A DNA stretch of 61,596 nucleotides, from the NCBI GenBank assembly GCA_030651285.1, contig JAUSCN010000018.1, forward strand, positions 1 through 61,596, given 5' to 3'. The DNA is from a bacterium. GTDB lineage: Bacteria > Patescibacteriota > Minisyncoccia > Phycocordibacterales > Phycocordibacteraceae. The translations under genes were made by a program, and so were the position numbers. Shown piece by piece: positions 1-61,596 of the stretch. Each line of letters starts with the position of its first letter. Position 1 is the first letter of the stretch. The notes beneath the pieces are model-generated. The model was not told the DNA's origin and did no database searches. It saw nothing but the letters and a program-made list of their open reading frames with translations.

Positions 1-3000
1 ATTTGGATTTATAATCTGCGCGATATTGTCCGGCCCATAGGCGTCGCCATAGCGGCCAGAGGTCTTCCATGCGTTTTGTAGATTATATGAAATTTCGTCG
101 ACAAAGATTTGTGAATTGGTGGCTACGGACGAGTTTTGTTCAAAACCGCGATTCCTCATGTCCGACATAGCAAAGAGCTGTGGGATCGTTGAATACTTTC
201 CAAAACTATATGAGGGTGTAGCATCGTAGAGATTGTAGTTCATGTAACGTAAATGCGGATTGGGTTCAACGTTTACAAAAGAAGATACATCCTCCTCATA
301 TGCTGTAATCCCGGTTGATTTAGAAACAACAATATTGTTCCAGAGATTGGAGTTCCAAACCTCTCCTAACCATGAAGAAGCCAGTTTATTCCCACGAATC
401 AAATTGTCGTGAATTTGAGAGCCATTACTTAAAGAATGCAGATCTATTCCTCCATCAATAACGTTATCGTATATATAGACAAGCATGGGCGCACCTTGAT
501 TGTTGCCATAGAACTGTGCTTTTTGATTTGCAGTTAAATAATTTCGCCTATACGTATTGGCGTTACCAGATTCTTTATCAAAAATACCCGACGTATTGTC
601 ATGAATGTAGTTATCTTCAACAATTGCATTGGTTGTGGAGTAGAATTTAAGTCCCGCACTGTTTTCTGAGAGACCGGTGACGCCATGAATGATGTTGTGA
701 TGAATCCAGGGAGCGTCGGTGACATCTCCTGTGATACCTATCGCAATCCCATCATGATTGAACACATTATTGACGAAGGAGCCGATAATTTCATTGTATG
801 AGACCTCATTGTTGCGGCCAGTAATCATCCCGAAGCCTCCGAGGAGGGTAAAGCCTTGGAATCGGATGTAGCTGAGTCCGACGGTGCCGAAAGCGGGCTG
901 AGTTCCGCTACCGACTTGCACTTGCACAGTTTCAGAAGGATATGCTTTAAACGTAATCGGTTTCCCTGCTACTCCAGAACGTGCCGGACGAATATAGCCA
1001 GTTGCCCAATAATCAGCAGTTCCACAAGTAGTGAAAGAATAATTGCCGCCTCGGAAATAAAGAACATCTCCGGCCACCAGCGGTTCAATGGCTGGACTTG
1101 AGAGTGAACAAGACGGCGTATCACTGCGAGGAAGATCCGCCATGCCATAAGGATTCGAAAAGGTTCCGGTCCCCGAGCCTGTTTTATTGGATACGTAATA
1201 GCATTTTGATCCGGTAGCGGCTTCGCAGGTTGCACTACTTGAGACAGTATTCGAAACAGTCACCGTGACACCAGTTGCAGTGGTGGTGTTCCCTGCTGCA
1301 TCTCTCGCGGTGGCGGTGAGAGTGTGGGTGCCGTTCGTTGAGGAGGTGGTGTTCCAAGTGACAGTGTATGGACTCGTGGTGTCTTCAGCAGCAAGTGCGA
1401 TGCCATCAAGAAGGAACTGTACGCCGGAGACACCCGTATTGTCTGAAGCGGTTGCGGAGACGGTCACGGTGGCGCCTGAGACGGTGGCGCCAGAAGCGGG
1501 AGCGGTGAGGGAGACGGAAGGGGTGGTGGTATCTGGGGCTGGAGTCCCTGCCGCAGAGAGTGCTTGGATTTCAGAGAGTGAGAGTGCACGAGGATAAACC
1601 TTCACTTCGTCGATGGCACCGTTTAAGAAGCCACTGTCTCCGGTAGCATCTCTTGAGCCGATGCGGAACCCTGCGGAGGAGTCGATGGAGACGCCACTGA
1701 GGGAAGCAATGCTGGCTGTGGTACCTGTTTGTATACCATCGACATACCTCACCACATTCCCTGCGCGATTGAAGACAGCGGTGACATGATGCCAAGAGCC
1801 GTTGTTAATGATCGCACCGTCACTTGGAGAAAAGACGCAGCCGGCAGCGGAGTCGTTCAGTCCGACCTGGAGTGTACCGGTTCCTGAGATATAGACCGTC
1901 CAGCCGTCAGGGTTGCCGCCGCAGATGAAGCCTGACTTGGTCACGATGTTTCCAGTGGCGGTCGTCTTCACCCACGCACTCACGGTCCAGTCGGAGGTGC
2001 CCATGTCGAGCTTGGTGGTACCACCACAGGAGGCATCGGTGCAGGAGGCGGTCGAAGCGATGCCGTCGAAAGAGAGCGCTTGATTCACTTTGCCAGTGAT
2101 GCGGGCGGGAGCGCTTGTGAGAGTGAGGGTGTTGTTGAGACCTGAGCGATCGATGGCAGTCGTCGTGGTTAGATCTGTAGTATCAAAAGACCAGGAGCCG
2201 ACCGGGGTGGTGGAGACGACCGGAGTGGCTTGAGTGGTGGCAGAGGCGGAAGCGGACTGTACCGAAGTATTGCCGGAAGCATCGTATGCAGAGATCGTGT
2301 ATGAGTACAGTGTTGATGGGGTGAGAGCGGTGTTGGAATATGAGGTACCCGCAACGGTGGCTATCTGGGTGCCATTGCGGTATATCTTGTATCCGGTAAC
2401 TCCCACGTTGTCGGTGGAGGCGCTCCAAGAGAGGTTGATTTGAGTAGTGGAGACGGCAGTGGCGGTGAGGCTTGATGGAGTGGTGGGAGTGGAGGTGTCG
2501 GGAGTGGGAGCTGGAGTGCCGCCGCAGCCACCCTCAACTTCACAGGCTGCGCCGATGCGTTGGCCGGCGTCGGTGTCCCAGGCTGCGGCCAAGAGGTGGG
2601 AAAAACCTTTATATCCACCGCACGTCCCATTCCTAAATGCATTGATAAACATTTCATTAATTGAATTACCAGACGCAGGTTTTAGTGTTGTCGCCAGAAT
2701 AGAATCCCACTGAAGCCCATTCGGTTGCGTAGTCGGGACAGTGGTATCAATCAGCGTTACCTCAGGTAGATTGTCCGTTATATTTTTCATGTAGATCGTG
2801 AGATTCGTGGTAGGACCAGTGGATGTGACGTTAGTCGCTACCAACTCAAATCGGAACCATTTCCCCCGAATGGCCGGTTCGGTATAGGTACCCCATGTCG
2901 TACTCTCACTAGGACCACGAATGCAGCAATCAAGAGGGTCCTTCATCCATCCGGTCCACCCATAGAGGTCGTAATTGCCGTTACCGGAGAGTACAGCTGC

Positions 3001-3543
3001 CAACGAAGGCATGGTCCCAAACTCCAGAATTTTACTGGAATTGACACAGGCTACGTTTTCCAGCTCGTAGGTTGGCGACCAGTACATGTAGAATCGAAAG
3101 GATCGTCTGGCAGTTGGATCACTGGCTGAAAAAGTGTGCCCAATAAATTGTCCACCCCCAGAAGTGTTCCCTTCCGCTGTGGTTTTCGTGCGGAGAACTT
3201 TCAACCCTGGCAAATGCCCTGAAGGAAGCGCCGCCAGCATTTCTCCAGCGGTCTCGACCACATAGCGAAATCCGGCCCCATCTTCGAGTGCAGTGCCAGG
3301 GAGTCCAGTAGCCCGGACACATTGCTTATCCGAGACAATCGTATCTGCAGGGTTAAAGTATGAAGTAGTATCCTGCGCATAGATGGAAGTATTGAGAGGC
3401 TCTGAACACATGCAATTTGCGCCGAGAGCATCGCAGCGCGCTTCGTTCGCAGCCATCGATTCATTGGGGATACCAAAAAAAACTGTCAGCGCTGCAAGAA
3501 TAATAATTTGAGTGATATGCCGAATTTTAATTCTTCGTTGCAT
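1..3543 (-). CDS. Large secreted multidomain surface protein, 3' end outside window
   Basis: About 1181 codons are visible, open from the ATG at 3543 to the window edge. A basic N-terminus and hydrophobic stretch (residues 8-24, ending near ESMAANEA) look like a signal peptide. Residues 40-340 are unassigned, with many Cys and aromatic residues. A fibronectin type III domain follows (about 350-440, core ITGYKIYRNGT-like: VGVTGYKIYRNGTQIA), then a LamG/concanavalin-like domain (about 445-650, with GSWSFDTT and NGSWHHVTAVFN), a bacterial Ig-like domain (about 670-760, GVSGVQFLLDG), and from about 780 a right-handed beta-helix-like region with many Asn-Asn turns and HDN/IHDN repeats. This architecture fits cell-surface glycan binding or degradation. 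No catalytic residues can be assigned. A -10-like ACTATC (reverse) lies 8 nt upstream of the start. Confidence 0.85.
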   Translation of the reverse strand, partial: MQRRIKIRHITQIIILAALTVFFGIPNESMAANEARCDALGANCMCSEPLNTSIYAQDTTSYFNPADTIVSDKQCVRATGLPGTALEDGAGFRYVVETAGEMLAALPSGHLPGLKVLRTKTTAEGNTSGGGQFIGHTFSASDPTARRSFRFYMYWSPTYELENVACVNSSKILEFGTMPSLAAVLSGNGNYDLYGWTGWMKDPLDCCIRGPSESTTWGTYTEPAIRGKWFRFELVATNVTSTGPTTNLTIYMKNITDNLPEVTLIDTTVPTTQPNGLQWDSILATTLKPASGNSINEMFINAFRNGTCGGYKGFSHLLAAAWDTDAGQRIGAACEVEGGCGGTPAPTPDTSTPTTPSSLTATAVSTTQINLSWSASTDNVGVTGYKIYRNGTQIATVAGTSYSNTALTPSTLYSYTISAYDASGNTSVQSASASATTQATPVVSTTPVGSWSFDTTDLTTTTAIDRSGLNNTLTLTSAPARITGKVNQALSFDGIASTASCTDASCGGTTKLDMGTSDWTVSAWVKTTATGNIVTKSGFICGGNPDGWTVYISGTGTLQVGLNDSAAGCVFSPSDGAIINNGSWHHVTAVFNRAGNVVRYVDGIQTGTTASIASLSGVSIDSSAGFRIGSRDATGDSGFLNGAIDEVKVYPRALSLSEIQALSAAGTPAPDTTTPSVSLTAPASGATVSGATVTVSATASDNTGVSGVQFLLDGIALAAEDTTSPYTVTWNTTSSTNGTHTLTATARDAAGNTTTATGVTVTVSNTVSSSATCEAATGSKCYYVSNKTGSGTGTFSNPYGMADLPRSDTPSCSLSSPAIEPLVAGDVLYFRGGNYSFTTCGTADYWATGYIRPARSGVAGKPITFKAYPSETVQVQVGSGTQPAFGTVGLSYIRFQGFTLLGGFGMITGRNNEVSYNEIIGSFVNNVFNHDGIAIGITGDVTDAPWIHHNIIHGVTGLSENSAGLKFYSTTNAIVEDNYIHDNTSGIFDKESGNANTYRRNYLTANQKAQFYGNNQGAPMLVYIYDNVIDGGIDLHSLSNGSQIHDNLIRGNKLASSWLGEVWNSNLWNNIVVSKSTGITAYEEDVSSFVNVEPNPHLRYMNYNLYDATPSYSFGKYSTIPQLFAMSDMRNRGFEQNSSVATNSQIFVDEISYNLQNAWKTSGRYGDAYGPDNIAQIINPN

Positions 3544-3591
3544 AATCACTTTACTATCAAACTACGCACACCTACGATTGAGAAACTTTTC

Positions 3592-3918
3592 ATGATTGTG
3601 ACCGCGTATAAGTATATACTGCCCCGCTATCCTCGTTACGAGAAAGATATCCCCTACTTAATGAGGTACTGGAATAGTACTGCGACTGATTACAATTCAG
3701 GGAGAGTGGCGACATTTGAGAAAGATCGTGGCGTTCGGAAGAGGCTCTCCTCGACGAAGCCGTCAGCTCTCAAGGCAATCATCCCGATCTTCAAGGGGCC
3801 GTGGAAAGACCTGCCGCCCGGGCACAAGCAGATCGATACGGTGGCGCACTGCGGAGATACACTGCTCGGTGATTTCGCGTATTCCTTGAGCGCCATCGAT
3901 GCTGCATTTCCTCAATGA
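3592..3918 (+). pseudogene. Relic of an integrase-core (rve-type) IS transposase
   Basis: The reading frame from about 3700 to 3895 encodes segments resembling integrase-core IS transposases: a TKPSALKAIIPI linker, then IDTVAHCGDTLLGDFAYSL, which contains the first catalytic Asp and the characteristic DTVAHCG motif. The frame stops shortly after (AAFPQ), before the second Asp and the Glu of the DDE triad, and no continuation is seen in other frames. Upstream codons (about 3592-3690) do not resemble a transposase. The fragment lies between the surface-protein gene and dprA and was probably left by an old insertion. The family assignment comes from motif memory only. Confidence 0.6.
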
Positions 3919-4017
3919 GCTTCTCGCGGTCAATATCGACCTCGATACGCTTCTTCGCCGCACCCGCCTTGCGGTCGCAAGGTATTGTGGATAGCGAAGC
4001 AAATACATACGACGAGA

Positions 4018-4023
4018 TATACT
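4018..4023 (+). promoter_or_regulatory. -10 box of dprA (TATACT)
   Basis: TATACT ends 6 nt before the ATG at 4030, so transcription would begin at or next to the start codon. This favours 4030 over the upstream in-frame ATG at 3985. Confidence 0.5.
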
Positions 4024-4029
4024 AAGCTC

Positions 4030-4881
4030 ATGGAAATTCGAGAACTGGATCGCACGAGGTGGCCAGCGCAGCTACTTGAGACACCACAACTACCTGAAAA
4101 ACTGTGGGTTCGTGGAAGCCTGCCGGGAGCAGGAACGAAACTCCTCGCTGTTGTTGGCTCGCGTGCGATGACGCGCTACGGGCAAGAAGCGTGCGAGAAA
4201 CTTATTTCGGGTCTTGCAGGATACCCAGTTTCTATAGTGAGCGGTCTCGCGCTCGGTGTCGATGCCTGTGCGCACAAAGCTGCACTTAGAGCCGGACTTC
4301 ACACTATCGCAATACCCGGCTCAGGACTCGACGACTCTGTGATAAGCCCGCGCTCAAACTTTGGGCTCGCAAAAGAAATTTTGAATTCGGGCGGAGCACT
4401 CATATCAGAACAAGAACCGATGCATAAACCGTGGCTGAAAGAATTCCCTTCGAGGAATCGTCTCATGGTCGGCCTAGCAGACGCAGTGCTTATGGTTGAA
4501 GCCGGCGAGAAGTCTGGCACACTCATCACGGCGCGACTCGCAGGCGAATATAATCGCGAACTACTCTGCATCCCTCACCGCATCGGCGACCCGCACGCAT
4601 TCGGACCACACCTGTTCATGCGCCTCGGCGCCACACTCGTGACCGAACCACTTCATATTCTCGAGGCACTCAAAATCCCACCAATCGAAGCACAGAGACC
4701 TGATCCGACCGGCCTGAAAAATATTGAGCTTGAAATCTGGAGCGTACTGGAGCAACCAAAGACACGAGACGAACTCCTCCGATCAGCAAAAGCAGATACA
4801 GGAACACTCTTAACGACTCTCGTCTCACTTGAGATTCGCGGACTTATCCGCGAGGAGTTCGGTGCGTGGCGCCGTATATAA
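4030..4881 (+). CDS. dprA: DNA processing protein DprA/Smf
   Basis: DprA loads RecA onto incoming single-stranded DNA during natural transformation. The 283-aa product has the Rossmann-like DprA core: VVGSRAMTRYG at residues 41-51, SGLALGVDACAHKAAL around 72-87, GSGLD, SRNRLMVGLADAVLMVE and GEKSGTLITA. The C-terminal ~60 residues resemble the winged-helix domain (IWSVLEQPKTRDELLRSA). The start at 4030 is chosen because the protein begins there with a normal DprA N-terminus (MEIRELD) and has a -10 box directly upstream. The next gene starts 9 nt after the stop. No other competence genes are in the window. Confidence 0.93.
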   Translation: MEIRELDRTRWPAQLLETPQLPEKLWVRGSLPGAGTKLLAVVGSRAMTRYGQEACEKLISGLAGYPVSIVSGLALGVDACAHKAALRAGLHTIAIPGSGLDDSVISPRSNFGLAKEILNSGGALISEQEPMHKPWLKEFPSRNRLMVGLADAVLMVEAGEKSGTLITARLAGEYNRELLCIPHRIGDPHAFGPHLFMRLGATLVTEPLHILEALKIPPIEAQRPDPTGLKNIELEIWSVLEQPKTRDELLRSAKADTGTLLTTLVSLEIRGLIREEFGAWRRI

Positions 4882-4882
4882 T
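4877..4882 (+). promoter_or_regulatory. -10 box of the EEP-family gene (TATAAT)
   Basis: A perfect TATAAT overlaps the end of dprA and lies 8 nt before the ATG at 4891. No Shine-Dalgarno sequence fits in the remaining gap. Confidence 0.5.
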
Positions 4883-4890
4883 GCAGAAGT

Positions 4891-5664
4891 ATGAACATCT
4901 ACTCCTGGAACATGCTGTATCGTAATGAAGAGCTTGATCGCGCATTCGACTTTATTGCGACCAGCAACTTCGACATCTTCTGCTTGCAAGAAGTCCCTGA
5001 AGCATTCCTTACTCGACTGCAGACACTCCCCCACTTCATCGCTTTTCGCGCCGAGCGCAGCATCTCTCTCAGTAAAGGGCATCTCTTAAATTATCTCGTC
5101 ATACTTTCGAAACACCCAATCACTGGGGAAGGTGAAATACCGCACCCTGACTACTGGCCACTCTTGCCGCTCCGCACACGAATCTTCATGCTCCTTATGC
5201 CAGCAAAACTGTTTGCAAAAATCCAGGACAGAAAGGATCTCTATGTCGACGTAACGATACATGGATCCTCGGTGAGAATATTTAATCTGCACCTCATCCT
5301 CATGCATCCGGCATGGCGCTTGAAGGAGTTTGAATCTGCGATGGTTGAACGCGACAGATCCCGCCCCGCCATCATCTGCGGCGATTTCAACATCCTCGAG
5401 AAACCGCATATCACCCCTCTCAACTGGATACTCGGCGGTCGCATATCAGACGCTCTCCTGTACCACCGCGAACGGACACATATTGAGGAGCGCTTTTTAG
5501 AACATGCTTTGACCAATCCGCTCTACGGTGGAATTACCCACACGATCTCACAGTCTCAGCTCGATCATATTCTCGTTTCTCACACGTTTTCAATCAAAAA
5601 TGCCGTCATTTTCCCTGACCGTATAGGCTCCGACCACCACCCGATACGAGTAGTAGTCGCTTGA
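4891..5664 (+). CDS. Endonuclease/exonuclease/phosphatase family protein
   Basis: This 257-aa metal-dependent phosphohydrolase has the EEP (DNase I-like) fold. Visible motifs in order: SWNM near the N-terminus, LQEVPE with the metal-binding Glu34, GDFNILEKP with Asp165/Asn167, and a C-terminal GSDHHPIRV carrying the catalytic Asp-His pair. The substrate cannot be deduced: family members cleave DNA, RNA, phosphoinositides or sphingomyelin. There is no signal peptide, so it is probably cytoplasmic. It sits between dprA and topA, and a role in nucleic-acid processing is only a guess from that position. Confidence 0.88.
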   Translation: MNIYSWNMLYRNEELDRAFDFIATSNFDIFCLQEVPEAFLTRLQTLPHFIAFRAERSISLSKGHLLNYLVILSKHPITGEGEIPHPDYWPLLPLRTRIFMLLMPAKLFAKIQDRKDLYVDVTIHGSSVRIFNLHLILMHPAWRLKEFESAMVERDRSRPAIICGDFNILEKPHITPLNWILGGRISDALLYHRERTHIEERFLEHALTNPLYGGITHTISQSQLDHILVSHTFSIKNAVIFPDRIGSDHHPIRVVVA

Positions 5665-5699
5665 CCATATATAGGTATACGCGCTATGAGTGAATGCAT

Positions 5700-8090
5700 A
5701 TGACAAAGCGTTTGCTTATTGTTGAGTCGCCCACTAAGGCGCGCACTATAGGGAATTACCTCGGGAAGGACTACACCGTCCTTGCCTCAGTCGGCCATGT
5801 GCGCGACCTTCCAAAGTCGAATAAAGACGCTGTTGATATCGAGGGCGGATTCATCCCGCGCTACGTGATACCTGCAGAAAAACGCGAAGTGATTGAGAAG
5901 ATCCAGCACGCTGCCGCAAAAGCTGACGAAATCTATCTCGCAACCGACCCCGACCGCGAAGGCGAAGCAATCGCGTGGCACATTAAGGAGGTTGCCAAAT
6001 TAAAGAAGCCGAAGCGCGTTGTCTTCCACGAAATTACTAAAACGGCGATCGAGGAAGCCATCGCACACCCGCGCGCTATCGATGAGAATCTGCGTCAAGC
6101 ACAAGAAGCACGCCGTGTTCTTGACCGCATCGTCGGATATGACCTCTCCGGTCTCATTTGGAAGAAGGTGCGCTACGGTCTCTCAGCGGGACGCGTGCAG
6201 TCACCAGCTCTCCGCATCCTTGCTGAGCGCGAGCGTGAGATCAAATCTTTTATACCAGTCACGTACTTCGTGCTATCAGCACTTTTCAAATCAAAGTCAG
6301 GTGAAATGCGCACCACCTGTGTTGAAGAACCCGCGACAAAAGAAGCGGCCGATAAGATTGTCGAAGCTGGTAGGAGCGCACACTGGGAAATTGCCAACAT
6401 TACCGAAAAAGCGGAAGAGCGCAATCCTCGCCCACCTTTCACGACATCAACCTTGCAGCAGACTGCCTCAACACGCCTCGGCTTCGCACCATCAAGAACC
6501 ATGCGCGCCGCACAGAAGCTCTACGAAGCAGGACACATCACCTACATGCGTACTGACTCCGTAAACCTCAGTACCGAAGCGGTCGCGAAGATGGTCGGCA
6601 TCATCGAGAAGAATTTCGGCAAAGAATACCTCGAGGTACGCGCCTACAAAACGACGAGCAAGAACGCGCAAGAAGCTCACGAGGCCGTGCGTCCTACTGA
6701 TTCAGGTCGCGAGCATGCTGGCGCCACGCCGGACGAGACAGAGTTGTACGCACTTATTCGCACGCGCGCGCTCGCATCGCAAATGTCAGCCGCACGCATC
6801 ATGCGCACCAACATCGCAGTAAAAGCAGATGCGAATATTCCTCTCTTCACCGCAAACGGCTCACGCATGCTGTTCCCCGGATGGCTCGCACTCGACACCG
6901 CCGCAAGAAGTGAGGATGTGGAGTTGCCGAAACTTGCAGTAGGAGACGCAGTTTCCCTCCTCTTGCTTGAAGCCGAAGAGAAGCAGACTGAGCCGCCGAA
7001 TCGCTATACTGAAGCCGGACTCATCAAAGAGCTTGAGAAGCGCGGTATCGGACGCCCATCAACCTACGCATCAATCATGAAGACTATCCAGGACCGCGGC
7101 TACGTGGAGAAGCTTGGACGTGCCTTGAAGCCGACTGCGACTGGAATGGTCGTCTCAGGATGGCTTGAGGAGCACTTCCCACAATACGTGAGCGATACTT
7201 TTACCGCAGAGATGGAGGACCATCTCGATGAGATGGCGCGCGGCGAACGAGGCTACTCTGACACACTTTCTGAATTCTATGGACCGTTTGAGAAAGCGGT
7301 ACGCGCGAAAGACAAGCTTCCGAAAGCCACATCGCTCGGCGATGCTCCGAGCGAATTCCCTTGCCCGCTTTGCAGCAACTCGATGGAGTTTAAACTTGGC
7401 CGCGGCGGAATTTTCATGAGCTGCAAGAAATACCCGGATTGCCTCGGCGCACGCACCGAAGAAGGAATGGAGCTTAAGAGCGACACTCCTATCGGGCACG
7501 ATCCGAAGACCGGAGCACCGATCTACATAAAAACCGGACGCTTCGGGCCATATGTAGAAATGGTGCTTGAAGAAGACAAGAGCGCGAAGGAGGAAGCGAT
7601 CACGGAAGAACCGAAAGGAAAAAAGAAGCGCAAGAAAGCCGCACCGAAAAAAAATGTAAGACGTGCTAGCGTTCCTCCAGGGACCGATCTCGCGCAAGTA
7701 ACACTCGTCGATGCTCTCAAATATCTCTCGCTTCCGCGCGAGCTTGGTATGCACCCTACGACTGGTAAACCAGTATTCGCTTCTACCGGTCGCTTCGGTC
7801 CATACGTGGGTCATGATGGCGAATTCCGCTCACTCAAAGCCGCCATGGGCGATCCATACACCGTCACGTTCGAAAAAGCACTCACCATCCTCGCTGAACC
7901 AAAGAAGCCCCCACGCGGCGTCGAGATCGTAAAAGAAATCGGTAAACATCCACGCACAGGAAAATCTCTCGTACTCTATAAATCAAAACAAGGGTTCTTC
8001 CTTAAAAAAGGCCTCCGCCGCATCTATCTTCCTGAGACTACAAAATCGGACACAATCACTCCCGAAGAAGCTGCTGAGTTTCTGAAATAG
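5700..8090 (+). CDS. topA: DNA topoisomerase I (type IA)
   Basis: TopA relaxes negative supercoils by single-strand passage. The protein begins with the Toprim signature RLLIVESPTKARTIGNYL and continues with TDPDREGEAIAWH. The active-site Tyr lies in ITYMRTDS (Tyr282 from this start). RPSTYASIMKTIQDRGYVE belongs to the core. One four-Cys zinc ribbon follows (CPLCSN...CKKYPDC, about 560-585), then three TopA C-terminal repeats (IGHDPKTG...GRFGPYV, LGMHPTTG...GRFGPYV, IGKHPRTG) separated by a Lys-rich linker. An in-frame ATG 6 nt upstream (5694) is an alternative start. Length is normal for the family. Confidence 0.96.
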   Translation: MTKRLLIVESPTKARTIGNYLGKDYTVLASVGHVRDLPKSNKDAVDIEGGFIPRYVIPAEKREVIEKIQHAAAKADEIYLATDPDREGEAIAWHIKEVAKLKKPKRVVFHEITKTAIEEAIAHPRAIDENLRQAQEARRVLDRIVGYDLSGLIWKKVRYGLSAGRVQSPALRILAEREREIKSFIPVTYFVLSALFKSKSGEMRTTCVEEPATKEAADKIVEAGRSAHWEIANITEKAEERNPRPPFTTSTLQQTASTRLGFAPSRTMRAAQKLYEAGHITYMRTDSVNLSTEAVAKMVGIIEKNFGKEYLEVRAYKTTSKNAQEAHEAVRPTDSGREHAGATPDETELYALIRTRALASQMSAARIMRTNIAVKADANIPLFTANGSRMLFPGWLALDTAARSEDVELPKLAVGDAVSLLLLEAEEKQTEPPNRYTEAGLIKELEKRGIGRPSTYASIMKTIQDRGYVEKLGRALKPTATGMVVSGWLEEHFPQYVSDTFTAEMEDHLDEMARGERGYSDTLSEFYGPFEKAVRAKDKLPKATSLGDAPSEFPCPLCSNSMEFKLGRGGIFMSCKKYPDCLGARTEEGMELKSDTPIGHDPKTGAPIYIKTGRFGPYVEMVLEEDKSAKEEAITEEPKGKKKRKKAAPKKNVRRASVPPGTDLAQVTLVDALKYLSLPRELGMHPTTGKPVFASTGRFGPYVGHDGEFRSLKAAMGDPYTVTFEKALTILAEPKKPPRGVEIVKEIGKHPRTGKSLVLYKSKQGFFLKKGLRRIYLPETTKSDTITPEEAAEFLK

Positions 8091-8110
8091 TGCCAAATAA
8101 ATCATAGGTG

Positions 8111-8116
8111 TATAGT
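8111..8116 (+). promoter_or_regulatory. -10 box of rel (TATAGT)
   Basis: TATAGT, preceded by a TG (GTGTATAGT), ends 7 nt before the ATG at 8124. It lies in the short topA-rel gap. Confidence 0.5.
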
Positions 8117-8123
8117 AGTTCCC

Positions 8124-9689
8124 ATGACGACGATCAAGGCGATCATCGCCCAGATGTCTAACCCTTCGCCCGAGGATATTGCGTACGTCGAAAAGGCATA
8201 CGAGTTCTCCAAGAAGGCTCATGAAAAACAGAATCGCTATTCGGGAGAACCGTATTTTATTCACCCTGCCGCAGCAGCACTCACCCTTGCCGAATACGGC
8301 ATGGACGCGACGACCATCGCAGCGGGCCTTCTTCACGATTCGGTAGAGGATGGCTGCACAACCCGCGAAGAGATCGAAAAAGAATTCGGGAGTGAACTCC
8401 TCTTCATAGTCGATGGAGTAACGAAACTTGGCACACACCGGTATCGTGGCGCCGAGCGTCACGCAGAAAGTCTGCGCCGACTACTTGTGGCGACCGCAAG
8501 CGATATTCGCGTGCTCATTGTGAAGCTTGCTGATCGTAAGCACAATATGCAGACTCTTGAGCATGTGCCAGAGCACAAGCGCCGTCGCATCGCTCTTGAG
8601 ACACTTGAAATATATGCGCCTATTGCCGATCGGCTTGGTATGGGAAAAATGAAGAGTACGCTTGAGGACCTCGCCTTTCCTTATGTTGACCCTGATGCCG
8701 CACATCACACCGCTGAAGTACGCAAACTCAAAACACAAGAGACTGAGACAGGACTCGCTCGGGTTCAGAAAGAAATCACAGGTGAACTTTCAAAGAAAAA
8801 TTTTGCGACACTTCGTACTGACATTCGCATGAAAGGCCTCTGGAGTCTGCACCAGAAGCTCAAAAGAAAACACGATGACATTAGCCTCATCCACGACATT
8901 GCGGCTCTACGCATTATCGTGCCAACTATCGAGGACTGCTACGCAACGCTCGGCACGGTTCATGCCCTCTATAAGCCACTCCCAGGTGAGTTTAAAGACT
9001 ATATTGCCTTCCCTAAGCCAAATGGATACCAATCGCTCCACACAACCGTCGTGACACCAAAGGCGGGCATTGTCGAAATTCAGATACGCACTGAAGAAAT
9101 GCATCGAGGTGCCCAGTTCGGTATCGCGTCCCACATGTCGTACAAACAATTAGGGAAAGATCTGGAGAAACTAGAGAAAGAAACTCAGATAAGTAAATTT
9201 TCTTCTCTCTCCTTGTCATGGATTCGCTGGATCATCCCCTCACTCATGAAGGTTACAAAAAAGGAAGAAGATGGAACTAGGAACATCACCAAAGCGCCGG
9301 CATGGCTCTCTGAACTTGTAGAGGCCCATTCAGAAGTGGTGGGCACTAAGGAATTTGTTGATGGTCTCAAGGAAGATTTCTTTTCACATCGCGTATTCGT
9401 GTTCACCCCGGAAGGAGACGTGATCGATCTCCCAATCCACTCCACTCCAATCGATTTCGCCTATGCAATACACAGCGATCTTGGAAACCATATTCAGGGG
9501 GCAAAAGTAAATGGAAAACTTGTATCCTTTGATACAGAACTTCGCAATGGTGAAGTTGTAGAAATACTCAGCCGCGACTCGGCTCACCCTTCAATCAAGT
9601 GGCTTGAGATCGCGCGAACCGCTCTTGCGCGCCGACACATCCGCACTGCAATCGATACGAAAGAATCACCTCAGAAACATCGCAAATAA
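8124..9689 (+). CDS. rel: RelA/SpoT-family (p)ppGpp synthetase/hydrolase, short form
   Basis: This enzyme makes and degrades the alarmone (p)ppGpp. The N-terminal HD hydrolase domain keeps FIHPAAAAL, GLLHDSVEDG and KLADRKHNM. The synthetase domain shows KPNGYQSLHTTV and EIQIRTEEMHRGA. A TGS domain (about 415-480, HRVFVFTPEGDVIDLP) closes the conserved part. At 521 aa it is about 200 residues shorter than usual long Rel proteins, and the C-terminal zinc-finger/ACT regulatory module is absent. Both catalytic halves look intact, so it is probably bifunctional. Regulation by stalled ribosomes may differ. Confidence 0.93.
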   Translation: MTTIKAIIAQMSNPSPEDIAYVEKAYEFSKKAHEKQNRYSGEPYFIHPAAAALTLAEYGMDATTIAAGLLHDSVEDGCTTREEIEKEFGSELLFIVDGVTKLGTHRYRGAERHAESLRRLLVATASDIRVLIVKLADRKHNMQTLEHVPEHKRRRIALETLEIYAPIADRLGMGKMKSTLEDLAFPYVDPDAAHHTAEVRKLKTQETETGLARVQKEITGELSKKNFATLRTDIRMKGLWSLHQKLKRKHDDISLIHDIAALRIIVPTIEDCYATLGTVHALYKPLPGEFKDYIAFPKPNGYQSLHTTVVTPKAGIVEIQIRTEEMHRGAQFGIASHMSYKQLGKDLEKLEKETQISKFSSLSLSWIRWIIPSLMKVTKKEEDGTRNITKAPAWLSELVEAHSEVVGTKEFVDGLKEDFFSHRVFVFTPEGDVIDLPIHSTPIDFAYAIHSDLGNHIQGAKVNGKLVSFDTELRNGEVVEILSRDSAHPSIKWLEIARTALARRHIRTAIDTKESPQKHRK

Positions 9690-9718
9690 AAAAAACCGGA
9701 CTCGGGTTCGGTTTTTTT
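9690..9718. terminator. Bidirectional terminator between rel and parB
   Basis: A short GC stem (CCG...CGG around GACTCGGGTT) is flanked by A-run and T-run on both sides. It therefore serves the converging rel (+) and parB (-) transcripts. Confidence 0.75.
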
Positions 9719-9719
9719 A

Positions 9720-10730
9720 TTACACTGAAAAATTACTTACCGAATACAATTCATCTTCTGAAGGTTCATCTGGGGCAGCTGGTGTGACTGGGTCAAAATC
9801 ATCTGAAAGCTGTGTGGTGTTCGGGAAGACGGGCATAGCTGGGACTTGTTCTTGTGATACTTGGACCGCCATAACCTTCTCCTGCTGAGCTGCGCGAGCT
9901 GCAAGAGCTGCAGCAAGAGTCGAGAGGTCTTCGGGCGAGAAGAAATCAATAAGAAGGCGACCGCCCTCGGCATTCGTCTCAATGATGACGCGCGTGCCAA
10001 GCGTCTCGGTCAGAGACTTCTCAAGCTCTACCATGTCGGCAGACTTGCGATGATGATTGCGTACTCGCTCTTGTGCGATAGATCGCGCAATACGCTCTGC
10101 GGCACGGACTGGAAGCCGCTTAAGAATTATTTCCTTAAACAGAATCTCCCGCTCTTCAGGACGGCTATTGAGCGCGAGGAGCGGGCGCGCATGACCTTCG
10201 CTGATTTCCCTACCGACGATCGCGTTCTGCATATGCTCTGGGAGCGAAAGAAGGCGGAGACTGTTTGATACATATTCGCGGCTCTTGCCTATCTTTGCCG
10301 CAGTCTCGGCATGCGAAATACCAAATTCACTAATGAGTTTCTGTAGAGCTTTTGCACGATCAATTGCATTAAGGTCTTCACGCTGAATATTCTCGATGAT
10401 CGCGAGCTCGAGTTTTGTGAGATTGCTTTCTCCCTGACGAATAACCACTGGCAACTGCTTGAGTCCCGCAAGCTTGCTTGCACGCAAGCGGCGCTCACCA
10501 GCGATGAGCTCGTACACACTCTCCAAGCCGCCATCAGGCTTTTCTACCTCAGTGCGACTGACTACGAGCGGCTGCAATACACCATACTGGCGAATGCTTT
10601 CTGAGAGCGACCTAAGACCTTCTTCGCTAAACTCCTTGCGAGGTTGATACGGGTTCGGCACGATGCGATCGACGTCAATCCAGAAGACTGAGTCGTACTT
10701 GGTCGGGACATATCGCGCTTCTTCGTTCAT
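9720..10730 (-). CDS. parB: ParB/Spo0J-family chromosome partitioning protein
   Basis: ParB is a CTP-dependent DNA clamp that loads at parS and marks the origin region for segregation. The 336-aa product has the N-terminal ParB/Srx domain (IVPNPYQPRKEF, ELIAGERRLRASKLAG, ENIQREDLNAIDRAKAL) and the helix-turn-helix ISHAETAAKIGKSREYVSN. The start at 10730 (MNEEARYVPTK) is preferred: an in-frame extension upstream would run antisense through tRNA-Leu, and a -10 box lies 7 nt before it. The acidic C-terminal tail is poorly conserved. No parA neighbours it and I saw no canonical parS palindrome. Confidence 0.93.
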   Translation of the reverse strand: MNEEARYVPTKYDSVFWIDVDRIVPNPYQPRKEFSEEGLRSLSESIRQYGVLQPLVVSRTEVEKPDGGLESVYELIAGERRLRASKLAGLKQLPVVIRQGESNLTKLELAIIENIQREDLNAIDRAKALQKLISEFGISHAETAAKIGKSREYVSNSLRLLSLPEHMQNAIVGREISEGHARPLLALNSRPEEREILFKEIILKRLPVRAAERIARSIAQERVRNHHRKSADMVELEKSLTETLGTRVIIETNAEGGRLLIDFFSPEDLSTLAAALAARAAQQEKVMAVQVSQEQVPAMPVFPNTTQLSDDFDPVTPAAPDEPSEDELYSVSNFSV

Positions 10731-10737
10731 GAAAAAG

Positions 10738-10743
10738 ATTTTA
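10738..10743 (-). promoter_or_regulatory. Extended -10 box of parB
   Basis: On the minus strand TGCTAAAAT ends 7 nt before the parB ATG and carries the TGn extension. Confidence 0.45.
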
Positions 10744-10767
10744 GCATATGCTACTCTGCAACCTATA

Positions 10768-10849
10768 GCCGGGATGGCGGAATTGGTAGACGCAACGGAT
10801 TCAAAACCCGTCGTCGCAAGACATGAGAGTTCGATTCTCTCTCCCGGCA
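10768..10849 (+). tRNA. tRNA-Leu (anticodon CAA)
   Basis: A class II tRNA with long variable arm. Acceptor GCCGGGA pairs with TCCCGGC, the D-loop has GGTAGAC, the anticodon loop is TTCAAAA (CAA), and the T-arm has GTTCGATTC. The CCA end is not encoded. It lies divergently upstream of parB. Confidence 0.95.
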
Positions 10850-10895
10850 CAAACTGAGCGAAGTGATTTTTCCGCAGGTACGAGTTAAAAATCAA

Positions 10896-10923
10896 TTGAC
10901 TTTTAGTAAATAAGTGCTATCAT
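10896..10923 (+). promoter_or_regulatory. Promoter TTGACT-16 bp-TATCAT
   Basis: -35 TTGACT (10896-10901) and -10 TATCAT (10918-10923) with TGC extension precede the small membrane-protein gene at 10972. The leader is about 40 nt and ends in a strong TAAGGAGG ribosome-binding site. Confidence 0.7.
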
Positions 10924-10971
10924 GCACCTGGAGCACACTTACGCAACAGATCATTAACTAAGGAGGCGGGG

Positions 10972-11313
10972 ATGCTTGATAGTAAGGGGGTTATGTTCTT
11001 CAGATTTAACGGGGGGAGGATCGGATGGCTCATAGCCGATGCGCACGGGGTATTCTGCATCTGGACTTTAAAGCTGCTGATTGAGGCCTGTATCCTGTTC
11101 ATCGTGTTCGGCTTCACAGGCATCAGTCCTTACGAATTGGCTTCGAAGGTTGATACCATTGCAGGGAAATGGCTGAGTACTGGCTGGATATTTCTCCTCT
11201 CAATACTCTGGCCACTTCTGATCGCATTCATATACGTGTTCGTGTTGCGTCGTAACCCTACGGTTAAATCGGCGCAACGAGCACTGCCGTACACCCGATA
11301 CGGCTGGATCTAG
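10972..11313 (+). CDS. Small two-helix membrane protein, unknown function
   Basis: I do not recognise this 113-aa protein. Two hydrophobic helices are visible (about residues 29-50, TLKLLIEACILFIVFGF, and 70-90, WIFLLSILWPLLIAFIYVF), separated by a short loop, with a basic C-terminus. The gene has its own TTGACT promoter, a strong GGAGG site 8-12 nt before the ATG, and a terminator. It lies directly downstream of the tRNA-Leu(CAA) 3' end. Its expression signals differ from those of the surrounding housekeeping genes, which suggests an accessory cargo gene. Confidence 0.7.
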   Translation: MLDSKGVMFFRFNGGRIGWLIADAHGVFCIWTLKLLIEACILFIVFGFTGISPYELASKVDTIAGKWLSTGWIFLLSILWPLLIAFIYVFVLRRNPTVKSAQRALPYTRYGWI

Positions 11314-11336
11314 TAGTTCCCGCCCCACACAAAACA

Positions 11337-11374
11337 AAAACCCTTGGCGCAGCTGCCAAGGGTTTTTCTTTTCA
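11337..11374. terminator. Bidirectional terminator
   Basis: The stem CCCTTGGC / GCCAAGGG with a short loop is flanked by AAAAA and TTTTTC. It lies between the converging small membrane gene (+) and the peroxiredoxin gene (-). Confidence 0.85.
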
Positions 11375-11378
11375 CGCG

Positions 11379-12038
11379 TTATAACTTCCCTACCAAGTCG
11401 AGACCTGGCTCGAGAGTGTCGCCTCCTGGCTCCCATGAAGCTGGGCACACCTGACCCTTATGCGTCTCCACGTACTGCGCTGCCTGAAGCTTGCGCAGTG
11501 TTTCTGAACCTCTGCGGCCGATAGAGTTATCATTGACCTCCATCGAACGCAATATGCCGGCAGGATCGATGATGAATGTGCCGCGAAGCGCAAGCCCCTC
11601 ATCAGGCGTAAGAACCACCTCACCACCCTCGATGAGCACCCCGAAAGCGGAGGTAATTTTTCCAGAAGGATCAGCAGCCATCGGGTATGCAATTTCTTTG
11701 ATACCTGCCGATGTATCATGCCAGGCTTTGTGCGTGAAGACCGTGTCTGTAGAGACTGAAATGATCTCGGCATTCAACTCTTGGAACTTCGGATATAGCT
11801 TCGCAAGCTCTTCGAGCTCAGTCGGACAGATGAAGGTGAAGTCTGCTGGGTAGAAAACGAGAATCGCCCACTTTCCTCGCAGCTGCGAGAGACTCATGGT
11901 CTTAACAGCGTCTTTATGATAGACCTCAAACTCAAAATCAGGCACCGTAGCGCCTACTTTCACCTGTGACGCGTAGTCGCGCACCACGTCGTGGAACTCG
12001 CCGCAATTTTCGCAATAGTTGCTTTTGGTATCTTTCAT
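11379..12038 (-). CDS. 2-Cys peroxiredoxin (AhpC/Prx1 type)
   Basis: This enzyme reduces hydrogen peroxide and organic peroxides through a thiol cycle. The peroxidatic Cys71 lies in FYPADFTFICPTE and the resolving Cys198 in GQVCPASW, as in typical 2-Cys enzymes. The start at 12038 (MKDTKSNYCENCGEFHDV) gives 219 aa and adds a ~20-residue N-terminal extension with a CENC pair not usual in AhpC, perhaps for metal or redox-partner binding. A TAATCT -10-like box lies 7 nt upstream. The thioredoxin reductase-like gene at 45512 could supply electrons through a thioredoxin; this is inference. Confidence 0.92.
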   Translation of the reverse strand: MKDTKSNYCENCGEFHDVVRDYASQVKVGATVPDFEFEVYHKDAVKTMSLSQLRGKWAILVFYPADFTFICPTELEELAKLYPKFQELNAEIISVSTDTVFTHKAWHDTSAGIKEIAYPMAADPSGKITSAFGVLIEGGEVVLTPDEGLALRGTFIIDPAGILRSMEVNDNSIGRRGSETLRKLQAAQYVETHKGQVCPASWEPGGDTLEPGLDLVGKL

Positions 12039-12079
12039 GATGTATAGATTACGTCGGTACCATGATACCATCGCGCTGA

Positions 12080-12913
12080 ATGAAGGCAAAAATCCTCATC
12101 ATTGCGGGACCCACCGCTTCAGGCAAATCCTCACGAGCAGTCGAGGAGGCTCTTGCACGCAATGGCGAAGTTATTTCGGTCGACTCCCGACAAGTGTATC
12201 GAGGACTCGACATCGGCACTGAAAAAGTCTCGAGCGTGGAAATGCGGGGCGTACCACACCACCTCATCGATATCCGCGACCCAGGAGAGAATTACTCCGC
12301 AGGAGACTTTGTCGCTGATGCGACTCGCCTGATCGAGGACATAACACATCGTGGGAAACTCCCAATCCTCGCAGGCGGAACGCATTTTTATTTTCATGCG
12401 CTCCTCTATGGTCTACCTGCAGTCGTAGACATGGACCCAGAGCTGCGAGAGGAACTTGAAAAGCTTTCTACTGAAGAATTAGCGGCGTGTGTAAAAAGTC
12501 TCGACCCGCGTCGCGCAGATGAGCTTGATCCGAAAAATCGCAGACGACTCATACGAGCGCTTGAGATCATTAATGCAAAAGGTAACGTTCCTGCACGCAC
12601 AAAGCCCGAACCTCTCTACGACGCCGAATGGATCATCATCAATCCAACGCGCGAAATACTGCGCGAGCGAATTGACGCACGATTGAAAACCACGATCGAA
12701 CGAGGACTCACAGACGAGGTCCGCGCAGTACGTGGGAAAGTCGGCGACACCCGACTAAACGAGCTCGGGCTCGAATACAGAATCATCGGAGAATATTTGC
12801 GAAAGGAACGGACTGAAGCATCCATAATTCCTGCTCTTTCAGCAAAACTCTGGCAATATGCGCGCCGCCAAAAAGCCTGGCTGCGCAAACTTCACGACGA
12901 AATCATTACGTAA
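12080..12913 (+). CDS. miaA: tRNA dimethylallyltransferase
   Basis: MiaA transfers the dimethylallyl group to A37 of tRNAs reading UNN codons. The P-loop GPTASGKS is at residues 10-17, followed by SVDSRQVYRGLDIGTEK and the HHLIDIRDP substrate-binding motif, then LAGGTHFYFHALLYGL and NRRRLIRALEI. The 277-aa length is close to the family minimum of ~300. A TACCAT -10-like box with upstream TG lies 8 nt before the ATG. The gene is divergent from the peroxiredoxin. The window's tRNA-Leu, Trp, Cys, Ser and Phe are plausible substrates. Confidence 0.94.
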   Translation: MKAKILIIAGPTASGKSSRAVEEALARNGEVISVDSRQVYRGLDIGTEKVSSVEMRGVPHHLIDIRDPGENYSAGDFVADATRLIEDITHRGKLPILAGGTHFYFHALLYGLPAVVDMDPELREELEKLSTEELAACVKSLDPRRADELDPKNRRRLIRALEIINAKGNVPARTKPEPLYDAEWIIINPTREILRERIDARLKTTIERGLTDEVRAVRGKVGDTRLNELGLEYRIIGEYLRKERTEASIIPALSAKLWQYARRQKAWLRKLHDEIIT

Positions 12914-12915
12914 CC

Positions 12916-14028
12916 TCACAGTGAAGACGCCTGTGTTGCAACTGCTGTCACATTTGCAACATAGTCCTGCGTTTCTTTAAGACCGCCCGGATTGGTTGGA
13001 CACTGCCAAGCTAGAAGACCAGGACAGTCAGAACTCGGTGCTAATGGCGGCTTTGTTCCATCTGCATTTAATCCGGTACCGACACCACCATTATATGCTG
13101 CGATTACATTCGAGACATCACCATTCACATTTCTATTCCGATAATTCGAAGCATACAATCTAACTCCAGCATTTATATTCGTAGCGGAATCTTGAAGGGC
13201 GGATACGCATGCTGCTGAGGGACTCGTATTTGATGATCCTGAACAGGCCGTAACACCTACTGTGGCAGCTGTCGTAGGCATGATCTGCATGAGACCTATA
13301 GCCCCCGCACTACTTCTTGCAAGCCTGTTTCCATTTGACTCAACACCGAGAATGCCAAGAAGTTGATTGCACTGATCGTTGATGTTCTGTTGAGCGGCCG
13401 CAGCACAAACTTGACTACGATAGTTGTTTGCAGATTCGGCTGCTGCAGTGACAGCACGCTGACTCAGAGTTGGCGTAAACCTTTGAACTGTCGGGATGGA
13501 CGGCGCGACTCTTGGGGGAACAGTAATCGAAGGGAGCGGAACTACGGTCACTGTGGGTCGGGCCGGGATCACTCCGCCCGTTATGCCTGCCTGAGGAAGG
13601 CACGCCGGAAATCCGCCAGAACCTATGAGGCTATACCAAGTTTCCCCTGGATTTTGTGGGTTGTACAACACCGCCATGACAGCATCGACAATCATCCATG
13701 CCGCAAGCGCAATAACAGTACCCACAATAGTATTTTGAAGAATACTTTTTGCCTTACTCATTCCCGCCGGATCAACTGGATTTACGACATACAGAAATCC
13801 AGAATACGCGATCATCAGCGGGGCGACGAAAACGATTGTGATCGTAAGAGCAAAACTGATTAAATTATTGATTACAGTCAGCACCATCCCCCAATTCGCA
13901 GCACAGTTCGCCTGTTCCTCAGGAATGATCGGGCCAAAAAATGGTATTCCGCTTGCCTGCGCAGCATATGGAATCGCAAAGGAACTCACAGCCACTAGGA
14001 GTGCAATAAAAGGAACTCGAAAACGCAT
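12916..14028 (-). CDS. T4SS pilin-like domain fused to a lytic transglycosylase
   Basis: A signal peptide (residues 1-25, ending YAAQAS) is followed by two hydrophobic helices (about 46-80 and 93-122) flanking VNPVDPAGMSKAKSIL, the pattern of VirB2-like T4SS pilins of CPR bacteria. After a Pro/Val-rich linker (about 150-190) comes a soluble-lytic-transglycosylase domain: LLGILGVESNGN with the catalytic Glu near 229, SAGAIGLMQIMP, NINAGVRLY and VIAAYNGGVGTG. The fusion suggests a membrane-anchored peptidoglycan cutter that makes space for a pilus. Four Cys in the outer domain may form disulfides. A TATGAT box lies 6 nt upstream. The gene converges with miaA, 2 bp between stops. Confidence 0.85.
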   Translation of the reverse strand: MRFRVPFIALLVAVSSFAIPYAAQASGIPFFGPIIPEEQANCAANWGMVLTVINNLISFALTITIVFVAPLMIAYSGFLYVVNPVDPAGMSKAKSILQNTIVGTVIALAAWMIVDAVMAVLYNPQNPGETWYSLIGSGGFPACLPQAGITGGVIPARPTVTVVPLPSITVPPRVAPSIPTVQRFTPTLSQRAVTAAAESANNYRSQVCAAAAQQNINDQCNQLLGILGVESNGNRLARSSAGAIGLMQIMPTTAATVGVTACSGSSNTSPSAACVSALQDSATNINAGVRLYASNYRNRNVNGDVSNVIAAYNGGVGTGLNADGTKPPLAPSSDCPGLLAWQCPTNPGGLKETQDYVANVTAVATQASSL

Positions 14029-14034
14029 GCAAGT

Positions 14035-14040
14035 ATCATA
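14035..14040 (-). promoter_or_regulatory. -10 box of the pilin/transglycosylase gene (TATGAT)
   Basis: TATGAT on the minus strand ends 6 nt before the ATG at 14028. Confidence 0.45.
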
Positions 14041-14086
14041 CCGCGCGACACTCTGCGGCGAGTGGCTTTTCCCCCACCCTCTTATC

Positions 14087-14095
14087 TGCTATCTT
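14087..14095 (+). promoter_or_regulatory. Extended -10 box of tRNA-Trp (TGCTATCTT)
   Basis: The box ends 8 nt before the mature tRNA 5' end and serves as a spacing calibrator for -10 boxes in this genome. Confidence 0.5.
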
Positions 14096-14103
14096 TCCTG
14101 TAC

Positions 14104-14174
14104 GGGTCCATCGTATAATGGTAGTACATCGCTCTCCAAAAGCGACAGCCCAGGTCCGATTCCTGGTGGGCCCG
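14104..14174 (+). tRNA. tRNA-Trp (anticodon CCA)
   Basis: Acceptor GGGTCCA pairs with TGGGCCC (one G-T pair). The anticodon stem-loop is CGCT-CTCCAAA-AGCG with anticodon CCA, and the T-arm is CCAGG-TCCGATT-CCTGG. The discriminator is G and no CCA tail is encoded. Confidence 0.94.
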
Positions 14175-14197
14175 CAGCGAACATGGTGAGTGAAGAG

Positions 14198-14292
14198 TCC
14201 GACAGGAATCGGACCACGGGCCGCAGATGACGAAGAGGCACCGAAGGTCTCGAGCCTAGTAAGGCGAGAGGCGATTCTTGGTAGGCCCGCAG
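14198..14292 (+). repeat. tRNA 3'-end-associated structured element, copy E1
   Basis: 14204-14215 is the exact reverse complement of the tRNA-Trp T-arm (14153-14164). A conserved core follows: GAAGG (14243-14247), then hairpin TCTC-GA-GCCT-AGTA-AGGC-GAGA (14248-14269). The element ends at 14273-14292 with a 20-nt copy of the tRNA 3' end (original 14158-14177) that differs at two positions. The upstream hairpin present in E2 and E3 has lost its 5' arm here. Confidence 0.75.
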
Positions 14293-14320
14293 GGTAGGTA
14301 TACGATTTAAACTTTCTATA

Positions 14321-15592
14321 ATGAATACCCGTAATTGGATTGTTGTCATTGTATTCCTCGTATTCCTCATTTTTTCTGCGGGTAGCATTTTCCTGTATAC
14401 GAGATACAGAAGTGACGGCGCCACTGCCGTATCCATTCAGACAATCGCACTAGGACCAAATTTGGTTTCACTCATACCCCCTCCACCGCTTCCACCAGCA
14501 CCTTCAGCACCACCGCCAATTCTCGACCCCGGAATATTTGACCCGTACGGCAAGAACAATATCCTCTCTATTGGCATTGGAGACCTCATAGCTAAGCGAA
14601 CATCAAACGGTATCATTGTACGAGACTATCAGGACCCAGATGAAAAGGGTGTATTCACCCCCATTCCAAACGCTAAGGACTTCCACAGACTAGATGCGTC
14701 TGACGGATCACGAAGCCCCTACTATCAAGCGGGAGATTCTATATATGTTTTTACATACGATATAACTTCTCAAAATTCTTTCTTACCATCTCTTAAGCGC
14801 GTCACTAATGCGGTAAACTTTGCCTTCATTCCTGGCCTAACGACCCGTATGGCGAAGGACTCTACGCATGTCTACATTGATGGAATTCCAGATTCTGTTA
14901 TCAATGTAAAAACACTATCGACCATTCCAGATCACCCTTCTGTGTTTCAGGACGCGCTCTACGTATATTCCATTTCTGGAGGTCTTCAATTTTACACAAT
15001 CACCCCTTTCACACCTCCCCTCAGTTTTCTTTCACAACCACCGCAAGAACCTTGGGGTGAGTTCCGCGGATATGTTGCTGACAAAAACGCGGTGTATTTT
15101 CAGAGTAAGAAAATTACCGACGCAGACCTGAATACCTTCGCTGTCTTCACTACTCCGAAACTGCATCAACTTAAAGAAAGCGGTGTTATCTATTCCTACG
15201 CAAAAGATAAAAATCGTGTGTACTACGAGGGAGTAGTTGTTCCTGGCGCTGATCCATCCACATTTAGCCCTCTCACCAACGGAGGAGCTTTCAGTTATTA
15301 CTACGGAAAGGATGCTAATGCCGTGTACGAAGGCTCAACCATTATTCCCGGACTTGATCCAAACACTGTGCAAATTTTGTGGGAATCAATATATGAAGGA
15401 TGCGCTAACTCGCATTTTATAAAGGACGCAAAGCACGTGTATTATAAACAAATTCTTCTTCCTGGAGCTGACGCCGCGACTTTTGAATCTCTTATAAACG
15501 GCTACGGCCGTGATAAAAATGGCATCTGGCAGGAAAGCCAATTCCGAGCTGATTTACAAAAAGATTTTCAGCCTGTCTGTAACTATGGCTAA
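14321..15592 (+). CDS. Membrane-anchored DKNYY-repeat protein
   Basis: The 423-aa protein has one N-terminal membrane helix (residues 5-27) with a short cytoplasmic tail, then a Pro-rich spacer (about 50-70) and a long extracytoplasmic region. At least five DKNYY-type repeats are visible, with motifs YVADKNAVYFQSKKI, YAKDKNRVYYEGVVVPGAD, YGKDANAVYEGSTIIPGLD, FIKDAKHVYYKQILLPGAD and YGRDKNGIWQES. The biochemical role of this domain is unknown; it is common in CPR and host-associated bacteria. The gene lies directly downstream of tRNA-Trp and element E1. TATAAT overlaps the start codon, so promoter assignment is uncertain. Confidence 0.85.
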   Translation: MNTRNWIVVIVFLVFLIFSAGSIFLYTRYRSDGATAVSIQTIALGPNLVSLIPPPPLPPAPSAPPPILDPGIFDPYGKNNILSIGIGDLIAKRTSNGIIVRDYQDPDEKGVFTPIPNAKDFHRLDASDGSRSPYYQAGDSIYVFTYDITSQNSFLPSLKRVTNAVNFAFIPGLTTRMAKDSTHVYIDGIPDSVINVKTLSTIPDHPSVFQDALYVYSISGGLQFYTITPFTPPLSFLSQPPQEPWGEFRGYVADKNAVYFQSKKITDADLNTFAVFTTPKLHQLKESGVIYSYAKDKNRVYYEGVVVPGADPSTFSPLTNGGAFSYYYGKDANAVYEGSTIIPGLDPNTVQILWESIYEGCANSHFIKDAKHVYYKQILLPGADAATFESLINGYGRDKNGIWQESQFRADLQKDFQPVCNYG

Positions 15593-15603
15593 TTAGCCTT
15601 AAA

Positions 15604-15630
15604 CAAAAACCGCTCTCTAGCGGTTTTATA
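15604..15630. terminator. Bidirectional terminator
   Basis: The stem AAAACCGCT / AGCGGTTTT with a CTCT loop has A/T runs on both sides. It lies between the DKNYY gene (+) and the rhodanese gene (-). Confidence 0.85.
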
Positions 15631-15641
15631 CATTACTTAAC

Positions 15642-15932
15642 TTAAGTTTTAGAGAGTGACCCTCCCGCACACACCCAATCAGTAAGACCGCCTACATTTT
15701 CTGCTTGAAATCCCTTACTGCGCAAATACATTGTCGCCGTGCCAGCCCGTACCCCACCCTTGCAATACACATAAATCTTTTGATCCGGTAGTAATGAACC
15801 GATAGCCCCCGCGATAAGCTTGTCTACTGGTATAAGCACAGCATGCTCTGCATGCCCCTCATTCCACTCCTCAGGAGTACGCACGTCAAGCAACTGAGCG
15901 ATTCCTGACTGGACTGCTTCAATCATTGTCAT
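15642..15932 (-). CDS. Single-domain rhodanese-like protein
   Basis: This 96-aa sulfurtransferase-fold protein has LLDVRTPEEWNEGH, the substrate-side motif, and the active-site loop YCKGGVRAG with catalytic Cys, followed by GFQAENVGGLTDW. Single-domain rhodaneses carry persulfide sulfur; the physiological donor could be the cysteine desulfurase at 19638, but that is inference. The start at 15932 (MTMIEAVQSG) is set by a perfect TATACT 7 nt upstream, whereas an upstream ATG at 15956 would precede it. It ends at a shared terminator. Confidence 0.9.
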   Translation of the reverse strand: MTMIEAVQSGIAQLLDVRTPEEWNEGHAEHAVLIPVDKLIAGAIGSLLPDQKIYVYCKGGVRAGTATMYLRSKGFQAENVGGLTDWVCAGGSLSKT

Positions 15933-15939
15933 AGGGCAA

Positions 15940-15945
15940 AGTATA
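15940..15945 (-). promoter_or_regulatory. -10 box of the rhodanese gene (TATACT)
   Basis: TGTATACT on the minus strand ends 7 nt before the ATG at 15932 and rules out the upstream in-frame start at 15956. Confidence 0.55.
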
Positions 15946-15953
15946 CATAAAAA

Positions 15954-15982
15954 CAAAAAACGCCCTTTCGGGCGGTTTTTTT
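15954..15982 (-). terminator. Terminator of rpmG
   Basis: The stem CCGCCC-GAAA-GGGCG(T), with a GNRA-type loop on the minus strand, is followed by a T run. It directly abuts the rpmG stop codon. Confidence 0.8.
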
Positions 15983-16136
15983 ACTTCTTTACTTCCTTAA
16001 ACGTAACGCGCTTGCGCAGCGTAGGATCGAACTTCTGGAGTTCAATCTTGCGCTCCGTGGTCTTACGGTTCTTACGGGTCCAGATGACATGCTTGGACTT
16101 CGTAGACTTGAGCTTGAGCAGACGGTCTTGTGACAT
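15981..16136 (-). CDS. rpmG: 50S ribosomal protein L33
   Basis: This 51-aa basic protein of the large subunit (bL33) runs from MSQDRLLKLKSTKSKHV to VTFKEVKK, with WTRKNRKTTERKIELQKFDP in the middle, which matches the L33 pattern of an aromatic-rich strand followed by LxKFDP(xL)RK. The usual CXXC zinc motif is absent, so this is the Cys-free form. A TTACAT -10-like box 7 nt before the ATG leaves no room for a ribosome-binding site. The gene follows clpB after 27 nt and has its own terminator. Confidence 0.92.
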   Translation of the reverse strand: MSQDRLLKLKSTKSKHVIWTRKNRKTTERKIELQKFDPTLRKRVTFKEVKK

Positions 16137-16143
16137 ACGAGAA

Positions 16144-16149
16144 ATGTAA
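16144..16149 (-). promoter_or_regulatory. -10 box of rpmG (TTACAT)
   Basis: TGTTACAT on the minus strand ends 7 nt before the rpmG ATG. Confidence 0.4.
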
Positions 16150-16163
16150 CAGAAAGGCTGTCG

Positions 16164-18839
16164 TTAGGCAACAGCCGAGGCGGCACGAGACGCTCTCGGC
16201 GCGCGCTTCTTCACATCAAAGTGAGGCTCACCATTCTTGATCGATACCATCACATTTCCACCCTCCATGACCCCCTGATCGATCATAAGCGAAGCGAGCG
16301 GAGTGAGGATTCGGTCCTGAATCGTGCGGCGAAGCGGGCGAGCGCCGTACTGCGGGTTATACCCCTTATCGGCGAGCCATTGCCGTACCTCAGGCATGAA
16401 AGTGAGCGTGATGCGCTTCTGTGCGAGACGTTTCATGACATCTTCGACCTGTGTATCGACAATCTTCGCAAGCGCCTCCTTTGCGAGCACGTCAAAGATA
16501 ATAATGTCGTCGAGACGGTTGAGGAATTCCGGGCGGAAGTGCTCCTTGAGCGCGCCCATCACTCGCTCTTTCGTCTCTTCGTATCGACTCGCCTCTGTTG
16601 CACCAGCCGCACCAAAACCAATATGTGCGAGACGATCGATGAATTCCCCACCAACGTTCGACGTGAGCACAATGATCGTGTTCTTGAAGTTGACCTTGCG
16701 ACCCTTACTATCAGTAAGGTGGCCTGAGTCGAGCACTTGAAGCAGAATATTGAACACTTCTGGGTGTGCCTTTTCAATTTCATCGAAAAGCACGACGGCA
16801 TACGGGCGATGACGGATGCGCTCAGTGAGCGAACCAGCCTCTTCATAGCCAACATAGCCTGGCGGAGCACCGATGAGCTTGGCGACCGAGTGCTTCTCCA
16901 TGAATTCGCTCATATCGACGCGCACCAGGGATTCTGTATCGTTAAACATGAACTCCGCAAGTTTCTTTGAAAGCTCAGTCTTTCCGACTCCAGTGGGACC
17001 AAGAAACAGGAAGGAGCCGATCGGACGATTTGGATCGCTAATACCGACTCGAGAACGCTTGACCGCATCAGTCACTTTCTTCACGGCACCATCCTGACCG
17101 ATAACCGCGCTCTTGAGCGCATCTTCCATGCGCGTAAGTTTTGCCGCCTCTTCTTCGAGCATGCGAGAAACTGGGATACCGGTCCAGCGAGACACTACGC
17201 CAGCAATATCCTGCTCAGCGACTTCCTCATTCAGGACTCGACGAGACTTCTGCAACGTCTTCAGACGTTTTAATTTCGTCTCAAGATCTTTCTGAATGTG
17301 AGGAATGCGGCCATAGCGAATTTCTGCAGCCGTACCAAGATCAGCAACCGCTTCAGCAGTATCAGCCTGCACCTTGAGCGTCTCAAGTTCAGACTTTGCT
17401 GCGCGAATACCACTTAAAATCTCTTTCTCATTCTTCCACTTGAGCTCAAGCTCACTCGTCTTTTCTTTCAAATCTGCGACCTCGGCATCGATACCCTTGA
17501 TGCGGTCCTTAATTTCCTTAGCGTGCTCACCTTCCAGATCTTTCTGGAGCGCTTGCCGCTCGATTTCAAGACGGCGAATCTTTCGATCGGTCTCCTCAAG
17601 TAGTGGCGGCTTATTCTCAAGAGCAATGCGCAGTCCCGATGCAGCTTCATCGATCAAGTCGATTGCCTTGTCCGGCAAAAAACGATCAGTGATGTAACGC
17701 GATGAAAGTTCTACCGCGGCAACTATCGCACCATCAGTGATGCGCACCCCATGGAAAAGCTCGTATTTATCGCGCAGACCGCGAAGAATCGCAACGCCAT
17801 CTTCAACTGATGGCTCTTGCACGAACACCGACTGAAAGCGGCGAGTGAGAGCAGCGTCCTTCTCGATATATTTCTGGTATTCCTTCAGCGTAGTTGCACC
17901 GATAATGCGTATCTCGCCACGCGAGAGCGCAGGTTTAAGCATATTCGAAGCGTCAAGAGAACCTTCAGCTCCGCCTGCACCGACAAGCGTATGAAGCTCA
18001 TCTACAAAGAGAATGACTTTCCCTTCTGCTCGCTCCACTTCCTTCATCACGTTCTTCATACGCTCTTCGAACTCGCCACGATACTTCGTACCAGCGATCA
18101 GGAGTCCTAGATCGAGTGAAAGAAGTTCCTTGCTCTTGAGCGATTCAGGCACGTCGTTGTTTGCCATGCGGAGCGCAAGACCTTCTGCGATTGCGGTCTT
18201 TCCTACGCCTGCCTCGCCGATGAGCACCGGATTATTCTTCGTGCGGCGCGCAAGAATCTGAATGACACGATTGATCTCCTGGTCACGCCCGATCACCGGA
18301 TCAAGCTTGTTCTCAGACGCGAGCTTCGTGAGATTGCGTGCGTATTTCGTGAGCGCGCGGAAACGGCGCGGCTCGGCGATGTTCCCATCCTTTGAGGACT
18401 TAAGCTCCTTGAGCACGGTAAGAGCCGCATTCTGGTTTATTGAAAAACGCGCGAAGATGTCAGCAACCGGGCCCGGATGCTCAATAATCGCGAGGAAGAG
18501 GTGCTCAGTACCGACAAATGTGTCGTTCATCCGTGCTGCAATTTTCCCTGATGCCTCGAGCGCCTGTGCAAGCTCCGGAGTGAGGTAGATCTGATACGAA
18601 GGCGAAATCACCGATGCGTTTTCTGGCGTCTCAAGATGCTCAAGCACCGTATCAGCAAGCATCGTCGTGTCGATCTCCATGCGATCGAGCATCGAGAACA
18701 CGAGCGACTCCTCCTGAAGCACGAGCGCAGCGAGCAAGTGAAGCGGCGAGACGTGGTTTTGCCCGCGCTCAATCGCGAGTTCATGTGCGCGTCGCACTGC
18801 TTCTTTTGCTTTGGTGGTGAAATTATTAAATGGAGGCAT
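16164..18839 (-). CDS. clpB: ATP-dependent chaperone ClpB
   Basis: This 891-aa Hsp100 disaggregase has an N-terminal Clp repeat domain ([27 protein letters not shown]), a first AAA+ module with Walker A GEAGVGKT (about residue 210) and Walker [11 protein letters not shown], and a long coiled-coil middle domain (about 405-545). The second AAA+ module has GPTGVGKT (about 615), [15 protein letters not shown], and [12 protein letters not shown] with the sensor. The coiled-coil insert and lack of a ClpP-binding IGF-type loop favour ClpB over ClpC. Hsp20 (57900) is its only obvious chaperone partner in the window; no dnaK/dnaJ is seen. Confidence 0.93.
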
Positions 18840-18851
18840 GGCTATACAGTA

Positions 18852-19625
18852 TTACTGCGCCGCGACCGTTGAAGTTGCAGTAGTCGAGGTCGCCGTAAGA
18901 AGCGCAGTTATTTTTTCAGCAGAAATAAGGAGGCCGGGCGTTCCACCCGCGCTAATACCGATAAGATTTCCTGAGAGATCGACGGCAGCACTTCCCACTC
19001 CCATGTCCGGAAGCGTAGTGTAAATACCCTTCCCGCTCACGCGCGCCACAATGCCGGTTGCAGCAAACCCTTCAGCGCTTATTGCCAGAGCAGTCTGTCC
19101 AAGATTCAGATCCTTTGCAGCAACCAATATTGGTGATGCCATCTTTGGGAGCGCAGCATCATCTGCGAAACCATACACCGCGATACCATTACCGGCATGC
19201 GCTAGAGAAGCCGGAATGATAGTACCGTCTGGAAACTCCATGAGCGCCTCCTTTGGGGATACGTCCAGTGCAGCAGTGGCTACGGCGCGAGACTTAGGCA
19301 GGTACGTTCCGATCGAGATTGCCGGAGTTGAAGTTCCCGTCTTTGCAGAGTAAATGGCAATTACGCGCGAGGCATTCATTCCAAGAGCTGCAGTGACGAG
19401 CTCCTGATTCGAAGGAGCTGGAGCAAGGGCTGCCGTAGCAGGAGCGACCTGCTGCGTCACGGTCTCGATGGTGTGCTCGACGACGCGATTTACCGTCTGC
19501 GTAACGAATGGTGGCGCTTTATCAAGCAGCGAAACAGTTAGAATACCCGTTGCGACAGACGTCACGAAGTTCACCAGAATTGTGAGGAGAATGAGTTGAG
19601 ATTTTGAGAGTTCTTCTATATCCAT
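18852..19625 (-). CDS. Membrane-anchored trypsin-fold-like protein, probably not catalytic
   Basis: The 257-aa protein has a cytoplasmic N-terminus, one membrane helix (about residues 10-33) and a Thr/Val/Ala-rich stalk (about 40-75). The outer domain resembles the beta-barrel of HtrA-like proteases: TALAISAEGFAATGIVARV is followed by DMGVGSAAVDLSGNLIGIS, the position where active proteases have GNSGGPLVDxxGxVIGI. The GNSGG catalytic loop is replaced by GVGSAA and no His-Asp pair is evident, so I infer a binding or scaffold role. The gene lies 12 nt upstream of clpB in the same direction. Confidence 0.55.
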   Translation of the reverse strand: MDIEELSKSQLILLTILVNFVTSVATGILTVSLLDKAPPFVTQTVNRVVEHTIETVTQQVAPATAALAPAPSNQELVTAALGMNASRVIAIYSAKTGTSTPAISIGTYLPKSRAVATAALDVSPKEALMEFPDGTIIPASLAHAGNGIAVYGFADDAALPKMASPILVAAKDLNLGQTALAISAEGFAATGIVARVSGKGIYTTLPDMGVGSAAVDLSGNLIGISAGGTPGLLISAEKITALLTATSTTATSTVAAQ

Positions 19626-19637
19626 ATCACCATAATG

Positions 19638-20783
19638 CTATCCACGGCTACTGTTGTCAATAAACGCAACTGCCCTTACAAAAGCTCTGAAAAATCGCGC
19701 CAATTCGGACTGATGAATACTTAGCCCCCAGGATACCCGCAACGTGGCACGGGCACGCTCAATGTCTCCCGTAAGCACGAAAACCGCACGGGACCCATCT
19801 TCGGAATCAGTCTCACACGCACTTCGCGTCGAGACCGCGAAACCAGCATCGTCAAGCAGTGCTGTGAGATAATCAGTATCCCGTCCGGGAAGGGAGAGAT
19901 TCAGGATATGCGGAGCCTGTGAGCGCCCTTCTTGAATATGCACATTCGGGACCGTCTTTACTATGGCTTCCGCAAGAAGCGTCCGCGACTGTGCCGCTGC
20001 CGCGCGGAATATTTCTCGATTCTCTACAGCGGCGGAAAGAGCTTCGGCAAAGCTCCGTGCGAGTTCAGGAGTCTCGCTTCCGGGCCGCAGCCCGCGCTCT
20101 TGCCCACCGCCCATATAGAAAGGAATGAGCGGGATCGTGCGATGTGCGATCAATATTCCGATTCCACGGACACTAGCGACCTTCGAAGCATCAAACGTGA
20201 GCATGTCAGCTCCGAAGTGCGCTCTCGTAATCTTTTCAGTCAAAGGCGCCTGACTCGCATCGACATGAAGCAATGGACGGTTGTGTGATCCTTTAAATGC
20301 TGCGAGGACAGACGCGACTTCTCGCGTATTCCACACGACCCCTGTCTCTCCGCACACCGCATCCATAGAAACAAGCGCTGTCCCTTTTCGTAACATCTTT
20401 GCGAGCGCGACAGTATCGACACGATAATCCTTCACTGGCAATGCCTCAACGGCGACACCTTCTGCCTGAAGCAGCTTCGCATTTCCGACAATTGAAGCAT
20501 GGGACGTCGGCAGATACAGGATATGAATATTATTCCTCCCCGGAGTATCAGAACCAGCACGTTCGCGCAGGGCGCGTGCATACCCGAGAATCGCCAGAGC
20601 ATTACTCTCTGTCGCTCCGCTCGTGAATATAATGTCGTCCGACTGCACTTCCGTCAGCCGCGCGATAGCCGTTCGCGCATCTTCGAGCATCTTCTTAGCA
20701 AGTCTTCCCTCTTCGTGCGGCGACGAAGCATTACCCGTCACACCTGCGGCGCGGTCGAGATACGTACGACGCTTCCAAAACAT
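19638..20783 (-). CDS. Cysteine desulfurase (NifS/IscS family)
   Basis: This PLP enzyme takes sulfur from cysteine for Fe-S clusters or tRNA thiolation. FTSGATESNALAI, LLHVDASQAPL and the Lys of TFDASKVASVRGIGIL (Schiff-base position) are visible, with GGGQERGLRPGSETPELA and the sulfur-accepting Cys in VSTRSACET. Variation around the lysine (ASKVASVRG instead of HKxxGPKG) makes it a divergent member. The 381-aa length is normal. A TGTAGAAT box lies 6 nt before the ATG. No IscU or SufE partner is next to it. Confidence 0.9.
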   Translation of the reverse strand: MFWKRRTYLDRAAGVTGNASSPHEEGRLAKKMLEDARTAIARLTEVQSDDIIFTSGATESNALAILGYARALRERAGSDTPGRNNIHILYLPTSHASIVGNAKLLQAEGVAVEALPVKDYRVDTVALAKMLRKGTALVSMDAVCGETGVVWNTREVASVLAAFKGSHNRPLLHVDASQAPLTEKITRAHFGADMLTFDASKVASVRGIGILIAHRTIPLIPFYMGGGQERGLRPGSETPELARSFAEALSAAVENREIFRAAAAQSRTLLAEAIVKTVPNVHIQEGRSQAPHILNLSLPGRDTDYLTALLDDAGFAVSTRSACETDSEDGSRAVFVLTGDIERARATLRVSWGLSIHQSELARFFRAFVRAVAFIDNSSRG

Positions 20784-20789
20784 AGGGTG

Positions 20790-20795
20790 ATTCTA
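20790..20795 (-). promoter_or_regulatory. -10 box of the cysteine desulfurase gene (TAGAAT)
   Basis: TGTAGAAT on the minus strand ends 6 nt before the ATG at 20783. Confidence 0.45.
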
Positions 20796-20886
20796 CATCA
20801 AATGAACCTGATTCCTAGTCGTGGGCAACCGTGATAGATTGGGCCCAGAATTTTATTTTGCCCCTTTCAACCATTCGGGAGGACAT

Positions 20887-21435
20887 ATGGATCAATACAA
20901 GTATGTGGTGTTATTTCCTATTCCTGAACCAGACTCGGGACACATTCGCACCATAATGGACGACATCGCGTCTATAACTGGTATCAAGCCTCCCCATCAC
21001 AAGCTTCCGCCGCACGTGACCTTCCATAAACCGCTCACTGGAATCAAAGAAGATCTCTTGGAAAACCTCGTAATGAGCATGGTCTTACAGATGAAACCGA
21101 CGAGACTGGTCCTCCATGATTTATTCCCCTTCGGAAAAGAATTCATCGTTCTTCCAGTACAAGCGACGAGATGTGCAGCTCAGCTATGGGTTGGAATAGA
21201 CGCAAACCTATCGCGCTTGCCCAAGTACGAACACGGCAAATATGATGGCGACAACACCCTACATGTCACCGTGGCGGAAGAAACATCGCTAGTGTTTGAT
21301 CGGGTTTGGAAAACGGTCAAAAGGAAAGTCCGCGTTACACCTATGGAGGTATTGCTGGATAAAATCTGTCTTTATCGGAAACCAATTGAAGGAGGTGTTT
21401 GGGATTTAGTCCGTTCATTCCCATTTCCCAGATAA
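20887..21435 (+). CDS. 2'-5' RNA ligase / 2H phosphoesterase family protein
   Basis: This 182-aa protein has two HxT motifs that define the 2H superfamily: HVTFHKPL near residue 43 and LHVTVAEE near residue 125. Family members hydrolyse 2',3'-cyclic or 2'-5' phosphodiester bonds in RNA; the real substrate is unknown. The start at 20887 is set by a GGGAGG site 5 nt upstream of the ATG (MDQYKYVVLFPIP). It is one of the few genes here with a clear Shine-Dalgarno leader. It is divergent from the cysteine desulfurase gene and ends at a GC hairpin. Confidence 0.85.
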   Translation: MDQYKYVVLFPIPEPDSGHIRTIMDDIASITGIKPPHHKLPPHVTFHKPLTGIKEDLLENLVMSMVLQMKPTRLVLHDLFPFGKEFIVLPVQATRCAAQLWVGIDANLSRLPKYEHGKYDGDNTLHVTVAEETSLVFDRVWKTVKRKVRVTPMEVLLDKICLYRKPIEGGVWDLVRSFPFPR

Positions 21436-21448
21436 TCCCAGACTTACA

Positions 21449-21478
21449 AGTGCCCCGTCGATCTTGGCGGGGCATTGT
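21449..21478 (+). terminator. Probable terminator hairpin
   Basis: The GCCCCG / CGGGGC stem with a 10-nt loop lies just after the 2H phosphoesterase gene. The T-run is weak, so efficiency is uncertain. Confidence 0.5.
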
Positions 21479-21537
21479 CATGCTCCTATTTCGCCAAATT
21501 TGTAATTTGGTCATTTTTATGATGAAATAGAGCCATT

Positions 21538-23007
21538 ATGGCGCGGACTCAAAGACCGCCCGTCATCGCGGTGATGGGCCACATTGATCATGGCAAATCT
21601 TCCCTTCTGGATTACATCCGGAAAGCGAACATTGTTGCCGGAGAAGCTGGTGGCATCACGCAGCACGTCGCAGCATATATCGCGATGCATAATGATCGCG
21701 CCGTCACCTTCCTCGACACTCCTGGCCACGAAGCATTCAAGTCGCTCCGTACCCGAGGCGCAGCCGCTGCAGACATCGCGATTCTTGTCGTTGCGGCAGA
21801 CGAAGGTGTGATGCCACAGACGCTCGACGCACTCGCAGCAATCACTGAAGCGAAGATTCCCTATATCATTGCGATCACGAAGATCGACAAGAACAATGCT
21901 GACATTGGCCATACGAAGAATTCGCTCATCGAGCATGGCATATTCATTGAGGGCATGGGCGGGGACATCGCATACGCACAAGTCTCTTCCAAGACCGGCG
22001 AAGGCGTACCCGAACTGCTCGACCTCCTCCTCCTTTCGGCTGACCTTGCAGAACTCACAGCCGACCCCGCTGCAAGCGCAACTGGCTTCATTCTTGAGTC
22101 TACCCAAGACCCGAAGCGTGGCGCATCAGCAACACTTATTATTAAAGACGGTACCCTCGCACTCGGCAGCTTTGTCGTCGTCAGCGACGCATATGCCCCA
22201 GTCCGTTTTATTGAAGATTTTCGCGGAAAGCGCGTGGAACAAGCTGGCCCATCAGAGCCAGTGCGCATTTCTGGATTCAGCAAACTGCCAACTGCCGGAT
22301 CTCTCTTCAGTGTCGTAAAGAGCAAAAAGGAAGCAGAGGCGCTCGCTAAGGAACACGCAAAGACATCTGCAGTCATACAGGAACGCGGCGCATCGACGGA
22401 CGGCGTTTCCGAACTCCCGCTCATCATCAAGGCCGATGTTGCAGGATCGGTCGATGCTATCATCCATGAGCTCAAAAAAATTACTCATGAACGTGCCGCG
22501 ATTCGCATCGTCTCTTCAGGCGTTGGTAACGTGTCAGAAACCGATGTTAAGACCGCATTTGCATCGGGGGGCGCCATCATTGCGTTTAACGTCTCAAGCG
22601 ACTCCATTGCGACTGACCTAGCTCAACGCGAGTCCGTCAGCATCTTTTCATTCTCCATTATCTACGAACTTTCAGAAAAAATTAAAGAGTTGCTCGTGGC
22701 AAAAGTGCCGGTTGTTGCCTCAGAAAAAGAACTCGGGCGAGCGCTTGTGCTGAAAGCCTTCTCAACAAGCGGAAAGAAGCATGTTCTCGGTGCGCGCCAT
22801 ATTTCAGGCGTTCTCACTGTCGGAGATCGCGTGAAGCTGGTACGTAAAGGTGTCGAGCTCGCACGTGGCAACTTCTCCAACCTTCAGCAGGCACGTGCCG
22901 ACGTGAAAGAGATTAAGACCGAAGGCGATTTTGGCACGGAAGTCGAGATGAAAGAGGATGCAGTCTATGGCGACGAGCTCGTGGCGTTCGTCGTCTCTGA
23001 AGCATGA
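21538..23007 (+). CDS. infB: Translation initiation factor IF-2, minimal form
   Basis: IF-2 brings initiator tRNA to the 30S subunit. The 489-aa protein starts almost directly at the G domain: GHIDHGKSS (G1), DTPGHEAF (G3), ITKIDK (G4; the usual Asn is Thr), then SSKTGEG (G5). Domains II, III and C2-like follow, ending [12 protein letters not shown]. The long N-terminal extension of other bacteria is missing. infB overlaps rbfA by 4 nt (ATGA), an arrangement often seen in bacteria. Confidence 0.95.
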
Positions 23008-23336
23008 TGCCCGATGATAGAAAGCGTGCGCCGAGACGTCAAGCTAACCGCGCGACCGAGATAGTCGCGCATGAAGCCGCACTTTTCATCTTACGTGAAG
23101 CAAACAAGGATTCCCTCATCACCGTAGTCCGCGCGCAAAGCGTCTCCCATGGGGATCGCATCTTGATATTCGTCAGTATTTTCCCAGTTGATAAAGCGCC
23201 CGCGGCGCTCGCATTCCTCAACCGCCAGCGCGAAGCGTTTTCAGACCATTTGAAAAAGAATGCTCGATTACGCCTTCCGCGTGTCGACTTCCTCCTCGAT
23301 AACGGTGAGCCATTAGCGGATCTCCCGAAAAATTAG
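23004..23336 (+). CDS. rbfA: Ribosome-binding factor A-like protein
   Basis: RbfA assists late 30S maturation at the 16S rRNA 5' helix. The 110-aa product has a basic N-terminus (RKRAPRRQANRATEIVAHEAAL), the single KH-like fold with ITVVRAQSVSHGDRILIFVSIFP, and the C-terminal LPRVDFLLDNGE, which corresponds to the conserved PxLxFxxD(x) motif. Identity is modest, but coupling to infB by an ATGA overlap supports the call. tRNA-Cys starts 14 nt after the stop. Confidence 0.82.
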   Translation: MMPDDRKRAPRRQANRATEIVAHEAALFILREANKDSLITVVRAQSVSHGDRILIFVSIFPVDKAPAALAFLNRQREAFSDHLKKNARLRLPRVDFLLDNGEPLADLPKN

Positions 23337-23337
23337 T

Positions 23338-23343
23338 ATTATC
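23338..23343 (+). promoter_or_regulatory. -10 box of tRNA-Cys (TATTAT)
   Basis: TATTAT begins 1 nt after the rbfA stop and ends 7 nt before the tRNA-Cys 5' end. Confidence 0.45.
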
Positions 23344-23350
23344 TCTGCAC

Positions 23351-23422
23351 GGCCCGGTGGTGAAGTGGTAACACGACAGTCTGCAAAACTGTTATGCGCG
23401 GGTTCAATTCCCGCCCGGGCCT
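23351..23422 (+). tRNA. tRNA-Cys (anticodon GCA)
   Basis: Acceptor GGCCCGG pairs with CCGGGCC. The anticodon arm is ACAGT-CTGCAAA-ACTGT (GCA) and the T-arm GCGGG-TTCAATT-CCCGC. The discriminator is U and no CCA is encoded. Confidence 0.95.
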
Positions 23423-23437
23423 CACACGCAAAAGTTG

Positions 23438-23443
23438 TATAAT
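23438..23443 (+). promoter_or_regulatory. -10 box of tRNA-Leu(TAA) (TATAAT)
   Basis: TTGTATAAT ends 8 nt before the tRNA 5' end. Confidence 0.55.
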
Positions 23444-23451
23444 AGAAACTT

Positions 23452-23539
23452 GCCGAGGTGGTGAAACTGGTAGACACGCGACGCTTAAAACGTTGTGAGC
23501 CCTAATCGGCTCTTGTGGGTTCGATTCCCACCCTCGGCA
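23452..23539 (+). tRNA. tRNA-Leu (anticodon TAA)
   Basis: A class II tRNA. Acceptor GCCGAGG pairs with CCTCGGC, the anticodon loop is CTTAAAA (TAA), the variable arm is GAGCCCTAATCGGCTC, and the T-arm GTGGG-TTCGATT-CCCAC. Confidence 0.96.
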
Positions 23540-23550
23540 CCGGTATAAAT

Positions 23551-23579
23551 AAAACACCTCTCGCAGAGGTTTTATTTTA
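23551..23579 (+). terminator. Terminator of the tRNA-Leu(TAA) transcript
   Basis: The stem ACCTCT-CGC-AGAGGT is followed by TTTATTTT. It separates the tRNA from downstream element E2. Confidence 0.8.
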
Positions 23580-23591
23580 CCTGTTCGTAGT

Positions 23592-23739
23592 GAGAAAGGA
23601 ATCGAACCGCGGGCTCCCTGTTTGTCCAAGAGCGTAGCGATTGGGTACAAACAGCAGTACTTTAGTGCCGCAGTCCTCGAAGAGAGGACGAAGGTTTCGA
23701 GCTCAGCAGAGCGAGAGGCGATTCCCACTCTCGGCACCG
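23592..23739 (+). repeat. tRNA 3'-end-associated structured element, copy E2
   Basis: 23598-23608 is the reverse complement of the tRNA-Leu T-arm (23518-23528). It is followed by CGCGGGC and an extra hairpin with CTGTTTGT / ACAAACAG arms (about 23617-23654). The shared core has hairpin GTCCTC-GAAGA-GAGGAC (23673-23689), GAAGG, and hairpin TTTC-GA-GCTC-AGCA-GAGC-GAGA (23695-23716). It ends with a 21-nt copy of the tRNA 3' end (23719-23739 versus 23522-23542) with one mismatch. It lies beyond the tRNA terminator. Confidence 0.8.
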
Positions 23740-23758
23740 TGATACGATGTGCGAATAT

Positions 23759-24589
23759 ATGGAACCGCTCTGCTTTCTCAATGGCGAGATTATCCCCCTG
23801 AGAGATGCAAAAATTGGCATACTTGATCTTGGTGTACTGCGCGGTTTCGGTGTCTATGATGGACTGACTTCTTTCTCTGGCGAACCATTTCACTTCAAGG
23901 ACCATTGGGAACGATTCCAGACCGCCGCGCACGCGCTCGGGCTCACCATCCCCTATTCAGCCGAGGAGATCCGAGAAGCTATGCGCAAAGTTATCGCACA
24001 GAATGCACCAAATACACGCGCAAATCTCCGCATGGTGCTGACTGGCGGCGAAGCCGAGCATGGCATCACACACGTACCTGGGCGCGAAACGCTTTTTATC
24101 ACTGCTGAGCCCGCAGTTCCCTTACCCAATGAACTCTACGAACGCGGATGCAGCATTACCAAGCACGACCACCAACGCTTCATGCCGGAGATAAAGACTA
24201 CTAACTACATCACTGCCGTCACGCTCCAGAAGAAACGTCTTGCCACTGACGCAATCGAGATACTGTATATGAATGGCGACCGAGTACTTGAGTGCGCGAC
24301 GAGCAATATCTTCATAATTAAGGACGGGACGCTTCACACTCCCGACACAGGCATTCTTAAGGGCGTGACTCGCAAGATCATCCTTGAGCTCGCTTCAGGC
24401 ACCTACCCGACCACAGAGCGCCCAATCCCGCTCGATGATATGCACAGCGCCGACGAAGTATTCATCACCGGATCATTCAAAGACATCGTACCTGTGGTCT
24501 CTATCGATAACCACACCATCGGTTCTGGGAAGCCGGGTACCATAACGCGAGATCTTATGAGACGCTTTGCTGCCCACACGAGACAGTAG
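23759..24589 (+). CDS. Class IV aminotransferase (branched-chain or D-amino-acid type)
   Basis: A PLP enzyme of the IlvE/Dat/PabC fold. FLNGEIIPLRDAKIGILDLGVLRGFGVYDGL opens the protein in short blocks typical of the family. The catalytic Lys is in MPEIKTTNYITAV, followed by VLECATSNIFIIKDGTLHTP and GILKGVTRKIILELA. About 276 aa from the start at 23759, which has a TACGAT -10-like box 10 nt upstream; an in-frame ATG at 23747 is an alternative. Substrate cannot be told apart between branched-chain, D-Ala and aminodeoxychorismate types. No amino-acid biosynthesis genes are nearby. Confidence 0.88.
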   Translation: MEPLCFLNGEIIPLRDAKIGILDLGVLRGFGVYDGLTSFSGEPFHFKDHWERFQTAAHALGLTIPYSAEEIREAMRKVIAQNAPNTRANLRMVLTGGEAEHGITHVPGRETLFITAEPAVPLPNELYERGCSITKHDHQRFMPEIKTTNYITAVTLQKKRLATDAIEILYMNGDRVLECATSNIFIIKDGTLHTPDTGILKGVTRKIILELASGTYPTTERPIPLDDMHSADEVFITGSFKDIVPVVSIDNHTIGSGKPGTITRDLMRRFAAHTRQ

Positions 24590-24634
24590 AGAATATTGAA
24601 GAGAATGGCTTCATGTTGTAGAGTGCTACGTATC

Positions 24635-24720
24635 GCGCCCATATCTTTTCGGATTCGATATGCGTGAGTAAAGAAGGAATCCCATTTGCGCCTATATCTT
24701 CTCGGATTCGATATAGGCGC
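24635..24720 (+). repeat. Two tRNA-Lys acceptor-mimicking hairpin repeats
   Basis: 24635-24661 and 24688-24714 are 27-nt near-identical copies differing at two positions. The second forms a perfect 11-bp stem, GCGCCTATATC (24688-24698) with GATATAGGCGC (24710-24720). Its first 9 nt equal the 5' end of tRNA-Lys (GCGCCTATA, 24769-24777), and GGATTCGA in the loop echoes a T-loop. A further 8-bp hairpin, AACAAGAA / TTCTTGTT, lies at about 24731-24758. Confidence 0.7.
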
Positions 24721-24768
24721 TCGTTCGGAGAACAAGAATCCGAGGACGTCTTCTTGTTTCCTCATTTT

Positions 24769-24844
24769 GCGCCTATAGCTCAGTTGGTAGAGCAGCTCCC
24801 TCTTAAGGAGACGGTCCCTGGTTCGAATCCAGGTAGGCGCACCA
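24769..24844 (+). tRNA. tRNA-Lys (anticodon CTT)
   Basis: Acceptor GCGCCTA pairs with TAGGCGC. The D-arm is GCTCAGTTGGTAGAGC, the anticodon loop CTCTTAA (CTT), and the T-arm CCTGG-TTCGAAT-CCAGG. A CCA follows discriminator A, so the CCA end is encoded. Confidence 0.96.
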
Positions 24845-24850
24845 GAAAAC

Positions 24851-24951
24851 CGGCAAAGCCCCCCTGGATTCGAACCGCGGGCCGCAGGTGCCGAGGAGGC
24901 ACCGTAGGTCTCGAGCTCAACAGAGCGAGAGGCGAATCCAGGTAGGCGCAC
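24851..24951 (+). repeat. tRNA 3'-end-associated structured element, copy E3
   Basis: 24863-24876 is the exact reverse complement of the tRNA-Lys T-arm (24820-24833), followed by GCGGGCC. The core has hairpin GGTGCC-GAGGA-GGCACC (24887-24903), GTAGG, and hairpin TCTC-GA-GCTC-AACA-GAGC-GAGA (24909-24930). It ends with an exact 19-nt copy of the tRNA 3' end (24933-24951 versus 24824-24842). The outer arms can pair as CCTGGATTCG with CGAATCCAGG. Confidence 0.85.
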
Positions 24952-24968
24952 AAAACGGTTTGACTTGG

Positions 24969-24974
24969 TATAGT
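24969..24974 (+). promoter_or_regulatory. -10 box of tRNA-Leu(TAG) (TATAGT)
   Basis: TTGGTATAGT carries a TGn extension and ends 9 nt before the tRNA 5' end. Confidence 0.5.
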
Positions 24975-24983
24975 TGAGACATT

Positions 24984-25065
24984 GCTGGGGTGGCGAAATT
25001 GGTAGACGCACCTGCCTTAGGAGCAGACGGGGTAACCCATGGAGGTTCGAGTCCTCTCCCCAGCA
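24984..25065 (+). tRNA. tRNA-Leu (anticodon TAG)
   Basis: Acceptor GCTGGGG pairs with CCCCAGC. The anticodon arm is CTGC-CTTAGGA-GCAG (TAG), and the variable arm and T-arm (GGTTCGAGTCC) are clear. It is the third tRNA-Leu isoacceptor in the window. Confidence 0.95.
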
Positions 25066-25279
25066 CATACGAGTAAAGCGAGGATGTGCTGGGGAGCACG
25101 CCAACTGCTTGGCGTGCGTGAGAGGATTCGAAAGGCGGAGGCATATCGCGAAGCGATGCCGAGCCGGGGTCGAGAGCGGGAAAAGGATTGCAGGCACGCC
25201 TGCAATCCTTTTCCCGACTCGTGACCGAGCCTCTCCCCAGCACATACGAGCAAGGCAAGAGATTCCTCTCCTCAGCATA
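25053..25279 (+). repeat. tRNA-Leu(TAG) 3'-end repeat region, divergent element E4
   Basis: A 21-nt direct repeat covering the tRNA 3' end occurs exactly at 25053-25073 and 25230-25250, with a degraded third copy at 25265-25279. Between them lies an inverted tRNA 3' end split by a hairpin: TGTGCTGGGGAG (25085-25096), a GCACGCCAA / TTGGCGTGC hairpin, then GAGAGGATTCGAAAGG (25120-25135). After it come a GGCAT...ATGCC hairpin (about 25139-25160) and a perfect 18-bp stem (25177-25194 with 25199-25216, loop CACG). The GAAGG/TCTC core of E1-E3 is not recognisable here. Confidence 0.8.
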
Positions 25280-25331
25280 TTTTCTGTCCAAAACCTGGCG
25301 ACGCTGTTAGCTTTTTCTGTACCACCCTGAC

Positions 25332-25359
25332 TTGACTTTTCTATATTTTTCTGTATCAT
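25332..25359 (+). promoter_or_regulatory. Promoter TTGACT-16 bp-TATCAT
   Basis: It has the same -35, spacer length and -10 as the promoter at 10896. It drives the SPFH gene through a ~45-nt leader ending in TTAAGGAGG. Confidence 0.7.
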
Positions 25360-25410
25360 ATTCCTCAGGAAACAGCTCATTTCACTATCTATATCTTAAG
25401 GAGGTTCGCG

Positions 25411-26601
25411 ATGGGAACTCTGTTAAAAATCCTATTCTCTCCCCTATTCTTCTTCATGCAATGGCTTGCGGAAGAAGACATCCTCTTCACCACAGTGAAA
25501 GAAGGTACCGCAAAAGCCATTATGCGAGGCAAATCGTTTGAACGCTTCATAATGCGTTTTTCTGGATACCATCTCAACGATCCAACAAAAGATTGGTATC
25601 GACCAACGCTGGGGGAAGGCGACACTTTCAGGATAGTTCCAGAATGGGAAGTCCTGTATCACGGTAAGGAGAATAAGAATGGATTTAACTCGAAAGAACA
25701 ACAACGTGATGAGTACTACGACGATCGACCTTGGATCCTCAAGCACTTAGGTCTCTACTGGGTCGGATGGCCGTGGGCAAATAGCGTATATGTCTACCAA
25801 TTCGAATGGAGCGAGACACACCCCGAACAAAAAACTGGCAAGGAGGAGATTTCTCCCCGATCGGAGTGGTCCGACTTTGTTTTCGTTGCAGACTTTACGT
25901 ATGCAGTGATGACCGCAGGAGCGGAAACAAAAGATCGTATTCCAACCGACATCCTTACGCTCGTGACCGTTGCGGTGCGCAATCCGTACCGAACCCTCTT
26001 CAGCGGCGTCGATTGGATGCAACGAGTAACCTCCGCAATCAATCGCCACGTTCGTACTTTTGTCACCACCAAAGACTTCGATGAATTTATTTCTATCTCC
26101 AAAGGAGGTATGAATGAAGCAACGAAACTTTGGACAATTGAATTCTCAGATCCGATTAAAAGACTGACTGAATTCCTGGCTGATGAAAATGAAAAGACCA
26201 TATCTCCAAGAGGCTTAAAGGAGAGGTATGGCGTGGTAATTCGCACAGGCGACCTGCAGACAATCGAATTTTCCGGAACTGAAGATGCAAAGAAGAAACT
26301 CACAGAAGCTGCCACGCTAGTATATTTGGCGAATCAAAAAGCTACAGAAAAACAAATCGGCGCCACAGCAGATGCGGGTGCCATTAGAACCGTAGCAGCC
26401 AGCCAAGCTGATGCCCTGACCCAAAGACTCGCCGCAATAGAAAAATATGGCGATACCGGGAAACTACTAGCTCAGCTCGACGCGCTAGAAAAAGCTTCGG
26501 CCCATCCAAGCAATACCATTGTCTGGGCTAATAATCCTCTTATCTCTGCCCTAGCAGTACAGAGTAAGGAAGACGCGAAGAAAGGAGAAACGAAGCCATG
26601 A
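25411..26601 (+). CDS. SPFH/band 7-like membrane-associated protein
   Basis: This 396-aa protein has a short hydrophobic N-terminus (residues 4-18) and then a domain resembling SPFH/prohibitin proteins of CPR bacteria: EEDILFTTVKEGTAKAIMRG, GLYWVGWPWANSVYVY and PTDILTLVTVAVRNPYRTLF. The C-terminal part (about 285-370) is Ala/Glu/Gln-rich and probably helical (AEAATLVYLANQKATEKQIG-like), as in flotillin stalks. Such proteins form membrane-bound oligomeric rings; no function is proven here. The ATG follows a strong GGAGG. The stop overlaps the next gene by 4 nt. Confidence 0.72.
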   Translation: MGTLLKILFSPLFFFMQWLAEEDILFTTVKEGTAKAIMRGKSFERFIMRFSGYHLNDPTKDWYRPTLGEGDTFRIVPEWEVLYHGKENKNGFNSKEQQRDEYYDDRPWILKHLGLYWVGWPWANSVYVYQFEWSETHPEQKTGKEEISPRSEWSDFVFVADFTYAVMTAGAETKDRIPTDILTLVTVAVRNPYRTLFSGVDWMQRVTSAINRHVRTFVTTKDFDEFISISKGGMNEATKLWTIEFSDPIKRLTEFLADENEKTISPRGLKERYGVVIRTGDLQTIEFSGTEDAKKKLTEAATLVYLANQKATEKQIGATADAGAIRTVAASQADALTQRLAAIEKYGDTGKLLAQLDALEKASAHPSNTIVWANNPLISALAVQSKEDAKKGETKP

Positions 26602-27464
26602 ATCCACTCATTGTTTTGGTCGCAGTAGCGCTCGTAGTAGCTGTTACTATCGTTGTGGCAGTACTCGTTTATCTGCGTAACAAAAAAAAGAGGGAGCGCG
26701 GACGTACACAAAGTCCAGCGAAGTCAGTTACTGATTCTTCAAAAAAGTCTGAGACAATTCTTGAACTGATCAGAGGGAAAATCAATACCGGTTCAAAGGT
26801 CTTCTGGAATATTGCGACGATCATTACGATGATCGCACTATTCTTCTACCTGGGGACTGACTCGAAGATTGATCCTGCTGATGTAGGAATCCAGACATGG
26901 AACCACTGGATCCAGATTCTTATTGTATGGGGCGTCGTTGCTTTTCTCATTTGGCTCAATATCGAAGAGGAAAAGAAGGCTTCAAAACTATACAAGATGT
27001 GTGTCTGGACAGTTGCGGTACTTCTCATTGTCCTTCCTATGTGGGCATGGATTACAAGTCCGAGCCAGTCATCGGGAGTTAGGGCCAGCACTCAGAAAAC
27101 GCGATGCATGATGCCATTTACTGGTAACGCCTTTGCAGACCATCCAGCATTTGGACCTGATGGTGGCTATTCATCAAGAGACAAATGGCTTCCACTACGG
27201 ATTCGGCCTGGCGAGAACTCTTGCTTGGTAGAAAATCCTAAAGGCTCGGTAGAAAATCCCAAAGGCGGCCACATTGAGTGGGATTCTGAGGAACCCTCAA
27301 TTCACGACCTAGAAGTCAGTTGCTTATACGAACGCGGCGGCACAGGCAGCATCCGAACGGACGGCTGCAGAGGCGGGGTTGTCATTGCAGGATTCGTCCG
27401 CAACCCCACAGACACTCCAGTGACAGTGTGGTATGCGTATGCCAAGAACAAACCTTCGATATAG
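26598..27464 (+). CDS. Multispanning membrane protein coupled to the SPFH protein
   Basis: I do not recognise this 288-aa protein. Hydrophobic helices are visible at about residues 3-26, 70-88, 104-122 and 133-152, with a basic segment (RNKKKRERGRT) after the first. A Cys-containing outer domain (about 155-288) includes a short tandem repeat, VENPKGSVENPKGG, and ends near TDTPVTVWYAYAK. Translational coupling (ATGA overlap, AAAGGAG upstream) to the SPFH gene implies that the two act together, perhaps as a NfeD-like partner pair, although no NfeD motif is seen. Confidence 0.7.
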   Translation: MNPLIVLVAVALVVAVTIVVAVLVYLRNKKKRERGRTQSPAKSVTDSSKKSETILELIRGKINTGSKVFWNIATIITMIALFFYLGTDSKIDPADVGIQTWNHWIQILIVWGVVAFLIWLNIEEEKKASKLYKMCVWTVAVLLIVLPMWAWITSPSQSSGVRASTQKTRCMMPFTGNAFADHPAFGPDGGYSSRDKWLPLRIRPGENSCLVENPKGSVENPKGGHIEWDSEEPSIHDLEVSCLYERGGTGSIRTDGCRGGVVIAGFVRNPTDTPVTVWYAYAKNKPSI

Positions 27465-27480
27465 AGGAGATCTTTAATGA

Positions 27481-27528
27481 AAAAAGGGCCGCATGACAAC
27501 ATGTCATGCGGCCTCTTTCTTTTTCTCT
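27481..27528 (+). terminator. Strong terminator of the SPFH operon
   Basis: A perfect 12-bp stem, GGCCGCATGACA (27487-27498) with TGTCATGCGGCC (27502-27513), is followed by a T/C-rich tail. Confidence 0.85.
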
Positions 27529-27540
27529 CTCACTATTTCC

Positions 27541-27819
27541 CTATCTAGGAGCTGTAAGTGGAGCAACCTTTTGGTCAATATTGAAGGTTTTCAGCGCAAC
27601 GTTGATGATGCCGTACGCACCAAACATGACCACGAGACCAATGAGTCCCCAATAAATGGCCTGTCGCCCGGTCTCTCGAGCCTTGCCATCTCCAGCATCC
27701 TTTATGAACTCAAACACACCCCAGAGGAATGTGATGAAAGCACTAGCTACGAGAAGCAGAATGATTGGATTTACAATCTGTTCGACGACCTTTGCGAGAA
27801 ACTGCTCTAAGACAACCAT
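27541..27819 (-). CDS. VirB2-like pilin paralogue (T4SS-pilin type), PilA-like no. 6
   Basis: This 92-aa protein has two membrane helices (about 16-36 and 57-77) bracketing FLWGVFEFIKDAGDGKA and GRQAIYWGLIGLVVMF. The WGxxxFIxxxxD...G...WGLIG pattern is shared with the four preceding minus-strand genes. No signal peptide is evident. It is the last gene of the array, 20 nt after the previous one, and converges on the terminator of the SPFH operon. It is probably a minor subunit or a pilus assembly component. Confidence 0.72.
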   Translation of the reverse strand: MVVLEQFLAKVVEQIVNPIILLLVASAFITFLWGVFEFIKDAGDGKARETGRQAIYWGLIGLVVMFGAYGIINVALKTFNIDQKVAPLTAPR

Positions 27820-27839
27820 TTAGAAAAATAGTGTGCCCC

Positions 27840-28220
27840 TTATCGAATTGGAATGTTCGCCTGCGGAACGTTTTGTATCCGATTATTGCCACCGAAGCTA
27901 ACGGTGCCGATGAGGATGTTTACCAGCCCCCAGACCGAAACCATCACGAAGAAACCGATGAGGCCCCAGAGCATGAGGTTCTTTCCCTTAGTCTTCACTT
28001 CGTCATCATTTGCTCCGATGATGAATGTCTCAAATGCACCCCAAACGAACACGATGAATGCTATTGCAAAAATGACCGGTACGAATATGTTATTTATCGT
28101 ACTGACGATAAAATTACCAACGCCTTTAAGGTCGGTAACCTGAGTAGTCTGAGCAAAAGAAACGAGCGGGAGTGCGAGCGTTGCAAGAAATCCTGAAGTA
28201 AGGGCGAGAGCTTTTTTCAT
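27840..28220 (-). CDS. VirB2-like pilin with signal peptide, candidate major pilin
   Basis: The 126-aa precursor begins with a classical signal peptide (MKKALALTSGFLATLAL, cleavage near SFAQ). Mature helices lie at about 36-62 and 82-103, around FVWGAFETFIIGANDDEV and MLWGLIGFFVMVSVWGL. It is the only paralogue with its own strong promoter (28247-28274), which predicts higher expression than its neighbours, as expected for a major pilin. The start at 28220 is set by the signal sequence. The last pilin gene follows 20 nt downstream and is probably co-transcribed. Confidence 0.78.
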   Translation of the reverse strand: MKKALALTSGFLATLALPLVSFAQTTQVTDLKGVGNFIVSTINNIFVPVIFAIAFIVFVWGAFETFIIGANDDEVKTKGKNLMLWGLIGFFVMVSVWGLVNILIGTVSFGGNNRIQNVPQANIPIR

Positions 28221-28246
28221 AATATAGATAAGTGGGTAACGGGTTA

Positions 28247-28274
28247 ATTCTAACTTTGTGACAGATAGAGTCAA
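28247..28274 (-). promoter_or_regulatory. Internal promoter TTGACT-16 bp-TAGAAT of the pilin array
   Basis: On the minus strand -35 TTGACT (28274-28269) and -10 TAGAAT (28252-28247) lie ~26 nt before the ATG at 28220. Just upstream, TATCC / GGATA arms followed by AAATATAA form a weak terminator-like hairpin (about 28276-28300). Confidence 0.65.
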
Positions 28275-28310
28275 TTATATTTTATCCTCTTGTGGGGATA
28301 GGCCGAAGCT

Positions 28311-28613
28311 CTAGACAGTCGGCGGGGGCGGCGCAAGCTGATTCATGCCTGGACCCGCGGGACCGAGTAAGGTTCCGCCCACGATCCAGACCAATCCCCA
28401 GACGGACACAATGACTGCAAAACCAATGATGCCCCAAAGAACGAACAGTCGACCTTTTTCCCGATCACCATCACTGTCTGCACCAAGAATGAAATATTTA
28501 TATACTCCCCAAAAGAATGTAAGGAGCGCTATGGCCATAAGAATAGGTACCAGCACGAAGTTCACTATAGATAGTATCGCGTCTGTGTAGCCCCTTATGA
28601 TAGCTAGGTTCAT
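28311..28613 (-). CDS. VirB2-like pilin paralogue
   Basis: This 100-aa protein has helices at about 16-36 and 58-82 and the array motif FFWGVYKYFILGADSDGD followed by FVLWGIIGFAVIVSVWGL. It has a Pro/Gly-rich C-terminal tail (GPAGPGMNQLAPPPP). No cleavable signal is visible. It is spaced 16 nt from the preceding gene and separated from the next by 90 nt containing a new promoter, so it probably ends the upstream transcript. Confidence 0.75.
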   Translation of the reverse strand: MNLAIIRGYTDAILSIVNFVLVPILMAIALLTFFWGVYKYFILGADSDGDREKGRLFVLWGIIGFAVIVSVWGLVWIVGGTLLGPAGPGMNQLAPPPPTV

Positions 28614-28629
28614 GTCTTACAGGTTAATA

Positions 28630-29145
28630 TTACCTCCCTGGAATTATTCCTGGCCCAAACGTAGAATAGGATGTTGGTGTTGGTGGCGGCATCATTATGC
28701 CACCGAGACCAAACGTATTGACGACGACATTCACGAGACCCCAGACCGATACCATAGCGGCAAAACCGATAAGACCCCACAAGATTATCTTATGCCCGGT
28801 CTCAACGGCACCCTCATCGCCATTTGAAAAAATGTATGCTTTTGCAACACCGTACAAGAAAACTATGAACGATACCGCAAAGAGTACGGGGACCAGGACA
28901 CCATTGATGATAGCGAGAATGGTGATACCAACCCCCCAGACACCACCACCCATCGTCCCGCCACCTCCTCCGGGGAATATGCCAGAAAATCCGAAGGTTC
29001 CCATAGAGCCGCCGGAGAACCCCTGCACACCATCATACCGAAATGCCCCTGTACTTTGTTGTGCTAAAGCGAGAACAGGGACAAGGAGCATAACCAACAC
29101 CAAAGCAATCCTGCCGACTGATTTCATATGCGGTAAGTATGACAT
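28630..29145 (-). CDS. VirB2-like pilin paralogue with Gly-rich N-terminal domain
   Basis: The product is 171 aa, or 165 if it starts at the second ATG (MKSVGR, 29127), which places a signal peptide (IALVLVMLLVPVLALAQ) at the N-terminus. A Gly/Phe-rich segment (SGGSMGTFGFSGIFPGGGGG) precedes two helices containing FLYGVAKAYIFSNGDEGA and ILWGLIGFAAMVSVWGL. The Gly-rich insert is unique in the array and may extend from the pilus surface. The next upstream gene ends 1 nt before this start. Confidence 0.75.
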   Translation of the reverse strand: MSYLPHMKSVGRIALVLVMLLVPVLALAQQSTGAFRYDGVQGFSGGSMGTFGFSGIFPGGGGGTMGGGVWGVGITILAIINGVLVPVLFAVSFIVFLYGVAKAYIFSNGDEGAVETGHKIILWGLIGFAAMVSVWGLVNVVVNTFGLGGIMMPPPTPTSYSTFGPGIIPGR

Positions 29146-29146
29146 A

Positions 29147-29425
29147 TTATCTTCCTACGGGTGCAATTCCGAGCGTGGACAACAATATACCCACAAACCC
29201 CCACACAGAGAAGATGACTACTAGGCCGATAATTCCCCACAAGATGAAATGTCTTCCTTCTTCACGCTTCGTGTCATTGTCGCCATTAAGAAAGAAATAA
29301 CTCACCACGCCCCAGACAAATGCCGCGAAAGAAAATGCGATGATCAGTGGCACGACGACCGTATTCAGGACACCGATAATTCCTTCTGATCCCTTGCCGA
29401 TAAATTGAGCGAAGGTCATGGTCAA
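29147..29425 (-). CDS. VirB2-like pilin paralogue
   Basis: This 92-aa protein (90 from the second ATG) has helices at about 20-42 and 62-85, with FVWGVVSYFFLNGDNDTK and FILWGIIGLVVIFSVWGF. It overlaps the preceding pilin gene by 4 nt and is almost contiguous with the next, so co-expression is expected. No signal peptide is recognised. Confidence 0.75.
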   Translation of the reverse strand: MTMTFAQFIGKGSEGIIGVLNTVVVPLIIAFSFAAFVWGVVSYFFLNGDNDTKREEGRHFILWGIIGLVVIFSVWGFVGILLSTLGIAPVGR

Positions 29426-29958
29426 CTTCCGACAGATATCGCTTGAACAGTCGCCTCAATTCCAATAGCGATAGCTTTCGCACCAAGAAGTATCAGGGCC
29501 CCGATGACTGTCCAGAGGAGGGACTCACGCGCCTTAGAGATCTTGGCAGGATCGCCACGGGCCGTAACGAATTCAAAACCGACATACACGACCATCAGGA
29601 TAACCACGATTGTTCCGATGCGAATGACAAAGTCTAGAATGCTTGTGAGAAAAGACTCTAGATTCCCGCTTCCCTTGAGCGGATTCATGAGCCTGACGTT
29701 TTCAGGACCATTTCCTGATGACTGTGTCGGTGCCAGAGGTGTTAGTCTCGAAGATGAGGTTCTACAAACACCATATACATTTCCGGAAACACCGAACTCA
29801 TCAGTAGTAGCAACACAAGTTTGACCAGAAGGACATTCGTTATTTCCATAAAGCGAACACGACTGTGATGGGAGCTGAGCGTGTGCAATAGGCACATATG
29901 CAGACACCGCGCTCACGACAAGCGCGAGACTGAAGATCTGTACTATGAAAAATTGCAT
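29422..29958 (-). CDS. T4SS pilin-domain protein with Cys-rich N-terminal module
   Basis: The 178-aa precursor has a signal peptide (IFSLALVVSAVSAYV, cleavage near AHAQ) and a short Cys-rich module (CSLYGNNECPSGQTC...YGVC, about 33-65). Two C-terminal helices carry VTARGDPAKISKARESLLW, the other pilin subtype in this window, shared with the pilin/transglycosylase fusion at 12916 (NPVDPAGMSKAKS). The two subtypes may be structural and tip or adaptor subunits; this is inference. It starts 3 nt after the solute-binding protein gene ends. Confidence 0.78.
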   Translation of the reverse strand: MQFFIVQIFSLALVVSAVSAYVPIAHAQLPSQSCSLYGNNECPSGQTCVATTDEFGVSGNVYGVCRTSSSRLTPLAPTQSSGNGPENVRLMNPLKGSGNLESFLTSILDFVIRIGTIVVILMVVYVGFEFVTARGDPAKISKARESLLWTVIGALILLGAKAIAIGIEATVQAISVGS

Positions 29959-29961
29959 ATA

Positions 29962-31263
29962 TCAGTAAAGAGAGGTCAGAGAACTCTCGGCATCTGAAAG
30001 CGCCCCGCTCAGCTCTGAACGACCACTTATTACATCACTGATCATACCCGAAAAGACACGATCGACACCGACTGCCGCTGGGGACAGCCACCCTTCGCTA
30101 TAGAGAGCGCTAGCATATGACACTGCCGCGACAGGATCAGAAGATGACACGTTCTCAAGCGCACCGATGTTTGCTGGAGCAAGCCCGGTCGCCGTGGCTG
30201 ACGCAGACTGTTCGTTAGTATTGGCAAAAAGCGCGGCGACTTGATATGCACCTGAAGCATTTTTTGCCCCGCGGGAGATCATGAACGCATAAAGCAGGCC
30301 ATAGGTGCGCTTCACCTTAGACACGCCACTTTGTGGCAGCAGTGAAGTGGTGAAATCCAGATTTGGATTTGCCGTCTTGAGAAAATGTGCGCGAGAAGCG
30401 TAGCCGATGTAGAGCGCAAGATCGCCCGAAATGAACATCTGCTCGGAATCTGGCAACGAGCTGTTCCAGGTGTAAGACACCTTTGAAGGGTCCGCAAACT
30501 GAGTATAGAAACCGAGCACCGAGGAACCGTCGGCGCCATTCTTTTTTGAGTCGCTACCCAGATCAGCACCAATGGTCCCACTCGTAGAATATGCAGTCAT
30601 CGGAATCCCTTGCTGCAAGAAGAGCGCTGAGAGTATTCCTCGCGCATTACGCACATTGTTATAAGTACCGAGCCCTATGAGGCCGCGTGTGACTTGCCGT
30701 GTCGGCGTGAGCGCAGCGATATTTGGTACAAGACCGATAAGACCCTCCCATGTAGCTGGTGGCCTCGGGATGCCGCTGTTTGAAAGGATGGCGCGATTAG
30801 AGAAAAGAACCAGCGGATCGACGAGAAACGGCATGCCGTAGTACCCCTGCCCGGCTGGAGCCGTAAATACTTCTCCTTCCTTGATGAAGGTATTGGTAAA
30901 TGTATTTACGGGAAGCGAAGAGTTCGGTATCGGCTGGATAAATTTCGTGAGCCCATACAGCTCTTCCTGTGAAGCGAGCACGAGATCTGGTGAAGAACCG
31001 GTCGCTATCGAAACAGCCATATCTGAAGCAAGCGTTGCCGGATTTTTCTCTATATATGAGACATTTTTAAATGCTGCATCTACCTTTGTCGCTTCCGCAA
31101 GCGTATTCTGCATGTCTTTCTGCGGTAATGTGCCCCATATCACAACCGCGCCGACTCCGCCGGCACCTCCGCTACTCGTATATGTCGCGAACACGAAAAG
31201 CCCGATGAGCGCACTCATGCCAAATACGCTGAGGAAAATAGTTTGGAAAAGAGATAATTTCAT
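29962..31263 (-). CDS. Membrane-anchored extracellular solute-binding protein, orphan
   Basis: This 433-aa protein resembles family 1 (sugar-type) solute-binding proteins: VVIWGTLPQKDMQ, IATGSSPDLVLASQEEL, GMPFLVDPLVLFSNRAIL, PRPPATWEGLI and DSEQMFISGDLALYIGY. A single N-terminal helix (about 7-27) without a lipobox suggests an uncleaved anchor. No ABC permease or ATPase lies nearby; instead the gene sits between a methyltransferase (4-nt overlap) and the pilin genes (3-nt gap). This tight linkage suggests that it binds a glycan or other ligand for the pilus system, or contributes a surface adhesin. Confidence 0.85.
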   Translation of the reverse strand: MKLSLFQTIFLSVFGMSALIGLFVFATYTSSGGAGGVGAVVIWGTLPQKDMQNTLAEATKVDAAFKNVSYIEKNPATLASDMAVSIATGSSPDLVLASQEELYGLTKFIQPIPNSSLPVNTFTNTFIKEGEVFTAPAGQGYYGMPFLVDPLVLFSNRAILSNSGIPRPPATWEGLIGLVPNIAALTPTRQVTRGLIGLGTYNNVRNARGILSALFLQQGIPMTAYSTSGTIGADLGSDSKKNGADGSSVLGFYTQFADPSKVSYTWNSSLPDSEQMFISGDLALYIGYASRAHFLKTANPNLDFTTSLLPQSGVSKVKRTYGLLYAFMISRGAKNASGAYQVAALFANTNEQSASATATGLAPANIGALENVSSSDPVAAVSYASALYSEGWLSPAAVGVDRVFSGMISDVISGRSELSGALSDAESSLTSLY

Positions 31264-31796
31264 GGGGCGGTAAATACTATGCCGTAATGATGCGGACCGG
31301 CACGAAATGATTTTACTTTATGAAAGCCACCATTGATAAAAACTTCTTCGGCTGCATGTTCCGACACGACTTTATCTGCTGTCGGACCCATGCCGCCATA
31401 GCTCCCCGCCCAATCAACGACGAGCAGCTTGCCACCCGGGATCAACACACGCTTTATTTCTGCCAAAAGTCCTGGACGATCATCAATCTGGAAGAGCGTA
31501 TTCGCGAGTATGACTGCGTCGAGCGACTTGTCGTGTAGGTGCGTACCACCCAACTTCTCCACATCGCCCCAGACCGTTTCGATCGTAGACTGGTGATGCA
31601 CGTGGGTATTGAGCTTCAGGTGCTTCAATATTTCCTGCTGCACATCAATCGCATATACTCTGCCGGAACTTCCGACAACAGCTGCTGCTGCGCGAGAATA
31701 GTGACCCGAACCCGCACCGAAGTCGCCGACTTTCATGCCTTCGCGCAGCCCGAACTGGAGCACATTCTCGTGCGGTGCACTGAAAGAAACACTCAT
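31260..31796 (-). CDS. Class I SAM-dependent methyltransferase
   Basis: This 178-aa protein has motif I VGDFGAGSGHYSRAAA, motif II YAIDVQQEILKHL, and post-motifs LDAVILANTLFQIDD and LIPGGKLLVVDW, matching small UbiE/methyltransf_11-type enzymes. The substrate is unknown. It begins the pilin operon, overlaps the solute-binding protein start by 4 nt, and has an extended -10 box directly upstream. Modification of a pilus component or cell-envelope lipid is possible but speculative. Confidence 0.85.
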   Translation of the reverse strand: MSVSFSAPHENVLQFGLREGMKVGDFGAGSGHYSRAAAAVVGSSGRVYAIDVQQEILKHLKLNTHVHHQSTIETVWGDVEKLGGTHLHDKSLDAVILANTLFQIDDRPGLLAEIKRVLIPGGKLLVVDWAGSYGGMGPTADKVVSEHAAEEVFINGGFHKVKSFRAGPHHYGIVFTAP

Positions 31797-31802
31797 GCCT
31801 AC

Positions 31803-31808
31803 AAAATA
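31803..31808 (-). promoter_or_regulatory. Extended -10 box of the pilin operon (TGCTATTTT)
   Basis: TGCTATTTT on the minus strand ends 6 nt before the methyltransferase ATG at 31796. Confidence 0.45.
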
Positions 31809-31847
31809 GCACGCGCGGTCCGCTGCGGGCCACTCAATTCACAAGAA

Positions 31848-31877
31848 GCCGGATCATCCTATATAGAATGATCCGGC
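31848..31877 (-). terminator. Hairpin after the small wHTH gene
   Basis: A perfect 10-bp stem, GCCGGATCAT (31848-31857) with ATGATCCGGC (31868-31877), follows the wHTH gene. The T-tract is poor, so it may be a terminator or an RNA-stabilising hairpin. Confidence 0.5.
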
Positions 31878-31883
31878 AGGTTC

Positions 31884-32078
31884 TTAAATAATCTTCCATC
31901 GACACTCCCCACCCTTACCGCCGAGACACTTTATATGTGCAAGAGCGCCAAGCGTTTGTGAAAGGCCATTTATGTTCATCCCGGTTTCTTTTGAGATCTG
32001 TTGAGTGGTCGCTTCTCCGCCCAAGTTGAACAATGCCTCAAAAACTTTCTCATGCCGACGATTTCTTCGCGCCTTCAT
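31884..32078 (-). CDS. Small winged-helix DNA-binding protein
   Basis: This 64-aa basic protein has a helix-turn-helix: VFEALFNLGGEATTQQISKE then TGMNINGLSQTLGALA, followed by a wing-like LGGKGGECRWKII. A strong GGAGGGG lies 5 nt before the ATG, supporting it as a real gene despite its size. It could be a local transcription regulator of the adjacent pilin operon, which starts 88 nt downstream on the same strand, but no operator was identified. Confidence 0.65.
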   Translation of the reverse strand: MKARRNRRHEKVFEALFNLGGEATTQQISKETGMNINGLSQTLGALAHIKCLGGKGGECRWKII

Positions 32079-32157
32079 TTTCCCCTCCTTTCAAACAAAT
32101 GGGTAAGAACTCCTCCGGGAACTATAAGGGCAATTGCATCAGATCGCCATATCAAAC

Positions 32158-32187
32158 GACTTGTAGACACCGGGTGTCCACAAGTCA
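32158..32187 (-). terminator. Probable terminator hairpin of gyrA
   Basis: GACTTGT(g)GACACC pairs with GGTGTC(t)ACAAGTC on the minus strand, just after the gyrA stop, followed by GTTTGAT. Confidence 0.5.
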
Positions 32188-32199
32188 TAGCTTACCTCG

Positions 32200-34677
32200 C
32201 TATAACGCGACTATCGAAGCAATAGAGTCGCCCTCGTAAAGCTTCATGATGCGCACACCCTGCGTAGCGCGAGAAAGAAGAGAAATTTCAGCGACTGAAG
32301 TACGAATCACCTGCCCCTTCTTCGACACGACGACGAGCTCTTCATCTTCGAGACTATCGCCCGAGACAATCTTCGCACCAATGATCTCGCCAGTCTTCGG
32401 TGTCACCTCTGCGGTCTTAATGCCGGAGCCGCCACGACCCTGCACTTTGTATTCAGAAATCTTCGTGCGCTTGCCGTAGCCCTTGCTCATGACGACGAGG
32501 AGCGATGCGTCTTTCGCGGCAGCTGAGATAACCTCTGCTGACACGACACGATCACCCTTCTTCACACTCATGCCGCGCACGCCCCCTGCCGTGCGACCCA
32601 TCTCGCGCACTTCATCTACGTCGAAACGGATGCTCTGGCCTTTCGCTGTGACTATAGAAACGGTATCTGCGTTGCCAGCGAGCCCTGCAGAAACGAGCGT
32701 ATCGCCCTTCTGCAGATTGATCGCGATGATGCCCGAGCGACGCACGTCAGCAAAACTCTTCGCTGCAACACGCTTCGTGACACCCTCGAGGGTCACGAAC
32801 GCGATAGACGATGCCTCAAGCGCAGCACCCTTCGGCACCGCAAGTACGCTCGTCACTGACTCTTCTCCAGCAAGCGGCAAGAAGTTCATGATGCTCTTAC
32901 CCTTCGTGGCCCGCTTACCCTCCGGAATCTCATACATCTTTATCTGGTATGCCTTGCCGAAGTTCGTGAAGAACAGGAGATCGCTGTGAGCATTCGTCAC
33001 AAGGAAGTGAGTCACGATATCTTCTTCTTTCGTCGCAATATCGACGACACCGACCCCGCCGCGCTTCTGGCGGCGATACTCATTTGGATTCGTACGCTTC
33101 ACATACCCGCCCTCGGTCAAGACGAGCATTGATTCCTCGTCTGGCACGAGATCTTCTACAGAAATATTCTGCACGCCGCCGCGCACGATTCTTGTGCGGC
33201 GATCATCACCATATTTCGCAGCAAGATCCTCGAGCTCCTTCTTGACCACCGCAAGAATCTTCTTCGGTGACGAGAGGATGTCCTTGAGTTTCTTGATCAA
33301 AGCCTGAATCTCAGTGAGTTCATCTTCGATTTTCTTCCGCTCAAGACCTGCAAGCTTCGACAGGCGCATCTCAAGAATAGCCGCAGCCTGAAGCACTGAG
33401 AAGCCGAACTTCTTCTGGAGCGCGGCACTAGCAGTCGGAATGTCTGCTGATTTCTTGATGATGGCAATGACCTCGTCGATATGATCAAGCGCCTTTGAAA
33501 GACCTAGGAGGATGTGCTCGCGAGCTTCTGCCTGACGAAGATCAAATTCCGTGCGACGCTTCACCACTTCCTGGCGATGATCGACGAAATGTCCGAGCAT
33601 TCCCGAGAGAGACAACATTTCTGGAACGCCATCGACGAGCGCGAGCATGTTGTAGTGGAACGTGCTCTCGAGGTCGGTGTGCTTGTAGAGCGCGTTGAGC
33701 ACCGCCTGCGGGTGTGCCGTACCCTTCAGCTCAACCACAACACGAATATCGGAGGTGGATTCGTCACGTAGGTCACGAATACCTTCAAGCTTCTTGTCCT
33801 GTACTAAATCTGCAATGCGGGCGATGAGCTCACTCTTGTTCACGCGATACGGAATTGAGGTGATGATGATGCGCGTGTCTTTCTTCCCATCATCGACAAT
33901 CTCCGCCTCGCCACGCACCACGACCGGACCCTTGCCCGTGCTGTATGCGTGCTTGATGTCTGCATTATTAAAAGCAACGCCGCCGAGAGGGAAGTCTGGA
34001 CCCTTCACGAACTGCAAGAGATCGTCTGTTGTTGCGTCTGGATTATCAATGAGATGTACGGTCGCAGCGACAACTTCGCGGAGATTGTGCGGAGGAATAT
34101 TCGTCGCCATACCGACAGCAATACCAAGCGTTCCGTTCAAGAGCAGATTTGGAAGCGCAGCCGGAAGCACTCTCGGCTCTTCGCGTGTCGCATCGTAGTT
34201 TGGATTCCAACTGATCGTATCCTTTTCTAGATCTGCGAGGAGTGATTCAGAAATACGCGACATCTTCGCTTCGGTGTAACGCATCGCGGCTGGAGAGTCG
34301 CCGTCGATCGAACCGAAGTTACCCTGACCGAGCACGAGCGGATAGCGGTAGGAGAACTCCTGTGCCATCTTCGCCATGGAGTCATACACCGCGACGTCGC
34401 CGTGCGGATGGTACTTACCAAGCACCTCGCCCACCACCGTGGCACTCTTGCGGAACCGTGATCCAGGCACGAGTCCCATATCCTTCATCGCATAAAGGAT
34501 GCGGCGGTGCACGGGCTTAAGACCGTCGCGCACATCTGGAAGTGCGCGCGACGTGATGACCGACATCGCGTAGTCGAGATACGACGTGCGCATCTCGCTG
34601 ACAATCGGCTGATCTATGACGTTTGCAGCGACAGGAGTCACTGCATCATCTTCTTTGTTCTCTTTCCCGCGGGCCAT
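32200..34677 (-). CDS. gyrA: DNA gyrase subunit A
   Basis: GyrA is the breaking-rejoining subunit of gyrase. The 825-aa product has [31 protein letters not shown], shown here in pieces, the catalytic Tyr near residue 134 in [11 protein letters not shown], and a C-terminal beta-pinwheel with six blades. The GyrA box reads QKRGGVG, where the usual last basic residue is Val. In the quinolone region the motif is [12 protein letters not shown]: Val replaces the Ser at E. coli position 83 while the Asp at 87 is kept. A TATTTA -10-like box lies 7 nt upstream. Confidence 0.95.
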
Positions 34678-34700
34678 GATTAGTTAAATACGGTCGTATC

Positions 34701-35054
34701 CTAGAACGGAATCGTCGTCTGCTCCAGCTGTACTGGTTTCGGCGGAGTCGTGTCGACTACATTAAGACGAGCGGCACCCGACTCGTCCTGCACGGCCGCA
34801 GCAGCGGCCGCAAGGCCACTGGAGTCGTCTGTCTGCGTGTTTGCATACACGCCTTCCGTGCTTTTTGTGGCATCCGCGAACGAGCTGCCTTTAATAGCAA
34901 ATACTCCTGTCTGCGCGGAGTAAGCGAACCATACCAACCCTATGAAAAGAGCGATTCCTGCGGCAGAAGTGAACGCAACCTGCTTGCGGATGTGATGCGG
35001 CTTCCCTTTTATGTTCTCGATATGGCGCTCGACATGGTGAACTATTCTTTTCAT
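34701..35054 (-). CDS. Single-pass membrane protein, unknown function
   Basis: A 117-aa protein that I do not recognise. The His/Lys/Arg-rich cytoplasmic N-terminus (about residues 1-25) is followed by one helix (about 26-47, VAFTSAAGIALFIGLVWFAY) and a Thr/Ala/Ser-rich outer region. The gene lies 4 nt after the MBL-fold gene and 23 nt before gyrA, all on the minus strand. Confidence 0.65.
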   Translation of the reverse strand: MKRIVHHVERHIENIKGKPHHIRKQVAFTSAAGIALFIGLVWFAYSAQTGVFAIKGSSFADATKSTEGVYANTQTDDSSGLAAAAAAVQDESGAARLNVVDTTPPKPVQLEQTTIPF

Positions 35055-35058
35055 ATAG

Positions 35059-35700
35059 TTACGAGGTTACTACTAGTATACTCCCATCGCGCCCCACAAG
35101 ATCCTTTTTCTTCAGAGTAAGCTTATCAACCCTTTCTCCGGCAGTACCTGCTGATTTCAAGAAAGCTTCGAGCGCCTTAGGCTCGCCCATACCGCTCCAG
35201 TGCATCGGAATGATGATCTTCGGCTCAAGCGACACTGCAAGTTTGTGCGCTTCGTCTGGAGTAAGTACGCCATTTCCGCCAACCGGTACGAAAAGCACGT
35301 CGATTTCATCGATACTTTCGCGAGCATCCTTTGAAAGCTCGGTGTCAGCGAGCGCACCAAGATGCACAAGCGTCATGTCTTCGAGGTCGACTGAGTAGAT
35401 CGTATTAAGTGCTTCAGCCTGTCCCTTTGCCAGGCCGTAATTGCTCTTCGAGCTGAATCCCTGAATGACAACCCCCTGTCGCTCGTATTCTCCAGGACCT
35501 GTAATGGCGAAGGGCACTTTATCGCCATAGGCGACTTCGCTCACACCATTCATATCTAGGTGGTTGCGGGAGACGAGTGCGATATCCGAACCGAACCGCG
35601 TCGCAGGAAGGGTTGCACCCTTATTAACTGGGTCAAATACGAGAGTAAGGTCGCCAAACGTCACCTTGAAGCACTGTCCGCCGTGATGCGTGATAACCAT
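35059..35700 (-). CDS. MBL-fold hydrolase-like protein with degenerate metal site
   Basis: This 213-aa protein has the metallo-beta-lactamase fold order seen in UPF0173-type proteins (THHGGQCFKVTFGD, LVFDPVNKG, GEYERQGVVIQG, LVHLGAL, VPVGGNGVLTPDEA, IIIPMHW). The metal-binding HxHxDH block is replaced by VSRNHLDMNG, leaving one His and one Asp, so zinc hydrolase activity is doubtful. The C-terminal His (IPMHW) is kept. The TGCTAAATT extended -10 ends 7 nt before the ATG, divergent from the rpsA promoter. Confidence 0.82.
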   Translation of the reverse strand: MVITHHGGQCFKVTFGDLTLVFDPVNKGATLPATRFGSDIALVSRNHLDMNGVSEVAYGDKVPFAITGPGEYERQGVVIQGFSSKSNYGLAKGQAEALNTIYSVDLEDMTLVHLGALADTELSKDARESIDEIDVLFVPVGGNGVLTPDEAHKLAVSLEPKIIIPMHWSGMGEPKALEAFLKSAGTAGERVDKLTLKKKDLVGRDGSILVVTS

Positions 35701-35707
35701 TACTTAT

Positions 35708-35713
35708 AATTTA
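35708..35713 (-). promoter_or_regulatory. Extended -10 box of the MBL-fold gene (TGCTAAATT)
   Basis: It ends 7 nt before the ATG at 35700 and is back to back with the rpsA -10 box. Confidence 0.4.
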
Positions 35714-35734
35714 GCATTTTTCCGTCCTGCGTGC

Positions 35735-35740
35735 TATAGT
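35735..35740 (+). promoter_or_regulatory. Extended -10 box of rpsA (TGCTATAGT)
   Basis: Unlike most genes here, the start codon is 100 nt away, so an mRNA leader of about 90 nt (35747-35840) is predicted. It contains a hairpin CTCCC(A)GC / GCGGGAG around TGCAAA. Confidence 0.5.
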
Positions 35741-35840
35741 CTGCCTGTTCGTGGGCGTGAGAAGTAGGGCCTGGCTAACCCTCCCAGCTGCAAAGCGGGA
35801 GTACCGGTTTCGAAAATCCGCACCGCTATATACGTACAAT

Positions 35841-36959
35841 ATGTCTGAAGAAAAGAAGGCTGCGACACCCATCGCAACCATCCATCTTGCCGAAGGTCAT
35901 CCAATGACCGATTTAATCGACTCTATCCCGACACCGCCGTCGGCAGGAGATCTCGTCGAAGGCACGATCATCGCGATTAGTCGCGGTCGTGTATACATCG
36001 ACCTTCCTCCGTTTGGTACCGGCCTCATCTACGGCCGTGAGTACTTGAATGCCGCAGACGTTCTCCGAAAGGCAAACCAGGGCGACATCATCAGCGCAAA
36101 GGTCGTCGACGCAGCAGGTCGCGAAGGCTACATCGAACTCTCCCTCAAGGAGGCTCGTCAGGCAGCTATCTGGGGCGAAGCTGAGCAGGCTATCCTCGCT
36201 CAGACGCCGTACTCGATCATCGTCGAGGAGGCAAACAAGGGAGGTCTCATCCTCTCATGGCAGGGCATCTCCGGATTCCTTCCGGCTTCCCAGCTCTCGA
36301 AGGACCACTATCCTCGTGTCCCAGAGGGGGATAAGGAGAAGATCCTCGGTGAGCTCGAGAAACTCGTTGGTCACCCACTCTCAGTGCGCATCATCACGGC
36401 TGACGCTAAGGAAGGTAAGCTTATCTTCTCGGAGCGCACCTCGAATGAGGCTGAGGAGAAGGCATCGCTCATCGACAAATACCAGGTCGGCGACACTGCA
36501 TCTGGCGAAGTGACGGGCGTTGTTGATTTTGGTGTCTTCGTGAAGCTTGAACCAGGACTCGAGGGTCTCGTGCACATCAGCGAGCTCGATTGGGGCCTTG
36601 TAGAAGACCCGCACTCGCTCTTCAACGTCGGCGATCGCGCCACAGTGAAGATCATCGAGATCAAGGATGGCAAAGTATCGCTCTCAATCAAGGCTCTCAA
36701 GGAGAATCCGTGGCACACTGCCGCAGATCGCTACAAGAAGGGCATGGAGGTGCCCGGCGTTGTCATCAAGTACAATAAGCATGGCGCACTTGCATCGATC
36801 GAGGAGGGTGTGGCAGGTCTCGTGCATGTTGGCGAGTTTGCAACTCCTGCAGCTCTTCGCGAAACGCTCGAGCTCGGCAAGACCTACCCGTTCACCATTT
36901 CTCTCTTTGAACCGAAGGATCAGCGCATGACGCTCACATACGCGGGAAAGAAGAAGTAG
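35841..36959 (+). CDS. rpsA: 30S ribosomal protein S1, four-domain form
   Basis: S1 binds mRNA at the 30S platform. The 372-aa protein carries four S1/OB repeats with recognisable signatures: GDLVEGTIIAISRGRVYIDL, GGLILSWQGISGFLPASQL, GEVTGVVDFGVFVKL followed by EGLVHISELDW, and GVVIKYNKHGALASIEEGV followed by AGLVHVGEFA. E. coli S1 has six domains and CPR forms are shorter. The start at 35841 (MSEEKKAATP) is preferred over an in-frame GTG at 35751. A strong terminator follows. The unusually long leader could allow S1 autoregulation; that is inference. Confidence 0.93.
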   Translation: MSEEKKAATPIATIHLAEGHPMTDLIDSIPTPPSAGDLVEGTIIAISRGRVYIDLPPFGTGLIYGREYLNAADVLRKANQGDIISAKVVDAAGREGYIELSLKEARQAAIWGEAEQAILAQTPYSIIVEEANKGGLILSWQGISGFLPASQLSKDHYPRVPEGDKEKILGELEKLVGHPLSVRIITADAKEGKLIFSERTSNEAEEKASLIDKYQVGDTASGEVTGVVDFGVFVKLEPGLEGLVHISELDWGLVEDPHSLFNVGDRATVKIIEIKDGKVSLSIKALKENPWHTAADRYKKGMEVPGVVIKYNKHGALASIEEGVAGLVHVGEFATPAALRETLELGKTYPFTISLFEPKDQRMTLTYAGKKK

Positions 36960-36980
36960 CAATTTTGTTCACACAAAATG

Positions 36981-37016
36981 AAACACAGCCGGCGCCCTTG
37001 GCGCCGGCTGTGTTTC
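36981..37016. terminator. Strong bidirectional terminator
   Basis: A perfect stem of about 16 bp (AAACACAGCCGGCGCC / GGCGCCGGCTGTGTTT, loop CTT) lies between rpsA (+) and the 130-aa gene (-). Confidence 0.85.
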
Positions 37017-37019
37017 AAT

Positions 37020-37412
37020 CTACCCCTTGCTTAACAAAATTAATTCTTTGAGCTTCTCATTCATTCCTTCGCTGATTTGCAGATGCTTGGGGAACACGCT
37101 GTCATTCTCAATATCATCGCTCTGTAACGGCAAGATGAAGACGTTGCCGCTCTCAGGATTTTTCCCGAGCACTACTTTCATTCCTTCATTTTCGAACCTC
37201 TTTACTAACTCATCTATGGGAGTCGCGTAGCCTGGAGATTCTTCTTCATCGGCTTTTATCTTTGCATACGCGTCTGAATCGAGACCCGAGAAATGAAACA
37301 CCTCATGACTTTCGATAATCTCTATGGCCAAAGCGACAATCCATCCTTCTCTCAATTCCTTTTCTATCTTAGTTGTCGGCAACTCATTTTTAATTTTTGG
37401 CCATTCATTCAT
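37020..37412 (-). CDS. Hypothetical cytoplasmic protein
   Basis: This 130-aa acidic protein, from MNEWPKIKNELPTTK to KELILLSKG, is not recognised. It is predicted soluble with alternating helices (IEKELREGWIVALAIEIIES, IDELVKRFENEGMKVVLG) and a Glu/Asp-rich centre. The gene lies between the rpsA terminator and pth on the minus strand, 21 nt after pth, and may be co-transcribed with it. Normal codon use and position support it being real. Confidence 0.6.
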   Translation of the reverse strand: MNEWPKIKNELPTTKIEKELREGWIVALAIEIIESHEVFHFSGLDSDAYAKIKADEEESPGYATPIDELVKRFENEGMKVVLGKNPESGNVFILPLQSDDIENDSVFPKHLQISEGMNEKLKELILLSKG

Positions 37413-37433
37413 AAAAAGCAAAAGGTTTTGAGT

Positions 37434-38030
37434 TTAACGCGTATTCGCAAACATCATTGCTGCTTCGACACCCTCGGTCGCGAACAGATGCACGGCTTCG
37501 ACGACTTTCTTCAAAACCTTCTTCACGACAGCCGCTTCAATCGGTTTCCACTTGCCGATCACGAGCTTGATGACCTTTTCTTCACCTTGAACCTTTTTCG
37601 CCTGATTCTTCTTCCCTACTCCTGAAATACCGATGCGGATGCGTGCAAACTCCTGCGTCTTTATGGCGCGCATGATGCTCTCGACGCCCTTGTGCCCACC
37701 ACTACCACGCCCGAAGACCATTTTTATAGTGCCCAGTGGCAGATCAAGATCATCATGAATTACGAGCAGATTTTTCCCCGCTTTAGGAGTCTTCACGAAC
37801 GCGCTGACTGCCTTTCCTGAGAGATTCATCATCGTTTCAGGCAGGACGAGCATCGCATTTTCACCATCGATCACACCTTTGCTCACGAGTGCGTTCGACG
37901 TCTTATTAAAAACGAACTCATCGAAGCCTTCACTCTTCGCGAGTGCCTCAACCGCATCGCGACCAGCATTGTGCCGCGTCTTTTCATATTCCTTTCCAGG
38001 ATTTCCGAGACCTACTACGACGATTGCCAT
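37434..38030 (-). CDS. pth: Peptidyl-tRNA hydrolase
   Basis: Pth releases peptides from dropped-off peptidyl-tRNAs. The 198-aa protein has GLGNPGKEYEKTRHNAG with Asn10 and the catalytic His20, PETMMNLSG with the substrate Asn, HDDLDLPLG with the catalytic Asp, and GSGGHKGVESI. The length is typical. TACGAT 6 nt before the ATG is the -10 box. It is divergent from lepB. Confidence 0.95.
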   Translation of the reverse strand: MAIVVVGLGNPGKEYEKTRHNAGRDAVEALAKSEGFDEFVFNKTSNALVSKGVIDGENAMLVLPETMMNLSGKAVSAFVKTPKAGKNLLVIHDDLDLPLGTIKMVFGRGSGGHKGVESIMRAIKTQEFARIRIGISGVGKKNQAKKVQGEEKVIKLVIGKWKPIEAAVVKKVLKKVVEAVHLFATEGVEAAMMFANTR

Positions 38031-38036
38031 GCGCGA

Positions 38037-38042
38037 ATCGTA
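38037..38042 (-). promoter_or_regulatory. -10 box of pth (TACGAT)
   Basis: TGATACGAT on the minus strand ends 6 nt before the pth ATG. Confidence 0.45.
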
Positions 38043-38093
38043 TCACAAAAGCAAATTCATGTGAGTACTACTTGCGCATGATCAAAGTGCGCG

Positions 38094-38099
38094 TACAAT
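38094..38099 (+). promoter_or_regulatory. -10 box of lepB (TACAAT)
   Basis: TACAAT ends 6 nt before the ATG at 38106 and overlaps the in-frame GTG at 38100, which argues against that start. Confidence 0.5.
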
Positions 38100-38105
38100 G
38101 TGCGC

Positions 38106-38687
38106 ATGAACGATACCGGAAAGGGTCTTCTGAAGGATCTTTTCTCGCTTGCATTTCTCATCATCGTTGTAGTGATTCCGATTCGCATCTTCATCATGTC
38201 GCCATTCGTCGTTGATGGCGAATCGATGCATCCAACATTCGAAAATCTCGACTATCTCATCGTCAATGAATTCATTTACAACTTCCACACGCCGGAACGT
38301 GGCGACGTGATCGTCTTTCGCTACCCAAAGAACCCGTCCGTCTTCTACATCAAGCGCATCATCGGCCTTCCAAACGAAACTGTCTCTATTAATCACGGCG
38401 TCGTCACCATCGCGACCGCCTCTGGAGAGAAAATCGGCCTCTCTGAACCATACATCGTGAATGAAGACGCGACGTACACGAAAAACATCCAGCTTAAACC
38501 AGGGGAGTTCTTCGTTATGGGAGATAACCGCCCGAACAGTTCTGACTCTCGCGTGTGGGGACCTCTTCCAGAGAAAGACATCATCGGCCGCGCTGACCTG
38601 CGCCTCCTCCCATTCTCAGACAGCGGATTCTACCCAGGCAAAATAATCTACGAAACCTCTACGACAGCAACAACTACAGCGTCATGA
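38106..38687 (+). CDS. lepB: Signal peptidase I
   Basis: LepB cleaves signal peptides of exported proteins at the outer face of the membrane. The 193-aa enzyme has one N-terminal helix (about 14-33), the Ser nucleophile near residue 40 in VVDGESMHPTF, and the catalytic Lys near 83 in FYIKRIIGLPNE. GDNRPNSSDSRVWG is the conserved box D. Its likely substrates include the secreted proteins at 12916, 27840, 29422, 39913, 58461 and 60620. The stop overlaps the HisRS-like gene (ATGA). Confidence 0.95.
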   Translation: MNDTGKGLLKDLFSLAFLIIVVVIPIRIFIMSPFVVDGESMHPTFENLDYLIVNEFIYNFHTPERGDVIVFRYPKNPSVFYIKRIIGLPNETVSINHGVVTIATASGEKIGLSEPYIVNEDATYTKNIQLKPGEFFVMGDNRPNSSDSRVWGPLPEKDIIGRADLRLLPFSDSGFYPGKIIYETSTTATTTAS

Positions 38688-39826
38688 TGCGCGACACCAT
38701 TCCAGCAGACGAGCTTCTGAGCAAAGCACACGCGATTGGTCAGTATTATGGCTTTACGCCACTTTCAACCATCACCGCCATATCACGCGGAGCTGCACGC
38801 AAGGCTGTGGAATATCCCGAATTCCTTTCTCAGCTCGGGAATGATTCAGCTGCTGAGACAGTCTCGAGCTTCTTGAAACAGTTCCAGCGCATCGAACAGA
38901 TTCCAACACTGCGCCAGCCGATGTTTGTATGGCACACCAATATCGCCCCGGGCCGCCCGGCACCGAAGAAAGCGGTCATCCAGCTCCACGCACTTGGCGC
39001 AGATCATGCACTCGCCGATGCTGTCATCATCCGCGCAGTCAACGCCCTCGTGCGCGACCTGTTCCACGAAGAACCTGTCGTCCGCGTAAACTCCATGGGC
39101 GACAAAGAGACACGCGCACGCTACACACGCGAACTTGGCAACTTCTTCAAGAAGCGCGCGAGCACTCTTCCGGAGGAATGCGTAACGTGCGCGAAGCAGG
39201 ACACAATGCTCGCAGCGGAGCTTGCTATAGCACGCGAATGCGCAGAAGACCTGCCTTCACCAACCGAACACCTCTCCGACGCTAGTCGGAAGCGCTTCGA
39301 AGACCTGCTTGAGTACTTGGAAATGACTGAGACGCCGTATGAACTCGCACGCACCCTCATCAGTCGAGGAAATGTCTGGAACGATACTTGTTTCGAAATA
39401 ATGGCCGGTGGCCGGCGGGTCGCATGGGGCTCACACTATGGCGATTTTACTCGTCACTTCTTCCCGACACCTTTCAGTGCGAGTGGCGCGGTAATCCAGA
39501 TAGGAAGCTCGGGTACCGTCGTCAAAAAAGCTCTACCTACGAAGATGCGCTTCTCTTTTGTACACATCGGCGACGAAGCGAAGCGACTTTCGATACGTCT
39601 GGCCGAAGACTTCAGAAAGGCACGCATCTCACTGACCCAGAATATCGGCGTGGAGTCACTGACCGAGCAGCTCTACCTTGCTGAGCGCCGCGAGAGCCCA
39701 TACCTCCTCATCATGGGCCGCAAAGAGGCACTTGAAGGTTCTGCCATCCTGCGCAATCGCCAGACCCAGGAAGAAACCATCGTTCCTCTCGCAGGCATCA
39801 TTGATCATTTAAAGTCGGTGGCGTAA
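38684..39826 (+). CDS. Histidyl-tRNA synthetase-like protein, divergent
   Basis: This 380-aa protein has a class II aminoacyl-tRNA synthetase-like core and a HisRS-type anticodon-binding domain at the C-terminus (YLLIMGRKEALEGSAILRN then TIVPL). RVNSMGDKETRARYTREL matches the HisRS insertion region. The HisRS signature RGLDYYxxTxFE is altered to RGNVWNDTCFE, keeping Arg, Thr, Phe and Glu, and the motif 2 Arg-x-Glu is unclear. It could be the organism's only HisRS or a HisZ-like paralogue. It is translationally coupled to lepB. Its last 28 codons are duplicated 2 kb downstream. Confidence 0.7.
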   Translation: MMRDTIPADELLSKAHAIGQYYGFTPLSTITAISRGAARKAVEYPEFLSQLGNDSAAETVSSFLKQFQRIEQIPTLRQPMFVWHTNIAPGRPAPKKAVIQLHALGADHALADAVIIRAVNALVRDLFHEEPVVRVNSMGDKETRARYTRELGNFFKKRASTLPEECVTCAKQDTMLAAELAIARECAEDLPSPTEHLSDASRKRFEDLLEYLEMTETPYELARTLISRGNVWNDTCFEIMAGGRRVAWGSHYGDFTRHFFPTPFSASGAVIQIGSSGTVVKKALPTKMRFSFVHIGDEAKRLSIRLAEDFRKARISLTQNIGVESLTEQLYLAERRESPYLLIMGRKEALEGSAILRNRQTQEETIVPLAGIIDHLKSVA

Positions 39827-39847
39827 GGACAAGTGGAATGTCAAAGA

Positions 39848-39890
39848 TAAGCCCCCTTGCGCTTTTAAACGCAAGGGGGCTATTTGAAAA
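39848..39890. terminator. Hairpin terminator at the left edge of the 2-kb insert
   Basis: A 12-bp stem, AGCCCCCTTGCG (39850-39861) with CGCAAGGGGGCT (39870-39881), lies between the HisRS-like gene (+) and the M23 peptidase gene (-). A/T runs are modest. Confidence 0.7.
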
Positions 39891-39912
39891 AAGAACTACG
39901 ATGAACCTGTCA

Positions 39913-40578
39913 TCATGGCTGACAGGTGGTCACTGGGTAATGCATGTTGAATCCTGGACGAAGAGGGTCAGCTACCCAGGCCCAATCGTACCAATAGTCC
40001 CACGTCTGCGTGCTTGCCGTACCCCCAAAAGGGTCATAGCTCATACTCGCAGCCTGCAGATCATTAATGCGGAGTTCGAAGTGAAGATGTGCTCCACTGG
40101 AGCTTCCAGAATTACCGGAAACACCAACAGCTTTCCCTCCTGGCCCACTTATGCAAGTTATTGATCCACTGGATACAGATGTCGAACTTAAGTGAGCATA
40201 GATACTTACCATGTTATCCGCGTGCTTTATGGCAACATAATTGCCAAAGGAATACCCACACGGATTGCCAAGGTATCCACCATTTGGAGGACAAGCATTA
40301 TATGTCGAGTACACCGTCCCTCCCGCCGAAGCATATACAGTGGTACCGTAAGGGGCCGCAAAATCAGTTCCACGATGTCCATCGTAATAGAAGGACGAAC
40401 CGGACGAGATAGTGATATTGTCATACCGAATATCAACGCCTGCTGTTGCCGAAGAATCCTTCCAGGCACTGATGTTGTAAGGCACATATGCGAGCGGCAA
40501 TCTATGAAGAGTTGTAGCTTGTGCTGTATCAATGCCGATTAACGCAAAGAGTATTACTGCACATATTACATGCAACAT
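39913..40578 (-). CDS. Secreted M23-family metallopeptidase
   Basis: The 221-aa precursor has a signal peptide (MLHVICAVILFALIGID, cleavage near AQA) and the LytM/M23 zinc fold: HRGTDFAAP supplies His and Asp ligands, GNYVAIKHADNMVSIYAHL is the core strand-loop, and GAHLHFELR supplies the catalytic HxH. Family members cut peptide cross-links in peptidoglycan, commonly of other cells. Four Cys suggest disulfides. A GGAG site precedes the ATG. It is the second gene of the inserted pair, 28 nt after the beta-propeller gene. Confidence 0.9.
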   Translation of the reverse strand: MLHVICAVILFALIGIDTAQATTLHRLPLAYVPYNISAWKDSSATAGVDIRYDNITISSGSSFYYDGHRGTDFAAPYGTTVYASAGGTVYSTYNACPPNGGYLGNPCGYSFGNYVAIKHADNMVSIYAHLSSTSVSSGSITCISGPGGKAVGVSGNSGSSSGAHLHFELRINDLQAASMSYDPFGGTASTQTWDYWYDWAWVADPLRPGFNMHYPVTTCQP

Positions 40579-40606
40579 CTGGTCACTCCTTTTTTAAGCG
40601 TGGATT

Positions 40607-41686
40607 TTAACGAGCAGTGAGTACGTTCCAAGACTGAACAGAAGTGCTTTCGTCGCTAGAATGCGCGAGTAATGTATTACCTGCACCGACCCACAAAGCG
40701 TCAACCGTTTTGGGAAAAGTACGGACACTACCGACCCGCACATCAACAACCCACACTGAATCTTCAGCGGACAACACCAAGAGGTGCGGACCGGCTGGAT
40801 ATTCAACGCGGGAGTAATCCATATACGGAAGCTTCTGCACTCCTGTCGTAATGAGTTGCGGCACAGCCCCACCCGAAATTAAGAGTGAATATACATCAAC
40901 TCGATTCTGGTTTGATGGATCGCCCTTTTGTTGAGCAGGTTGATTAAGCGCAGCGAAATAAAGAGTGTTGCTATCTTCAGAAAAAGCGAGTGGCACATAG
41001 GCAGCGCCATCCGGCTTATACGTCGATAACACCTTACCTGAAGAAAGGGCTATGACACTGATTCCGCCGGCATCCCCGACGCTGTAAGGAGTCGAATTTA
41101 AGAAAGCAAGTTTGCCTCCGTCAGGAGAGAAGACAGCGTAGGTTGCCTTCTCTAAGACGGCACGCTCCTCACCTTTTACATCAATGATGCGGAGTACTCC
41201 ATTCTCATCGGTTGCAGCTATATAGGAACTGCCAGGTGAAAGCTTTACATACCCTCCTCCCGTATATACACGAATCACCTTGCCGTATGCATCACCAAGC
41301 CACGTCACAACATCTGCCACACTCTCCCTATTTGACCCCTCTATCGTTTGATAGAGATATTTTCCAGTTTGACGATTCACGTCTGCAAGACGATACACAT
41401 TGTCTGCAATGACTTGTCTCGAAATTTCCGTCGTACTCGTCGCCCCTTCTACTGGCTTCTTTACCTGTGAAAGAAAAAGCGTTCCTTTTCGGAAGGACGG
41501 AACAGTAATAGTTGGTGAATTCTGATCGTACGGGGACAGAAGGATGCGTTCTGAAGGAATCCCTTGAGCCCATCCTGGCGTAGACATAGTCAGCCACGCA
41601 ATGGCAAATGCTACCGCCACACCCGTTAGTACGAGTGCTGCGAGAACTTTTCGTGGTTTCTGTTGGGTACGATGCTGCATGTTCAT
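40607..41686 (-). CDS. Membrane-anchored beta-propeller-like protein
   Basis: This 359-aa protein has a basic N-terminus and one helix (about 13-35, VLAALVLTGVAVAFAIAWL), then repeated propeller-like blades: SPGSSYIAATDENGVLRIID, FSPDGGKLAFLN, FSEDSNTLYFAA and DSVWVVDVRVGSVRTF, resembling TolB/WD40-type sequences. No enzymatic motif is seen. Its leader contains a 33-nt palindrome and a start-stop mini-ORF, and an AAAGGAG site precedes the ATG. It probably acts on the cell surface with the M23 peptidase encoded just downstream. Confidence 0.7.
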   Translation of the reverse strand: MNMQHRTQQKPRKVLAALVLTGVAVAFAIAWLTMSTPGWAQGIPSERILLSPYDQNSPTITVPSFRKGTLFLSQVKKPVEGATSTTEISRQVIADNVYRLADVNRQTGKYLYQTIEGSNRESVADVVTWLGDAYGKVIRVYTGGGYVKLSPGSSYIAATDENGVLRIIDVKGEERAVLEKATYAVFSPDGGKLAFLNSTPYSVGDAGGISVIALSSGKVLSTYKPDGAAYVPLAFSEDSNTLYFAALNQPAQQKGDPSNQNRVDVYSLLISGGAVPQLITTGVQKLPYMDYSRVEYPAGPHLLVLSAEDSVWVVDVRVGSVRTFPKTVDALWVGAGNTLLAHSSDESTSVQSWNVLTAR

Positions 41687-41743
41687 TTAATAACTCCTTT
41701 TGATGAAGGCTAATTTCGCGCCTGCTCCTAGATTGTCGCAATT

Positions 41744-41760
41744 CTACATAATGACCTCCT
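41744..41760 (-). promoter_or_regulatory. Shine-Dalgarno followed by an ATG-TAG start-stop in the leader
   Basis: On the minus strand AGGAGG (41760-41755) is followed after 5 nt by ATG (41749-41747) and immediately TAG. It lies upstream of the real start at 41686, which has its own AAAGGAG. Confidence 0.4.
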
Positions 41761-41777
41761 ATCTGTTAAAGAACAAT

Positions 41778-41810
41778 GTAATTAGCTAGCGCAACGCGCT
41801 AGCTAATTAC
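41778..41810. repeat. Perfect 33-nt palindrome
   Basis: Fifteen-bp arms, GTAATTAGCTAGCGC (41778-41792) and GCGCTAGCTAATTAC (41796-41810), flank an AAC loop. It lies within the transcribed leader of the beta-propeller gene and has no T-run directly after it on the minus strand. Confidence 0.85.
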
Positions 41811-41815
41811 AAAAT

Positions 41816-41845
41816 ATTATATCACATTAATGCGCATCTAACCAA
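41816..41845 (-). promoter_or_regulatory. Candidate promoter TTGGTT-18 bp-TATAAT
   Basis: On the minus strand -35 TTGGTT (41845-41840) and a perfect TATAAT (41821-41816) place the palindrome at the very start of the mRNA. Confidence 0.5.
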
Positions 41846-41876
41846 TCGCTTATTCTTGACTCTGCCGTAGCGAGAC

Positions 41877-41963
41877 TCTGCAATCCTCCGAAACCGCAAA
41901 ACCCAGGAAGAAACCATCGTTCCTCTCGCAGGCATCATTGATCATTTAAAGTCGGTGGCATAG
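41877..41963 (+). pseudogene. Duplicated 3' end of the HisRS-like gene
   Basis: The frame encodes SAILRNRKTQEETIVPLAG then IIDHLKSVA and a stop, matching the last 28 residues of the gene ending at 39826 with one substitution (Q to K). 41901-41959 is identical over 59 nt to 39764-39822, while the preceding 24 nt carry mostly synonymous changes. An in-frame TAG at 41868 shows that no full gene exists here. Confidence 0.92.
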
Positions 41964-42008
41964 GTGCGCTAGACAACCCTCACTTCAATATGTTAGAGTC
42001 TTTTTCAC

Positions 42009-42278
42009 ATGACAGCTGGCACACGAGTTGAGGTCCGACGCGGAAAGAACGAGAGTTCAACCGCACTTATCCGTCGTTTTACCCGCAGAGCGCAGGGACT
42101 CGGTCTCGTACGCGAGGTTCGAAATAACCGCTACTGGCAACGTGTAAAATCTAAGAATGTCGGACACAAACGCGCCCTCATTTCTAAAGTACGCCGCGAA
42201 ACATACAACGAACTCGTGAAGCTCGGCAAGATTGATCCTGCTGCTCGCAAGAACTCACGCGGCAAGACGTCTAAGTAA
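42009..42278 (+). CDS. rpsU: 30S ribosomal protein S21-like
   Basis: bS21 sits near the 3' end of 16S rRNA and helps initiation. The 89-aa product has VEVRRGKNESSTALIRRFT, RRAQGLGLVREVRNNRYW, and a basic C-terminal extension (ISKVRRETYNELV, NSRGKTSK) that makes it longer than the usual ~70 aa. A TAGAGT -10-like box lies 9 nt upstream (41994-41999). ybeY begins 4 nt after its stop. Confidence 0.8.
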   Translation: MTAGTRVEVRRGKNESSTALIRRFTRRAQGLGLVREVRNNRYWQRVKSKNVGHKRALISKVRRETYNELVKLGKIDPAARKNSRGKTSK

Positions 42279-42282
42279 CCGA

Positions 42283-42762
42283 ATGTCGGGAGTCTCCATC
42301 AAAAACCTGACGCGGCGCAAAAGTGTGCCGCGTTTTGCGTATAAGATGATCGCTGAAAATGTCCTTCCCAGGTGGGATATCTCGCTCGTCTTTGTCGATC
42401 CCAGCAAAGCACGCACACTCAACGAACAGATGCGCGGCAAGACCTACGTGCCCAACGTCCTTTCCTACGCCCTTGAGGGTAAGAACGGTGAAATCATCAT
42501 CTGCCTAAACGAAGCTGAAAAACAGGCTCCTACGTATGACATGGATGGGCGCACCTTCGTGCTCTATCTCTTTATCCACGGCCTCCTGCATATAAAGGGA
42601 TGGGCGCATGGTGTTAGGATGGAAGAATGCGAACGAAATCTCTTGGCAAAATTCGCCAAGGGTGGTCTACGCAGTTATCTTCATGAAACGACGCATAGCA
42701 ACGGGCATAGACATCGGGACATACCAGGTAAAGATGGTCGTCACCGAGGAGATCTTCGATAA
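42283..42762 (+). CDS. ybeY: Endoribonuclease YbeY
   Basis: YbeY is a zinc-dependent RNase involved in 16S rRNA 3' maturation and 70S quality control. The 159-aa product has SLVFVDPSKARTLNEQMRGK, DVLSF-like NVLSYALE, and the metal motif FIHGLLHIKGWAHG, corresponding to HGxLHLxGYDH with three His. The ~27 C-terminal codons overlap the 5' end of ftsA by 80 nt in another frame and look unconserved (HSNGHRHRDIPGKDGRH). The start at 42283 avoids overlap with the S21-like gene. Confidence 0.9.
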   Translation: MSGVSIKNLTRRKSVPRFAYKMIAENVLPRWDISLVFVDPSKARTLNEQMRGKTYVPNVLSYALEGKNGEIIICLNEAEKQAPTYDMDGRTFVLYLFIHGLLHIKGWAHGVRMEECERNLLAKFAKGGLRSYLHETTHSNGHRHRDIPGKDGRHRGDLR

Positions 42763-43843
42763 GCGTACGAGTGCGCGACAGATTCGCATACTTGGTACTG
42801 GTCTCGCCGAATCAAAAGGTCTGCGTCACGGGTACATCGTCAATACAGAAGAAGTTTCCGCAAGCATTCGGGAAGCGAAGCGTCAGGCAGAAGCTGCTGC
42901 ACGCATACCAATCCAGGCAGCATTTCTCGCCATCGGTGGTATCTCGCTTGATGAAGCTCGAGCAGCCGGCTTTGCCATCATCTCCCGTGCCGACCAGGAA
43001 ATAACTGCTCTCGACATTGAAAAGGCTGGCAAGGCAGCACGCGAAGCCGCGGCACCAGGTTTTCTCAATCGTCACGTCCTCCACAGCATCCCTGTCGAAT
43101 ACCGCATTGATGGGAACAAAGTGCTCGGCGATCCGCTTGGCATGAAAGGCGTCCGTCTCGAGGTTGATTATCTGTTTGTCACTTGCCTCTCCCAGCACGA
43201 AGAGGCTCTTTCTAAAGCAGCTGAGGGAGCAGATATCGAAGTTATAGATCGTATGGCCTCCCCACTTGCCGGATCATACGTCCTTCTTGATGGCGACCAG
43301 AAGATGAAGGGCTGCCTACTCGCAAACATCGGCGCAGAAACGGTCTCGATTGTTGTCTACGACGAAGGCATTCCTGTTTCAGTAAAAGTATTCCCGATCG
43401 GCTCGAGCCATATTACCGACGACATCGCACTCGGTCTGCGTATCTCACTTGAAGAAGCGGAGCGCGTAAAGCTCGGCAAGCTCTCCGGACAAATGTATCC
43501 GCGCAAAAAAGTCGACGACCTTATCGAGACACGTCTTAACATGATGTTCGCACTCATCGACAAGCATTTAAAATCTCTCGGTCGTCGCGGACCGCTCCCT
43601 GCTGGCATCATTATTTCAGGAGGAGGCGCAGGAGCGGGCTCCATCAGTGACATCGCAAAAGGATCTCTCAAGCTTCCTGCGCGTCTTGCAGAATTCCGTA
43701 TCTCCGCAGACACAAAGATCCGTGACGCGACATGGGCTGTCGCATACGGCCTCGCACTTTGGGGACTCACTGGCGATGTCACCGCACCAAAGAAAAGTTT
43801 CCATGCATTTATAGGGAAGTTTCTACAGCAATTCCTTCCCTAG
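42683..43843 (+). CDS. ftsA: Cell division protein FtsA
   Basis: FtsA is an actin-like ATPase that tethers FtsZ to the membrane. The 386-aa protein has the phosphate-1 motif ATGIDIGTYQVKMVV, domain 1C (about 85-165), ANIGAETVSIVVYDEG (phosphate 2) and GIIISGGGAGAGSI (adenosine motif). A C-terminal amphipathic helix, FHAFIGKFLQQFLP, is the membrane-targeting sequence. The start at 42683 (MKRRIATGID) lies inside the end of ybeY. ftsZ follows after 116 nt with its own promoter. Confidence 0.94.
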   Translation: MKRRIATGIDIGTYQVKMVVTEEIFDKRTSARQIRILGTGLAESKGLRHGYIVNTEEVSASIREAKRQAEAAARIPIQAAFLAIGGISLDEARAAGFAIISRADQEITALDIEKAGKAAREAAAPGFLNRHVLHSIPVEYRIDGNKVLGDPLGMKGVRLEVDYLFVTCLSQHEEALSKAAEGADIEVIDRMASPLAGSYVLLDGDQKMKGCLLANIGAETVSIVVYDEGIPVSVKVFPIGSSHITDDIALGLRISLEEAERVKLGKLSGQMYPRKKVDDLIETRLNMMFALIDKHLKSLGRRGPLPAGIIISGGGAGAGSISDIAKGSLKLPARLAEFRISADTKIRDATWAVAYGLALWGLTGDVTAPKKSFHAFIGKFLQQFLP

Positions 43844-43913
43844 CCCCAACATGATTGCAAAAGCTCGATCGTTCGCTCTTATACGGCGAGTCGTATCTAG
43901 AGACTGTCAATAT

Positions 43914-43940
43914 TTGCATAGTTCACTATTCTGCTATCAT
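43914..43940 (+). promoter_or_regulatory. ftsZ promoter TTGCAT-15 bp-TATCAT
   Basis: TGCTATCAT (-10 at 43935-43940) includes the A and T of the in-frame ATG at 43939. If active, it makes the ATG at 43960 the start, with a ~13-nt leader. Confidence 0.5.
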
Positions 43941-43959
43941 GTCGGGAACACGTACTGAT

Positions 43960-45237
43960 ATGTCAAAACGCGTTGAACCAGAGATTGAGACATTTGCACG
44001 CATCCGCGTAGTCGGAGTTGGCGGCTCTGGAAAGAACGCAGTCAACCACATGATCCAGTCGAAGGTGCGCGGTGTTGAATTCATCGCTATCAACTCTGAC
44101 GCACAAGACCTCCACCGCTCGCTCGCAAAACGCAAAATCCATATCGGAAAGAATCTGACGCGCGGCCTTGGCACAGGAATGAATCCTGATCTCGGACGAC
44201 GTGCCGCCGAAGAGACTCGACAGGAAATTCAAGAAGCGCTTGCTGGCAGCGACATGGTGTTTATCACGGGAGGTATGGGTGGCGGTACTGGCACTGGATC
44301 TGCGGCTGTCGTAGCAAAGATTGCAAAAGAGATCGGTGCGCTTGTCATCGCCGTCGTAACAAAACCATTCTCATTTGAAGGGTCGCAGCGCAAAGAGATC
44401 GCTGAGCGCGGACTCGCCGAACTCAAGAAAGAAGTCGACGCATTCATCGTCATTCCAAACGACAAGCTGCTTGCTATCGTAGAAAAAGAGACATCAGCAA
44501 AGAATGCCTTTGCAATGTGCGATGAGATTCTCCGCCAGGCCGTAGAAGGAGTTTCAGACATCATTACGATGCCAGGCGAGATCAACACCGACTTCAACGA
44601 CATCAAGGCGATCATGGAAGGCGCAGGCCCTGCACTCATGGGCATCGGTGTTGCCGAAGGCGACGAGCGCGCAAAGGAAGCGGCTACACGAGCTGTCAAT
44701 TCCCCACTACTCGACGTCTCCATCTCAGGCGCGAAAGGCATCCTCTTCGTGGTCGCTGGCTCCGACGATCTCGGTATCATGGAAGTGCAGGAGGCTGCAA
44801 AAGTTATCAACGAGTCTGTCGACAAGAGCGCAAAGATCATATTCGGTATCATGCGCGACGAGAAGCTCAAGAAGGGCCAGATCCGCATCATCGTCATCGC
44901 AACCGGCTTCCCAGAGAGCGCGGCTAGCATAACGCCAACATCCGTCAGCTCTGGTCTTGAACGTTCACTCTTTTCTGCACCAGTCGAACGACGCGAGGAA
45001 GACCGTGGTCGCATCTACCACGAAATTTTGAAACGTGAGGAACCGAAAGTCGAAATCGAAAAGATTGAATACATCAAGACCGAACCGTCCAAAGAAAAAG
45101 AGAAGGAGGTCGTGAAAATGAAAGAGGAACCGATCGTCACGGCAATCCCTCAAAAGCGCGAATCGGCACCTACGATTCCTGAAGATGACGAAGCATGGGG
45201 CGCCATTCCAGCCTTTCTCCGACGTCATAAGAAATAA
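43960..45237 (+). CDS. ftsZ: Cell division protein FtsZ
   Basis: FtsZ is the tubulin-like GTPase that forms the division ring. Of 425 aa, residues 8-300 are the GTPase core: VVGVGGSGKNAVNHM, the tubulin signature GGMGGGTGTGSA (about 103-114), VTKPFSFEG, and the T7 loop DFNDIKAIMEG. A charged linker rich in Lys/Glu (about 345-400) leads to the C-terminal peptide AIPAFLRRHKK, which contacts FtsA. MSGTRTD (43939) is an alternative start. A terminator follows directly. Confidence 0.96.
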   Translation: MSKRVEPEIETFARIRVVGVGGSGKNAVNHMIQSKVRGVEFIAINSDAQDLHRSLAKRKIHIGKNLTRGLGTGMNPDLGRRAAEETRQEIQEALAGSDMVFITGGMGGGTGTGSAAVVAKIAKEIGALVIAVVTKPFSFEGSQRKEIAERGLAELKKEVDAFIVIPNDKLLAIVEKETSAKNAFAMCDEILRQAVEGVSDIITMPGEINTDFNDIKAIMEGAGPALMGIGVAEGDERAKEAATRAVNSPLLDVSISGAKGILFVVAGSDDLGIMEVQEAAKVINESVDKSAKIIFGIMRDEKLKKGQIRIIVIATGFPESAASITPTSVSSGLERSLFSAPVERREEDRGRIYHEILKREEPKVEIEKIEYIKTEPSKEKEKEVVKMKEEPIVTAIPQKRESAPTIPEDDEAWGAIPAFLRRHKK

Positions 45238-45262
45238 ACCCGGAAACCCGGGTTTATTTCTT
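45232..45262 (+). terminator. Terminator of ftsZ
   Basis: Stem AAATAAACCCGG / CCCGGGTTTATTT with an AAA loop overlaps the ftsZ stop codon and is followed by CTTTC. Confidence 0.85.
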
Positions 45263-45332
45263 TCTACCGGCACTCGTTCAGAATCATGATATAGAAATTT
45301 CATAATTCACTCTCTCGTTTGGTAGTAAAACA

Positions 45333-45482
45333 GTCCGTCTCGCCATCCCCGCCGCAAAGCGGACGGGGCATTGGCGGGCGGACACCCGGGTGTTTTTCTG
45401 GACAAAGATGCGGCCTCCGCCGCACATATTTAATTTCGGCCACTCATCCTCGCCGCAAAGCGAGCGAGGCATTCTGGGCCGA
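45333..45482. repeat. Pair of related imperfect palindromes between ftsZ and trxB
   Basis: Unit 1 (45333-45383) pairs GTCCG with CGGAC, CGCC with GGCG, CCCCG with CGGGG and CCGC with GCGG around an AAA loop. Unit 2 (45436-45482) pairs TCGGCC with GGCCGA, CCTCG with CGAGG and CGC with GCG around the same AAA loop. Both keep an internal CAT...CATT bulge pair. Arm sequences differ but pairing is kept. Between them lie ACACCCGGGTGTTTTT (terminator-like) and a GCGGC-CTCC-GCCGC hairpin. No coding potential is seen. Confidence 0.75.
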
Positions 45483-45498
45483 CTCCAGTAAAAAGTGA

Positions 45499-45504
45499 TA
45501 GGAT
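45499..45504 (+). promoter_or_regulatory. -10 box of the thioredoxin reductase gene (TAGGAT)
   Basis: TGATAGGAT ends 7 nt before the ATG at 45512. Confidence 0.4.
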
Positions 45505-45511
45505 AAAAACC

Positions 45512-46435
45512 ATGAAAGATCTCATTATCATCGGTGGCGGCCCGGGAGGCATCGCTGGAGCAGTGTATGCAGCACGCAAACAGCTTCACACTACACTCAT
45601 TACTGAAGAAATCGGCGGACAATCAAGCGTGTCTGAAGGTATTGAGAACTGGATCGGCACAGCGAAAATAAGCGGTGCAGATCTCGCAAAATCATTTAAG
45701 AATCATCTTGATGCGGTGAAGGGTGATTTCGTGGACATTGCGCTCGGCGAACGCGTCGTCTCCCTTGAGAAAACCTCAGATGGTTTTTCGGCAAAGACGA
45801 AGACTGGAAAAGAATTTTCAGCAAAAGCAGTACTCATCGCGTCGGGTGCAAGCCGTCGCAAACTCAACGTCCCAGGTTCCGACCTGTTTGAGAACAAAGG
45901 CGTCACCTACTGCGCGTCGTGCGATGGTCCACTTTTCGGCGGTATGGACGTGATCGTCGTCGGTGGCGGTAATGCGGGCTTCGAGAGCGCTCTGCAGCTC
46001 CTCGCGTACTCGAAATCAGTCACATTGGTTCATCGCCATCAGGAATTTAAAGCTGATGCGGTGACGGTTCAGAAAGCACTCGCCCATCCGAATATGCGCG
46101 TCGTCCGTCATGCTGAGCCACTTGAGGTTATGGGTGACAAGTTTGTAACAGGCCTCAAATATACTGATAAGGATTCGGGCGAAGTGAAAGAAATTCCTGC
46201 GTCCGGCATCTTCGTCGAAGCAGGCGTCATCCCGAACACAGGATACTTGGAAGGACTTGTCGAGCTCGACGATGTAAAGCGCGTAAAGACTGACCCTCGC
46301 AGCCAGCGCACGAGCGTAGAAGGTATCTGGGCTGCGGGCGACTGCACCGACGAGCTCTACCACCAAAACAATATCGCCGCAGGAGACGGTGTAAAAGCGC
46401 TCGAAGACATCTACCTCTGGATCAAGAAGCACTAG
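45512..46435 (+). CDS. trxB: Thioredoxin reductase-like flavoprotein
   Basis: This enzyme transfers electrons from NAD(P)H through FAD to thioredoxin. The 307-aa product has the FAD motif IIIGGGPGGIAGAVYAAR, the redox-active CASC pair in TYCASCDGP (about 134-137), the NAD(P)H motif VVGGGNAGFESALQL, and the C-terminal FAD motif GIWAAGDCTDE. The HRRDxFRA NADPH-binding motif reads VHRHQEFKADA, so cofactor preference may differ. No thioredoxin is adjacent. The peroxiredoxin at 11379 is a possible end user. Confidence 0.92.
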   Translation: MKDLIIIGGGPGGIAGAVYAARKQLHTTLITEEIGGQSSVSEGIENWIGTAKISGADLAKSFKNHLDAVKGDFVDIALGERVVSLEKTSDGFSAKTKTGKEFSAKAVLIASGASRRKLNVPGSDLFENKGVTYCASCDGPLFGGMDVIVVGGGNAGFESALQLLAYSKSVTLVHRHQEFKADAVTVQKALAHPNMRVVRHAEPLEVMGDKFVTGLKYTDKDSGEVKEIPASGIFVEAGVIPNTGYLEGLVELDDVKRVKTDPRSQRTSVEGIWAAGDCTDELYHQNNIAAGDGVKALEDIYLWIKKH

Positions 46436-47049
46436 CTCCGGTTTCGTTTGTAAACGTAGAACACAACAAGAACCAAAAGCGCGACACCACCAACAACGAC
46501 AGCATCATCTTTTATGACTGAAATGATGGTGTCGTAACTGCTACCGAAAAAATAACCAATAATAAGGAACTGTCCGATACCTACCGTGACACCAGCGATG
46601 TTGTAGCCCAGAAATTTCGTATATGGCACGCCATAGGTCCCGGCCAGAAACGGCGTTATCCAGGAAACTGGACCGAGCAGTCGTGAAAGAAATATAGCTT
46701 TAGTTCCGTGACTTTCAAAGAAAGACAAGCCCCTCTGATAATTCGTGTGATTGAAGATTTTATTGTGCTCATTAAAGAAAGAAATGCCGTAGCGGCGGCC
46801 AATCAGATAACTCGAGCTATCTCCAAGCACTCCGCCCAGAATAAGAACGGACGTCACTATCCAGATATTGAGTATCCCCGCTCCAGCAAGTAATGCGCCC
46901 GGAATGAAGAACATTTCTCCATAGACGAAGAAACCAACTCCGATCAGCGTTTCAAAGTAAGAACCGAAAAAAAGTACGGTGTATGAAAGGAGCTCGTGCT
47001 GAGATAGAAACGCGCTCACCTGTCCGGCGATGGTATTTATGAATTCCAT
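46432..47049 (-). CDS. DedA/SNARE-associated family membrane protein
   Basis: DedA-family proteins are involved in undecaprenyl-phosphate or phospholipid flipping and membrane homeostasis. The 205-aa protein has about five helices and the family motifs FIPGALLAGAG, GGVLGDSSSYLIGRRYG and the conserved Arg region FLSRLLGPVSWITPFLAG. It converges with trxB (4-nt overlap of ends) and overlaps the 3' end of the upstream glycosyltransferase gene by 13 nt, so the two are probably co-transcribed. Confidence 0.9.
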   Translation of the reverse strand: MEFINTIAGQVSAFLSQHELLSYTVLFFGSYFETLIGVGFFVYGEMFFIPGALLAGAGILNIWIVTSVLILGGVLGDSSSYLIGRRYGISFFNEHNKIFNHTNYQRGLSFFESHGTKAIFLSRLLGPVSWITPFLAGTYGVPYTKFLGYNIAGVTVGIGQFLIIGYFFGSSYDTIISVIKDDAVVVGGVALLVLVVFYVYKRNRS

Positions 47050-48131
47050 AGTTTTTTAAGAGCTTCGTACACCTCGACTGGAGTTATCTGATGAATGAAT
47101 CCTTTTCTCCTGGCGAAGAACATCTGGAATAATCCGCGACCATTCGACTTATCGATCACGATGTCTTTCCCATTCGGTGGCATATAGAAATGCGGACCAG
47201 GACCAAGAATCGAAATACTCCTCACATCCGCCAGGTGAGCCATATTTCTTGGGCCACTATCAATACCGATAAAATAATCGCTTGCGCGCAATACCAGCAT
47301 AAGCTGCATCAAATCAATCCTACCTATCAGCGAATATACGGGAAAATCGAGTCTTGATGCGATGCATGCATAATCACTAAGATCATCAGATCCCCCTACA
47401 AAAATGAACCTAGCATTGCCGATATCATGCGCCTCGCGGAGAAACGCGACCCAGTTATCATTGTTCCACTTTTTCATCGGCCAACTTGATCCCGTGTGAA
47501 TAACAATCTTCTTCTGTGACGTTTGCAACTCGTCAAGATGAGCAATCGAATCATAGTCGCTCTGAGTGAATTCAAATATCTCCTCGAACGAAATATCCCT
47601 TATTTTCCCGCCAAGCATTTCAAAATTCATCTCCCTCCACTGTTTTGGCGCACGCCTGCGTAACACGCTTACTAAAAGATGTAGAGCATACCGACCATAC
47701 AGCAGAAGACTGGTACGTATCTCACCCGCCGCAATCATGCTCACACTCTGAAGCGCATCCTTGCTGGCACGCATGACGATCACAGTCTCGTATGAAGGAA
47801 GTCGCTGGCTAGAAGTTTCTACATCTTCGATTCGTCGACCGTATAGTGACTTCGCCGTATATACACTCCTGACACCGCGCACCCTTTCGGCCAGAGAGTT
47901 GAGCGGGGGCGAAACCATCAGGTCGACGGCCACACTCTTGTTCCGTTGCATATAGTCCCGTATAGCAGGCAGAGAAGCAGCAAACTCGCCAATGAGGCAC
48001 GTGTTCACGATAAGTACGCCTCGCACCTCTTGCGACTCTTTCTTGCGAAAGAGATTTCTGAGAGCGAGAGCGCAGAAAATCGGAATTTCCTGGTATAGAT
48101 TGAGGTATTCCAGATTTACTCGTTCTTTCAT
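47037..48131 (-). CDS. Glycosyltransferase family 9 (heptosyltransferase-like)
   Basis: This 364-aa protein has the GT9 pattern: LIVNTCLIGEFAASLPAIRD near the N-terminus (donor-side loop) and a C-terminal half with VIHTGSSWPMKKWNNDNWVA, RFIFVGGSDDLSDY, LIGRIDLMQLMLVLRASDY and GIDSGPRNMAHLADVRSISI. GT9 enzymes add heptose or related sugars to surface glycans; the acceptor is unknown here and no LPS core genes are visible. The start at 48131 (MKERVNLEYL) is favoured over an upstream ATG at 48176, which overlaps the divergent GT2 start. Confidence 0.85.
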   Translation of the reverse strand: MKERVNLEYLNLYQEIPIFCALALRNLFRKKESQEVRGVLIVNTCLIGEFAASLPAIRDYMQRNKSVAVDLMVSPPLNSLAERVRGVRSVYTAKSLYGRRIEDVETSSQRLPSYETVIVMRASKDALQSVSMIAAGEIRTSLLLYGRYALHLLVSVLRRRAPKQWREMNFEMLGGKIRDISFEEIFEFTQSDYDSIAHLDELQTSQKKIVIHTGSSWPMKKWNNDNWVAFLREAHDIGNARFIFVGGSDDLSDYACIASRLDFPVYSLIGRIDLMQLMLVLRASDYFIGIDSGPRNMAHLADVRSISILGPGPHFYMPPNGKDIVIDKSNGRGLFQMFFARRKGFIHQITPVEVYEALKKLWNS

Positions 48132-48158
48132 TGCGATACCATCATGAGTATTCAGCGT

Positions 48159-48164
48159 TATACT
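48159..48164 (+). promoter_or_regulatory. -10 box of the GT2 gene (TATACT)
   Basis: TATACT ends 10 nt before the ATG at 48175. Confidence 0.5.
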
Positions 48165-48174
48165 AGCATGGTAC

Positions 48175-48873
48175 ATGCATCATAGATTCTTCTCTATAAT
48201 CGTTCCTGCCTACAACGAAGGAAAACTCATCGGTAAAACTCTTGATCACCTCACCACTCTCAACTACCCGAGGGAAAGATTTGAAATCATTGTCGTCGAG
48301 AACAGGTCAACCGATGACACCTTAAGCGTCGCGAAGAAATATGAATCGGAAAACTGCCATATATACCAATCTGCAAAAGGCGTGTCGAGGGCTAGAAATT
48401 TCGGAATTTCCAAATGCGCGGCGCGCATGGAATGGGGAATTTTACTCGATGCCGACACGACTCTGAAAAAGAACATTCTTAATGAGATTAATGCATATCT
48501 CGAGACTCATCCGAGAGCAGGTTTCGGGACGACCAGCGTATTCCTAGACGACGAAACACTACGCGGCCGATTCTGGTCCCACTACATCAATGTGACGGAC
48601 AGACTCATAAAAATCATGCATCGCATACACATCGTACGACGTGATCTTCTATATAAAATTGCCTATGATGAAGAGCTTGTTTCTGGAGAAGACTTGAAGT
48701 ACTCTCGCGACCTAGCTCGTCATGGCAAGTATTTCTTTATGGACTCAGATCAAGTGATTACCTCTGCGCGCAGATTCCTTAAAAAAGGATATCTCGCTAT
48801 ATTCTTTATCAATATGAAATCTGCCCTTCCTAAAGGGATCCTGAAGCGGGCTGACTGGGAAACTATTCGCTAG
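48175..48873 (+). CDS. Glycosyltransferase family 2
   Basis: This 232-aa GT-A enzyme uses nucleotide-sugar donors. SIIVPAYNEGKLIGKTLDHL opens the fold, VVENRSTDDTLSVA is the nucleotide-binding strand, GVSRARNFGI the conserved loop, and LLDADTTL the DxD metal-binding motif. It lacks extra membrane helices beyond a hydrophobic patch near residues 205-215. It is divergent from the GT9 gene, and the two may work in the same surface glycan pathway. Confidence 0.9.
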   Translation: MHHRFFSIIVPAYNEGKLIGKTLDHLTTLNYPRERFEIIVVENRSTDDTLSVAKKYESENCHIYQSAKGVSRARNFGISKCAARMEWGILLDADTTLKKNILNEINAYLETHPRAGFGTTSVFLDDETLRGRFWSHYINVTDRLIKIMHRIHIVRRDLLYKIAYDEELVSGEDLKYSRDLARHGKYFFMDSDQVITSARRFLKKGYLAIFFINMKSALPKGILKRADWETIR

Positions 48874-48914
48874 CGGCTTCCCATAAAAACAATGACATGC
48901 GGGATCGGTTTGGG

Positions 48915-48920
48915 TATACT
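48915..48920 (+). promoter_or_regulatory. -10 box (TATACT)
   Basis: GGGTATACT ends 9 nt before the ATG at 48930 and fixes that start over an upstream in-frame ATG at 48897. Confidence 0.5.
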
Positions 48921-48929
48921 TCACGCACA

Positions 48930-49541
48930 ATGAACAAATTCACCTTGGGAGGACTCATTATCCTCGTTATTATTTTGCTCGCTTGGAATCCGCTTTTTGG
49001 TACGAAGACGGCAACAGTGACTCTCGATGACCCAAGCAACCTCCCTGACATACAGACCGGTCCATTGCCGTGGCTACCAGATACCAAGAATCTTCGCCAG
49101 CGACTCACGGCCATCGGCCTCCCCGCTCTTCCCACAGAAGGTAATGCGCTCCATATTCATCAGCACCTCGACTTGTTCATTAATGGAAAACCAACGCCAA
49201 TCCCAGCTGAAATAGGCGTCAGTGAAATCGCACGCTTTATCGCTCCTATTCATACACATGAGACGAATGGCGTCATCCATGTCGAATCAGATAAAGTCGA
49301 GGATTTTACTTTGGGCCAATTCTTCGATATTTGGGGAGTTCGTCTCACGAAAGATTGCATCGGCGGCTACTGCACAAACGCTACGAGTACCTTGAAAATG
49401 TACATAAATGGCGCACAGGTAACTGAAGATCCTCGCAAGCTCGTACTTACCTCTCACCAGCAGATCGTGCTCATGTATGGTACCGAAGCAGAGATGCCGA
49501 AGATCATCCCTTCGTCATACTCATTCCAGCCTGGGGAGTAA
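48930..49541 (+). CDS. Membrane-anchored His-rich domain protein
   Basis: The 203-aa protein has an N-terminal helix (residues 5-20, LGGLIILVIILLAW) and an outer domain with a conspicuous His pattern: ALHIHQHLDLFINGKPTPIP followed by IAPIHTHETNGVIHVES, then FFDIWGVRL and KMYINGAQV. The spacing of HIHQH and HTH plus a later His suggests metal binding. I recall similar proteins annotated as hypothetical in Actinobacteria, Chloroflexi and archaea. The function is unknown. Confidence 0.75.
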   Translation: MNKFTLGGLIILVIILLAWNPLFGTKTATVTLDDPSNLPDIQTGPLPWLPDTKNLRQRLTAIGLPALPTEGNALHIHQHLDLFINGKPTPIPAEIGVSEIARFIAPIHTHETNGVIHVESDKVEDFTLGQFFDIWGVRLTKDCIGGYCTNATSTLKMYINGAQVTEDPRKLVLTSHQQIVLMYGTEAEMPKIIPSSYSFQPGE

Positions 49542-49592
49542 AAGTCGCCCCGATCTCACTCGCACTGTTCTAATCGAAATAGTTTCGAACTC

Positions 49593-49682
49593 TGGCGGAG
49601 AGGGTGGGATTTGAACCCACGAGAAGCTTACGCCTCTGCTGGTTTTCGAAACCAGTGCATTCGACCACTCTGCCACCTCTCC
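49593..49682 (-). tRNA. tRNA-Ser (anticodon CGA)
   Basis: A class II tRNA on the minus strand. Acceptor GGAGAGG pairs with CCTCTCC, the anticodon arm is CTGGT-TTCGAAA-ACCAG (CGA), and the long variable arm GAGGCGTAAGCTTCTC and T-arm GTGGG-TTCAAAT-CCCAC are clear. GCCA follows, so the CCA end is encoded. Confidence 0.95.
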
Positions 49683-49692
49683 GTATGCGCCG

Positions 49693-49698
49693 ATTCTA
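49693..49698 (-). promoter_or_regulatory. Extended -10 box of tRNA-Ser (TGCTAGAAT)
   Basis: It ends 10 nt before the tRNA 5' end on the minus strand. Confidence 0.45.
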
Positions 49699-49737
49699 GC
49701 ATTTGAGCACGAAAATGCTAGGATGCTACATACATAC

Positions 49738-49809
49738 GGCCCTATCGTCTAACGGTTAGGACAGCGCCCTTTCACGGCGTAAATCGGGGTTCGATTCCCC
49801 GTGGGGTCA
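49738..49809 (+). tRNA. tRNA-Glu (anticodon TTC)
   Basis: Acceptor GGCCCTA pairs with TGGGGTC (two G-T wobbles). The anticodon arm is GCGCC-CTTTCAC-GGCGT (TTC) and the T-arm CGGGG-TTCGATT-CCCCG. No CCA is encoded. Confidence 0.94.
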
Positions 49810-49860
49810 CATAATTTTTGTGCTTGATTAAAGCAAGAAAATAAGCCATAATGCGCAATA

Positions 49861-49890
49861 CAAAAGAGGTCAGTGGTGGCCTCTTTTGTG
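49861..49890 (+). terminator. Terminator-like hairpin after tRNA-Glu
   Basis: The stem CAAAAGAGG / CCTCTTTTG with a 10-nt loop lies 52 nt after the tRNA. Confidence 0.65.
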
Positions 49891-49924
49891 CTATCTAATC
49901 GATTTGAAAGAAGGTTGGCACTAA

Positions 49925-49933
49925 TGCTATAGT
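49925..49933 (+). promoter_or_regulatory. Extended -10 box of tRNA-Val (TGCTATAGT)
   Basis: It ends 8 nt before the tRNA 5' end and is identical to the boxes of rpsA and rlmB. Confidence 0.55.
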
Positions 49934-49941
49934 TTTCGCAC

Positions 49942-50014
49942 GCGCGGTTAGCTCAGTTGGTAGAGCATCTCATTGACGTTGAGAGGGTCGGGGGTTCAAG
50001 TCCCTCACCGCGCA
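49942..50014 (+). tRNA. tRNA-Val (anticodon GAC)
   Basis: Acceptor GCGCGGT pairs with ACCGCGC. The anticodon arm is TCTCA-TTGACGT-TGAGA (GAC) and the T-arm CGGGG-GTTCAAG-TCCCT (imperfect at the closing pair). Confidence 0.94.
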
Positions 50015-50016
50015 CA

Positions 50017-50056
50017 AAATGAAGCCCCCGCATATGCGGGGGCTTCATTTGTTTTA
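50017..50056. terminator. Strong bidirectional terminator
   Basis: A 16-bp perfect stem, AAATGAAGCCCCCGCA / TGCGGGGGCTTCATTT, with a 2-nt centre lies between tRNA-Val (+) and the GH130-like gene (-). Confidence 0.85.
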
Positions 50057-50078
50057 GTGTGGGAGCAAGCTCTCACAC

Positions 50079-51128
50079 TCACCCTGGAAGCAGGGTCTTT
50101 ATCTTCTCGGCGCTTAGCGTATAGGCACGCACAAACGAGTCATCCACATGTGCATACAAGACTCCTTCACCCTTTCCTGTCTCTATAAACTGACTCGCAA
50201 AAGTAATAGTTTTCGCTTCCGAATCTTGAATAAAGGGTTCTGGCGAGACCCAGTCTATTTTCCCATTCTCATAATCATAGATGAAAAGTCCGACAGAAAA
50301 CATCCCGTATTTTATTTGATCACCGACCTTCTGATTCGCTTCTCGACCATTCATAACCCCGAGCAATTTCCCTTCCCCAACATCAATGAAATCTTTCGAG
50401 AAAAGAGGACCCGGAGATGCGTGGCCACCGATCCAAGAAATGTCGTGTTCAGCCGGGTGAAAAACTACGTCTCCGTATTTCCAAGGCTTACCCATGTCTT
50501 CCGCTATTGCGATACGCACGATTGAATGAACACCCTCCGGCTCCCTGTCGCGTGATTCAATCAGGTTATAGCGAACACCTCTTGAGTTCAGTGGGGCAAT
50601 TGAGACTTCCTTTGCGCTCGCTACTGCCGTCTGATCATCCAGAAGCACAGGTTCTGTCATTTCCAGAGAGTGCAGATCCTTACCTACAGCATGACCGAGA
50701 TGTATGCGAATCTTATCTTTCGATTCTGGCGGCTTAATGGGAATGGTGAAATATACATGAGTAAGACCAGTCTCCGAATCAATCCAGATGTCAGGATCTT
50801 CAAGACCGATGCACTCCCAACCCTCTGGAGTCAGCTTTTCAAGAATCTCTGTTTCATTTTTTATCTGAAGACGTTCACCAACTAAAAAGTGCTCGAGCGA
50901 GTCCCCGAAAACAGTAAACAGCTGACTACGGTCAATATATCCTCGTATCTCAACATCTCCTTCGCGGCTGGTGATGCAACGGATAATTCCTTCTCTGTAC
51001 CCAGTATTTGGGTCAAGAGTTATCGCCATCATGTGACTGAAGCGCTCATCCTCAACAGCTCTGCCCGGATGCTCAAAATATGCTGGTGATTTTTCCATAG
51101 ATTGCGAAGAAGATTCTGGGTTGGTCAT
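50079..51128 (-). CDS. Glycosidase/phosphorylase-like five-bladed propeller protein (GH130-like)
   Basis: This 349-aa protein has the order expected for GH130/GH43-like propellers: GLEDPDIWIDSETGLTHVYF (acidic residue in an EDP motif), GHASPGPLFSK, FSVGLFIYDYENGKIDWVSP then EPFI, and ITFASQFIETGKGEGVLYAH near the C-terminus. GH130 enzymes phosphorolyse or hydrolyse beta-mannosides. The catalytic acid cannot be assigned with confidence, so function is provisional. No signal peptide is present. TGCTATACT lies 6 nt before the ATG. Confidence 0.65.
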   Translation of the reverse strand: MTNPESSSQSMEKSPAYFEHPGRAVEDERFSHMMAITLDPNTGYREGIIRCITSREGDVEIRGYIDRSQLFTVFGDSLEHFLVGERLQIKNETEILEKLTPEGWECIGLEDPDIWIDSETGLTHVYFTIPIKPPESKDKIRIHLGHAVGKDLHSLEMTEPVLLDDQTAVASAKEVSIAPLNSRGVRYNLIESRDREPEGVHSIVRIAIAEDMGKPWKYGDVVFHPAEHDISWIGGHASPGPLFSKDFIDVGEGKLLGVMNGREANQKVGDQIKYGMFSVGLFIYDYENGKIDWVSPEPFIQDSEAKTITFASQFIETGKGEGVLYAHVDDSFVRAYTLSAEKIKTLLPG

Positions 51129-51134
51129 CAGCAG

Positions 51135-51140
51135 AGTATA
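51135..51140 (-). promoter_or_regulatory. Extended -10 box of the GH130-like gene (TGCTATACT)
   Basis: It ends 6 nt before the ATG at 51128 on the minus strand. Confidence 0.5.
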
Positions 51141-51208
51141 GCAAGTACTGGTCTCAATTTCGTATCGAACAATACGGAATTGGAACTCCCAAAACCTTGA
51201 TTTCGTGC

Positions 51209-51214
51209 TATAGT
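51209..51214 (+). promoter_or_regulatory. Extended -10 box of rlmB (TGCTATAGT)
   Basis: It ends 8 nt before the ATG at 51223 and is divergent from the GH130-like gene promoter. Confidence 0.55.
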
Positions 51215-51222
51215 GTTACCTA

Positions 51223-52002
51223 ATGCAAATGAAGCGACACGCCCCAGAACGGAAGAAATCTGCGGGGAAAATCTATATATACGGAAAGCATGCGCTCATG
51301 GAGGCGCTTACTAATACTCCGCGGATCATCCGCAAGGTATTCCTCGCACCCGACCAGCGCGATGCCGACATGCGTGCACTCCTCGAGGAGCACAACATCC
51401 CCACTGCCCCGCTCGCTCCAGGTAAAGGAAAGGAGCTGGTCGGGAAAGATCAGGTGCACCAGGGTGTCATATTCACCATAGACCCGTCTGCCCTACTCAT
51501 ATCTCTCGATGAATTCCTGAGAACGCTCGACATGAAAAAGAATCCTGCAATCGCAATCCTTGGCGAAGTGCAGGACCCGCACAATGTCGGCGCGATCATC
51601 CGCTCAGCTGCAGCATTTGGATTCTCAGGCGTTCTCATGCCCGAACACAATCAGGCTGGTGTGACGGGCGTAGTCGTGAAGACATCAGCTGGTATGGCGT
51701 TCCGCATCCCGCTCGTGACCATCGGCAACGTAAACCACACACTCAAAGTACTCAAAGAAAAAGGATTCTGGGTCTATGGTCTCGCGATGGAAGGCGCGAC
51801 CAAGCTCGGCACCGACCCATTTGATGCGCCGAGCGCATTTATCATCGGCAATGAGGGTGCTGGCATACGCGAGAAGACGCTTGAAGCATGCGATGTGACA
51901 CTTTCCATCCCGATGCATGCACGAACCGAATCGCTCAATGCCGCCGTCTCTGCTGCTGTCGTCTTCTACGAATGGTCAAAGAAACACCCTGAAGCGCTAT
52001 GA
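51223..52002 (+). CDS. rlmB: SpoU-type 23S rRNA 2'-O-methyltransferase (RlmB-like)
   Basis: This enzyme methylates a ribose 2'-OH in rRNA (Gm2251 in E. coli). The 259-aa product has a small N-terminal substrate-binding domain (YIYGKHALMEALTNTPRII, LVGKDQVHQGV) and the SPOUT trefoil-knot domain with motif 1 GEVQDPHNVGAIIRSAAAFG, motif 2 FIIGNEGAGI and motif 3 IPMHARTESLNAAVSAAV. A TrmH-type target is possible, but the N-terminal domain favours RlmB. It overlaps the next gene by 4 nt. Confidence 0.9.
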   Translation: MQMKRHAPERKKSAGKIYIYGKHALMEALTNTPRIIRKVFLAPDQRDADMRALLEEHNIPTAPLAPGKGKELVGKDQVHQGVIFTIDPSALLISLDEFLRTLDMKKNPAIAILGEVQDPHNVGAIIRSAAAFGFSGVLMPEHNQAGVTGVVVKTSAGMAFRIPLVTIGNVNHTLKVLKEKGFWVYGLAMEGATKLGTDPFDAPSAFIIGNEGAGIREKTLEACDVTLSIPMHARTESLNAAVSAAVVFYEWSKKHPEAL

Positions 52003-52874
52003 CAAAGAAATTAAACTGCGATCATCACCTCACCTCCCCCCCCTGGAGCGACTACGAACTCCTTGATTCAGGAGAAAACATGAAGCTCGAGCGCCTTGGC
52101 ACCATCATAGTCTCTCGCCCAGAAACGCAGGCACTCTGGAAGAAAGGAAAACCAGACCTCTGGAATACAGCACACGCAGAGTTCGCCTTCCAAGAAAAGA
52201 AAGGCGTATGGGATATGCGCAAGTCAGTGCCGGAATCATGGGAGCTTTCGTGGGGCACTGTAAAATTCTTTGCACGACTCACGGGATTCAAACACACCGG
52301 CATCTTCCCAGAGCAGGCACCGAATTGGGAATGGATTTCTGAAAAAGTTTCTAAACTTGAGAAGCCGAATGTGCTCAATCTCTTCGGCTACACCGGCATC
52401 GCTTCACTCGTCGCTGCTCAGGCCGGCGCATTCGTCACACATGTCGACGCATCGAAGCAATCTCTCGACTGGGCGCACGACAACGCTCGTCTCTCGCAGA
52501 TTCCCGAGGACAAAATCCGCTGGATACTCGACGACGCACTCGCTTTTGCGAAACGCGAAATCAGGCGCGGCACAACATACGACGGAATCATCCTCGATCC
52601 TCCAGCATTCGGTCGCGGAGCCAAAGGCGAGGTATGGAAGATTGAGGAAGACTTGCCAGTACTACTCGAGACTCTCAAGGGACTTCTCTTGGAGAAATCC
52701 GGGTCTTTCATACTTATAAATGGCTATGCTTCCGGCTATGCACCGAGATCTTTCGCACAAGCGACCGAAAGCGTATTCGGAGACATCGATGGCGAATGTG
52801 GAGAGCTTTTCATACAGGAATCTGGATCAACCCGTGTCGTACCTGCGGGTATCTACGTGCGCTTTGTGCGGTAG
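51999..52874 (+). CDS. Class I SAM-dependent methyltransferase (RlmI/RlmK-like)
   Basis: This 291-aa protein has the pattern of the RlmI-type rRNA cytosine methyltransferase group: GIFPEQAPNWEWISE, NVLNLFGYTGIASLVAAQAG (motif I), VTHVDASKQSLDWAHDNA (motif II), WILDDALAFAKRE, and the DPPAFGRG catalytic loop (motif IV). No PUA domain precedes the core. An rRNA or tRNA base is the expected target. It is coupled to rlmB by an ATGA overlap, which supports an rRNA-modification role. Confidence 0.85.
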   Translation: MTKKLNCDHHLTSPPWSDYELLDSGENMKLERLGTIIVSRPETQALWKKGKPDLWNTAHAEFAFQEKKGVWDMRKSVPESWELSWGTVKFFARLTGFKHTGIFPEQAPNWEWISEKVSKLEKPNVLNLFGYTGIASLVAAQAGAFVTHVDASKQSLDWAHDNARLSQIPEDKIRWILDDALAFAKREIRRGTTYDGIILDPPAFGRGAKGEVWKIEEDLPVLLETLKGLLLEKSGSFILINGYASGYAPRSFAQATESVFGDIDGECGELFIQESGSTRVVPAGIYVRFVR

Positions 52875-52879
52875 GAAGT

Positions 52880-52885
52880 TACACT
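52880..52885 (+). promoter_or_regulatory. -10 box of the DHH gene (TACACT)
   Basis: TACACT ends 7 nt before the ATG at 52893. Confidence 0.45.
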
Positions 52886-52892
52886 AAGTGCA

Positions 52893-53774
52893 ATGCACTC
52901 TCATCATAAAGACATCGTAATTCTCTACCATGGCGGTTGCCCAGACGGCTTCGGCGGTGCCTATGCGGCATGGAAGAAATTCGGCGATACGGCCGAATAC
53001 ATACCCGTCAAACACGGCCGACCAGCTCCGGAAGGTCTCGATGGCCGGACCCTGTACTTCGTGGATTTCTGCTACCCACGCGAAATCATGGATGCCCTTA
53101 TCACGAAAGCGAAGTCGGTAACCGTCCTTGATCACCACCTCGGCAACAGAGACGTAGTCGAGAGCATGCCGGAATTCGTCTTCGATGAAAAGCGCTCTGG
53201 GGCGACGATCGCATGGGGTTATTTCCACCCCGACATCCCAGTTCCAATGCTTCTTAAATACGTCGAGGATGGCGATCTATATGTATTCAAAATCCCGAAC
53301 TCGCGTGCCGCGATTGCCTACCTCTACGCACAGCCATTTCACTTCGACGCGTGGGACGCACTGTCTGCAAAGCTCGAAAATGATACTGAGCACACCGCAC
53401 TCATCGAGCATGGAAAAATATATGCGGAGTATTTTTCGATACTTATCGAGCAGATCGCAAAAAAAGCGACGCTCGTGTCATTTGAAGAACATGAGGTGTA
53501 TCTGGTGACTGCCGCTGATATGTTCACCTCAGATGTCGGGAACAGACTCGCAATCCTTAAGCCACCACTCGGCATCATCGTGAACCTACATGGCGACGTG
53601 ATGAACGTGTCACTCCGAAGCGATCCAAGTATCGACGTATCGGCTATTGCACGAAAGTATGGCGGCAACGGACATCCCCAGGCCGCAGCATTCAGAATCA
53701 AATGGGGTGACCCTCTCCCATGGACTGTTCTCAGTGAGCCGGCACCAGCATCGCCGATCGCAAAAGCATCATGA
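52893..53774 (+). CDS. DHH/DHHA1-family phosphoesterase
   Basis: This 293-aa protein has an N-terminal motif HGGCPDGFGGAYAAW in place of the usual DADxxGS block, YFVDFCYPRE, the DHH signature in VTVLDHHLGN near residue 79, and the C-terminal DHHA1 glycine motif YGGNGHPQAAAFR. Relatives cleave oligonucleotides or cyclic di-AMP products. A specific substrate cannot be assigned. Its stop overlaps tsaD by 4 nt. Confidence 0.85.
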   Translation: MHSHHKDIVILYHGGCPDGFGGAYAAWKKFGDTAEYIPVKHGRPAPEGLDGRTLYFVDFCYPREIMDALITKAKSVTVLDHHLGNRDVVESMPEFVFDEKRSGATIAWGYFHPDIPVPMLLKYVEDGDLYVFKIPNSRAAIAYLYAQPFHFDAWDALSAKLENDTEHTALIEHGKIYAEYFSILIEQIAKKATLVSFEEHEVYLVTAADMFTSDVGNRLAILKPPLGIIVNLHGDVMNVSLRSDPSIDVSAIARKYGGNGHPQAAAFRIKWGDPLPWTVLSEPAPASPIAKAS

Positions 53775-54958
53775 CCGCTGCGAAAGATTTTCGAATTCTC
53801 GGAATTGAGACATCGTGCGACGAGACCGCCATTGCAATTCTCGAGTGCAAGGGCGACGAGAAGTATGCCGAATTTACCGTACTCGGGAATGCGCTCCTCT
53901 CGCAGATCGACATACATAAAGAATACGGAGGAGTGTTCCCCGCACTCGCGAAGCGCGAACATGCAAAAAATCTCGTACCCATCCTAGAAGCAGTCCTCGA
54001 AGAAGCAGAGCTGCTCCGCGAGGATACGCAGATCATTACCGAAGAGACCCGCAATAAGCTCTCAGAAATTTTGGCACGCGAGCCGGGCCTCTCTGAAGCA
54101 TTTTTTGAATTCATTTCGGAATGCGAACCGCCTGAAATAGATGTTATTGCGGTCACTGCAGGGCCAGGTCTCGAACCAGCACTCTGGGTCGGCATAAATT
54201 TCGCTCACGCACTCGCTTTTGTTTGGAATAAGCCACTCATAGCGGTCAATCATATGGAAGGACACCTACTGTCTGCTCTCGCACAGAACGAGAATGGAGT
54301 CCTCACCATTACAAAGACCAATCTACCAGTACTCGGACTCCTCATCTCTGGCGGACACACGGAACTCGTCGTCATGAATGAATGGCTCAAATATGAACTT
54401 GTCGGCGAAACCCGCGATGACGCAGTAGGCGAAGCATTCGACAAAGTCGCACGCATGCTCAACCTCCCGTACCCTGGAGGCCCAGAAATCTCACGACTCG
54501 CCGAAACGACTCGCAATGTATCCTCCGAAACTCTTTTCAAACTTCCCCGCCCGATGATCGATTCAGGAACATGCGACTTTTCATTTGCCGGACTCAAGAC
54601 TGCGGTATTAAATCTTTTAAAGACGAAAGAGGGGCTGACTGATGAGGAAAAACGGCATATTGCACATGAATTTGAAAACGCAGTTGCGGACGTGCTCTGG
54701 AAGAAGACATCTCTTGCGATCGAGGAAACAGGCGCACAGACACTTGTGATCGGTGGTGGAGTATCTGCAAACACACATATTCGCCGCGTCTTTACGGAAA
54801 AAATTAAGAGTGAACATTCAGATATCGCCCTACATATCCCCTCAGCGGCACTCACGACAGACAACGCCATCATGATCGCTATGGCCGGATACTTCCGTGC
54901 GCAGCGCAAAGAGTTCGTTACAGCCATTTCTGCAAACGGAAATCTTCCCCTCGCATAA
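53771..54958 (+). CDS. tsaD: tRNA N6-threonylcarbamoyladenosine biosynthesis protein TsaD
   Basis: TsaD transfers threonylcarbamoyl to A37 of ANN-reading tRNAs, with TsaB/TsaE/TsaC partners not in this window. The 395-aa protein has the ASKHA fold: ILGIETSCDETAIAI, IHKEYGGVFPALAKREHAKN, AVNHMEGHLLSA (metal-binding HxxxH), LGLLISGGHTELVVM and VIGGGVSANTHIR. An insertion at about residues 82-115 (Glu/Arg-rich, ITEETRNKLSEILAR) makes it about 50 aa longer than usual. Confidence 0.95.
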   Translation: MTAAKDFRILGIETSCDETAIAILECKGDEKYAEFTVLGNALLSQIDIHKEYGGVFPALAKREHAKNLVPILEAVLEEAELLREDTQIITEETRNKLSEILAREPGLSEAFFEFISECEPPEIDVIAVTAGPGLEPALWVGINFAHALAFVWNKPLIAVNHMEGHLLSALAQNENGVLTITKTNLPVLGLLISGGHTELVVMNEWLKYELVGETRDDAVGEAFDKVARMLNLPYPGGPEISRLAETTRNVSSETLFKLPRPMIDSGTCDFSFAGLKTAVLNLLKTKEGLTDEEKRHIAHEFENAVADVLWKKTSLAIEETGAQTLVIGGGVSANTHIRRVFTEKIKSEHSDIALHIPSAALTTDNAIMIAMAGYFRAQRKEFVTAISANGNLPLA

Positions 54959-54972
54959 AGCCTCATATTTGC

Positions 54973-54978
54973 TATATT
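54973..54978 (+). promoter_or_regulatory. -10 box of valS (TATATT)
   Basis: TTGCTATATT ends 8 nt before the ATG at 54987. Confidence 0.45.
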
Positions 54979-54986
54979 TTTAGGCA

Positions 54987-57143
54987 ATGCCTGAGAAGTT
55001 TTTGAAGCCCTACGACTCGACCTCGACTGAACCACGCATCTATAGCGCATGGAACGAAAGCGGTCTGTTTAATCCTGACGAATGCGTAACACAGGGCGCT
55101 ACAAGCGCAGATGCACCAGCGTACTCGATCATCCTTCCGCCGCCGAACGTCACCGGCAGACTCCACATGGGCCACGCGCTCATGCTCGCGGTCCAGGACA
55201 CCATCATCCGATACAAGCGCATGCGCGGCTTCCGCACGCTCTGGTTGCCAGGTACCGACCATGCGGCAATCGCTACTCAATCCGTCGTCGAGAAACAGCT
55301 CAAGAAAGACGAAAATAAAAGCCGCCATGATGTCGGCCGAGAGGAACTCTTGAAGCGCATAGAAGCGTTTGCTGCTGAAAGTCATGACACTATTGTGAGC
55401 CAAGTGAAGACAATGGGCGCTTCGCTCGACTGGTCGCGCGAAGCATTCACACTCGACGAAACGCGCACTCGCGCCGTGCGCACCGTCTTTAAGAAAATGT
55501 TTGATGAGGGTCTCATTTATCGCGGCCTTCGCATCGTGAACTGGGACCCGAAAGGCCAAACAACAATCTCTGACGATGAGATCGTGTACGAAGAGCGTAC
55601 TGCAAAACTCTACACGTTCCGCTACAGCAAAGACTTTCCTATTCCGGTCGCAACGACGCGCCCAGAGACAAAGGTAGGTGACGTCGGCATTGCTGTGCAT
55701 CCTGATGATGCGCGCTATCAGAAATTCGTCGGCAAGGAATACGATGTTGTGTTCTGTGATGTACCGATTCACATCACAGTTGTTGCCGACAAGGAAGTCG
55801 ATCCTTCATTCGGAACCGGCGCTGTCGGACTTACCCCTGCACACAGCAAGATTGACTGGGACATCGCAGATCGCCACGAACTCTCGCACGAAGTCATTGT
55901 GATCAATGAGTACGCAAAAATGACGGCCGGAGGACGTCTTGAGGGAAAGAAAACGACCGAAGCTCGCGACATGGTCGTCGAATGGCTCAAGAGCGAAGAA
56001 CTTCTCGAAAAGGAGGAAGATATCAAACAAAATGTAGCCACCGCTGAGCGCACTGGCGGCATCGTAGAGCCATTGCCGAAGATGCAGTGGTTCATCGAGG
56101 TAAACAAGGAAGTCCCTGGTCGCGGGAAAACCCTCAAGGAACTCATGCTCGAACCCGTCCGCTCAGGAGCCATCAAGATCATTCCTGAACATTTTGAGAA
56201 AACCTATTTCCATTGGATAGAAAATCTCCGTGACTGGTGCATCAGCCGACAGATCTGGTACGGTCATCGCGTTCCCGTCTGGTACAAAGACGAGGAGATC
56301 ACTGTCGGCGAGCCGCCTACAGGAGAGGGGTGGACTCAGGACGAGGATACGCTCGACACATGGTTCTCCTCTGGTCTCTGGACCTTTTCGACGCTCGGAT
56401 GGCCAAATACTACTGAGGATTTGAAGAACTACCATCCGACCGACCTGCTCGAGACCGGATATGACATCCTCTTCTTCTGGGTCGCTCGCATGATACTCAT
56501 GACTGAGTTCGCGCTCGGCACAATCCCATTCAAGACCGTCTACCTCCATGGCCTCGTACGCGATGCGCAGGGACGCAAGATGAGTAAGTCGCTCGGGAAT
56601 AATATGGACCCCCTGGATGTCGCTGCGAAGTTTGGCGCAGATGCTGCACGCATGGCACTCATCGTCGGCAACACTCCGGGCACCGATACGCGCATCAGCG
56701 AAGATAAAGTGAAGGGCTACAAGCACTTCGCAAACAAGCTCTGGAATATCGCCCGATTCATCCTGGAGAACACGAAAGATACCGACATGTCTGTACCGCT
56801 CTCTCCTGAAGACGCGATGATTCTTTCCGCGCATGGAGAATTTATGAAAGACGTGACGACAGATATTGAGGAATTCCGCGTGTATATGGCTTCAGAAAAA
56901 ATCTATCACTACGCGTGGCATGAGCTTGCAGACAAAATTCTTGAAGAATCTAAACCCATCTTCGCTTCAGGAGACCAGACAGCGATCACCTCCCGCAAAG
57001 CACTACTTCTCACGCTTTTCGACCGCACCCTGCGACTCCTCCACCCATTCATGCCGTTTGTGACCGAAGAAATATGGCAGTCAATGCCTACCAAGGACGC
57101 GCGATTCCTCATGATTGCAAAGTGGCCTGAGTCGACACACTAA
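54987..57143 (+). CDS. valS: Valine--tRNA ligase, short form
   Basis: This class I synthetase charges tRNA-Val, such as the tRNA-Val(GAC) at 49942. The 718-aa protein has the HIGH motif as HMGH near residue 61 (PPPNVTGRLHMGHALM), an editing domain (about 190-330, TTRPETKVGDVGIAVHPDD), and GRKMSKSLGNN with KMSKS near 530. The anticodon-binding domain is short and the C-terminal coiled coil of ordinary ValRS (~880-950 aa) is absent. The frame ends at TAA 57143, 43 nt before the next start. Confidence 0.95.
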   Translation: MPEKFLKPYDSTSTEPRIYSAWNESGLFNPDECVTQGATSADAPAYSIILPPPNVTGRLHMGHALMLAVQDTIIRYKRMRGFRTLWLPGTDHAAIATQSVVEKQLKKDENKSRHDVGREELLKRIEAFAAESHDTIVSQVKTMGASLDWSREAFTLDETRTRAVRTVFKKMFDEGLIYRGLRIVNWDPKGQTTISDDEIVYEERTAKLYTFRYSKDFPIPVATTRPETKVGDVGIAVHPDDARYQKFVGKEYDVVFCDVPIHITVVADKEVDPSFGTGAVGLTPAHSKIDWDIADRHELSHEVIVINEYAKMTAGGRLEGKKTTEARDMVVEWLKSEELLEKEEDIKQNVATAERTGGIVEPLPKMQWFIEVNKEVPGRGKTLKELMLEPVRSGAIKIIPEHFEKTYFHWIENLRDWCISRQIWYGHRVPVWYKDEEITVGEPPTGEGWTQDEDTLDTWFSSGLWTFSTLGWPNTTEDLKNYHPTDLLETGYDILFFWVARMILMTEFALGTIPFKTVYLHGLVRDAQGRKMSKSLGNNMDPLDVAAKFGADAARMALIVGNTPGTDTRISEDKVKGYKHFANKLWNIARFILENTKDTDMSVPLSPEDAMILSAHGEFMKDVTTDIEEFRVYMASEKIYHYAWHELADKILEESKPIFASGDQTAITSRKALLLTLFDRTLRLLHPFMPFVTEEIWQSMPTKDARFLMIAKWPESTH

Positions 57144-57174
57144 GAATTCGACAACGCAGCGATATTTCACCTGG

Positions 57175-57180
57175 TACAAT
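57175..57180 (+). promoter_or_regulatory. -10 box of the PrsW-like gene (TACAAT)
   Basis: TGGTACAAT ends 6 nt before the GTG at 57187 and supports that start over an ATG at 57115 inside valS. Confidence 0.5.
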
Positions 57181-57186
57181 ATAAAC

Positions 57187-57891
57187 GTGACCCTAACAAC
57201 GATTGGCTACGCAATTATAGGGGGACTTCTTCCATCTTTTATCTGGCTGTATTTCCTTCTGAAGGAAGATGCTCGTTGCCCTGAACCTCGAAAGATGATC
57301 ATGTTTGCTTTCCTGGCAGGAATAGCGGCCGTACCTCTTGCCATACCACTTGAACTATACGCCCAAGATCATATTTCTGGACAGCTGGCATATGTCACCG
57401 CTTGGGCGCTTATCGAAGAAGTCCTCAAATATGTCATGGCTGCATCATTCATATTATGGAGACACGCAGTCGATGAAGCTCCTGATTACGTAATCTACAT
57501 GGTCACAGTCGCGCTCGGCTTCGCTTCAGCTGAAAACATGCTTTTCCTTCTTGCTCCACTTTCAAATGACCTCATCGCCTCAAGCTTCCTGACCGGTGAC
57601 GTCCGATTCCTCGGTGCCACACTACTCCACGTCGTCGCATCGGCCACGATCGGTTTCGCATTCGCTTTCTCAAAAGAATTCTTCCCCGCGAAGCGCACTA
57701 TCGCAGCAGCACTCGGACTTATCCTCGCGATCGCGTTGCATACTGCCTTCAACATGCTTATCATTAGCAAAGGTACTTCAATCACATTTGCTGCGTTCTT
57801 CCTCGTGTGGACGACCGCCGTCATTTTTTTCGCAGCATTCGAGGTGCTCAAATATTTCCAGTACCGTAATCTGCCAACTAATACCTGCTAA
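57187..57891 (+). CDS. PrsW-family intramembrane protease-like protein
   Basis: This 234-aa protein has about seven helices and the PrsW family residues: the Glu-Glu pair in WALIEEVLKYVMAA (near 76), GFASAENMLFL, LLHVVASATIGF and IALHTAFNML. PrsW and relatives are membrane metalloproteases of the CPBP superfamily, some cutting anti-sigma factors. The partner here is unknown. The GTG start is inferred from the -10 box and gives MTLTTIGYAIIGG, a normal first helix. Confidence 0.85.
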   Translation: MTLTTIGYAIIGGLLPSFIWLYFLLKEDARCPEPRKMIMFAFLAGIAAVPLAIPLELYAQDHISGQLAYVTAWALIEEVLKYVMAASFILWRHAVDEAPDYVIYMVTVALGFASAENMLFLLAPLSNDLIASSFLTGDVRFLGATLLHVVASATIGFAFAFSKEFFPAKRTIAAALGLILAIALHTAFNMLIISKGTSITFAAFFLVWTTAVIFFAAFEVLKYFQYRNLPTNTC

Positions 57892-57899
57892 CCATATCT

Positions 57900-58388
57900 A
57901 TGAAGCGCTCTTTCTTCGAACGTCTTGCTGGCTCATCGACTGATAATTTTGATTCTTTTGATGAAGAGGTCACGACTTCTGCCCACAAAGGATCAACCAT
58001 GCGACCAAACTCTCCAGTCGCTCGCCCAGCACCTCTTAATGACGAACCTGTTCAGACCGAGGGCCAGCTTCCTGTCGATGTGCACCAGACTGCGGGTGAT
58101 ATCATCATCCGCGCATTCGTTGCGGGCGTACGTCCCGATGAGCTCAACATTTCCATACGACGCGATATGGTAGAAATTGAGGGTTCCCGCTCAGAGCGCG
58201 AGCAGGTATCAGGCCCCGACTACTTCACCCGCGAGCTTTTCTGGGGTTCATTCTCTCGCTCGATACTCCTGCCTCAAGAAATAGACGTTGAAGCAGCCTC
58301 AGCATCTGCAAAAGACGGCCTTCTGACCATCATCCTTCCGAAACTCGATAAAGCAAAGCAGACGAAACTTCGTGTCAAAGTCGGCTAG
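57900..58388 (+). CDS. Small heat shock protein, Hsp20 family
   Basis: This 162-aa chaperone has an alpha-crystallin domain at about residues 60-155: LPVDVHQTAGDIIIRAFVAG, MVEIEGSRSERE, YFTRELFWGSFSRSILLP and KDGLLTIILPKL. The IxI/V-like C-terminal tail is minimal (RVKVG). The N-terminal 60 residues are a disordered, Pro/Ser-rich arm. It holds unfolded proteins, possibly for ClpB (16164). It follows the PrsW-like gene by 8 nt and is probably co-transcribed. Confidence 0.92.
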   Translation: MKRSFFERLAGSSTDNFDSFDEEVTTSAHKGSTMRPNSPVARPAPLNDEPVQTEGQLPVDVHQTAGDIIIRAFVAGVRPDELNISIRRDMVEIEGSRSEREQVSGPDYFTRELFWGSFSRSILLPQEIDVEAASASAKDGLLTIILPKLDKAKQTKLRVKVG

Positions 58389-58393
58389 TAGTA

Positions 58394-58421
58394 TTGACTT
58401 TTTTAGTGAAAATAGTATTAT
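58394..58421 (+). promoter_or_regulatory. Promoter TTGACT-16 bp-TATTAT
   Basis: It is a third plus-strand copy of the TTGACTTTT-16-TATnAT promoter also seen at 10896 and 25332. The leader to the GTG at 58461 ends in AAGGAGG. Confidence 0.7.
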
Positions 58422-58460
58422 AAATTTCAGGAATCAGTTCCCTACAACAAGGAGGTCTGC

Positions 58461-59075
58461 GTGAGAAGCTCAGCATTGCAGTCGATTTTTCTGGCAATGA
58501 GTCTTGTAGTGTCTGCTATGGCGCCCCTTGATACATGGGCAGAATCATCCGAACCGTCTACACAAGCTCATCTCGAACTTCGTGGATTGTATTCACAAAT
58601 CTGCGGTACCTGCGTCGTCCTTAGAAAACACAATCCATACAGTGCGCCCACAGAACTTGGGCTCCAGGTATATGGTGACTATCTCCCCTTTGCGTTCAAA
58701 ACGCCTCTGGGAGTATTACATGTTGGTCCATACGGAAGCATCTCGATGATCGGAGAGATTGGGAAAATTTCCACCGGGTTAGCAATGACACTTCGACCAG
58801 AAAGCACATCTTGGGAAATTTTTACCCAAACTGGCGCACGATACACATCCGAGACAATGTCTTACCAGTACAGTGGAAAACCTGGAGCACAAGGCAAGAC
58901 AGCATTTAACCTCGCGATCGGGGCGCGCTTTTATCTTAACAACCATTGGTACATTCCAATAGCTTGGGAACACGATTCAAATGGGAGTCATGTAGGTGTC
59001 CCTCTTTCCGAAAAAGACCGCAGCCAAAACCCTGGAGTTGACTACATAGTAGTGGGATTCGGTAGAATGTTCTAG
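58461..59075 (+). CDS. Secreted beta-barrel-like protein resembling PagL lipid A deacylase
   Basis: The 204-aa precursor has a signal peptide (SIFLAMSLVVSAMAPLDTWA) and alternating beta-strands resembling acyloxyacyl hydrolases of the PagL family. The C-terminal part holds FYLNNHWYIPIAWEHDSNGS, where the HxSNG block matches the PagL catalytic His-Ser, then NPGVDYIVVGFGRMF with a terminal Phe as in outer-membrane proteins. PagL removes an acyl chain from lipid A, a substrate CPR bacteria are not expected to make. It starts with GTG behind a strong GGAGG and has a TTGACT promoter and terminator. Confidence 0.6.
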   Translation: MRSSALQSIFLAMSLVVSAMAPLDTWAESSEPSTQAHLELRGLYSQICGTCVVLRKHNPYSAPTELGLQVYGDYLPFAFKTPLGVLHVGPYGSISMIGEIGKISTGLAMTLRPESTSWEIFTQTGARYTSETMSYQYSGKPGAQGKTAFNLAIGARFYLNNHWYIPIAWEHDSNGSHVGVPLSEKDRSQNPGVDYIVVGFGRMF

Positions 59076-59076
59076 T

Positions 59077-59116
59077 ACAGCCCTGCAAGATATACATCTT
59101 GCAGGGCTGTTTTTTG
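59077..59116. terminator. Strong terminator
   Basis: A 15-bp stem, ACAGCCCTGCAAGAT / ATCTTGCAGGGCTGT, is followed by TTTTTT. It serves the PagL-like gene (+) and possibly the converging DUF2914 gene. Confidence 0.85.
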
Positions 59117-59119
59117 AGA

Positions 59120-60199
59120 TCACTCAAGAATAAAGGTCTTTACCTCCGGCGTGGTCGTCCCTATTTCAACAGTAAATGGAAGTCTAGTAAGGAGGCGCCC
59201 ATCGATTGTCTCTATATTAACGCGCCACTCCCCATCTTTATCGATAAGCGCATTCGAGTACCCACGATAGCCACCATCGCGTCCACCAACTATAGAATAA
59301 GTAATTATCGCTTTCGTTACCCATGCATCCCGCACCGGATCATGCCACTGCCAGCGATGCACGATGGATGTAGCAAGTGTCGTCGGAGCAAAAACGGAGC
59401 TATACGCCGAGAGTATTTCTCCTGAAGTGATATGGAGTGTCGGCGGGAAACCAAGATATCTGACTTTCCAAGACTGCCCTGTTTCGCTCTGCGCAACATA
59501 TGCACCCGGAGTGCGCGTCACGGAGTGGTAGACGCCAGACACTTCCGCCGAAAGCGGGAGTGGGGGGAGGATGTTTGTGAAATAGAACACATTCATGAGT
59601 ACGAGTACTAGAAGCGCGCCGGCACGAATGCGCCACACGTCATCAAGGAACCGTTCTCGCGCAACTGTTCGAAGAAGCATGACGAACCCCGCAAATACAG
59701 CGACTGCCAGTACCCCACTTAAGAGAAACGTCATTACTCCAATGCTTCCTGTGTATACCGGAACGGCAAAAATCGCATACGAGTAAAGCGCAAAAAAGAA
59801 AAGCACGCTCGTGAACACGAGTCGTGAATGATAGTGCCGGAAATATTCAGTCCCCAGGAGAACGAGTGCTAAGAAAAGCAGAAAGGGCCACGAAGCACCA
59901 AAGTTCGCTGAACGCCCATAGAAAATCACGAATCCACTCCAGAACCCTCCGAGCGCGAACTGTGTTACTACCGAAAGCACGACACTCCAAAATGCAGAAG
60001 ACTTCCCACGAGCTTCAAGCCAATGCAAAAGCGGGATTGTAATAAAGCAAACGGCTGTATATAGAGCAAACACAAGCTGCGTCTCCCACAAATCAACCCG
60101 ACCGAAGAAGATCGTATCTGAGATAAAGCCAAGCACCATCGCGAGCGCAGAAAAGTGCCGCTCGTATTTCTGCGTCAGGGCAAGTACCTTCTGCAGCAT
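59120..60199 (-). CDS. Multispanning membrane protein with C-terminal DUF2914 domain
   Basis: This 359-aa protein has about eight N-terminal helices (to about residue 215, ending in LVLVLMNVFYFTNILPPLP) and an outer C-terminal domain matching DUF2914: SIVHRWQWHDPVRDAWVTKA, GGYRGYSNALIDKDGEWRVN and IETIDGRLLTRLPFTVE. The function is unknown. The start at 60199 (MLQKVLALTQKYE) is chosen because an upstream ATG would run through the tRNA-Phe gene. The tRNA ends 6 nt before this start, so tRNA and mRNA may share a transcript. Confidence 0.85.
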   Translation of the reverse strand: MLQKVLALTQKYERHFSALAMVLGFISDTIFFGRVDLWETQLVFALYTAVCFITIPLLHWLEARGKSSAFWSVVLSVVTQFALGGFWSGFVIFYGRSANFGASWPFLLFLALVLLGTEYFRHYHSRLVFTSVLFFFALYSYAIFAVPVYTGSIGVMTFLLSGVLAVAVFAGFVMLLRTVARERFLDDVWRIRAGALLVLVLMNVFYFTNILPPLPLSAEVSGVYHSVTRTPGAYVAQSETGQSWKVRYLGFPPTLHITSGEILSAYSSVFAPTTLATSIVHRWQWHDPVRDAWVTKAIITYSIVGGRDGGYRGYSNALIDKDGEWRVNIETIDGRLLTRLPFTVEIGTTTPEVKTFILE

Positions 60200-60204
60200 A
60201 TCTG

Positions 60205-60277
60205 TGCTTGGACCCGGGCTCGAACCGGGGACCCCTTCCTCTTCAGGGAAGTGCTCTACCAACTGAGCTATCCAAGC
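60205..60277 (-). tRNA. tRNA-Phe (anticodon GAA)
   Basis: On the minus strand acceptor GCTTGGA pairs with TCCAAGC. The D-arm is GCTCAGTTGGTAGAGC, the anticodon arm CTTCC-CTGAAGA-GGAAG (GAA), and the T-arm CCCGG-TTCGAGC-CCGGG. No CCA is encoded. Confidence 0.95.
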
Positions 60278-60289
60278 GCCCCTGTGAAG

Positions 60290-60580
60290 CTACTGCTTCA
60301 CTTTGTAAGAGTCTATCAGTTTTTGGAGTTCTGCGGTAGTCGGGAGACTGGAACCGCTCGGGGTGGTCGTTCCCATACCGTATAGAACCGAAAACTTCGA
60401 CATAATCGGCCCAAGATACTGCTGATAGACGTACAGAGGCAAAATAATCAATAAGATCCAGAAGACAATCTTTCCGAAGAAGCTGATTATCTGATCCCTT
60501 CTGATCGCACGGAGCATGCGGTGATTGTCTCTCGCGAGCGCATGCGTCTCATCGAGTATTCGTTTCAATTCTGGGTCCAT
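60290..60580 (-). CDS. Small single-pass membrane protein
   Basis: A 96-aa protein of unknown function. The N-terminal charged helix (MDPELKRILDETHALARDN, RAIRRDQ) is followed by one membrane helix (about 34-55, GKIVFWILLIILPLYVYQQY) and a Ser/Thr-rich outer tail. Similar short proteins with an MDPELKxxLxEx start are common in Parcubacteria. The gene ends 12 nt upstream of the tRNA-Phe gene. Confidence 0.75.
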   Translation of the reverse strand: MDPELKRILDETHALARDNHRMLRAIRRDQIISFFGKIVFWILLIILPLYVYQQYLGPIMSKFSVLYGMGTTTPSGSSLPTTAELQKLIDSYKVKQ

Positions 60581-60619
60581 GTACCGGACATTCTAACACC
60601 CTCCCACACGGAGCGGGTA

Positions 60620-61285
60620 TTAGTTCTCGAACAAAGCATTGAGTTGCGCACGTGTCTGCGGACCAACGAAACCGGTTGAAGATATCGAATACTTTTGCTG
60701 GAACCGCTTCACCGCAGCAAACGTTTGACCATAGAATCCGCCGGTAATTTCTCCAGAATAGACACCCTCACGAGTCAATGCTCTCTGGAGCGCAGAGATG
60801 TCCTCAACATATGGCGAACCTATCTTAAGATTACGACTCCACACATACGTTAGTCTGGACTGGTCCTGAGTTTGTGGAACGGTCACAGCTTGAGCACCAT
60901 TCATGAGCTGCTGATAACCACCAAGAACACCTGCCGTCTGAAGATTCGTAGCTGGCGAAACCGTCAAAGTGACGCTTCTGGTCGTTGACCAGGCTGCGTT
61001 CATACACGTCATCGTGTATGTCGTCGTCACCGACGGATTAACTTTCTGACTGCCAGAAAGCGGGGTAGCGCCACTCCATCCGGTGCCAGAAGCACTACAA
61101 GATGCCGCATTCCCAGAACTCCAAGAAATCGTCGGCAAGGTGGCGTATGAGGGATTCGTCGAAGCAGTCATACTTGTCTTGCTGAGCGCAAGAGTCAGTG
61201 TGGGCGGCGTGAGAGTCTGGGCGCTCGCGAACAACGGAGAAAGTATCATTACTGCTAATACAGATGCATTTATTTTTAATGACAT
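60620..61285 (-). CDS. Secreted protein with Ig-like and peptidoglycan-binding domains
   Basis: The 221-aa precursor has a signal peptide (INASVLAVMILSPLFASAQ), an Ig/PKD-like domain common in CPR secreted proteins (about 25-105, PTISWSSGNAASCSASGTGW, VNPSVTTTYTMTCMNA with a Cys pair), a linker with NLQTAGVLGGYQQLMNGAQA, and a C-terminal PG_binding_1 domain (about 160-218, DISALQRALTREGVYSGEIT, YGQTFAAVKRFQQKY, VGPQTRAQLNALF). It probably attaches to peptidoglycan of this or another cell. A TTGACA promoter precedes it. Confidence 0.85.
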   Translation of the reverse strand: MSLKINASVLAVMILSPLFASAQTLTPPTLTLALSKTSMTASTNPSYATLPTISWSSGNAASCSASGTGWSGATPLSGSQKVNPSVTTTYTMTCMNAAWSTTRSVTLTVSPATNLQTAGVLGGYQQLMNGAQAVTVPQTQDQSRLTYVWSRNLKIGSPYVEDISALQRALTREGVYSGEITGGFYGQTFAAVKRFQQKYSISSTGFVGPQTRAQLNALFEN

Positions 61286-61321
61286 AGATGATTGAAATAC
61301 TTAAGTAAGTAATCTAGCGCC

Positions 61322-61350
61322 AGTATACATATAGTTGGACATCTTGTCAA
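61322..61350 (-). promoter_or_regulatory. Consensus promoter TTGACA-17 bp-TATACT
   Basis: On the minus strand -35 TTGACA (61350-61345) and -10 TATACT (61327-61322). The predicted leader to the ATG at 61285 is about 30 nt, without a clear Shine-Dalgarno site. Confidence 0.75.
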
Positions 61351-61458
61351 CACAAAAGCAGAACTTTCCTCTCACTTCACAGTATCACTCATGTGACACA
61401 TGACAGACGCCATATTCAAACTATGTGTGCATAGCTTGAAAAGCCCTGCTCTGTTCCC

Positions 61459-61596
61459 TCACCTCCCCAACACCACCCTCACCCTCGCAATCACTGCAGT
61501 ATCTGCTCCGAAGGACTGGAGGAGAGCGATGATCGAGTCTGCCTGTGCCGGAGTGAGCGTGGAGGTAGAGGCATAGGAAGAGGAGGTGCCGTTTAG
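61459..61596 (-). CDS. C-terminal end of a further secreted protein (partial)
   Basis: Forty-five codons from the window edge to TGA at 61459 encode a Ser/Thr-rich stretch (SSSYASTSTLT) followed by PAQADSIIALLQSFGADTAV and IARVRVVLG. This helical end resembles the LTxxQxxAIxxLLxSFGAD tail that I recall from many Parcubacteria surface proteins. The rest of the protein lies outside the window. The gene is probably transcribed separately from the next one, which has its own promoter at 61322. Confidence 0.7.
   Translation of the reverse strand, partial: LNGTSSSYASTSTLTPAQADSIIALLQSFGADTAVIARVRVVLGR

Follow-up and report, generated by a model that had tools for sequence, protein, structure and literature searches.

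An orphan solute-binding protein leads a VirB2-like pilin array in a Kaiserbacteria-type Patescibacterium

Gene organization of the locus

The stretch of DNA analysed here (61,596 nucleotides, hereafter the window) belongs to a Kaiserbacteria-type Patescibacterium and carries, between positions 27541 and 31796, a single tight run of eight genes, all on the (-) strand, that comprises a methyltransferase, a solute-binding protein (SBP) and six VirB2-like pilins, with intergenic gaps of -4 to 90 nt. This gene content, its position and the overlap of the first two genes had been put forward in an earlier sequence-only reading, and all were verified. The class I SAM methyltransferase (31260..31796 (-); Methyltransf_11, Pfam E 6.3e-17) overlaps the start of the SBP gene by 4 nt (31260-31263). 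The gyrA-methyltransferase-SBP order is found class-wide, the methyltransferase remains adjacent to the pilins in class relatives that have lost the SBP, and this gene is probably an operon passenger. A terminator-like stem-loop with a 13-pair stem lies upstream of the methyltransferase, at the operon boundary (31848..31877 (-)), and another, with a 12-pair stem followed by a T run, lies at the end of the array (27487..27513 (-)). For the two genes that converge on the array (25411-27464), neither Pfam nor NCBIfam gave a confident family.

The six pilins

Five of the six pilins score above the Pfam T4SS_pilin cut-off of 26.6 bits, and the NCBIfam pilin matches are weaker than the Pfam ones. 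Pilin 1 (29422..29958 (-)) is of the DPAxxSKA/TrbC type, with a signal peptide and a Cys-bearing N-terminal extension; it matches both T4SS_pilin (31.4 bits) and TrbC (29.1 bits) and falls in a deep tree clade, 'first'. Pilin 2 (29147..29419 (-); 37.9 bits) is of the WGLIG type, lacks a signal peptide and probably starts at ATG 29419. Pilin 3 (P0004; 28630..29145 (-)), which carries a signal peptide and a Gly-rich N-terminal extension and may start at 29127, is the one that stays below the cut-off (17.6 bits); despite this score, it clusters in the pilin tree with same-position orthologues from relatives. Pilin 4 (28311..28613 (-); 34.3 bits) has a plain form in this locus and long Cys-rich extensions in relatives, with lengths of 96-370 aa in the genus and the least conserved core of the six (53% identity in the genus). 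Pilin 5 (27840..28220 (-); 40.2 bits) has a signal peptide and the most conserved core (79% in the genus), and pilin 6 (27541..27819 (-); 27.1 bits), the shortest and without a signal peptide, closes the array in a clade of its own, 'last'.

In a tree of 219 pilins, the DPAxxSKA type separates from the WGLIG types with an SH-aLRT of 95, and each array position forms its own orthologue group in the genus. The two subtypes of VirB2/T4SS-pilin-like proteins proposed from sequence alone were thus recovered by Pfam profiles and tree alike, and the suggested specialization of subunits gains support from pilin positions being stable orthologues. Antigenic shuffling of pilins is not favoured in this genus, since every position forms a separate group.

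The structure model of pilin 5 is a two-helix hairpin, which is compatible with VirB2 and also with other small membrane proteins. A fold search with the pilin model returned generic hairpins with no clear PDB match, the Aeropyrum conjugation pilus (8dfu) appearing with a Z of 7.0, not above unrelated entries, and searching PDB sequences with the pilin profile gave nothing convincing. It could be argued from such a generic hairpin that the six small proteins are two-helix membrane proteins with another function. However, this is highly improbable considering the matches to Pfam and, more weakly, NCBIfam pilin models, the TrbC match of pilin 1, the adjacency of pilins to VirB4 in relatives, and the fact that a T4SS with such a pilin array is essential in a cultured Saccharibacterium, the pilins of the published cluster included (PMC10633639).

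The pilin 5 promoter

A predicted promoter, TTGACT - 16 nt - TAGAAT (28247..28274 (-)), precedes pilin 5 and is kept in 36 of 46 relatives, while only one match, at a pilin 1, was found upstream of other pilins (231 compared). The TTG at 28274, a seeming start codon, belongs to the -35 box of this promoter, and the start of pilin 5 was therefore placed at ATG 28220. Since pilin 5 is the sole pilin with a conserved promoter of its own, it is probably the major subunit. Additionally, a DnaA-box-like motif, CTATCCCCA (28293..28301 (-)), lies upstream of the promoter; it is present in 35/46 relatives, almost always 79-83 nt ahead of the pilin 5 start codon, and is found upstream of no other pilin in the 46 relatives compared.

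An orphan solute-binding protein

The SBP (29962..31263 (-)) is an orphan sugar-type protein (SBP_bac_8/SBP_bac_1, Pfam E 4.8e-19) and the only PF01547 (SBP_bac_1) match in the genome. It is predicted to be membrane-anchored by an N-terminal TM helix (residues 5-27), where in some other classes a lipid anchor is predicted. Its AF2 model (pLDDT 92.8) adopts the MBP fold, and its best structural match is the maltooligosaccharide-binding protein 7bvt (Z 35.6, 367 aligned residues, rmsd 2.9). D149, N156, N203 and Q217 are among the residues that are near-invariant phylum-wide; D149 aligns with the E of VEALSLIYN in MBP. This near-invariance may mean that a small ligand is retained. On the other hand, the sugar-stacking Trp of canonical relatives is replaced by Ser290, and is Ser in this order, so that a sugar ligand is not assured. 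In other classes, this position is mostly Tyr in pilin-linked loci and Trp in 8 of the 11 pilin-less ones.

Compared with the SBPs of sugar ABC importers (MalE, UgpB, GacH), the protein shares fold and family profile and differs in being an orphan, in its N-terminal TM anchor, in its link to pilins and in Ser290. No sugar-type permease was found in the genome, whose single PF00528 match is TauC/SsuC-like, lies far away and does not form a MalF/MalG pair; PF00528 permeases are also absent from 13 of the 19 SBP-bearing relatives searched. This search bears out the earlier claim of an SBP without a transporter and indicates that the protein would not be working as an importer's receptor. Ordinary uptake, with the SBP serving an ABC importer encoded elsewhere or of an unrecognised type, would suit its fold and family and the one permease-ATPase pair that the genome holds, but both the kind of that permease and the missing PF00528 proteins in relatives make it very unlikely.

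T4SS core genes elsewhere in the genome

The pilin array (contig C17) and the T4SS core lie on different contigs, the latter being a cluster of PrgI, a TrsD-like protein and VirB4 adjoining dnaA on contig C11. VirB4 was recognised by P-loop_TraG (91 bits) and PrgI by its own profile (40.7 bits); the 212-aa protein between them has no Pfam match and is called TrsD-like by position and conservation only. It had been stated that no T4SS ATPase is present, which holds for the window but not for the genome, where the virB4 homologue that the same reading had proposed to look for was located. The VirB4 family occurs in 39/40 relatives tested. In one relative (G109, locus L229), an SBP, two pilins, PrgI, TrsD and VirB4 form one run, which among the sampled loci is the only case of an SBP directly adjoining virB4, and in another (G393, locus L268) four pilins lead straight into PrgI-TrsD-VirB4.

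VirB2 arrays of Patescibacterial T4SS have already been published (PMC12102498, Quinonero-Coronel 2025; PMC10633639, Wang 2023, on Ca. Southlakia epibionticum). The present system resembles them in its tandem of divergent pilins (2-11 per array, PF18895/PF04956), with a within-array identity of 20-48% against published values of 25% on average and 54% at most, and in the presence of PrgI, TrsD-like and VirB4 genes near dnaA in the genome. It differs in that its array is led by an SBP and lies on a different contig from virB4; such distance is not strictly disqualifying, because a pilin gene is found near virB4 in 1135 of 1948 assemblies (PMC12102498). The MPF_FATA conjugation machinery of Gram-positive bacteria also has PrgI and VirB4 in its core locus, but the published Gram-positive systems lack VirB2 pilins, unlike the separate six-pilin array described here. 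Pilins in the array together with VirB4 and PrgI elsewhere in the genome therefore point to a pilin array of the Patescibacterial T4SS already published, here in dispersed form. The VirB2-like pilins and transporter-less SBP of the initial description are upheld. The part that appears new is the orphan SBP: the main texts of PMC12102498 and PMC10633639 make no mention of one, and no report of solute-binding proteins with CPR pili, or with Parcubacteria or Saccharibacteria pilins, was found in the literature searched, although a supplementary table may list one.

Conservation of the SBP-pilin linkage

The SBP is present in 173 of 189 class genomes and is followed by pilins in 60/60 sampled loci of the same class (40/40 from the order and 20/20 others), as well as in 29 of 40 SBP loci sampled from other classes of the phylum. 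The linkage, proposed for checking across CPR genomes, is thus not confined to this locus, and its phylum-wide recurrence, with the same order in all class loci, rules out a local accident. In most loci, the genes of the SBP and pilin 1 are separated by -4 to about 30 nt, and across the phylum the pair has two upstream contexts, gyrA-methyltransferase and galU-like. In the remaining 11 of the 40 loci from other classes, no pilin adjoins the SBP, and in some of them a sortase does. All 16 SBP-less class genomes retain a VirB4 match and 15 retain pilins, several showing gyrA, methyltransferase and pilins with nothing of an SBP in between. Co-occurrence as a proof of partnership consequently failed, since absence of the SBP does not go along with absence of pilins or VirB4. 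The SBP appears, from these comparisons, to be evolutionarily dispensable, because the methyltransferase and the pilins persist in some class genomes that lack it, and such losses count against an obligatory partnership.

These losses, the SBPs found beside a sortase and the housekeeping-like methyltransferase in the same operon would fit simple co-regulation, in which SBP and pilins are separate surface functions needed on the same occasion and placed in one transcription unit without physical partnership. This is possible but doubtful, given that the SBP-pilin order outlasts the change of upstream partner across the phylum and that the pair lies beside VirB4 in G109. The SBP fold could alternatively act as an assembly factor, serving the six hydrophobic pilins as a chaperone or docking protein outside the cytoplasm, and its ligand site would then be vestigial or bind pilin peptides. 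Its gene position immediately ahead of pilin 1 and the Ser at the stacking position agree with such a role, which is nevertheless unlikely considering that pilin arrays survive without the SBP and that the near-invariant residues may mark a ligand still bound.

Proposed role of the array

The pairing of SBP and pilins over much of the phylum suggests that the SBP is part of the pilus machine rather than of an ordinary nutrient importer. We regard it as moderately probable that a chromosomal Patescibacterial T4SS has its VirB2-type pilin array at this locus, together with a dedicated SBP through which host recognition or capture is coupled to the T4SS. The array would sit apart from its engine (PrgI/VirB3-like, TrsD-like and VirB4) near dnaA; pilin 5 would supply most subunits through its own promoter, and pilins 1-4 and 6 would be position-specific minor subunits, some bearing surface domains. 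The SBP, extracytoplasmic and held in the membrane by its N-terminal helix, would bind a ligand of host origin (probably a glycan) at the pilus base or surface, and this binding would be coupled to the T4SS. An SBP tied to the array is a concrete target that would help to tell apart host recognition, feeding and injection by the T4SS, and is relevant to how host-dependent bacteria obtain what they need from the host cell. It is distinctly unlikely, by comparison, that the T4SS is itself a nutrient-capture device, in which the membrane-held SBP would load host ligands into the multi-subunit VirB2 pilus or next to it, in place of ABC importers, and the major pilin, with its own promoter, would possibly be under DnaA-linked control.

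Organization of the locus

The methyltransferase, the sugar-type solute-binding protein (SBP) and the six pilin-like genes that the sequence-only reading had described at 27541-31796 were confirmed, including their order and the overlap, which measures 4 nt; all lie on the minus strand. The class I methyltransferase gene (31260-31796, -) is transcribed first and overlaps the SBP gene (29962-31263, -), which is followed by six small membrane proteins, namely pilin 1 (29422-29958, -), pilin 2 (29147-29419, -), pilin 3 (28630-29145, -), pilin 4 (28311-28613, -), pilin 5 (27840-28220, -) and pilin 6 (27541-27819, -). Five of the six passed the curated Pfam T4SS_pilin cut-off, pilin 1 also passing TrbC/VirB2, and pilin 3 scored 17.6 bits, under the 26.6-bit cut-off; matches to the NCBIfam mycoplasma conjugal pilin model were below threshold. 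gyrA lies upstream of the unit. Terminator-like stem-loops bound it upstream (31848-31877) and at the end of the array (27487-27513), which is weak evidence, since shuffled sequence yields about as many such sites as the whole region. Convergent with the array are two genes that overlap each other (25411-27464, +; 396 and 288 aa); the 396-aa one has a weak SPFH/Band 7 match, and the pair occupies the same place in several relatives. The host genome comprises 855 kb in 30 contigs, the window being contig C17; among named records, those of Kaiserbacteria and other Paceibacteria are the closest.

Conservation and loss of the SBP-pilin linkage

The SBP was present in 92 of 99 relatives, in 173 of 189 genomes from across the class, and in 216 of 287 over the phylum, where the profile used may also catch other SBPs. 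Linkage was checked in 100 SBP-bearing loci (40 from the host order, 20 from the outer class and 40 from other classes). In the order and the outer class, a pilin on the same strand followed the SBP within 4 kb in 40/40 and 20/20 loci, respectively, at a distance of at most 200 nt in 57 of these 60, and the class-wide gene order is gyrA-methyltransferase-SBP-pilins. In other classes, pilins lie downstream in 29 of the 40 SBP loci, where a galU-like nucleotidyltransferase usually replaces the methyltransferase; the remaining 11 had no pilin nearby, and some of them adjoin a sortase. The SBP-pilin linkage is old. Among pilin-less lineages, a related SBP stands directly behind a sortase-like gene in loci L210, L212, L214 and L225, followed in L210 by a large PKD-domain surface protein.

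In the 16 SBP-less genomes of the class, SBP loss did not track machine loss: a VirB4 match was found in 16/16 and pilins in 15/16. In several of them gyrA-methyltransferase runs straight into the pilins, and six such loci (L250, L251, L253, L256, L258 and L261) are natural SBP losses; L250 also carries a 1387-aa ORF that includes a pilin domain. Because SBP-less genomes keep VirB4 and mostly the pilins, the SBP is an accessory, not obligate, part of the array. The earlier proposal of a possible multi-pilin filament carrying or served by a ligand-binding protein is partly supported, through the conserved linkage and the distinct pilins, and the loss of the SBP in some relatives speaks against an obligatory partnership. 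An SBP associated with these pilins is not mentioned in the literature searched, and the novelty of the link is provisional, since supplementary tables and most subscription papers lay outside that search.

Properties of the SBP

The AlphaFold2 model of the SBP (mean pLDDT 92.8) adopts an MBP-type fold, superposing on 7bvt with Z 35.6 and rmsd 2.9 over 367 residues, and, judged by length and hydrophobicity, its N-terminal helix 5-27 looks like a membrane anchor. The SBP is the sole SBP_bac_1 match in its genome. A classical importer role is unlikely, because the only PF00528 permease there is TauC/SsuC-like by sequence and ATPase neighbour, and none was found in 13 of 19 SBP-bearing genomes searched (G100, a relative lacking the SBP, was also searched and is not counted). 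Across 88 pilin-linked SBP sequences, P92, D93, D149, N156, G199, Q217, F256, Y264 and F277 are 98-100% conserved. By alignment, the position that holds the sugar-stacking Trp in canonical relatives is Ser in the host order and usually Tyr where pilins are linked in other classes, which suggests that the ligand may have changed relative to canonical sugar binders; in pilin-less loci this position is Trp in 8/11.

Specialization of the pilins

The proposed diversification of the pilins was borne out in a tree of 219 sequences, in which, despite a short alignment and many unresolved forks, the first-position type splits from the remainder (SH-aLRT 95), pilins of each array position group together within the genus, and position labels require 32 changes, compared with a mean of 106 after shuffling. 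The six pilins are not interchangeable. Within the window, identity between paralogues is 20-48%; between orthologues, compared over 13 genomes of the genus, core identity is 79% for pilin 5 and only 53% for pilin 4, and N-terminal length and cysteine count vary most in pilins 1 and 4. The third pilin of L039 (232 aa) and the second of L188 (219 aa) are each a single ORF that encodes a tandem pair of pilin-type hairpins.

Pilin 5, probably the major subunit, follows a wide gap that holds a sigma-70-like promoter, which reads TTGACT-16-TAGAAT in the window and was found in 36/46 relatives. Upstream of this promoter stands the motif [CT]TATCC[AC]CA (28293-28301), found in 35/46 and in nearly all cases 79-83 nt ahead of the start codon. 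At the other five pilin positions the motif was found at none and a promoter match at one gene only (binomial P 1e-82, computed ignoring relatedness). Similar to a DnaA box, this motif also lies near dnaA in some relatives, around dnaA/dnaN in loci L083, L085 and L086, and replication-linked control of the major pilin is a possible lead only.

Relation to the type IV secretion system

The sequence-only reading found no T4SS ATPase at the locus and called for a virB4/virB6 search; this absence does not extend beyond the locus, as a VirB4-family ATPase occurs in 39/40 genomes tested; the host genome carries one on contig C11. On that contig PrgI (40.7 bits) is followed in a row by a 212-aa TrsD-like protein, VirB4 (91 bits) and a pilin-like protein, with yidC, dnaA and dnaN, all three named by eye from sequence, a few genes further on. 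This arrangement matches the published Patescibacterial T4SS (PMC12102498). Additionally, in one relative (G109, L229) the SBP and two pilins lie in a single run with PrgI, TrsD and VirB4, and in another (G393, L268) four pilins run into PrgI-TrsD-VirB4. The array is therefore most plausibly a dispersed component of this T4SS. Pilin arrays with 2-11 divergent members have already been published, and growth of Ca. Southlakia epibionticum requires its six-pilin array (PMC10633639, PMC12857230).

Within the T4SS core, the VirB4-yidC interval of L083 holds two conserved proteins, one secreted (10105-11091, 328 aa) and one membrane-anchored without a Pfam match (11820-13019, 399 aa). In the window, a 370-aa ORF (12916-14028, -) is a predicted VirB2-VirB1-like fusion with a signal peptide and two domains, one T4SS_pilin-like (25.5 bits, just below the cut-off, in one search and 28.7, above it, in another) and the other an SLT transglycosylase (56.6 bits).
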